This document shows positions 1 to 28,617 of a DNA stretch of 28,617 nucleotides, one piece after another. The notes beneath the pieces were generated by a model. The model was not told where the DNA came from. It saw only the letters and a list, made by a program, of their open reading frames with translations, and did no database searches. Origin of the DNA: a virus. Both the position numbers and the translations under genes were made by a program. The first letter of the stretch is position 1. Every line of letters starts with the position of its first letter. The DNA lies in the IMG/VR virus record IMGVR_UViG_3300050821_004046, positions 1 through 28,617 of that record; one strand, given 5' to 3'.

Positions 1-98
1 TTTTACAGCAATACCAGCATTCCAGGCAAATAAATTACAACAGATTATTATCATGGATAGCGCAAATATTGTCTATACACGCGAATATGATGGAGAAA
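1..98 (+). repeat. 98-bp perfect direct repeat, copy A (tail-fibre adaptor segment)
   Basis: Bases 1-98 are identical to 1610-1707 (offset 1609). Identity stops at base 99, where the two proteins diverge after Tyr-Asp-Gly-Glu. The left end of the repeat lies outside the window, so the true repeat is longer. It encodes the end of the shared N-terminal domain of both fibre genes and could recombine. Confidence 0.95.
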
Positions 99-1471
99 CT
101 CAAACTTACACAAGTTGGATTAATACCATTGGTGCAGCTCCGGCCAATCCATGGACATGGGTTTCAGGTGCTAATACTCTTGGTCAGGCTGGAAATTATG
201 GAACTAAAGGAGTGCCCTCTACTAATAATATTCCGGGCGCTAGATTTGGTTCTTATTCATGGGTAGATATGAATGAAATTGTATGGTTATTCGCAGGCGC
301 TGGCATTGATTCTACCGACACATATGTAGGGCTTCAGGATATATGGTCATATGATCAATCAAGTAATATCTGGACATGGGTTGGGGGTGTTGATACTGCT
401 GGCGGAATTGGAATTTATGGAACTATACATGTTGGAGCCCCTGATAATATTCCGGGGAGTCGAGCAAGTGGCGCATCCTGGACAGACAGAACAGGTGGAA
501 TTTTCTGGCTATTTGGCGGTGTCGGATATGATTCAGTAAGCATTGATCATTTTTTAAATGATCTTTGGACATTTAATGCAGTTACTAATGTGTGGGCATG
601 GCAAGGTGGTTCCTCGGTTGGTGATCAACCTGGAGTTTATGGAACTAAAGGGGTGCCCTCTACTAGTAATATTCCGGGAGGTAGACAAAATCCCCAATTA
701 GTTTTTGATGCAACTACTAACCTAGTGTGGATATTTGGTGGATTTGGGTATGATTCAGCTCTTGGAGAAGATTCTATGAATGATCTCTGGAAACTTGATC
801 TTAATACGTTTCCATCATTACAATGGACTTGGGTAGCTGGATCAAATTTAATTGCTGACCCTGGACATTTTGGAACCAAAGGTATACCATCTATCAATAA
901 TGTACCAAGTGCTAGAAACTCTGGTGTTACTTGGATTGATGCGTCTGGCAATTTCTGGTTATTTGGTGGACAAGGATATGATTCAGTAAGTGCAAATGGC
1001 TATTTAAATGATCTTTGGAAATTTAATCCCACAAATTCTAATTGGACATGGGTTTCAGGCGCTGACATTGGTAATCAACCCGGAGTTTATGGAATCAAAG
1101 GAATACCTTCTACTGGTAATATTCCGGGCGCTAGATCTAATTCTATATCCTGGATTGATGCGTCTGGCAATTTCTGGTTATTTGGTGGACAAGGATATGA
1201 TATAAATGGTCTTCTAAGTGATTTAAATGATATCTGGATGTTTAATCCTGCAACTGGATATTGGACTTGGATAGGTGGCTCGGACATTGGTAATCAACCC
1301 GGAGTTTATGGAACTAAAGGAGTGCCCTCTACTAGTAATATTCCGGGGGGTAGAGATAGTGGCGTATCTTGGACTGACGCATCTGGCAATTTCTCATTAT
1401 TTGGAGGACAAACATTTGCAGGACCCCCGTCAGGACTTTTAAATGATCTTTGGAAATTTGAATTTTTATAA
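2..1471 (+). CDS. Tail fibre / receptor-binding protein with six-bladed kelch propeller (5' partial)
   Basis: The reading frame is open to the left edge, so the true start lies outside the window. The ATG at 53 is internal: the 17 codons before it match residues 38-54 of the next gene exactly. After this shared N-terminal piece come six repeats of about 74 residues. Each begins with a W-T/A-W-V/I/Q-x-G motif (first W at residue 34 counted from the ATG at 53), followed by GxYGTKGxPS, NxPGxR, W-x-D, FWLFGG and LNDLWKFN. This is the kelch/galactose-oxidase propeller pattern, and six blades would close one propeller. Its place before a paralogous fibre gene and the lysis cluster fits a virion adhesin that binds a surface glycan or protein. 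The receptor is unknown. Function is inferred from repeat type and context. Confidence 0.75.
   Translation, partial: FTAIPAFQANKLQQIIIMDSANIVYTREYDGETQTYTSWINTIGAAPANPWTWVSGANTLGQAGNYGTKGVPSTNNIPGARFGSYSWVDMNEIVWLFAGAGIDSTDTYVGLQDIWSYDQSSNIWTWVGGVDTAGGIGIYGTIHVGAPDNIPGSRASGASWTDRTGGIFWLFGGVGYDSVSIDHFLNDLWTFNAVTNVWAWQGGSSVGDQPGVYGTKGVPSTSNIPGGRQNPQLVFDATTNLVWIFGGFGYDSALGEDSMNDLWKLDLNTFPSLQWTWVAGSNLIADPGHFGTKGIPSINNVPSARNSGVTWIDASGNFWLFGGQGYDSVSANGYLNDLWKFNPTNSNWTWVSGADIGNQPGVYGIKGIPSTGNIPGARSNSISWIDASGNFWLFGGQGYDINGLLSDLNDIWMFNPATGYWTWIGGSDIGNQPGVYGTKGVPSTSNIPGGRDSGVSWTDASGNFSLFGGQTFAGPPSGLLNDLWKFEFL
932..1201 (+). repeat. Near-identical kelch blades (51-bp exact direct repeat, 932-982 and 1151-1201)
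   Basis: A 51-bp block is identical at 932-982 and 1151-1201, one blade apart. A further 31-bp exact match links 1064-1094 with 1283-1313. Blades elsewhere in the gene have diverged more, so these copies reflect recent blade duplication or conversion. Confidence 0.85.
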
Positions 1472-1499
1472 AATAAAATTATGAAAGAAAAAATTTAAA

Positions 1500-4220
1500 A
1501 TGCCAGTATTTGATTTTAACTTATACAATCTAAAGGCAATAACCGTGTGTATTGATTCATCTCAATATACATTTTTAAATGCTCCAACAACAATGTCTGG
1601 AGTATTTACTTTTACAGCAATACCAGCATTCCAGGCAAATAAATTACAACAGATTATTATCATGGATAGCGCAAATATTGTCTATACACGCGAATATGAT
1701 GGAGAAATATGGAGCGACTGGATTACAAATTCTGGGGGTGGTGATGTCCTAGGTACTCTCCTAACCGGATTGACAAGTGGTATTGGCAGAATTGTCGCAA
1801 CTGATACCATTTTAGAAGCATTTAGTAAATTGAGTTATGCTCCCAGTTTTGTCGGATTGGACTTAACATCAAATGGTGATACTCTCGTTATGGGAACATA
1901 TCCCAATCAAATATCTTTGTATATTGGTGGCGTTACTGGAAATATGAATAGGGCAACTTTTCCAGGAGGAAATGTAACAAGTACGACAATAATAGGAAAT
2001 GATTCGCCAGCATCGGGCACAGCATTATCTAATATTGGAACGAACGGTATACAAAATTCAATAATGATAATAAATCAATTATTAACTGGATTGTCCATCA
2101 CTAATTCTGCAATTACTGCTACAGACAGTATTTTAAGTGGATTTGGAAAGGCACAAGGGCAATTAAATTCTAAATTACCTAATATGTTGACAATGGCTAA
2201 TCTATTGGTGGGTAATGCTTCTAATATTGCTACGGCGGTGTCACCTACTGGTGCAGTAAGTATGAGTGATCTCGGGGTTTTTACTCTCACGCCAGGAATT
2301 AATGCACTTGACATAGCTGCCGGATTAACTAACAATACAGATTTTAATAACCTTTCTGGTACTACGGCTAATATTCAAATGCAAATCAGTGCATTAGCTG
2401 CGGGATTAGATATTAGAGGTGGATATGATGCTTCGTCTAATTTATTTCCATCTACCGGTGGTAGTGGTGTTGCTGGGGCTATTCAAGCTGGTGATTTTTG
2501 GTATATTACAGTTGGAGGCGTATTAGGTGGTGTAACCGTAGATCCTGGTGCTTTAATTACAGCCCTCGTTAATTTACCTGGTCAAACATCTAGTAACTGG
2601 GGAATTACCGCTACAACCGTGACTTCTGTTTTTGGTAGAATGGGAGCAGTAATAGCAAATACGGGGGATTACAATATTTCTCAAATTACTGATGGATTAT
2701 CCCGAGTTTTAGCTACAGATTCATTCTATCTGGGTGTGGGTGGAGTTGCAACGGCTACTGTATTCAATACTGCAGTTCTTAATCAAATATTAACGGGATT
2801 TGTGCCAATAACTGGTCAAAGCGTGAATAATACGGACACAGTTTTACAATCCATAGAAAAATTGGCGGGCACAGCTTCTACAGCATATAATATAGTTTAT
2901 TCAAGTACTACTTATGAATTTACTTCAAATACAATAACATTAGTTCTCACTGAAAATAATTTATTTGGAGTTTTACCTGTTCCGACATCTGATTTTATAC
3001 CTGGGGTAACCTATACATTGAAATTAGGCCCAGGCATTACCCAAGGAGCATTAGGTCCAGTAGCAGGAACTTTGCTTGATGGAAGTCTTAATCCATTTAT
3101 ATTAAGCGGTGCTAATAATGCTGTGTCATTTCAAACAGATGGCGCAAATTGGATTACGGTACCAGCGAATTATGGACAAAAAAATATGCCATACGGTATT
3201 CCGGGTTTAGATATTAATAATTACATGAATCCAGATTTAATAGGATATGGCGTGCCTAAGTGGGGAGTTCAACAGGCAAATTATGTAGCCAATGGTACAT
3301 GGAATGCTAATCCTACGGGTATAGCGGCGCCGTTTAGTTCACTTTGCTATTCAGAAAATTTAGGATTACTAGTTAGTGTAACAGATTCAAATTCTGGTGT
3401 AACTGCCACTTCGTCCGATGGAGTTAATTGGATATCTGGTACAGCTGCTTCCGCAAGCAGTTGGAATGAGGTTTGTTATTCTCCAGAATTGGGTTTATTC
3501 GTAGCTGTTGGGTCAAGTGATCCGGATGGAATAATGACGAGTCCTGACGGAGTAACATGGACAATACAATCAAATCCAGACTCTAATACATGGCAATGTG
3601 TTTGTTGGGCAGCTGAACTCGGAATATTTGTAGCTTTGGCGGATAATAATGTAACAAATGGAGCAATGATTAGTAATGATGGTGTAATTTGGACTACTGT
3701 AACAGCCTCAGTCCTTGCTGATTCATGGTTTAATATTTGTTACTCTCCCGAACTTAACTTATTGGTTGGTGTTGCACTTAGCGGTTCAATAATAACTAGT
3801 CCTGATGGCATGACTTGGACGTCGCAAACATCTCCAATTATGGAACCATTAACCAATATTGTATGGGCTAATAGATTGGGCTTATTTGTAGGTATAGCGG
3901 CTATAGGTGGGGGAAATCAAGTTATAACAAGTCCAGACGGCATCACTTGGACTTTAGGGGCTGCTGCCTCTAGCAATGTCTGGGTTGGTCTTGCGTATTC
4001 TCCTATGTTTAATTTGCTTGCTGCAGTTTCTCTTGATGGTGCAATAATGACAAGTTTTGATGGCATGAATTGGACTTTACAAACAAGTCCAGCTGCCAAT
4101 GCATGGCTAGCAATTTGTTTTGTTCCCGAATTGGCTAGATTCATTACTTTAAGTAATGGAGGAGAGACAAATAATTCAATGACTAGCTCATCAGCATGGA
4201 ATTTTACTTATGCTACGTAA
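1500..4220 (+). CDS. Tail fibre protein with shared adaptor N-terminus and C-terminal seven-bladed propeller
   Basis: This is a 906-aa virion protein. Residues 38-69 are identical to the N-terminal remnant of the upstream fibre gene. The middle holds fibre-type repeats of the form LTGxxx...TDTIxxxxxKL (near residues 88, 191 and 430) and a SVFGRMGAV...GDY motif near residue 376, which is common in phage fibres. From about residue 600 to the end there are seven repeats of about 43 residues, each with a (C/V)(Y/W)SPELGLxVxV strand and a (T/S)SPDGxxWT turn. The turn resembles the Asp-box of sialidase-like propellers. The last blade is degenerate. The gene starts 28 bp after the previous stop with little Shine-Dalgarno signal, so translation may depend on the upstream gene. 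Likely role: host binding. No glycosidase catalytic residues were identified. Confidence 0.75.
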   Translation: MPVFDFNLYNLKAITVCIDSSQYTFLNAPTTMSGVFTFTAIPAFQANKLQQIIIMDSANIVYTREYDGEIWSDWITNSGGGDVLGTLLTGLTSGIGRIVATDTILEAFSKLSYAPSFVGLDLTSNGDTLVMGTYPNQISLYIGGVTGNMNRATFPGGNVTSTTIIGNDSPASGTALSNIGTNGIQNSIMIINQLLTGLSITNSAITATDSILSGFGKAQGQLNSKLPNMLTMANLLVGNASNIATAVSPTGAVSMSDLGVFTLTPGINALDIAAGLTNNTDFNNLSGTTANIQMQISALAAGLDIRGGYDASSNLFPSTGGSGVAGAIQAGDFWYITVGGVLGGVTVDPGALITALVNLPGQTSSNWGITATTVTSVFGRMGAVIANTGDYNISQITDGLSRVLATDSFYLGVGGVATATVFNTAVLNQILTGFVPITGQSVNNTDTVLQSIEKLAGTASTAYNIVYSSTTYEFTSNTITLVLTENNLFGVLPVPTSDFIPGVTYTLKLGPGITQGALGPVAGTLLDGSLNPFILSGANNAVSFQTDGANWITVPANYGQKNMPYGIPGLDINNYMNPDLIGYGVPKWGVQQANYVANGTWNANPTGIAAPFSSLCYSENLGLLVSVTDSNSGVTATSSDGVNWISGTAASASSWNEVCYSPELGLFVAVGSSDPDGIMTSPDGVTWTIQSNPDSNTWQCVCWAAELGIFVALADNNVTNGAMISNDGVIWTTVTASVLADSWFNICYSPELNLLVGVALSGSIITSPDGMTWTSQTSPIMEPLTNIVWANRLGLFVGIAAIGGGNQVITSPDGITWTLGAAASSNVWVGLAYSPMFNLLAAVSLDGAIMTSFDGMNWTLQTSPAANAWLAICFVPELARFITLSNGGETNNSMTSSSAWNFTYAT
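1610..1707 (+). repeat. 98-bp perfect direct repeat, copy B (tail-fibre adaptor segment)
   Basis: This is the second copy of the segment at 1-98. It lies inside the second fibre gene and encodes about residues 38-69. It marks the junction between the constant N-terminal part and the variable distal part. Confidence 0.95.
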
Positions 4221-4635
4221 TTTGACTAAAGCGCAGTTATATAAATTTCTTGGATGGATTCTTTTTGCATGGTATGCTTGTTTAAGATGGACAATTCAAA
4301 GTAATACATTAGGAACATTTGTCACTGATAAAGGTGTAACAAAATTCGTGTTAGAGTGGATATTTACACCAATAAATTTAGCTACAGCCTTTTTATCAAT
4401 TTATTTTATTAGTAAGGTTCTTGTAAAATTTGACAAAGCATTTAACCCTTTAATGGCATTGATAGCTTTTTTTCTAGTAGTACGGAATGGATATTATACA
4501 TTAGAAGATTATAGTTATTATATTGTTGAACCAACTATGAAGCAATCATTTTTCTTAGTAATTGATATTGCAATGGTTATGTATGTTTTAATTTGGGCAA
4601 TAATTTATTGGAGTATGAACAGGTGCAAGAAATAG
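4210..4635 (+). CDS. Four-helix membrane protein of the lysis cluster
   Basis: This 141-aa protein has four hydrophobic segments at about residues 10-27, 48-73, 78-96 and 114-134, separated by short charged loops, and a basic C-terminus. It begins inside the end of the fibre gene (11-nt overlap) and opens the lysis cluster. I do not recognise the family. Position and topology allow a holin, antiholin or membrane-anchored lysis regulator, but four helices is more than most holins have. It would act in the inner membrane. Function unassigned. Confidence 0.6.
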   Translation: MLRNLTKAQLYKFLGWILFAWYACLRWTIQSNTLGTFVTDKGVTKFVLEWIFTPINLATAFLSIYFISKVLVKFDKAFNPLMALIAFFLVVRNGYYTLEDYSYYIVEPTMKQSFFLVIDIAMVMYVLIWAIIYWSMNRCKK

Positions 4636-4946
4636 ATCAATTTATTATAAATCACTTTAATATGGCTGCTGGAATATTTGTAATATTAGCTGGTTTTTTA
4701 AAATTAGCTTGGGATAGTAAATCAAATGGAACAAAGCTAGATACATTACTTACTAAAAATGATACTATGTCTACCTCACAGCATCAAATGCAGCTAGAGT
4801 TAAGTAAATCGAGTTTACAGATAGCGGGAGTAGCTAAAGACGTTGGCGAAATCAAAAACGATACTAGGTCTCATGATAAGGAAATAAGTATAATTAATGC
4901 TAGGTTAGCCGCTCTTGAAAATCAACGAAGGCAAACTAATGAATAA
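4623..4946 (+). CDS. Small TM plus coiled-coil protein, possible inner-membrane spanin
   Basis: The frame is open from an ATG at 4593. I prefer the GTG at 4623 because GGAG sits nine bases before it, whereas the ATG has no visible ribosome-binding site. Another in-frame ATG at 4662 is possible. The protein has one hydrophobic helix near its start (core AAGIFVILAGFL) followed by about 70 polar residues with coiled-coil character rich in Lys, Asp, Glu and Leu. This topology, next to a lipoprotein and an endolysin, resembles an i-spanin, but T7 gp17.5-like holins or structural coiled coils cannot be excluded. It overlaps the preceding gene by 13 nt. Confidence 0.55.
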   Translation: MQEIDQFIINHFNMAAGIFVILAGFLKLAWDSKSNGTKLDTLLTKNDTMSTSQHQMQLELSKSSLQIAGVAKDVGEIKNDTRSHDKEISIINARLAALENQRRQTNE

Positions 4947-5148
4947 AATATTAGACTGGTTTAAACAACATTGGCAACAGCGTGTTTTTAAAGTATCTAC
5001 GGGATGCGGCGTAGTTCTTCTATATCTTGAAGTTTTTCATTATAATGCATTGAATACATTAATTGATAACGTTATAGATAATCCAAGCTTTATTACCGCA
5101 TTAGTGGGTACACTTACGGCCTATTTATTTGGAACTAAAAAATTTTAA
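4939..5148 (+). CDS. Small holin-like membrane protein
   Basis: The ATG at 4939 is preceded by GAAGG seven bases upstream and is preferred to the in-frame ATG at 4915. The 69-aa product has an amphipathic, aromatic N-terminus, then two hydrophobic segments (about residues 18-34 and 52-66) and a lysine-containing tail. Size, two helices, charged ends and a place just before the lipoprotein and endolysin genes fit a class II holin, which would permeabilise the inner membrane. Its stop overlaps the next ATG, so the two are probably translationally coupled. The family was not identified from sequence. Confidence 0.55.
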   Translation: MNKILDWFKQHWQQRVFKVSTGCGVVLLYLEVFHYNALNTLIDNVIDNPSFITALVGTLTAYLFGTKKF

Positions 5149-5336
5149 TGTTGAATAAAATATTTATACTATTTTCACTATTTTTGGTATCATGCGGAAC
5201 ATTGAATTATCCAAGACAGGGTGATTTTAGTAATTCAATTGGCCCAATAATTTCTACAGGGTTATTACAGTTAATGAAAGCATACCCTGCTGCTAATGCG
5301 TACGGAAATTTAATTAATGGATACTATAGATGGTAG
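5148..5336 (+). CDS. Small lipoprotein, possible outer-membrane spanin
   Basis: This 62-aa protein has a lipoprotein signal: Lys4, a hydrophobic core (IFILFSLFL) and a lipobox Leu13-Val-Ser-Cys16-Gly. Ser or Gly near the cleavage site and the absence of Asp at +2 suggest outer-membrane sorting. The mature part is only about 46 residues. Its ATG overlaps the holin-like stop and its stop overlaps the endolysin start. Together with the upstream TM/coiled-coil protein it could form a two-component spanin that disrupts the outer membrane. The mature part lacks the Pro-rich stretch common in Rz1, so this is an inference from position and lipobox. Confidence 0.6.
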   Translation: MLNKIFILFSLFLVSCGTLNYPRQGDFSNSIGPIISTGLLQLMKAYPAANAYGNLINGYYRW

Positions 5337-5869
5337 AATCTCAGAAATGTATTGATTTTATCAAGCGTAAGGAAAATGAACCACTTTTTTTAGGTAAAAT
5401 AACCATCTCATATCCGCGATGTGATCATTTAAGCAAAAATAAAGTTTACGATATTGGTTATGGAACTAGATTTTATCCGGATGGAACATCGGTAAAAAGC
5501 GTTGACCCTGGAATACCGGAAAAACAATGCACCATATATTTAAAATACTATGCGGATAAATGTTGTGATAAAGCAAATGCGGTGATTACGACCGAATTAA
5601 ATCAATCACAATTTGATTCATTAATCTGTTTTGCATATAACGAAGGCGCTGTACCGTTTGCTACATCTACATTATTAAGAACAATAAATAATAATCCAAA
5701 TGATTTAATAAACATTTGTTTGCAATTTAGGCGGTGGAAATATGCAGGAGGAGAAATAAATCCAGGATTAATTAATCGGCGCAACGAAGAATTTCAAATG
5801 TATATTTCAGAATTAGATTTAACCCTACCGATTTATGCAGATTATATTGAATGGGTAAAAGGAAGTTAA
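5330..5869 (+). CDS. Endolysin, GH24 phage lysozyme family
   Basis: This 179-aa muramidase-like enzyme would cleave the glycan strands of peptidoglycan at lysis. GH24 hallmarks are a Glu in an early helix (Glu14 or Glu16), the strand motif YDIGYGT, the core helix FDSLICFAYNEG, STLL, and the C-terminal motif W-x-YAGG-x-x-xPGLxxRRxxE. The Thr after GYG corresponds to the catalytic Thr of T4-type lysozymes. The stretch between the early Glu and the YDIGYG strand is longer than in T4 or P21 lysozymes, so the exact catalytic Asp is uncertain. There is no N-terminal signal-anchor helix, so release should need the holin-type proteins encoded just upstream. The ATG overlaps the lipoprotein stop. Confidence 0.9.
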   Translation: MVESQKCIDFIKRKENEPLFLGKITISYPRCDHLSKNKVYDIGYGTRFYPDGTSVKSVDPGIPEKQCTIYLKYYADKCCDKANAVITTELNQSQFDSLICFAYNEGAVPFATSTLLRTINNNPNDLINICLQFRRWKYAGGEINPGLINRRNEEFQMYISELDLTLPIYADYIEWVKGS

Positions 5870-5870
5870 A

Positions 5871-7139
5871 ATGATAAAAGATATTGATAATTTAAAAAAT
5901 ACGGTAGCCGGTTTAATTGATGAAATTTTTAGCGAACGGCAAAAAACTCAATTAGAACAAACTTCTAAAGCACGAAATGAACTGCGAAATAGGTTACGCA
6001 TAAATAAAGAACAACAAAGTCGCATGCGAGCTGAGTCATTAACGTTAATAGCTAAACCCGAGGTGATTCTTGAACCGTGGTGCAATTTAGGTACGCCAGG
6101 TGTAGATTACATTATTCCAGTTCAAACTTCCGGTGACCCGGATATAATGACTCAAGATGATGGCATTCCTCTGTCGATGCAAGTACCTCTGCCATCCGGG
6201 GGTATTCCTGTTCCGCGCAACCAAACTAATGGATATATGTACCTTTATAGTTCGATACTAGCCTGGATACAAGCAGGTGGTACTTTTACGTTTGAACCCA
6301 CAGTAAGCGCATTTAATAGTGGTTATCCTATGGGTACAGTTCTATGGGCTGCAAGTGTAAATAATTTTGTAGTATCACTTATAAATAACAATACAAATAA
6401 CTTCGTAACGACACCGTCCTTTATTGATGGTGTGCATTGGCAGACTATCACAGCTTTAACATATCCTGATATCACAGATGTGGCAGGATTAGTTTCTATT
6501 ATTGGTACTAATGGCCTATTAGTTACAGGAATGTCAACTTTTAATTCTGCCGTTTCATTTTTAAATGGTTTTGGTGTTAGTGGAGTTTGCACCTTTAATG
6601 AAATAGCTTCACGTGGTGGAATTATTATAGATGCCGTTTCTGGCACCGTTGCTTATTTGGGATCAAATAATACCAGCACGGGTGGCTTAAATGGATTCAC
6701 TTTTGATGATACAATAGGAAGACCCATACTCAATAATCCAAGTGCTGCAATTTCTAATGTACATGAAGTAGCTTGCATTAATGATTTTTCACAAGTTCAG
6801 GTATTTTCTGTGACTGATACGGGTGGCAACGCGTGGATGTTATTATGTCAAAGTTTTACAGGAGGATTTCCATCCAGTAATTTTTTTGTTATTGGTAATT
6901 CAAATTATAATTTTCCTTCTGGTATTTCCTCTGCAAATATAGATCTCGGAGCGGCAGGAATTGCCTCCGCAAACGCGACACTTGCACTTTTTGCCCCAAC
7001 TTCGGAAACAGATTATAATACTAATTTGGCATCGTTAAGTATCTTTACTAATGCAACTACAAAATTAATAACTATTGGTACTACCGGTAGTCCGGGTTCA
7101 GGAACAAATTTAATACAATTTCAAGTAATATATAAATAG
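5871..7139 (+). CDS. Tail fibre or tail-associated structural protein with coiled-coil N-terminus
   Basis: This is a 422-aa protein. Residues 1-55 are charged and predicted coiled coil. Residues of about 65-200 contain a Gly/Pro-rich stretch and a fibre-type segment around FNSGYPMGTVLW and FIDGVHWQ, seen in many phage distal fibre proteins. The remainder is Ser/Thr/Asn/Gly-rich beta sequence. A strong ribosome-binding site (AGGAAG) precedes the ATG, which follows the endolysin stop by one base. A Tfa-like chaperone gene follows 11 bp later, which supports a fibre that needs an assembly factor. It shows no N-terminal similarity to the two fibre genes at the left edge. Exact position in the virion is unknown. 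Confidence 0.65.
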   Translation: MIKDIDNLKNTVAGLIDEIFSERQKTQLEQTSKARNELRNRLRINKEQQSRMRAESLTLIAKPEVILEPWCNLGTPGVDYIIPVQTSGDPDIMTQDDGIPLSMQVPLPSGGIPVPRNQTNGYMYLYSSILAWIQAGGTFTFEPTVSAFNSGYPMGTVLWAASVNNFVVSLINNNTNNFVTTPSFIDGVHWQTITALTYPDITDVAGLVSIIGTNGLLVTGMSTFNSAVSFLNGFGVSGVCTFNEIASRGGIIIDAVSGTVAYLGSNNTSTGGLNGFTFDDTIGRPILNNPSAAISNVHEVACINDFSQVQVFSVTDTGGNAWMLLCQSFTGGFPSSNFFVIGNSNYNFPSGISSANIDLGAAGIASANATLALFAPTSETDYNTNLASLSIFTNATTKLITIGTTGSPGSGTNLIQFQVIYK

Positions 7140-7150
7140 AGGAATGACAT

Positions 7151-7588
7151 ATGAAATATGCATACAAAGTAGAATCTAATGGGTACGTACATTTTACGTC
7201 TGGGGAAAATGTTGTTTTTTGGAAAGAGCTTACAGAAGATGAGTACAATATTCATATCAATGCGAGACACAATAAAAAACAAATAATTTACATTGACGAA
7301 AATGGTAAGCTACAAGCAAGAGACAAATTCACAATTTGGGATGAAGCTACAAACTCATGGCTTCCAGATGTTAAAGCTATCCGTGATACCAATAATAATG
7401 AAGTAATTAATCAAGCTAGAATAGCTTATAATGCAGGAAATCTTGATCGTCATCAATTCAGTAAGTTATCACATGATCAACAATTAAGGTTAACCAAATA
7501 TCTAGATGAACTGCTTGATATTATAAATATTAAGGAATTACCGGATTATGAGATTTATTTACCTCCGGCTCTGGAATTTTTAAACTAG
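7151..7588 (+). CDS. Tail fibre assembly (Tfa-like) protein
   Basis: This is a 145-aa protein. The N-terminal half has small beta strands and an 'IDENGKLQARDKF' section. The centre, TIWDEATNSWLPDVKAIRD, resembles the W-x(5)-W-x-x-D motif of phage tail-fibre assembly chaperones (Caudo_TAP/Tfa type). The C-terminal half is helical. It follows a fibre-like gene by 11 bp with GAGGAATGACAT before the ATG, the usual fibre-then-chaperone order. Inferred role: folding or trimerisation of the upstream fibre protein. Confidence 0.6.
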   Translation: MKYAYKVESNGYVHFTSGENVVFWKELTEDEYNIHINARHNKKQIIYIDENGKLQARDKFTIWDEATNSWLPDVKAIRDTNNNEVINQARIAYNAGNLDRHQFSKLSHDQQLRLTKYLDELLDIINIKELPDYEIYLPPALEFLN

Positions 7589-7597
7589 ATCGATGCT

Positions 7598-8194
7598 ATG
7601 AGCGATTATATTCCAAATGTTGAGATGTTTATTCAATATCAAGATGCGCCAAATTTTAAGACGTTACTTCAAAGCTTAAGCGCATATTTGACTATTCCGA
7701 TAGATGATTTTTTTTATCATTATTTCAATTTGGATACTGCGGATACTCAGGGATTAGATAATTGGGGGATAATTTTAAATCAGGGTCGCACTATACAGTC
7801 CCCTGATTATACCAGTGTGTTTGGGTTTGATACTGGGATACCGCCGTCCCCACTTGCAACAGGTTATCCGCAAAATTATAACAATGGGACGTTTTATGGC
7901 GGACAAACAATACCAGTTACTTTAACTGATGACCAATATAGGGTATTATTGCAATTCAGGTATTCGGGCTATGTTACAAATAATTCGGTAGCTTCGTGCA
8001 TGACAATAATTAATAATTATATTAAGAAACAATACCCCTTAAATCCTACATATCGGTGTGATATTGTAGAGAGTGTAATGCATTTTAGGTATGTTTTTAA
8101 TTTTACGCTGCAGCCTTTTGAGATTGCATTATTTAGAGATAATAAAGTATTACCAACAGCCGCAGGTATTGGCTATGGAGTAGATTGGGTTTAA
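7598..8194 (+). CDS. DUF2612 family phage structural protein
   Basis: This 198-aa protein has an N-terminal QYQDAPNF...LLQSL segment, a central LDNWGIILNQGR motif, a DDQYRVLLQFRY segment and a C-terminal GIGYGVDW. This combination recalls DUF2612 proteins, which occur near baseplate and fibre genes of contractile-tailed phages, where they probably connect baseplate and fibres. It lies between the Tfa-like gene and the portal gene, an unusual neighbour for a baseplate-periphery protein. There is no strong ribosome-binding site before the ATG at 7598. Role inferred from family and context. Confidence 0.7.
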   Translation: MSDYIPNVEMFIQYQDAPNFKTLLQSLSAYLTIPIDDFFYHYFNLDTADTQGLDNWGIILNQGRTIQSPDYTSVFGFDTGIPPSPLATGYPQNYNNGTFYGGQTIPVTLTDDQYRVLLQFRYSGYVTNNSVASCMTIINNYIKKQYPLNPTYRCDIVESVMHFRYVFNFTLQPFEIALFRDNKVLPTAAGIGYGVDWV

Positions 8195-8195
8195 C

Positions 8196-9872
8196 ATGAC
8201 AATAACAAGAACAAAAAAAGCATCCGCTAAAAAAATAGTAACAAATGCCTCTATAGTAAGAGGAATGACGGCAGATGAGCAACAAATTGCGTATGCTCAA
8301 ATGTGGGATGATTTGGGGTTAGAAAACTCAGTTGAGAGGAAACCCAATTGGGGTATTGATGAAAATAAATCTATATGGGAAGCACAGAAGGTATTTACAG
8401 ATAAAGGCTTTATTTCTGCCGATAAAGCTATGCGGCTCTATGGATATGGTACAGATGGACAACCGCTAAAAGGGCGTTTAACCGATAGCTCTCCCGGTTT
8501 TGGTGGTGGATTTGCCACGGGTACAGTTAATATCAATCAGATCAATAATTTAGCTATTGATAACGTATTTTTAGGTTGGGGTGAATTAGAATTACTACAA
8601 CAAAATAATCTTGTCAATACGATATGCACCATTTTTGGCGATAATATGACTCAAAAATGGATTGAAATTTATAGTGAAGATGATGGCAAAAAAGAAAAAG
8701 TTAGCGAACTTAAGAAAGCTACCGAAAAATTTGAGCTACAAAGTAAAATCAATATTGCCGCTAAAAAAATGATGCGATTGGGTACTATGTATGTAAGCCC
8801 TAAACTTAAAGGCGATGAGGATGACTTAGCGGAACCTTTACTGCTTTCACCGGCTAAAATTAAAAAGGGTGACTTAGAAGATATCTATGTTATTGAACCT
8901 ACTTGGACGATACCCGTAGAGTATAACATGGTTAATCCACGCATGCCAAATTTTTATAAACCACAGCAATATATTGTATTTGGTAAAACAATTCATGCAA
9001 CGCGCATGCAGCGAATGATTTATATTGAACCTGATAATTTGATAGCGCCGCTGTATTTATTCGGCGGTATTCCATTTATCCAAACTATTCTACCTTATAT
9101 TTTAGATTTTTTGAATACTAAACGTGAAATCGTCAGAATAGTATCACGGTTTAATATTTCAATTTTAAAGACAGATTTAAATGCATTACATGGAAGTAAT
9201 GCGTATGGTAAAAATACTACCTTAGCGGGTACTGGAAAAGGTCGGGCGAGAGCATTTAATGGATTGCGCAATAATTTCGGTATTTTCATGATCAGCGAAA
9301 AAGAAGACTTTGTTCAAATGCAAATTAATGTATCCGGTTTAACGGATATACTGCAGCAACAGGCAGAATTATTATCACTATTTACGCGGATTCCAGTAGC
9401 TAAATTGTTTGGACAGGCACCTAAAGGATTAAATGCTACGGGAGAATATGACGCGGATGCATTTAATGATTTAATTGCTAGTGACCAGGAATCTAAGCTT
9501 AGAAAGATCATAACATACTGTTTGGAACTAATCCAGTTAAATGAATTTGGGGAAATTGACCCAGATATTAAATTCAGATTTGTGCCTATCGGGTCATTAA
9601 ATAAATCTACACAATCAGCACTAAAAACTGAAAAGGTGAAGCGATTTACTGATCTTGCTGCTGCTGGGATGGCTGACCCTCAAAAATTAATGGAGATTGC
9701 AGTTGCAGACCCAGAATTAGAGTTGACCAATTATAACGTTACTGGTGATGAGGATTTAAACGAGTCTGAGGACGATATTAGTGATGATGGTGGCATAAAG
9801 CCCAAAGCTAGTAACCCAAAAGCCAAGAAGACAAAAACTAAAAAAGCAAAAGTAAAAAATGGCAAAAAATAA
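8196..9872 (+). CDS. Portal protein (DUF1073 / phage_portal_3-like)
   Basis: This 558-aa protein would form the dodecameric portal at the capsid vertex through which DNA passes. Family-type features are GYGTDGQPL, LGWGELELLQQNN, a long central region with LIAPLYLFGG, and the segment RIPVAKLFGQAPKGLNATGEYDADAFNDLI, typical of DUF1073 portals, followed by a helix-rich section. The C-terminus carries an acidic patch (DEDLNESEDD) and then a very lysine-rich tail, which could contact DNA. It starts one base after the previous stop and overlaps the MuF-type gene by 14 nt, the normal portal/MuF pairing. No terminase gene precedes it here, which is unusual. Confidence 0.85.
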   Translation: MTITRTKKASAKKIVTNASIVRGMTADEQQIAYAQMWDDLGLENSVERKPNWGIDENKSIWEAQKVFTDKGFISADKAMRLYGYGTDGQPLKGRLTDSSPGFGGGFATGTVNINQINNLAIDNVFLGWGELELLQQNNLVNTICTIFGDNMTQKWIEIYSEDDGKKEKVSELKKATEKFELQSKINIAAKKMMRLGTMYVSPKLKGDEDDLAEPLLLSPAKIKKGDLEDIYVIEPTWTIPVEYNMVNPRMPNFYKPQQYIVFGKTIHATRMQRMIYIEPDNLIAPLYLFGGIPFIQTILPYILDFLNTKREIVRIVSRFNISILKTDLNALHGSNAYGKNTTLAGTGKGRARAFNGLRNNFGIFMISEKEDFVQMQINVSGLTDILQQQAELLSLFTRIPVAKLFGQAPKGLNATGEYDADAFNDLIASDQESKLRKIITYCLELIQLNEFGEIDPDIKFRFVPIGSLNKSTQSALKTEKVKRFTDLAAAGMADPQKLMEIAVADPELELTNYNVTGDEDLNESEDDISDDGGIKPKASNPKAKKTKTKKAKVKNGKK

Positions 9873-10635
9873 TGCATTTGTTAAAAGTAGTTACAATTTT
9901 GCAATAGCTGAAACTTATACTAAAGAAATAAGGGCATTGATTCGCCAGTACTATACGCTAGTTAGCGACGGGGCTATTGATGCCTTCATCAATAATGGAA
10001 ACTTTGCTGAATTAACTGCAGAAGAATTGTTGTTACGTAGTGGGTTTGATTTAAGATTTTTGGAGCGAAAGACACAAAAAACAGCAGATAGATTTGTGGA
10101 AACTATTCAGCTTCAGGTAAATGCTAAGTTTAGGGAAGGCTATAAAGAAGCTGGAAAACGATTGCCGAAGCCATTAATTAAACCAAGACAATACGATAAA
10201 AAAACAAGGAATTTAATCACACAGCAGGTACAAAAAATAAAGGGGTTACAGACTTATCAGTATACTAGGATTAATGAGGCGTTACAAGAAAATATAGCAA
10301 AAGGTGGCACATTGGGTGATTTTAAAAAATCATTACAAGAAGCAAAAATATACAATGAAAAACGTATTAATACAATTGCCAAGAACCAATTAACTTATGC
10401 AACTACGGTGGTGTATAAAGATAAAGCTCTTGATTTGGGGCTTGATGATGCTACGTGGCAACGCCCTAAATCAGACATTTATAAAACCAAGCCGAGAGCG
10501 GAGCATGTCAAGGCAGACGGAAGAAAATTCAAATTGAGCAAAGGTTTGAGGCTTAAAAATGATCAGGGGAAAATGCAACGGATATTGCCGGGTGAATTAA
10601 TAAATTGTGAATGTTATTACTTATTCGTAATATAG
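9859..10635 (+). CDS. MuF-like minor head / head morphogenesis protein
   Basis: This 258-aa protein has a helical, Lys/Arg-rich N-terminal two thirds followed by the C-terminal MuF/SPP1 gp7 signature: an Arg-Ala-Glu-His element with His216, ADGRKF, LPGE and the paired cysteines C250-E-C252 at the very end. MuF proteins sit on the portal inside the capsid and can be ejected with DNA. The gene overlaps the portal gene by 14 nt. The family often carries toxin domains after the MuF domain, but none is present here. Confidence 0.85.
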   Translation: MAKNNAFVKSSYNFAIAETYTKEIRALIRQYYTLVSDGAIDAFINNGNFAELTAEELLLRSGFDLRFLERKTQKTADRFVETIQLQVNAKFREGYKEAGKRLPKPLIKPRQYDKKTRNLITQQVQKIKGLQTYQYTRINEALQENIAKGGTLGDFKKSLQEAKIYNEKRINTIAKNQLTYATTVVYKDKALDLGLDDATWQRPKSDIYKTKPRAEHVKADGRKFKLSKGLRLKNDQGKMQRILPGELINCECYYLFVI

Positions 10636-10647
10636 AAAGATTTGATT

Positions 10648-11079
10648 ATGACTACTCCATTTGATTATGCGCAATTTATTATTGATTATCCTGAATTTGT
10701 GGGTTATTCGTCCCCTACTGCGGTAACAGCAACATTTAATAATTTAGCGGTTGTGATTGGCCAAGCCGTAAGCGCATTATTTTGTGACGATAGCGAACAA
10801 TACTATTTTTCAACGCTGACATTAGCACATATCTTGACTTGTCGTATGCTGGGATTACCTGGTAGACCGGCTAGTGTTGGGCAGGGTAGTGAAAATATAA
10901 CCTTTGAGCTAAATTCTTCTGAATGGGCACAGTGGTGGAATAAAACTGTGTACGGACAAGAGATATCACAGGTAATGCGTGAGTACTTAATGGGTGGGCA
11001 TTATATATCAAACGGTCAAATACCTTATAATGGTGATGCAATGCAAGGCACTTATGAATTAGGTTGGGTAAACTATTAA
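10648..11079 (+). CDS. Head-tail connector protein, DUF4054 type
   Basis: This protein of about 143 aa starts at the ATG at 10648, which has GAAAGA seven bases upstream, rather than at the in-frame TTG at 10642. Features are an N-terminal FDYAQFIIDYPEF, the helix YYFSTLTLAHILTCRMLG, the Gly/Ser-rich VGQGSENITF, and WAQWWNKTVYGQEI. This is the DUF4054 layout of myovirus neck proteins, which join portal to tail. Its stop overlaps the next ATG. In related phages this gene usually follows the major capsid gene; here it follows MuF directly. Confidence 0.75.
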   Translation: MTTPFDYAQFIIDYPEFVGYSSPTAVTATFNNLAVVIGQAVSALFCDDSEQYYFSTLTLAHILTCRMLGLPGRPASVGQGSENITFELNSSEWAQWWNKTVYGQEISQVMREYLMGGHYISNGQIPYNGDAMQGTYELGWVNY

Positions 11080-11591
11080 TGAAAAAGGTAGCTGATTTAA
11101 ATTTTAAATCATTAGAAGATAAACTTAAAAAAATCTACAACCAACGAACTACTTTATTTGTTGGTTGGGATAATCCAGAAATGGCTAAAATTGCAGGGAT
11201 CCAAGAGTATGGGGCAACGATTACAGTTACCGATAAAATGCGGAAATTTTTAGCATGGAAATATGAAATATATTTAAAAAAGACCACTACACATATTATT
11301 ATTCCACCTCGTGCGCATAGATATCAAGTGGTACAGGAAAATAAAGATAAATGGTCAAAGCAGCTAGCTACATTATTAGAAAAAAATAATTACAATCTAG
11401 TTAAAAGTCTTGGGGCTCTTGGCGTTGAAATGCGAAAAGATTATATAGGAACTCTCAAGCAGGGTAAATTTCAAGAATTATCTGCTGCTACAATGTTGAT
11501 TCGTGAAAAAAAGAATATTGCAGGAAGTCAGCCACTATATGCTACACGTGGTTTAGCTTTAAATTTAACTTTTGAGGTATATAATGGCTAG
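11079..11591 (+). CDS. Neck / tail-completion protein
   Basis: This 170-aa protein begins at the ATG at 11079, which shares an A with the preceding TAA. The upstream in-frame TTG at 11064 is less likely. Features are the N-terminal strand TLFVGWDNPEMAKIAGIQEYGA, the motif IPPRAHR, a helical middle and a C-terminal PLYATRGLALNLTFEV. A strand ending in 'A-x-x-x-EYG' and 'PPR.F/HR' is typical of virion neck proteins of the HK97 gp10/Mu gpG type. Position between a DUF4054 connector and a stopper-like gene supports a neck role. Confidence 0.65.
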   Translation: MKKVADLNFKSLEDKLKKIYNQRTTLFVGWDNPEMAKIAGIQEYGATITVTDKMRKFLAWKYEIYLKKTTTHIIIPPRAHRYQVVQENKDKWSKQLATLLEKNNYNLVKSLGALGVEMRKDYIGTLKQGKFQELSAATMLIREKKNIAGSQPLYATRGLALNLTFEVYNG

Positions 11592-11982
11592 TCGCTATGT
11601 AAACTTACAAATCGGGCAAATTATTCAGCCATTACTCAATGTCAGTAACCCATTACAGGCGGTTACATGGCATTCCTATGTAAGTGAAACAATAGCCGGT
11701 TCGGGAAGGGCTACTAATACATATGCGGATACTGTATTACAAGCGCGAGTACAACCAATATCACACGATATGGTATTTAAACACAATTTGGAATTTGGAA
11801 ATGTCTATAAACGATTTTATGTTTTAACTGATACGGTACAAACGCCAGATAGAAATATAAGCACATCCGGTGATTATTTAAGCTGGAATGGTTTATTTTG
11901 GCGTGTTATGAGGTTGCCCGATGAGTTTCTAACGGGTTGGCAAGAGATTATAGGAATGCAATCTACTTTTAAGGCAAGCTGA
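11584..11982 (+). CDS. Head-tail stopper-like neck protein
   Basis: This 132-aa protein begins at the ATG at 11584, with GAGG six bases upstream. The sequence is mostly beta: TWHSYVSETIAGSGRATNTYADTVLQARVQPI in the first half, then the domain YVLTD, ISTSGDYLSWNG, FWRVMRLPDEFLTGW. Short beta-barrel proteins of this kind after a connector gene usually act as a stopper or joining ring. The start overlaps the previous gene by 8 nt and the stop shares an A with the next ATG. Assignment rests mainly on position and size. Confidence 0.6.
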   Translation: MASRYVNLQIGQIIQPLLNVSNPLQAVTWHSYVSETIAGSGRATNTYADTVLQARVQPISHDMVFKHNLEFGNVYKRFYVLTDTVQTPDRNISTSGDYLSWNGLFWRVMRLPDEFLTGWQEIIGMQSTFKAS

Positions 11983-12491
11983 TGAGTTCTGCAAATGATA
12001 TTTTTACGGCAATAAGGTCTATGCTAATAGATAGCGTAGACTATAGCGCATATCCAACCAATACAATTAAGTACGGGTATCAAACTCCGCTGCAGAATAA
12101 TATTATTACCTACTGGATGATTAATTCTCGCAAAACTGGCATTACCGGGGTTGATGATTACGACTCAAATTTAGGTACTCGAAATAATTTATTATTATTT
12201 AGAAATTTAATTCAAGTGGATTTTTATAGCGATGATGCTTTTATTTCAACCGATAACGCTAATAATTTCCACCAATATTTAACGGCATTTGGAGCAGATT
12301 TTTTAAGAGAGAATTTTACAGGTATGGGAATGGGGGTTGTTGATGATATTATTGATAATACAGACCCGGGGGATAAAGCAACATATTTAAATCGTTATAC
12401 GCTTAGATTTTCAATGTTTACACATAACTTTATTCTACGTCCGCAAATATTCTTTGATGAAATTATTGTTAAACCAGATTTGATTGCATAA
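11982..12491 (+). CDS. Neck / tail terminator protein (phage gp12-like neck terminator domain)
   Basis: This 169-aa protein has an N-terminal helix NDIFTAIRSMLID, then a strand region with LIQVDFYSDDA, an acidic helix FHQYLTAFGADFLRENF, and the C-terminal TLRFSMFTHNFILRPQIFFD. The 'Q-V-D-F-Y ... R-Y-x-L-x-F' pattern fits neck terminator proteins of contractile phages, which cap the tail tube and sheath and join them to the head. Gene order (connector, completion, stopper, terminator) supports this. Its ATG overlaps the preceding stop. Confidence 0.7.
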   Translation: MSSANDIFTAIRSMLIDSVDYSAYPTNTIKYGYQTPLQNNIITYWMINSRKTGITGVDDYDSNLGTRNNLLLFRNLIQVDFYSDDAFISTDNANNFHQYLTAFGADFLRENFTGMGMGVVDDIIDNTDPGDKATYLNRYTLRFSMFTHNFILRPQIFFDEIIVKPDLIA

Positions 12492-12492
12492 T

Positions 12493-12873
12493 ATGATACA
12501 ACAAATATCCGTAACCAAGAATTACCCCAATCAGCAAATAACTTTTAATGCTCTGGGGCAAAATATAACGTTGAATTTGTATTTTAGGGGATATATAGGA
12601 TTACCACCTATTACTCAAAGTTTTATTAATACATACGCGCCTCCTAAGTTTTACGCAGATATTTATTTGAATAATACATTGATTATAGCGGGCACTCTGG
12701 TAATTGATCGTACGCCCATAAATCTATATCCTAGTAATTTGGTGGGGTATATTGTATCCGTAGATAGCAATGGAAATGATGACCCTGATTTAGAAAATTT
12801 AGGTGTAACGGCAAATTTATATTTTGTAACAACCCTAGCAGAAATAGCAGATATAGTGAGTTTAATACCATGA
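12493..12873 (+). CDS. Baseplate plug-like protein (Pam3 gp18-like / DUF6983 type)
   Basis: This 126-aa protein starts at the ATG at 12493; the in-frame TTG at 12484 overlaps the previous gene and is less likely. It is a small all-beta protein with an early QQITFNALGQNITLNLYFR, then FYADIYLNNTLIIAGTLV, a Tyr-Pro-Ser-Asn turn, YIVSVDSNGNDDPD and LYFVT. Small proteins with this pattern close the tube in contractile baseplates such as cyanophage Pam3, and they neighbour gp25-like genes as this one does. The gene overlaps the gp25-like start by 4 nt. Assignment is from recalled family resemblance and context. Confidence 0.6.
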   Translation: MIQQISVTKNYPNQQITFNALGQNITLNLYFRGYIGLPPITQSFINTYAPPKFYADIYLNNTLIIAGTLVIDRTPINLYPSNLVGYIVSVDSNGNDDPDLENLGVTANLYFVTTLAEIADIVSLIP

Positions 12874-13250
12874 GTGGATATACAGTAAACTATGACAATA
12901 CTATAGCAGGTGTCGGTTTTAATGATCTCTATCTTGATTCCAATGGTAATTTGGCATATGTAGAAACTGGCCAAACAGAAGTAGAAGAAACATGTTTCCA
13001 TGCGGCGCAACTAACCGTTGGTGATTACAGCTATGATACGACTTTAGGTATTCCATATGATGATTATTTACGAAGTGATGCCCCGATCGGCTATGAGATA
13101 AAGCGTAGTATTGGCAATGCTGTTTTGGCCGTCAATGGTGTAAACAATATTGATACATTTAACTTAGCGTTAAATCCAACGACCAGAAAGCTACAAATAA
13201 ATATGATTATTAGATTAATTACTGACGCACAAATTGAGCTTAATTTATAA
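12870..13250 (+). CDS. Baseplate wedge protein, T4 gp25 / GPW-like
   Basis: This 126-aa protein has the gp25/Mu gp46 layout: a strand-turn start (DLYLDSNGNLAYVETG), a helix-containing Cys/His section, then YDTTLGIPYDDYLRSDAP, where the 'G-x-P-x-x-D' segment is typical of the family, and a C-terminal strand pair NPTTRKLQINMIIRLITD. Gp25 proteins join the wedge to the hub and start sheath polymerisation. ATGA overlap with the preceding gene and 11 bp to the baseplate J gene support the assignment. Confidence 0.75.
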   Translation: MSGYTVNYDNTIAGVGFNDLYLDSNGNLAYVETGQTEVEETCFHAAQLTVGDYSYDTTLGIPYDDYLRSDAPIGYEIKRSIGNAVLAVNGVNNIDTFNLALNPTTRKLQINMIIRLITDAQIELNL

Positions 13251-13261
13251 GGTAACAGAAA

Positions 13262-14449
13262 ATGCCATTTACTCCGACAGGCTATCAACCTCAAACATTA
13301 GCAGAAATTATTGACGACATTAACCAGATATTTATTGATGTATTTGGTGATACGTGGAATACTAACGCGTCTTCTCCAAACGGGCAATTTGTAAGCCAAC
13401 TTGCAAATATTGCTATTCAAAATCAAAATTTTATGGTTTTGTTAACATCAGGTCTCTATAATCCAGATGTTGCTACAAGCGTATGGTTATATTCAATATG
13501 TGCATTATTGGGAATAACACCGACACCTGCGACATATTCAACTGTTACGTGTACGTGCTCCGGGAGTGCTGGTACATTAATTATTGCTGGAACTCAAATA
13601 GCTAATAGTAACGGTGATGTATTTGCTAGTGTGGCGGACGGTACAATTACTTTAAGTGGTACCGTCAGTATAGTCTTTCAGGCTGTAAATACAGGTCCGG
13701 TTTCAGTATTGGCCGGTACAGTTAATAACATTATTAATAAGGTTTATGGATGGGACACTGTTACTAATCCATTGGATGGAGTTCTAGGGCAGGCAATGGA
13801 AAGTGATAATGATTTGAGGCTACAACGTTCTGATTTATTGTCATTACAAGGAAGTGCCTCAATTGGTTCTGTTTATGCTTATATCGTAGACAATGTATTG
13901 GGTGTTACAGATGTTTTTGCCACAGAAAATAACACAGGGGCTTCTATTGTTGTTCAAGGTGTGACTTTAATTCCGTATTCTATTTATATAGCAGTTATTG
14001 GTGGTTTAGATACCGATATAGCCCAAGCGATATATAATAAAAAATGTCCTGGCGTATCTATGAATGGGAATACCACTACACCGTATTATGACCCTACGGT
14101 GGCATATACATTTGAAGCCACTTATCAACGTCCTGTGGCAGTTCCTTTGCAAGTAAATATTAGTATAAAAAATAGCCCATTATTACCCGGGGATATTATT
14201 ACACAGGTTAAAAATTCAATTTATAATAATTTCAATGGGTTATCGCCCCTTTTTCCTGTGGTTAAAATAGGACAAATAATAAACGTTAGCAGATTCGTTC
14301 CTGGGTTAATTGCAATTGGTGCGGGAGATATCCGGACCTTAACTATTCAACAAGTTACTGGAGGTCCACCAGCAGGTCCAGAAATACAATTAACGGTGGA
14401 TTCAATTGCTACGTTAATCACAGCTAATATAATGGTGAATTTAGTATAG
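13262..14449 (+). CDS. Baseplate J / gp47-like protein
   Basis: This 395-aa wedge component follows the family order. The N-terminal SSPNGQFVSQLANIAIQ is followed by an Ile/Thr-rich beta domain starting near YSTVTCTCSGSAGTLIIAGTQI. The hallmark helix region NPLDGVLGQAMESDNDLRLQRSDLLSLQGSAS is close to the 'E.D...R.R......G..S' signature of baseplate J. A GVTDVFATENNTG segment and C-terminal helical/strand domain come last. It directly follows the gp25-like gene, the canonical pairing, and would shape the periplasm-side ring that triggers contraction. Confidence 0.9.
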   Translation: MPFTPTGYQPQTLAEIIDDINQIFIDVFGDTWNTNASSPNGQFVSQLANIAIQNQNFMVLLTSGLYNPDVATSVWLYSICALLGITPTPATYSTVTCTCSGSAGTLIIAGTQIANSNGDVFASVADGTITLSGTVSIVFQAVNTGPVSVLAGTVNNIINKVYGWDTVTNPLDGVLGQAMESDNDLRLQRSDLLSLQGSASIGSVYAYIVDNVLGVTDVFATENNTGASIVVQGVTLIPYSIYIAVIGGLDTDIAQAIYNKKCPGVSMNGNTTTPYYDPTVAYTFEATYQRPVAVPLQVNISIKNSPLLPGDIITQVKNSIYNNFNGLSPLFPVVKIGQIINVSRFVPGLIAIGAGDIRTLTIQQVTGGPPAGPEIQLTVDSIATLITANIMVNLV

Positions 14450-14459
14450 GGGCAATAAT

Positions 14460-16193
14460 ATGGCTGATGATAGTAAATTTGGTATTGAGGTTGAGGTCGA
14501 TACCAAAGGAGCGACCAAAAAACTTGATGACTTAAATAAAAAAGCTGAAGAAACCAATAAGACACTAAACGAAAAAAAAGAGCTTAGACTCGAAGCCGCT
14601 GCCGCTATACTTGGACTTGAAAATATTGATGCTGAATTGCAGCAGATTAATAAGTCGTTAGATTCTGTTGAACAAAAAAGCTCGGCTGCTTTTAATGTTG
14701 GTAAATTGGTACTATGGTATGAAGCGCTTAAGAAAATTGGTCAAGTTGCGCTATCTGTAGCTAATTATGTACTAGATGCTGCCAAAGAAATGACCTCATT
14801 AAGCAATACCGCACAAGGTCTATCTATATCAACAAATACCTTAAAAGCATGGGAAACCACATTCAAAGCTATGGGTTTTGATGCCAGAGAAGCGGACGCG
14901 GCACTAAGTTCAATTCAAGATAAACTAACTGGACAACTTCTTAATCCAAGCATACAAGTAGCTAGCGCTTTTGCAATGATGGGAGTAAATCTCAGAAAAG
15001 CTAACGGTGAGTTACGCGATGCTGATGATGTACTTGGTGAGGTGGCTAAAAAGTTTAAATTGTTTAAACCTGAATATGCTATTGCTATTGGCTCACAAAT
15101 AGGATTGAACCGTAACCAAGTTATTCAAATGCGGAATAATCCTAATTTTGCCAAAACACTGGCAGAGCAACGAGCTAATCCAGTTGTAACTACTCCGGAA
15201 GAAGAAGCCTCTCGCGCAGTAGTAGAGCAGAATGCCAAATTGACCGCCGAAATGGAAAAGGTTAAAAACGACGGTTTAATGCCGTTAAATAATACCTTAA
15301 AAAATGATATTTTACCACCCCTTACCAAAATTGCGGATGCATTAAGTCTTATTACTGGTTCTGCAGTTACCGGGGCATTGCATACAATCGGTACTACTTT
15401 TTCAAAAGGTCCTGCAGCTCTTCTAAAAGAGGGTGAGCGTAGGTTTCCCTCATTCATGCATTCGGCATCTCAGGGGATTGGAAACTTTGCACAGTCAATA
15501 TCACAAAAAGCCTCGGCAACAGAATTAACAGCTACAGCAAGAATAATGGGCATGACAGACGAACAGATCAAAACAATGTTACATATTGCAGCGGTTGAGT
15601 CTAAACTAAAAAATGTGCATAGTGATGTGCCTGGTTCTACAGCTAGTGGATATTTTCAATTTACTAAGGATACACTTGCCGGATTAGCTAAAAATAATCC
15701 CGGTTTCAATCCTAACGATATGTCAATAGCTAATCAGGTAAAAGCGTATTCGTTACTACATAAGGAATTTGAAGGGGTTGCTAAACAGTCAGGTGTAAAT
15801 CCGAACGATGAGCAACAATATAGAGCATTCCATAATTTAGGGCAACCGAATTATAAAAAAGCTCTGGAAATGCAAAAAAATAATCCTAATCTAACCTATG
15901 GAAATGTATATCAGGCTACGGACCCGTCAGGCAAAACAGCTGCCGGGAATGCTGGACTCGTTAATCAACGATTTCCAGCATTAAGCATGGGGCAAAATGT
16001 AGCACCGACTGCATCGGATAGTACCTCAGTTACAAATAATATTGTACATAATAATCAGTCTTCTAGTATTAACAGCTCAACGCATATAGGTGCAGTGAAT
16101 GTATCTGCGAATAATCCGGAGCAGTTCGCCAATCAACTTAGCAATTATAAGTATTTAGATAGAATTAATAATATGACTGGACGGTTAACGTAA
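14460..16193 (+). CDS. Tail tape measure protein with lytic transglycosylase domain
   Basis: This is a 577-aa protein. Residues of about 15-75 are charged coiled coil, residues of about 80-100 contain a hydrophobic helix, and the segment LSNTAQGLSISTNTLKAWETT resembles the tape-measure core. From about 360 to 480 there is an SLT-like domain: AAVESKLK with probable catalytic Glu380, then GSTASGYFQFTKDTL, matching the 'ES.......G..Q....T' pattern of Slt enzymes. The C-terminus is Ser/Asn-rich. Inferred roles: it sets tail length and locally cuts peptidoglycan during DNA entry. The gene follows baseplate J, whereas in most myoviruses the tape measure precedes the baseplate genes. Its stop overlaps the next ATG. 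Confidence 0.8.
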   Translation: MADDSKFGIEVEVDTKGATKKLDDLNKKAEETNKTLNEKKELRLEAAAAILGLENIDAELQQINKSLDSVEQKSSAAFNVGKLVLWYEALKKIGQVALSVANYVLDAAKEMTSLSNTAQGLSISTNTLKAWETTFKAMGFDAREADAALSSIQDKLTGQLLNPSIQVASAFAMMGVNLRKANGELRDADDVLGEVAKKFKLFKPEYAIAIGSQIGLNRNQVIQMRNNPNFAKTLAEQRANPVVTTPEEEASRAVVEQNAKLTAEMEKVKNDGLMPLNNTLKNDILPPLTKIADALSLITGSAVTGALHTIGTTFSKGPAALLKEGERRFPSFMHSASQGIGNFAQSISQKASATELTATARIMGMTDEQIKTMLHIAAVESKLKNVHSDVPGSTASGYFQFTKDTLAGLAKNNPGFNPNDMSIANQVKAYSLLHKEFEGVAKQSGVNPNDEQQYRAFHNLGQPNYKKALEMQKNNPNLTYGNVYQATDPSGKTAAGNAGLVNQRFPALSMGQNVAPTASDSTSVTNNIVHNNQSSSINSSTHIGAVNVSANNPEQFANQLSNYKYLDRINNMTGRLT

Positions 16194-17212
16194 TGGCGCT
16201 TACAGGAATTGGTGAACCGCTTACCCAAATGAAAATTCGGGGAATGAAAATTGTATTGACCTTGGAAAAGGGTACGTTTCCCGAAACTGGAGCTAACACG
16301 AAGACTATTTATACAGCTTCGTTACCAGGTTATTTACACATAGAGGCGAATATTAATAGATTACCAGCATGGCAGGGTAATACTGCATCTGTAATAATTT
16401 ATGGCATGACTAAAGATGATTGTATCGCGGCAACTAAATTTAATCCTATAAATATTCAGTTTTACAACCAAATACAAATTTATGCTGGCTACTTGGATGG
16501 TGTTGTACAGAATCCAGATAAAACTTATGATCAAGATTCGGTAATTGCTGCAACTAATAATTTACCGCTTGTTTTTCTTGGTCAACTTGTTATGGCTGCT
16601 CCAAATTTCAATAATCCAAACCGTCCGTTTGTTATTCAGGCATTATTGATGACGCAAGCGTTAGCTACGCTTAATCAAACGACAAGCACAAATAATCAAA
16701 CTAATTTATCCATAATAGTAAATAGCATGATTACGTCTTATAACGGTACTTCTCCGGCTCCGCAAATTGTTTACCAATTAGATGCAGTTTATCCCGATAC
16801 AGTAGTGAATAATAGTTATTATGTAGGATCATTTGCGCAACAGCTACAGCAAATTTGTGAAGATTATGGCTACCAAATACGTATTAGTTTTCCTAACAAT
16901 GCTATTGATCAAAATACACAATTAATAACTTTAACAAAAATTGGTACGGCGCCTCCAAATGCGCCAGTACAAGATTTAAATTCTGAGACTGGAATGATTG
17001 GTTATCCGGAAGTAATGCCTTTTGGTATAATGGCCAGAGAGTTTTATAATCCATTGCGTAGTATCAATGATCAAATTAACCTACAAACAAATTTTACAGC
17101 GATTGCAGGTAATTATTACGTATGGCAAATTCAAAGTATATTGCAAACCCATGGAGATTTATGGGAATCAACTTTAGTACTATATGGTTTTAACAACAGT
17201 GCTTACGCATAG
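16193..17212 (+). CDS. Baseplate hub protein (gp27 / gpD-like)
   Basis: This 339-aa protein is mainly beta: an N-terminal barrel (ASLPGYLHIEANINRLPAW), a second section with IQIYAGYL and LVFLGQLVMAAPNF, then FAQQLQQICEDYGYQIRI, followed by GMIGYPEVMPFGIMAREFYNP near residue 270. The combination of a tail-tube-like barrel pair and 'L..I....GY.....' is characteristic of baseplate hub proteins that form the trimeric platform for the spike. It sits between the tape measure and the spike gene as expected and shares a base of the ATG with the previous stop. Confidence 0.75.
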   Translation: MALTGIGEPLTQMKIRGMKIVLTLEKGTFPETGANTKTIYTASLPGYLHIEANINRLPAWQGNTASVIIYGMTKDDCIAATKFNPINIQFYNQIQIYAGYLDGVVQNPDKTYDQDSVIAATNNLPLVFLGQLVMAAPNFNNPNRPFVIQALLMTQALATLNQTTSTNNQTNLSIIVNSMITSYNGTSPAPQIVYQLDAVYPDTVVNNSYYVGSFAQQLQQICEDYGYQIRISFPNNAIDQNTQLITLTKIGTAPPNAPVQDLNSETGMIGYPEVMPFGIMAREFYNPLRSINDQINLQTNFTAIAGNYYVWQIQSILQTHGDLWESTLVLYGFNNSAYA

Positions 17213-17220
17213 GATAGAAA

Positions 17221-17886
17221 ATGCAGAATCAATTAACGCAGAATACGTTTAATAACACGCTTGATAATGAGACGCAGTATATTAATTATGCGCTCAATAA
17301 TGCATTATTGAATTTAAACACTATTTTCCCGGCTCGGGTGACTGCTATAAATGGATTATACGCTACAATACAACCCACAATTAACGTAACAGCCACTAAT
17401 CAGGCGTCTCCATTGCCAGCATCTTTAACAAATGTGCCTATTGGATACATAATTGGTGGAAGTTCTGGAATAGAAATTGAATTACAGATTGGTGATATTG
17501 TACTATGTGGTGCTATAATGCGGGATGTTAGCAACATAAAATCTAATTGGGCTAAACAATCTAATCCTGGAAGTGCCCGAAAATTCAGTATTTCCGATGC
17601 TATAATACTAATGGGGCTTAGAAATACATTACCTACGAATAAGATTAAGATTACAGATGAGGGTATTGAAATCACTGCGACTGGATTACCGATATCGATA
17701 AATGGAACACCAATAGAAATTAATTCTGACGATGTCAGGCTGGGTAATTCTGCTACAAGTAAAGCGTTAGGGGAAAATATGACAATTACAGCAACAATAA
17801 CGGGTGTTATGGCTGGCAGTGATACGGTAACTACAACATTTATCGCTAACGCAGGCGGAAGCTCAAAAGTTAAAGTGAGTATTTAA
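17221..17886 (+). CDS. Membrane-puncturing spike, Gp138 N-terminal-domain type
   Basis: This 221-aa protein has an N-terminal helix, then an OB-fold segment FPARVTAINGLYATIQPTINV, VPIGYIIGG and EIELQIGDIVLCGA, which matches the Gp138_N spike domain. After RKFSISDAIILMG comes a run of short beta strands (KIKITDEGIEITATG, ISINGTPIEIN, VRLGNSATSKALG), the expected triple-stranded beta-helix. This spike sits on the hub and pierces the outer membrane on contraction. No His/Cys iron-binding tip motif is seen at the C-terminus. The gene lies 8 bp after the hub gene. Confidence 0.8.
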   Translation: MQNQLTQNTFNNTLDNETQYINYALNNALLNLNTIFPARVTAINGLYATIQPTINVTATNQASPLPASLTNVPIGYIIGGSSGIEIELQIGDIVLCGAIMRDVSNIKSNWAKQSNPGSARKFSISDAIILMGLRNTLPTNKIKITDEGIEITATGLPISINGTPIEINSDDVRLGNSATSKALGENMTITATITGVMAGSDTVTTTFIANAGGSSKVKVSI

Positions 17887-17887
17887 A

Positions 17888-18406
17888 ATGGCAGTTCAAG
17901 CGTTTAATAAAACCTCAGTAGACACTATAGCAATCTGGATGCCCCTTATAGTACCGACACGCCCATTTTTTACGCCGATTCTTTTATCTACAGGTGTTGG
18001 GGTGGATACATTCATTAATATTGACCCTATCCCGACCAATGTCGCGGTACGCCCAACTATTAATAATGCTTTATATAAACAAGTGCGTCAAGTAATAGCT
18101 ACTGGTAGTTTTACATTTAATCCCAGCAGTACTGCATTAATTGGATTAAGGGGGGTTTTAGATTATCAACTGGATTCACATGTAGATATAGAGGGTATTG
18201 GGCTTATAATTAATCCAAGCGCACTGCTTGTGGACACCTATAAAAGCATGATATGGACTAGTCCATATACTGGAGCTAACCGTGGTAAATTTTTATCCGA
18301 CTGTACAATTAATTTTAGCTCTAGACCACCTACGGCTATAGCCTTAGGTGGTTTATTAGCTAATCCAGCAATCGGAAGTGTTTTAAATAGCTTTGGGATA
18401 TTTTAA
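17888..18406 (+). CDS. Unassigned virion protein, tube-like or tail-tip component
   Basis: This 172-aa protein is the last gene of the structural arm, starting one base after the spike stop. It is predicted mostly beta with an opening AFNKTSVDTIAIWMPLIVPTR, VGVDTFINIDPIPTN, GSFTFNPSSTALIGLRGVLDYQLDS and DCTINFSSRPPT, then a hydrophobic Gly/Ala helix near the C-terminus. I do not recognise the family with certainty. The strand layout and the phrase 'DTFI-I' recall tail-tube-type folds, so it could be a tube initiator or hub accessory. The last codons contain a strong hairpin, and the stop overlaps the convergent gene's stop. Confidence 0.55.
   Translation: MAVQAFNKTSVDTIAIWMPLIVPTRPFFTPILLSTGVGVDTFINIDPIPTNVAVRPTINNALYKQVRQVIATGSFTFNPSSTALIGLRGVLDYQLDSHVDIEGIGLIINPSALLVDTYKSMIWTSPYTGANRGKFLSDCTINFSSRPPTAIALGGLLANPAIGSVLNSFGIF
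18325..18352. terminator. Strong hairpin at the convergent gene junction, possible bidirectional terminator
   Basis: ACCACCTA (18325-18332) pairs with TAGGTGGT (18345-18352). After one mismatch, GGC/GCC pair around a TATA loop, giving about 11 bp in total. On the + strand it is followed by TTATTAGC, which is only moderately U-rich. It lies inside the last 80 bases of the final + gene and about 50 bases past the stop of the last - gene. There is no intergenic space for a terminator, so one would have to be inside coding sequence. Termination activity is an inference. Confidence 0.4.
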
Positions 18407-18795
18407 TCGCATTTTTGATACTCCTGATCGAATGACTCGACTGATTGGATTCCACTTTCGTATAAACGCGACCCCCTACATTCATAATGAATAAATAATT
18501 GATTTTTATCATTTATAAAAAAATCGTTAATTATTATATTATAATTTGCTTGGGGAGATATATTTTTTTTAGGTATAAACAGATCACCCTTTTGTACGCT
18601 TATAAATTTTTCTTTGCTATAGCCAGACCCATATAAATTTTTATCATTTGTTAACCAATAGGCTCCGCAACGATCTTCAACTATATAGTATTTACCTATC
18701 GTTAAGGGGTCATCCTTCCACTTATCTACACATTTGGCAATTTCATCAATATTATTTGTCGCACCTCCAAGATTAAATCTGTTAGTTAATTTCAT
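18403..18795 (-). CDS. Hypothetical protein, 130 aa
   Basis: The likely start is the ATG at 18795 (Met-Lys-Leu-Thr), preceded on its strand by AAGG nine bases upstream. Longer in-frame versions would run deep into the HAD gene. The protein has an N-terminal helix with ATNNIDEIAKCVDKW, then a beta region with IGKYYIVEDRCGAYWLTNDKNLYGSGYS and ISVQKGDLFIPKK. It resembles small SH3-like or phage accessory proteins, but I do not recognise it. It overlaps the HAD-like gene by 14 nt and is the last gene of the - operon. Confidence 0.6.
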   Translation of the reverse strand: MKLTNRFNLGGATNNIDEIAKCVDKWKDDPLTIGKYYIVEDRCGAYWLTNDKNLYGSGYSKEKFISVQKGDLFIPKKNISPQANYNIIINDFFINDKNQLFIHYECRGSRLYESGIQSVESFDQEYQKCD

Positions 18796-19204
18796 TTTTA
18801 GGTGCCTTAAACCGCATAACAGGAATTTTAAGCTCTTTGTTGAATAATTTACATACATCTTTAGAATTATCAATTAATAACTTAATATCAAAAATGTGTT
18901 TAATGCTTTCATCATAAAGTATTTCTTTGATTGCGGCATCGTCTTCGTTTTGAAATGTAGCGCTATGATCTGGATAATAGAACTCTTCAAAAATAACCCC
19001 AGCTTTTAAGATTTTTGCATTTGTTTTTTCTGGCTCTTCAAGTCTATCAGCGGTAAATACCACTATTGAATACCCGATTTTAACAAAACCCTTTATTGCA
19101 TCAACCACGATTTGATTTATACCATCACCATTTAAAATGGTATTATGAATATCTACCAAAATGGTGGTTTTTTTTGTTTTTACTTTAGCTTTTTCTTTTT
19201 TCAT
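18782..19204 (-). CDS. HAD-superfamily phosphatase-like protein with variant motif I
   Basis: This 140-aa protein opens with a Lys-rich stretch, then motif I ILVDIHNTILNG (Asp18 as nucleophile, His20 where Asp is normal, Thr22). Motif II is VVFTADR (Thr51), and motif IV-like acidic residues are in KLLIDNSKDVC (Asp112, Asp116). A Lys for motif III may be Lys93. The section TNAKILKAGVIFEEFYYPD resembles PNKP-type 3' phosphatases and nucleotidases. Likely activity is phosphate removal from nucleic acid ends or nucleotides, but loss of the second Asp could change chemistry or abolish it. AAAGGA precedes the ATG, and it sits downstream of the NAD-salvage genes. Confidence 0.7.
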   Translation of the reverse strand: MKKEKAKVKTKKTTILVDIHNTILNGDGINQIVVDAIKGFVKIGYSIVVFTADRLEEPEKTNAKILKAGVIFEEFYYPDHSATFQNEDDAAIKEILYDESIKHIFDIKLLIDNSKDVCKLFNKELKIPVMRFKAPKNEIN

Positions 19205-19224
19205 AATATTTTTCCTTTAAAAAA

Positions 19225-19677
19225 TTATTGAATATATCCATAATCTTTAAGATAATGTGGTACAAAAATTTGTAAAAATTTGTAACCAGCTTGTCTAATT
19301 TTTTTGTTATCTTTGTTGATTTTTTCTACAGCCAAATCGAGTATTTTCTGTTTAGTTGAGTCGCATTTATTGACTGCAACCATCTGGATATCTGGCAATG
19401 TATTAAATAGTCTTGTCTGCATGGCTGAACTAATTCCCGCAATCTGCATCACATTTACTTGCGAATAGGGATTTAATTGTTTTAGCGTTTCCTGGGTGAG
19501 GGTATTCATCAAAGTTACCTTTTCACCAGCTGGGACATCCGGATTGTCGAAGTTATTTCGCGTTACTGCAAATAGAATAGCTACATTTGTGATTGCGTCC
19601 TGACATTCCGGTGAATTAATCGGCGCAGCTTGTGCTATACCGATCGTTAAACCTAATAAGGTTATTAATTTAATCAT
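19225..19677 (-). CDS. Exported protein with cleavable signal peptide
   Basis: This 150-aa protein starts with Met-Ile-Lys and a hydrophobic core (LITLLGLTIGIAQA) ending in Ala-x-Ala, a type I signal peptide with likely cleavage after residue 18. The mature part (about 132 aa) is mostly helical with two cysteines (Cys25 and one near residue 103) that could form a disulphide. An AGGAGAAT ribosome-binding site lies before the ATG. It is encoded among early genes and not with the lysis or tail genes, so it could act in the periplasm on the host, for example in superinfection exclusion. No family recognised. Confidence 0.65.
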   Translation of the reverse strand: MIKLITLLGLTIGIAQAAPINSPECQDAITNVAILFAVTRNNFDNPDVPAGEKVTLMNTLTQETLKQLNPYSQVNVMQIAGISSAMQTRLFNTLPDIQMVAVNKCDSTKQKILDLAVEKINKDNKKIRQAGYKFLQIFVPHYLKDYGYIQ

Positions 19678-19689
19678 TGTAAAATTCTC

Positions 19690-19917
19690 CTACTTCAAAA
19701 TTTTAATAAGTTTTTTCTTTTCGTGCGCAATATAACCCAACTCCTTAAGCCTTCGTATGACTCGTCTCGAACACTTGATATTCAGAGATTTAATAATAAA
19801 TATACTTAACTCATCATGTGTTAGCTCTCTATTTTCTTTCTTGCATTTCTTAAGAAATTCAATAGGTTTGTGATAATATACTTCGGAATCGAGTCCTGTT
19901 TTAACGTTACCTGTCAT
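19690..19917 (-). CDS. Small basic protein, possible winged-helix DNA-binding fold
   Basis: This 75-aa protein is rich in Lys and Arg with three predicted helices: HKPIEFLKKCKKENR, THDELSIFIIKSL and CSRRVIRRLKELGYI, then a short basic C-terminus. The sequence 'S-R-R-x-I-R-R-L-K-E-L-G-Y-I' looks like a recognition helix followed by a wing. The ATG overlaps the stop of the nicotinamide phosphoribosyltransferase-like gene (TAATG), so it is probably translated by coupling. Specific function not recognised; a transcription regulator is the simplest guess. Confidence 0.55.
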   Translation of the reverse strand: MTGNVKTGLDSEVYYHKPIEFLKKCKKENRELTHDELSIFIIKSLNIKCSRRVIRRLKELGYIAHEKKKLIKILK

Positions 19918-21467
19918 TATTTATTTTCCATTAAATGGTTATTAATATCTTTGTTAATTCTGCCTCTAATTTCGGTTAAATTTTGTTGATTGTGGAAATT
20001 ACCGTCATTATACATAGTAAATAATCCCCCTAGACTTTCCTCTTCTTTGCTAACTTGGTCCTTAAGAATATAATTGCCGTCAACTATATCGATGCGTAGC
20101 AATCCCTTAGCTGAATTTTTAATTCCAGAATCAGTTTTAGGGGATTTAAATATTTCTCGACCTGCGCCATTAACCTCACCGTAAGTAGATTTTACAGCCA
20201 TTCCGAAGCTATCACGAGTAGAATACTGATAAGTATAAGAGCCAATACCAAATACGATGTTAGAACTTGCAAAACCCTTCTCTTGCAATCTGGTCAGAAT
20301 TTTATTAGCACGCTCCAAAGTGATGCTATCACCATAAATTAAGCCGATATGTGAATCTAATACCTTATAGCCTTTTTCATTTATTGTACCACCGAAAATA
20401 TCCCATAAGCATTCAATTGCACCCTTAAATTCTGGTTGAGATTGATCTATTTGTTTATTTTCTACTATATCTCTATAGTCTTTACACTCTAAGGCTTTAC
20501 CGCAAATAATATCAACTGGATCACCGCTATCTGGACGTATAACAACTTTACCATCTCGGGACATTATTATGTCTTTAAGTTTAGGGAGATATTCTGTAAT
20601 TACTTTCCAGAAATCCCAGGTATCGCTAACTATAGAAACAATTCCTTTGGGGTAAAGTTTTGTAATGAATCTCTTAAAAGTATCAATTTCTGAATCAAAA
20701 CCATTAAGGCACATACAACTATGCTCACTTGCCGGTACACTACAACCAATCAATTCTGTATCTGAGTCACAATTATAGTAATATTCAGCCATATCAATAG
20801 CGGGGATAGTATCTGTACCAACAAAACATGTTAAATGCGCCATTCCTGAAGCTGCTGCATCAATATTCCCGCTCATCCCTCTAAAGCTAAAGTCATGACC
20901 TTGGAATTTAACCAGACTCATATCAGCGCCAGTTTTTTGGGCATAATGTGCTAAGACGCGCTTATATTCAAATGCAATGCTGGCATTCGTGCATAGTTTC
21001 CAAACTGTGGCCGATAATATAGTCTCAAGAAAATTTGTTATCCAGAAGAATTCAGGCAATGTATTAACAATTGTCAATATTGGTACTTTCATGTTAACGC
21101 GTACACCTTCAGGTAATGCTTTAATCTTAATGGGTAAATACCCTAAATTGTGCAGCGCTTCAATATGTTCATAAGTTATAGCGTCCTTACCTAATGAGTT
21201 TTCAATTCTGCGTTTAAATGATGCTATAACTTGCGCTTTCGGTTCATTAAAAAAGTTATCACGAAACAAGTTATGTAAATATCTAATAAAATATTGAGTG
21301 CCAAAAACCACCATTTTACCGTCATAGAAAGGGCTTTGATGGCACGGAGAAAGCCTATTACTTCTCGGCGTTAGATTGCTATAGACCAATGTTGTACCTT
21401 CTGGGTACTGTCTGCGGTGGTCTATTTTATAAAAGTCACATTGTGTCAGTGGGTTTGATTTATACAT
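19917..21467 (-). CDS. nadV: Nicotinamide phosphoribosyltransferase-like enzyme (NadV/Nampt or Namat type)
   Basis: This 516-aa protein has a full Nampt architecture. The N-terminal CDFYKIDHRRQYP carries the Asp-x-Tyr-Lys pair for nicotinamide and phosphate contacts. GHDFSFRGMSG supplies the stacking Phe193 and Arg196. FVGTDT supplies Asp219, ASEHS supplies the catalytic His249, and VVIRPDSGDP supplies Arg311 and Asp313. These positions match human NAMPT closely. Canonical reaction: nicotinamide plus PRPP gives NMN. Coupled with a Prs-like gene, it might instead join nicotinamide to ADP-ribose pyrophosphate. The start has AAAGGA upstream and lies one base after the Prs-like stop. The fold assignment is firm; the substrate is not. 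Confidence 0.93.
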   Translation of the reverse strand: MYKSNPLTQCDFYKIDHRRQYPEGTTLVYSNLTPRSNRLSPCHQSPFYDGKMVVFGTQYFIRYLHNLFRDNFFNEPKAQVIASFKRRIENSLGKDAITYEHIEALHNLGYLPIKIKALPEGVRVNMKVPILTIVNTLPEFFWITNFLETILSATVWKLCTNASIAFEYKRVLAHYAQKTGADMSLVKFQGHDFSFRGMSGNIDAAASGMAHLTCFVGTDTIPAIDMAEYYYNCDSDTELIGCSVPASEHSCMCLNGFDSEIDTFKRFITKLYPKGIVSIVSDTWDFWKVITEYLPKLKDIIMSRDGKVVIRPDSGDPVDIICGKALECKDYRDIVENKQIDQSQPEFKGAIECLWDIFGGTINEKGYKVLDSHIGLIYGDSITLERANKILTRLQEKGFASSNIVFGIGSYTYQYSTRDSFGMAVKSTYGEVNGAGREIFKSPKTDSGIKNSAKGLLRIDIVDGNYILKDQVSKEEESLGGLFTMYNDGNFHNQQNLTEIRGRINKDINNHLMENK

Positions 21468-21468
21468 A

Positions 21469-22287
21469 TTACTGTCCTTTAAAAGTTACTAATTCGACAA
21501 AGTCTTTATGATCTGGGAATTTATTAATCAAAAAATGGTAGCTATCTGGGTTAATTATCTTTAGCTTACTAATCCCGGCATCAATTATATTTTGCAACCC
21601 ATAACTACAAAAAGCATGGTATAGCATCAGTTCAATTTTAATTGTGTCAGAGTTCATAATATCATTTTTTAATGCTTCAACACATGCTACAAATGTTCTA
21701 TTTCCGTCCCCAATATCATCACAAATCAAAAAAGGTTTAGCGTGATTTATTTCTTCTGGTAATTTTCCCCTGTCCAATGTTAAGTGAGGTGCTCCATTAT
21801 CATCACGATATTTGATAAAAGTATACATTTTAGCATCTGGATAATAATAGTGATTCCTGGCTGATTCGTCTGGAAATACTATATTGTAATCAGACTGCAA
21901 TGCCATTGCATTGTATTTCATGTTTTCTAGTTGTAGTAGTTTTTCTATATTTGAATAGCTCCTCCACTGATGTCCACTACTACAGTGTAATGCCATAGTT
22001 CTAATGCGATTAAACTGAGTTTTAATCACCTTAATAAACTCATTAAAAGCGATTGGTTGCCCGGCTTCAAATACTCTATCCTGACGCGCATAAGGCAAGT
22101 ATGGAGCGTCTAATACAATATCTATATCGTTACCGTAAGTGTGTCTAATTGCAGCAGCTTGTAGAAGTGGAATCATTACATCTTTTTGCTCGAAGTAATT
22201 CCACGTTATAGTCGCATAATTTTGTCGTAACCGTTCGGTTAAAGTTACTTCAACCTCACCAGAATTGTGCTGTTTAATATTGAACAT
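21469..22287 (-). CDS. prs: PRPP-synthetase-like enzyme (Prs or ADPR-pyrophosphate synthetase type)
   Basis: I choose the ATG at 22287, which shares its A with the stop of a 49-aa upstream gene, over the in-frame ATG at 22308. The protein is 272 aa, shorter than cellular Prs (about 315). Retained features are the ATP-binding loop PYLPYARQDR (residues 62-71) and a loop DDIGDGNRT at 190-198 in the position of the ribose-phosphate loop (usual form DDxIDTGGT). A lysine (Lys159) lies in the catalytic flexible-loop position. The DLH Mg-binding motif appears as ALHC (residues 99-102), with Ala for the Asp. Expected chemistry: pyrophosphate transfer from ATP to a ribose phosphate, either ribose-5-P or ADP-ribose, feeding the downstream Nampt-like enzyme. 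Confidence 0.85.
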   Translation of the reverse strand: MFNIKQHNSGEVEVTLTERLRQNYATITWNYFEQKDVMIPLLQAAAIRHTYGNDIDIVLDAPYLPYARQDRVFEAGQPIAFNEFIKVIKTQFNRIRTMALHCSSGHQWRSYSNIEKLLQLENMKYNAMALQSDYNIVFPDESARNHYYYPDAKMYTFIKYRDDNGAPHLTLDRGKLPEEINHAKPFLICDDIGDGNRTFVACVEALKNDIMNSDTIKIELMLYHAFCSYGLQNIIDAGISKLKIINPDSYHFLINKFPDHKDFVELVTFKGQ

Positions 22288-22436
22288 TATAATTTTCCCT
22301 TCAGCCATAAACCTACTTTAGCCCAAAATCCCAGCTCTAATTGTTTATGCCAAAAATCGCAGTAATCTCGTCTCATAGCCATTGGTATAGCATTTTGCCA
22401 ATTAGTAGCATTTCTTACGTCTTCGTACTGTGTCAT
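22287..22436 (-). CDS. 49-aa small protein coupled to the Prs-like gene
   Basis: This short ORF has a very strong ribosome-binding site: AAAGGAGATATAAA directly before the ATG. Its TAA overlaps the Prs-like ATG (TAATG). The product begins MTQYEDVRNATNWQ and contains RRDYCDFWHKQLELGFW and a Trp-rich, Lys-rich C-terminus; it has no signal peptide. The overlap implies it is made together with the NAD-pathway enzymes. I do not recognise it. The ribosome-binding site and tight coupling are good evidence of a real gene. Confidence 0.7.
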   Translation of the reverse strand: MTQYEDVRNATNWQNAIPMAMRRDYCDFWHKQLELGFWAKVGLWLKGKL

Positions 22437-22454
22437 TTTATATCTCCTTTGATA

Positions 22455-22658
22455 TTAATAATTACATTGGTTAATCTTACTATCTTTATTAATTGAGGGA
22501 GTTATTCTCCCATTAATTATAATATATTCAATCCCATTTACACAAACTGTAACAATCATATAAGGATCGACAGCTATATACCTTTCATGCTCATAATTGC
22601 TAAATGCAAAACATGCTTTAAAACTTAAAGCTATAGATAAAATCAATAACTTACTCAT
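22455..22658 (-). CDS. Small exported Cys-containing protein
   Basis: This 67-aa protein begins at the ATG at 22658 (AGGAG nine bases upstream); the in-frame TTG two codons earlier is less likely. A signal peptide, SKLLILSIALSFKACFA, has likely cleavage after CFA. The mature part is about 47 residues with cysteines in VTVCVNG and INQC that could form a disulphide. It overlaps the upstream gene by 8 nt. No family recognised. It is the second exported protein in this early operon. Confidence 0.55.
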   Translation of the reverse strand: MSKLLILSIALSFKACFAFSNYEHERYIAVDPYMIVTVCVNGIEYIIINGRITPSINKDSKINQCNY

Positions 22659-23007
22659 CCTCAAGCGCTCCTAAAATAGTTTGTTCATAATGCTTTTGGC
22701 AAGCTTCTTGGGCTTGTGTTGGAGATTTATAATATCCCGATAATATATTAATAGTATATGCTCCTGGCATAAAAAGAGACTCTTGTATAGTATATATATC
22801 ATCATTAGACATGTAATCAAATCGTTCCCTGTTCCATTCCAATTTTTTCACTCTTGGCTTAAGGTCTTTAAGCATTTGGATTACTTTATTGCATGCGGCT
22901 TCATTAGTAAAACAATAAGTTCCTCCATGACAAAAGAAATCTACCCAACACCCTCCATCATTAGTATCGGTTTCGATAAGGTCAATAATTTCTTGTTTAG
23001 TTGTCAT
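22651..23007 (-). CDS. Hypothetical 118-aa early phage protein
   Basis: The start is taken at the ATG at 23007, two bases after the upstream stop; an in-frame start at 23028 would overlap that gene. The protein begins MTTKQEIIDLIET and has a Cys/Gly-rich section WVDFFCHGGTYCFTNEAACNKV. The C-terminal YYKSPTQAQEACQKHYEQ resembles the A/C-x-x-H-Y/F-E tail seen in many small accessory proteins of dsDNA phages. Function unknown. Confidence 0.6.
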   Translation of the reverse strand: MTTKQEIIDLIETDTNDGGCWVDFFCHGGTYCFTNEAACNKVIQMLKDLKPRVKKLEWNRERFDYMSNDDIYTIQESLFMPGAYTINILSGYYKSPTQAQEACQKHYEQTILGALEDE

Positions 23008-23009
23008 TA

Positions 23010-23252
23010 CTAACTTTCTGCATACCAAATCTCAAGCACTTTGCTATTTTCCGTATAACGATACTTGTAGCCCTCAATATTATGTTTTTTTCTATCTTTT
23101 TCTATGGTCATTAATAAATTTAATGTATCCGTTCTGCTTTGTTCTGTTAAATTAAATTTATGATAACTTCTTCCGTATATAACATTTAAATAAGGAGTTA
23201 AATTGTAATTTCCTATTATAATTTCAGGCTTCAGGTGATCAATATTTTCCAT
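23010..23252 (-). CDS. Hypothetical protein, 80 aa
   Basis: This small protein has an AAGGA ribosome-binding site eight bases before the ATG. It contains IIIGNYNLTPYLNVIYGRSYHKFN, a helix LNLLMTIEKDRKKHNI and a strand-like C-terminus YRYTENSKVLEIWY. No signal peptide or TM segment. I do not recognise it. It is spaced two bases before the next gene in the operon. Confidence 0.5.
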   Translation of the reverse strand: MENIDHLKPEIIIGNYNLTPYLNVIYGRSYHKFNLTEQSRTDTLNLLMTIEKDRKKHNIEGYKYRYTENSKVLEIWYAES

Positions 23253-23378
23253 CAGTAAATTCCTTAAAAGGTTGCATATTAGTTACTCAAAATGATTATC
23301 TATAAAATGGAGACCTGAAACGAATAACAGATTATTCTATATTTTCATCATTTCCGACATATGCAAGATCGCATTCTT
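23253..23378. other. Non-coding gap between two - strand genes
   Basis: These 126 bases separate the 103-aa and 80-aa genes. I find no convincing ORF, promoter or tRNA. There is a weak TTGCAT...TATAGA pair on the - strand with 19-bp spacing, and a 5-bp inverted repeat around 23325-23338, neither strong enough to call. Confidence 0.4.
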
Positions 23379-23690
23379 TTAATGACAGTTTGGCCTAGCT
23401 TGATCAATTTCCTTGTTACATAGCGTTATAGCTTCTTTAAGTTCACTATCTTTATCTAAGTCACTCAAATGTTTAAATGAGGAAACTAATACAGCCATCG
23501 CAGGAGCCTCCCTAAACGCCGCATTCATATTAGCTAAATTTCCCTGAAATTCGATTAACGTAATCACCTGTGAATAGGCATCAAACAAAGTCTGCAACTT
23601 AGATTTAAATAGGTTCAAATCCTTTATCTTAGACCCCAACACCTGCACAATTTTACCCAATAATAAACTATTTTGTAATTCCTTATCCAT
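23379..23690 (-). CDS. Hypothetical helical protein, 103 aa
   Basis: This protein is almost entirely alpha-helical, with heptad-like Leu/Ile spacing (LLLGKIVQVLGSKIKDLN, YSQVITLIEF). The C-terminus ends in Cys-His. It is preceded by a good ribosome-binding site (AAAGGAGC) and lies 12 bp after the RecT gene, so it is probably co-transcribed with recT. Function unknown. Confidence 0.55.
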   Translation of the reverse strand: MDKELQNSLLLGKIVQVLGSKIKDLNLFKSKLQTLFDAYSQVITLIEFQGNLANMNAAFREAPAMAVLVSSFKHLSDLDKDSELKEAITLCNKEIDQARPNCH

Positions 23691-23702
23691 TGTTTTGCTC
23701 CT

Positions 23703-24557
23703 TTAAACTAAATTAAATAAAAAATCCCTTTGTTCTTTTATTTTACTCAAAGACAACCCCTTAAATCCACCTTTAATAACTTCATCCATATTATTTAATT
23801 TTTGCGGGTTATCTTTGGCTATTTCTTTTAAGATATAATCTTTTTGCTCACGTAAATTAGTGATTTCGTCCATTAAAGCTAATGCTTCGTTCATTTCGTC
23901 AGTAGTTAAAGTTACAACTTCTGTCACTTCTCCAGTTTCTTGATCTGTTACGGTTTCAATTGGTTTAATTGGTTCAGCTAATACGTTTTTAATTGGCGCT
24001 ACCGCTGATTTGGTATCAATAGCATCAGGAAACTTATCTGATAAATCTTGAGCCTCCTCAACGGTATAAAGCCCCTTAATAATGTCTGGAAAAGCATCGC
24101 GTAGAGCAAAAGAGCGTGCACGCAGTTGCAACATTCTTTTAGGGTATTTTTTCCAGTTATCCTTACCTAATAAGTCCGCTAACTTAGCATCTTCTATTGT
24201 AAATGTTTGAGTGATAGATTTTCTACCCTTTCGTTTGACTATGCATTTTGCAGTCTTAATATCGCCGGTCTCCTCAATATCTTCTAATTCACCACTTGAC
24301 ATGACTAGGGCTAGCATAGCATCGCCCCAAATTGATGGCAAGCCATTAATAACCGCTATACTGGTTAATGATTGCATAAGCCCTAAACCTAAGCTTCCCC
24401 CAAAATCCCACGCAACCAATATAGCATTAGCATTACCTAAATATTGCTTAGGTACAACACCAGATTTAGCCCAGCGATCCGCTACCATAATAGCCTGTTC
24501 ATATGTTTGCGGCACAAGCGAAAATATTTTATTTTCAGTTTTTTGTAGCTCGTCCAT
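23703..24557 (-). CDS. recT: RecT-family single-strand annealing protein
   Basis: This is a 284-aa recombinase that anneals single DNA strands in phage recombination. RecT signatures are GLGLMQSLTSIAVINGLPSIWGD near residue 75, the WGDAMLAL motif, the region WKKYPKRMLQLRARSFALRDAFPDIIKGL, and a following VEEAQD. The C-terminal third is more acidic and variable. A RecE-like nuclease and a DUF1351 protein are encoded just upstream in the same direction. The ribosome-binding site AGAGGAG is clear. Acts with the RecE-type nuclease on DNA ends. Confidence 0.9.
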   Translation of the reverse strand: MDELQKTENKIFSLVPQTYEQAIMVADRWAKSGVVPKQYLGNANAILVAWDFGGSLGLGLMQSLTSIAVINGLPSIWGDAMLALVMSSGELEDIEETGDIKTAKCIVKRKGRKSITQTFTIEDAKLADLLGKDNWKKYPKRMLQLRARSFALRDAFPDIIKGLYTVEEAQDLSDKFPDAIDTKSAVAPIKNVLAEPIKPIETVTDQETGEVTEVVTLTTDEMNEALALMDEITNLREQKDYILKEIAKDNPQKLNNMDEVIKGGFKGLSLSKIKEQRDFLFNLV

Positions 24558-24579
24558 AATATTTGCTCCTCTAAATTAA

Positions 24580-24924
24580 TTATGCTGCCTTAGCTTCATT
24601 ATTACATTTTACTAATTGTCTAGTTCCACTATTTAAAACAATGCGTTTTGAAACGCTGTCGCTGATATCAATAGTCCACGCCGCTTCCTCCAAAAAATTC
24701 ACTCTAAGATTTAAAAAAATATTTAAGTGAGGGATTTTATCTTTTGCAGATATTTCTTTTACAGCAACTTTATTTTTATCTTTAGACACTACTTGAAAAA
24801 ACCGTACTTGATAACCCTGATTGTAATACTTCATTTCAAAGATGTCATTCATTGACACATTGGTAACCGCTTCTTGTCTTAATTCTTTGAACATTGCATT
24901 AATTTGTTTTCTCTCATGTGTCAT
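24580..24924 (-). CDS. Hypothetical protein, 114 aa, first gene after the promoter
   Basis: This protein is mostly helical with the segment FEMKYYNQGYQVRFFQVVSKDKNKVAVKEI. The ATG follows GAGGAG by eight bases, and a strong promoter begins about 42 bases upstream. Its position between the promoter and recT suggests a role in early DNA metabolism or a RecT partner. I do not recognise it. Confidence 0.6.
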   Translation of the reverse strand: MTHERKQINAMFKELRQEAVTNVSMNDIFEMKYYNQGYQVRFFQVVSKDKNKVAVKEISAKDKIPHLNIFLNLRVNFLEEAAWTIDISDSVSKRIVLNSGTRQLVKCNNEAKAA

Positions 24925-24972
24925 TTATGTGTCTCCTCAAAAGTTGATTAATAATTCCCAATTCCTGACGCT

Positions 24973-25001
24973 ATTGTACATTAGTTGTACGCCATTGTCA
25001 A
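24973..25001 (-). promoter_or_regulatory. Sigma70-type promoter for the recT-to-NAD-salvage operon
   Basis: On the - strand TTGACA (25001-24996), then 17 bp, then TACAAT (24978-24973). This is close to the consensus and points toward the 114-aa gene whose ATG is at 24924. The predicted 5' leader of about 40 bases holds a GAGGAG ribosome-binding site. It is the only strong promoter I find on this arm. Confidence 0.7.
24976..24990. promoter_or_regulatory. Operator-like inverted repeat inside the promoter spacer
   Basis: GTACA (24976-24980) and TGTAC (24986-24990) form a perfect 5-bp inverted repeat with a 5-bp spacer, overlapping the -10 box and the spacer. This is where a dimeric repressor would block initiation. 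No matching second site was found nearby and no repressor gene is visible in the window. Confidence 0.45.
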
Positions 25002-25043
25002 ATTTATTTTAGCTTTTTGCAAATCTTTTTGTTGTGCGGTGCA

Positions 25044-26057
25044 CTATTCTATAAATTCCACATATAAACCAGAGGCTTTTAATTTAGCCACGGCACTAAG
25101 AATATCAGCCTGACTACCAGCACCAAGACGCAAATTTTGATATACCGCTGGTTCATTTAAAATTCCCCAGATCATATGAGGGTTTTCTATTATGGAGCCC
25201 GGAAATTCTGGGTCACTAGCATGTGATATTTTTTCAGTTAATTTAATTTCAGCCGTAATATTTCCTTTACCGTCATCATGAGTTTTGGTAACTTGTCCGA
25301 TCTGCTCACCACTAGAATCAATGACCGGTATTAATGCTTTTTCGGCTTCTTCAATCTCTTTTTTTGCGGATATTTTTTTTGCACTAATCTCTGTATAGCG
25401 TTGTCTCATGGTTATATCATCATAATTGGTTATCGGAAAAGTTGCATAGCTAAATTCCAGATTATATTCTGCATTTAATTGTTCAATTAACCGTGTACGG
25501 CTCTCTATCTGCGTGTTTCTAAGCTCTTCTTGGACTCTAGCGTAGTCTTGCTGTTTAAATAGTGCTTCAGCGCGTTCAATTAGGTCTACGGTGATTTTAG
25601 CCATTGACCACTTAACTAAATAGTATTCCTCAAGAATTGTTAACTGTTTAGCATATTCTGCGTTAAGTTTGTTATTTTCAATAATACGTGGTAACAGTTT
25701 CTCAATTTCAGTATGTTTAGCTACTTTTTCTTTAGCCAAGATGACCTTAAGGTTCGCATCATATTTGTTTATATATTGCTCAATTTCTGCATCACCTTTT
25801 TTGATTTTAGCCTCAAAATCTGTAATAGGAGCTTTGATATCTTTGACTATAGCAATGCGCCGATCGCTAATCTGTTTTTGGAATTTACGTAAATTGGCTA
25901 AAGTAACTGTTAGTACTTCTTTTGTTACATCATTTCCAAGATTTTTAACAGGTTCAATAACGCTATTAATGCTATTACTAAACTCAGTTTCGTTGAAATT
26001 TATTAAGGATGGTGTAAATTTTATATCAAAAACTATTTCTGAAAGAGCTGTTTGCAT
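25044..26057 (-). CDS. DUF1351 family protein, recombination-associated
   Basis: This 337-aa protein has a long central coiled coil with LRKFQKQISDRRIAIVKDIKAPITDFEAKIKKGDAEI in the early half, typical of DUF1351 proteins encoded beside RecT or Erf genes. A helical segment NEPAVYQNLRLGAG and a small C-terminal domain follow. The biochemical role is not established; its neighbours (RecE-like and RecT) suggest a recombination or DNA-end-handling partner. The ribosome-binding site AAAGGGA lies before the ATG. The gene ends 43 bases before the downstream promoter. Confidence 0.75.
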   Translation of the reverse strand: MQTALSEIVFDIKFTPSLINFNETEFSNSINSVIEPVKNLGNDVTKEVLTVTLANLRKFQKQISDRRIAIVKDIKAPITDFEAKIKKGDAEIEQYINKYDANLKVILAKEKVAKHTEIEKLLPRIIENNKLNAEYAKQLTILEEYYLVKWSMAKITVDLIERAEALFKQQDYARVQEELRNTQIESRTRLIEQLNAEYNLEFSYATFPITNYDDITMRQRYTEISAKKISAKKEIEEAEKALIPVIDSSGEQIGQVTKTHDDGKGNITAEIKLTEKISHASDPEFPGSIIENPHMIWGILNEPAVYQNLRLGAGSQADILSAVAKLKASGLYVEFIE

Positions 26058-26067
26058 GATTATCCCT

Positions 26068-26913
26068 TTAAATTAATTTTGTTTCGTCGATGTAAGTTTG
26101 ATACTTACTCATAGCCCAATTTGGAATTAAAGCCTGGCGCTCCTGCACCTGTTCTTGATACCATATGCCCGTTTCTTGAGCATGAACATATCTACTTAGA
26201 GCGCAACTTAATAACGTCAACCCTATTTCCTGCTGATGATCTGGAATTTTAATAAATGCAATATGAAAAGGTTCTTCTTTTGAGCAAAATGTAAAAATCA
26301 TAATACAAGGCTTTTTAAAATGTTTTTCAGCAACAAATTTATAGAACGCGCATTGAATTAAGTAGTCGTATTCGGTTAATGCGGAATCAAACTCATTTTG
26401 ATTGGCTTTTGATGTTGATTTAAGGTCTGGAACATAAACAAAGTTTTCATGCTCAATACATCGGTCAAGCATAACTTTAAGTTTAATACCATTCATTTCG
26501 AGTGTAATAGTAACTTCAGTGTGAATTTTAATCGCACCCTCATGATAAAGATTCCATTGTTTCTGTTTAGGCAATTCTCTTGCTATAGCTTGACATAAAG
26601 TATATTCATCCTCGCTTATGAGGGATATTCCAGCTTCAAGTGCCACGGCATGATTGGCTATTCCAAGTTTTGTGCTTTTTCGCCTTTCCCCAACCATAAA
26701 GTTTTTAGTAAAATTTTCAGGCTCTAGCACAGCGCAATGTATCGCTCTACCAAGCGTGAAATGACGAGCTTCCTCCTCCTCGGGGATACTTTTTTCAATA
26801 TGAGTTTTGTAGAATAATTTCTGATCGGCAAAAAATTCTTTTAATTTGCTTGAATTTATTGCATCGATGTCGCAATATTGTTTAAATGGGATTTTTAGTA
26901 GTTCAGTTTTCAT
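26068..26913 (-). CDS. RecE-like exonuclease, PD-(D/E)XK fold
   Basis: This 281-aa protein would degrade one strand of double-stranded DNA ends to load RecT. Family motifs are LGRAIHC (His59) near the start, Glu133, Asp150 in LKVMLDRC, Asp163-Leu-Lys165 in PDLKSTS (the D-x-K pair), and Tyr184/Gln187/Tyr191 in YDYLIQCAFYKF. These align with the exonuclease VIII/PDDEXK_12 pattern. It overlaps the Cys-rich gene upstream by ATGA. Functional partner: the RecT gene 1.5 kb further along, with DUF1351 and the 114-aa protein between. Confidence 0.8.
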   Translation of the reverse strand: MKTELLKIPFKQYCDIDAINSSKLKEFFADQKLFYKTHIEKSIPEEEEARHFTLGRAIHCAVLEPENFTKNFMVGERRKSTKLGIANHAVALEAGISLISEDEYTLCQAIARELPKQKQWNLYHEGAIKIHTEVTITLEMNGIKLKVMLDRCIEHENFVYVPDLKSTSKANQNEFDSALTEYDYLIQCAFYKFVAEKHFKKPCIMIFTFCSKEEPFHIAFIKIPDHQQEIGLTLLSCALSRYVHAQETGIWYQEQVQERQALIPNWAMSKYQTYIDETKLI

Positions 26914-27092
26914 TTAGTTTTTTCCTTCCAAAAAATACAACCGAATTCTTCAGGATTTTCAATGATATAAATATTTGCAATTTTTCTAGCTTCTAAATTA
27001 CTGCAAGCAAAATTATCAGTAGGCATACCTTCGCCACATAATACTCTAATTTTTAAATATTTGCAATTTATACATCTATCAATGAGTTTCAT
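26910..27092 (-). CDS. Small cysteine-rich, probably zinc-binding protein
   Basis: This 60-aa protein has Cys8 and Cys11 in CINCKYL, then Cys19, Cys30 and Cys52 in FGCIFW. The spacing resembles small zinc proteins common in phages ('C-x-x-C-K ... P-E-x-F-G-C-I-x-W'). It overlaps both neighbours by one to four bases, so it is translationally coupled to the RecE-like gene. The metal site is inferred; function unknown. Confidence 0.65.
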   Translation of the reverse strand: MKLIDRCINCKYLKIRVLCGEGMPTDNFACSNLEARKIANIYIIENPEEFGCIFWKEKTK

Positions 27093-27289
27093 TATTTATT
27101 TTCCTTGTATAAGATAGGTTCTAATTTTTCCCAGAACCATGCCACCTGAGTGGTTAAGTTATTTATGGCGATTTCTTGCCGTTCAATATGTTTAAGTATT
27201 TCTACCATTGTGCCAGCACATTGAGAGATTATCATACGCCCACCGTCATGCAGCCGCTCAGCATCCGCACGCAATTGATCACGCGCCAT
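27092..27289 (-). CDS. Hypothetical helical protein, 65 aa or longer
   Basis: The ATG at 27289 is used here but has no visible ribosome-binding site. The frame remains open for about 20 codons upstream (to 27351) with no ATG, GTG or TTG in that stretch, so the true start may be a rare codon such as ATT. The protein is helical with HDGGRMIISQCAGTMVEI and a Trp-rich C-terminal helix, WFWEKLEPI. Its stop shares a base with the next ATG. Function unknown. Confidence 0.5.
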   Translation of the reverse strand: MARDQLRADAERLHDGGRMIISQCAGTMVEILKHIERQEIAINNLTTQVAWFWEKLEPILYKENK

Positions 27290-27342
27290 TGTGGTGTTTT
27301 TAATTAATTCAATTAAGTCTTTATTAGTTGTAGTAATTTTAG

Positions 27343-27597
27343 TTATTTTCCTATCTGAAAATTACACTCAACTGTTTTACCTTCTTTGGTAAACACTGGC
27401 GTCACTGCATGTAAACCATCCATATCGCCCACAGCATAATATTGGACATGATTAATGCATGTTGGTTCTACTTGATATTGCAGCATTTTGAAATCTGTGG
27501 ACTTTCTAATGGGTAAGGGCGATAAGATATAATACCACATTATTATACCGAGAAATGCACCAATAAACATACCTATCAATATTTGATATTCCTTCAT
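27343..27597 (-). CDS. Small single-TM protein, 84 aa
   Basis: The N-terminal helix ILIGMFIGAFLGIIMWYYIL is a signal anchor (N-in), with 60 residues outside containing Cys47 and Cys78, which could pair if periplasmic. The ATG follows the previous TAA immediately. I do not recognise it. Such small membrane proteins near early phage genes are often involved in host takeover or superinfection exclusion, but this is inference. Confidence 0.55.
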   Translation of the reverse strand: MKEYQILIGMFIGAFLGIIMWYYILSPLPIRKSTDFKMLQYQVEPTCINHVQYYAVGDMDGLHAVTPVFTKEGKTVECNFQIGK

Positions 27598-27750
27598 TTA
27601 TTTATCCTTTCTGAAATAATATATAAAAGCGCCAACTGTAATACCAATTAACCAAATTGCTAAAAACATTCCTCCAATGATTGCTACAATGGAGCCTACA
27701 ATACCTAAGATAACATCCAAAAATATGGCAATAACTTTTAAAAAATTCAT
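27598..27750 (-). CDS. 50-aa hydrophobic membrane peptide
   Basis: This short ORF starts at the ATG at 27750, which overlaps the previous TGA (ATGA), and is preceded by GGAG six bases upstream. The product is almost all hydrophobic (ILGIVGSIVAIIGGMFLAIW), fitting one long or two short membrane helices, and ends in YYFRKDK. Its TAA is immediately followed by the next ATG. Overlap on both sides is good evidence that it is translated. Role unknown. Confidence 0.65.
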   Translation of the reverse strand: MNFLKVIAIFLDVILGIVGSIVAIIGGMFLAIWLIGITVGAFIYYFRKDK

Positions 27751-27974
27751 AAATAAGTCTCCATTATTGTTAATCTAATTCTAGCTTCCAATTGTTTTGC
27801 TTGGCTTATAGTCTTACAATAAGCGCTACACTGGAAGCAATTGCCAGTTTTTAATCCAAAATTAATAGTTAGGTCATATGCAGCCTCATATTTTCCTATT
27901 ACTGCCTCATATAAATAATTTCCTTGATTTAATTTTAGAGAATGAACATTATTCGTTATTTTTTCCCACTTCAT
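27747..27974 (-). CDS. Hypothetical protein, 75 aa
   Basis: This small protein has a central LYEAVIGKYEAAYDLTINFG, then CFQCSAYCKTISQAKQLEAR, with three closely spaced Cys that might bind metal. The C-terminal helix resembles the 'SxxxAKxxAE' helix of small phage accessory proteins. It overlaps the next gene (TGA inside ATGA) and its start overlaps the previous stop. No function known. Confidence 0.55.
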   Translation of the reverse strand: MKWEKITNNVHSLKLNQGNYLYEAVIGKYEAAYDLTINFGLKTGNCFQCSAYCKTISQAKQLEARIRLTIMETYL

Positions 27975-28327
27975 GCTACACCTTCCAATCTAACGGGAGT
28001 ATCCCGTTTCATATGTTTAATCTTATTAATCTGTTTAAACATTAATTTTTTACCAATTTCATACACAGTATTTGCCCAATTGGATTTGATACCAAATTGC
28101 GCAGCCAACGTTCTTATATTTTCTGATTTATGAGCTTGTCGAGTTATATAAAATGCTACAATGCATTGTTCGGTGTGATCATCAGCTAACAGTTGTTTTA
28201 ATATATCTTTTTCAGTTGATGTAAGCTGTGTATATTTTTTAGTTGACTTAAATCGTGATACAGCAATTCCCTTAACCGACTTACATTCATTTTTAATAAT
28301 TTTCATTTCACTTATAATTTTTTTCAT
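27971..28327 (-). CDS. Hypothetical protein with possible helix-turn-helix, 118 aa
   Basis: The start is taken at the ATG at 28327, with GGAGAG four bases upstream; the in-frame TTG at 28339 overlaps that site and is unlikely. The protein is basic, with STEKDILKQLLADDHTEQCIV and ENIRTLAAQFGIKSNWANTVY, the latter resembling a helix-turn-helix, followed by EIGKKLMFKQ. It could be a regulator, but no family was identified. It overlaps the next gene by four bases. Confidence 0.5.
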   Translation of the reverse strand: MKKIISEMKIIKNECKSVKGIAVSRFKSTKKYTQLTSTEKDILKQLLADDHTEQCIVAFYITRQAHKSENIRTLAAQFGIKSNWANTVYEIGKKLMFKQINKIKHMKRDTPVRLEGVA

Positions 28328-28351
28328 AATTCTCTCCAAAAATTAATTAAA

Positions 28352-28495
28352 CTAAGCTGCTTTTTTATTATCGTGATCTATTAACTCGAATCCCAAAACC
28401 ACCATTTTACTAATAATTTCTTGCCGGGTTTCTAAAGTAACAGATTTTTCTATATACCAATTAAGTTTTCTGTTTATAAAAATAAGTGTGTCCAT
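28352..28495 (-). CDS. 47-aa small protein
   Basis: This short ORF starts at the ATG at 28495 with AAGGAG eight bases upstream; an ATG two codons earlier is too close to that site. The product begins MDTLIFINRKLNWYIEKS and ends DHDNKKAA, with a predicted strand-helix-helix pattern. It lies 24 bp before the next gene. The ribosome-binding site supports a real gene; function unknown. Confidence 0.55.
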   Translation of the reverse strand: MDTLIFINRKLNWYIEKSVTLETRQEIISKMVVLGFELIDHDNKKAA

Positions 28496-28538
28496 AATCA
28501 TATCTCCTTGATATTATTAAATTAAAAGTAAATTTTTA

Positions 28539-28617
28539 TTAACCGTCACCGTCACCGTCACCGGAACCGTCACCGTCACCGGAACCGTCACCGTCACCGG
28601 AACCGTCACCGTCACCG
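28539..28617 (-). CDS. C-terminus of a Gly-Asp-Ser repeat protein (partial)
   Basis: On the - strand the frame reads three Gly-Asp-Gly-Asp-Gly-Ser units, then Gly-Asp-Gly-Asp-Gly-Asp-Gly, then two stop codons in tandem (TAA TAA). It runs off the right edge. Alternative - strand frame 2 hits TGA at once. An acidic, glycine-rich, flexible tail like this is unlike any other protein in the window. It could bind Ca2+ or serve as a spacer; function unknown. Non-coding simple repeat is the alternative. Confidence 0.55.
   Translation of the reverse strand, partial: GDGDGSGDGDGSGDGDGSGDGDGDG
28541..28617. repeat. GC-rich 18-bp tandem repeat
   Basis: The unit is aaccgtcaccgtcaccgg; the first (left) copy has one extra 6-bp accgtc block (24 bp), followed by two 18-bp copies and a partial one cut at the window end. 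The repeat is about two thirds G+C in an otherwise A+T-rich window. The array has no unique spacers, so it is not CRISPR. Confidence 0.9.

Follow-up and report, generated by a model that had tools for sequence, protein, structure and literature searches.

A predicted NARP1-type Adps and Namat gene pair with a divergent first enzyme in a myovirus-like phage fragment

The virus record analysed here (28,617 bases, hereafter the window) carries on its minus strand a gene for an Adps-like protein (ADP-ribose pyrophosphate synthetase, Prs fold), followed by a gene for a Namat-like protein (nicotinamide ADP-ribose transferase). On the strength of sequence comparison and structural modelling, we consider the pair to be a NARP1 pathway for rebuilding NAD+, with a probability of about 0.88. 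During infection, host NADases (TIR, SIR2 or SEFIR) would cleave NAD+ to ADP-ribose and nicotinamide. Adps would move pyrophosphate from ATP onto ADP-ribose, yielding ADP-ribose pyrophosphate, and Namat would couple this product to nicotinamide to form NAD+, so that two steps would suffice without an NMN adenylyltransferase. Both the chemistry and the counter-defence function are known from verified relatives (PMC12774641, PMC11559045, PMC13232231), and family membership suggests the same reactions and role in the phage of the window. The pair thus reads as a clear but expected member of NARP1 with an unusually divergent first enzyme, and it extends this counter-defence to a lineage of phages that has no close known relatives.

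Organization of the locus

By gene content, the window appears to be a fragment of a myovirus-like genome. Genes for portal, head morphogenesis, baseplate wedge and hub, and tape-measure proteins lie on the plus strand, and RecT, exonuclease VIII-like and DUF1351 genes lie on the minus strand upstream of the operon. Two other plus-strand ORFs, of 472 aa (53-1471) and 906 aa (1500-4220), had no PHROG match, and the former also had no match in the phage collection. A PADLOC search returned no match. The ORF list contained the 49-aa, Prs-like and Nampt-like frames on the minus strand, where an earlier note had placed them, and the coordinates bore out its description of three genes joined by TAATG or 1-bp junctions. 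The 49-aa gene (22287-22436, minus strand) is coupled through TAATG to the 272-aa Adps-like gene (21469-22287, minus strand). In the ORF list, the Prs-like frame opens at an earlier ATG, at 22308; the ATG at 22287 forms the TAATG overlap with the stop codon of the 49-aa gene, in agreement with the coordinates of the earlier note. A single base pair (21468) separates the Prs-like stop from the ATG (21467) of the 516-aa Namat-like gene (19917-21467, minus strand), so that adps and namat are adjacent, as in NARP1. The Namat stop in turn overlaps, again by TAATG, a 75-aa gene (19690-19917, minus strand). Upstream of the start codons lie ribosome-binding-like sequences: AAAGGAG for the 49-aa gene, GAAGGG for the Prs-like gene and AAAGGA for the Nampt-like gene.

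The N-terminus of the 49-aa protein recurs in the nearest relative, locus L215 (70% identity over 20 aa), which marks the gene as real. A set of 50,697 phage records contained no homologue and the fetched loci just one, and the idea that it is a conserved part of NARP1 was abandoned.

The pairing of the two enzyme genes extended beyond the window. A Prs-like gene was present in the same locus for 76 of the 80 viral Namat relatives, and neither gene occurred in any of 80 control loci (approximately 0.94 Mb from the same collection) fetched via the RecT gene of the window. The window, a 28.6-kb record that is possibly a fragment, and the records of the viruses closest to it, which are fragments or possibly so, showed no NMN adenylyltransferase (CTP-transferase-like) or Nudix domain; within these bounds, the earlier observation that no adenylyltransferase is visible was confirmed.

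Assignment of the two enzymes

The Namat-like protein was assigned by profile, tree, contact residues and model. It matched phrog_448 along its whole length (E = 1.5e-201), and the closest solved structures were 9w5w and 9w5x, titled Namat with NAD and Namat with nicotinamide. In a tree of 64 proteins, comprising 55 of the Namat type and nine of the Nampt type (five phage and four cellular proteins), the window protein fell inside the Namat clade, and the split between Namat and Nampt had an SH-aLRT value of 100 on a branch of 1.17. The AF2 model (pLDDT 91.5) was closer to 9w5w (Z 46.2, rmsd 1.5 over 475 residues) than to HdNadV (Z 43.5) or human NAMPT (Z 40). When the NAD+-contact residues of SPbetaL1 Namat were taken from PMC12774641 and mapped by alignment, 18 of the 20 were identical in the window, and the two changes, A362 to S381 and F392 to Y411, were conservative. 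The selectivity clamp has been defined by two elements, a GSX-X-X-TRD helix motif whose third and seventh positions are aromatic and a clamp loop that contributes a stacking Arg, Lys or Tyr; in SPbetaL1, the loop residue that stacks on adenine is Arg40 (PMC12774641). Alignment showed both elements in the window protein, namely the helix motif GSYTYQYSTRD (Namat residues 409-419; 20211-20243, minus strand) and Arg38 (codon at 21354-21356, minus strand), the equivalent of Arg40, and the adenine clamp is thereby complete (R38, Y411, Y415, T417 and D419). In the nine Nampt-type proteins, position 392 is occupied by G, A or Q, and position 396 is not aromatic (SPbetaL1 Namat numbering). The Namat clade also contained L214, a near-copy of the Haemophilus ducreyi NadV type solved with NMN (PDB 9ke8). 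Its clamp motif, GAQTYQRNTRD, has lost both aromatics, and a Prs-like gene was absent from its locus as fetched. L214 provides a natural control, representing an NMN-forming NadV type within the Namat clade.

The Prs-like protein matched phrog_619 (E = 8.6e-30), and its TIGR01251 score of 56.9 bits was below the cut-off of 113 for cellular ribose-phosphate diphosphokinase. A search of the PDB yielded no close homologue; the AF2 model (pLDDT 88.9) aligned with human PRPS1 with a Z of 18.7 and an rmsd of 3.1 over 244 residues. Its identity to the closest known phage homologue was about 29%. As single queries against viral contigs, neither this protein nor the baseplate protein gave a match, and a two-sequence Prs alignment used as the query found L215 and L216. 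In a careful tree to which two close relatives had been added, all operon-type Prs proteins formed one clade (support 100/99), among them the window protein, SPbetaL1 Adps and ICP1 NrsA (L204). Housekeeping Prs proteins, drawn from the genomes of operon-bearing bacteria, formed a clade of their own in this tree and in a larger quick tree. An AU test rejected the placement of the window subclade with housekeeping Prs only narrowly (p = 0.047, borderline). In PRPP synthetase, a D-T-[AG]-G-T loop holds the 5'-phosphate of ribose-5-phosphate. This loop was present in all eight housekeeping Prs proteins and in none of the listed operon-type proteins, most of which have DDICDGGxTF; in the alignment, the corresponding Adps-type loop of the window is DDIGDGNRTF (Adps residues 190-199; 21691-21720, minus strand). 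We infer that the altered loop of the operon-type proteins suits ADP-ribose. Taken with the clamp map, D-G-x-x-T-F versus D-T-[AG]-G-T provides a simple sequence test that separates NARP1 from plain Prs/Nampt pairs.

The same data bear on plain nicotinamide salvage, in which the Prs-like enzyme would make PRPP, the Nampt-like enzyme would make NMN, and a host adenylyltransferase would complete NAD+. Such a route is in keeping with the Prs and Nampt folds of the two models and with the occurrence of similar bacterial proteins in prs-nadV operons. In addition, Namat can still make NMN from PRPP in vitro (PMC12774641), and the clamp motif is found in the NadV proteins of bacterial prs-nadV-nrtR operons; the motif alone is therefore no proof of the physiological substrate, and it was rejected as sole proof of NARP1. 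However, the tree check proposed in the earlier note came out in favour of NARP1: the Nampt-like protein lay in the Namat clade, apart from NMN-forming Nampt, and the Prs-like protein lay with SPbetaL1 Adps rather than with PRPP synthetase. Moreover, the adenine clamp is intact in the window but lost in the NMN-forming NadV type of H. ducreyi, and the window loop lacks the D-T-x-G-T found in all housekeeping Prs examined. We consider plain salvage quite improbable, and the earlier preference for NARP1 is supported by both clade placements, the adenine clamp and the lack of an NMN adenylyltransferase in the window.

Divergence and constraint in the Adps-like protein

The Adps-like protein is among the most divergent of the compared Adps sequences that retain the catalytic residues. 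D70, H101, D140, K159, R161, D190, D191, T198 and H224 are all kept, in columns that are invariant or nearly so across 73 operon-type proteins. Two otherwise conserved spots are altered, with PDxGA changed to PDESA and D-P-H-S to A-L-H-C. Loci L215, L216 and L008 share changes at both spots, which places them with the window in one Adps subclade. The window Adps had a branch length of 2.38 in the larger quick tree, and Prs identity within the window clade was 0.36 against an expected 0.55, at a Namat identity of 0.70-0.75. By these sequence measures, the subclade has evolved faster than its Namat. Nevertheless, the Adps frame is open in L215, L216 and L008, and comparison of the window with L215 gave a dN of 0.31 against saturated synonymous sites, which indicates purifying selection. 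The earlier description of the Prs-like protein as degenerate was accordingly too strong, because the invariant catalytic residues are kept, though two ligand-loop spots are altered.

One explanation for the altered spots, which we regard as unlikely but not negligible, is that the subclade is a NARP1 variant with changed substrate or regulation. Its members have replaced the glycine of the pyrophosphate loop and the metal/ligand motif D-P-H-S, while Namat is conserved; on this doubtful reading, the substrate could be, for example, a modified or cyclic ADP-ribose produced by a particular defence. It is highly improbable that the Prs-like gene is decaying or lacks ADP-ribose pyrophosphorylation, leaving Namat to act alone or on another donor: the long branch, the identity deficit and the two changed spots point that way, but the retained catalytic residues, the high-confidence Prs model, the open and constrained frame and the tight translational coupling argue against it. 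Considering that no Adps structure was known according to PMC12774641, an Adps sequence that is divergent yet constrained helps to distinguish residues required for catalysis from those governing substrate choice.

Related loci and known systems

Additional genes were observed between adps and namat in some relatives. A HAD-like protein of approximately 130-150 aa with a DxDxT-like motif is encoded there in several phages (L005:5460-5891, L035:4038-4493, L038:3766-4227, L050:2599-3045, L055:4547-4975 and L085:4576-4989) and bacteria (L118, L128, L136 and L151), and was found in none of the 80 control loci. From its position, it is a candidate third component of NARP1. The window encodes a 140-aa HAD/PNKP-like protein (18782-19204, minus strand) downstream of the 75-aa gene and a 150-aa gene. 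Its first motif is DIHNT, in which the second aspartate of HAD phosphatases is missing, and it had no homologue among the fetched loci; its score of about 7 bits with the profile of the intervening HAD-like protein gave no support for equating the two. Macro, NADAR and nucleoside-deoxyribosyltransferase-like genes also occur between adps and namat in some relatives (L051:4503-4967, L079:3004-3519, L220:7308-7775, L220:6837-7304 and L035:4468-4989), with the macro match in L079 lying under the Pfam cut-off. By analogy with the RyDEP gene of a mycobacteriophage, which feeds ADP-ribose into the pathway (PMC13232231), these genes could have the same function. Other irregularities concerned ORF structure: Namat is split over two ORFs in L072, L087 has an 802-aa Namat ORF, and L047 and L048 have a second Prs fragment of 69 aa before Namat.

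NARP2 consists of Nampt and an NMN adenylyltransferase. The NARP2-like phages BcepSauron and phiM7, which carry Nampt and a nucleotidyltransferase, resemble the window in that their NAD+ locus encodes an enzyme of the Nampt fold, but differ from it in their GGxLLQ-type pocket, the lack of a Prs-like partner and a cytidyltransferase neighbour. Namat relatives are also encoded in 571 bacterial stretches, and chromosomal NARP1 has been reported previously (PMC12774641). The bacterial relatives are 55-60% identical and likewise paired, and the prs-nadV-nrtR operons (Acinetobacter, Bacteroidota and others) encode Adps-type and clamp-bearing Namat-type enzymes like those of the window. In most of the 80 bacterial loci fetched from the total of 571 (L088-L167), prs-nadV adjoins a gene for an NrtR-type protein with Nudix and winged-helix repressor domains (family name, ADPR-responsive repressor), which one bacterial record annotates as a bifunctional adenylyltransferase; no such gene is visible in the window. 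The presence of an ADP-ribose-sensing repressor beside a pathway that would reuse ADP-ribose is suggestive.

Among phages, ICP1 NrsAB of Vibrio counters the Nezha SIR2-HerA defence (PMC11559045). It is a two-gene module like that of the window and its proteins (L204) belong to the same Adps and Namat clades, although the sequences are well diverged. The closest relative, L215 (IMG/VR contig 3300035181_001114), shares 70% identity in Namat, 57% in Adps and 41% in the 75-aa gene, and has RecT and exonuclease genes upstream, as in the window. It differs from the window by two additional genes: one of 101 aa separates the 49-aa gene from Adps, and one of 85 aa separates Namat from the 75-aa gene. 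The NARP1 of Bacillus phage SPbetaL1 (Adps and Namat) differs from the window in phage type and flanking genes. Its Adps belongs to the same clade but is only about 22% identical, with PDAGA and EPHS where the window has PDESA and ALHC. Its Namat, in contrast, is 52-53% identical and shares the NAD+-contact (18 of 20) and clamp residues, and the two phages have the same gene order and tight coupling.
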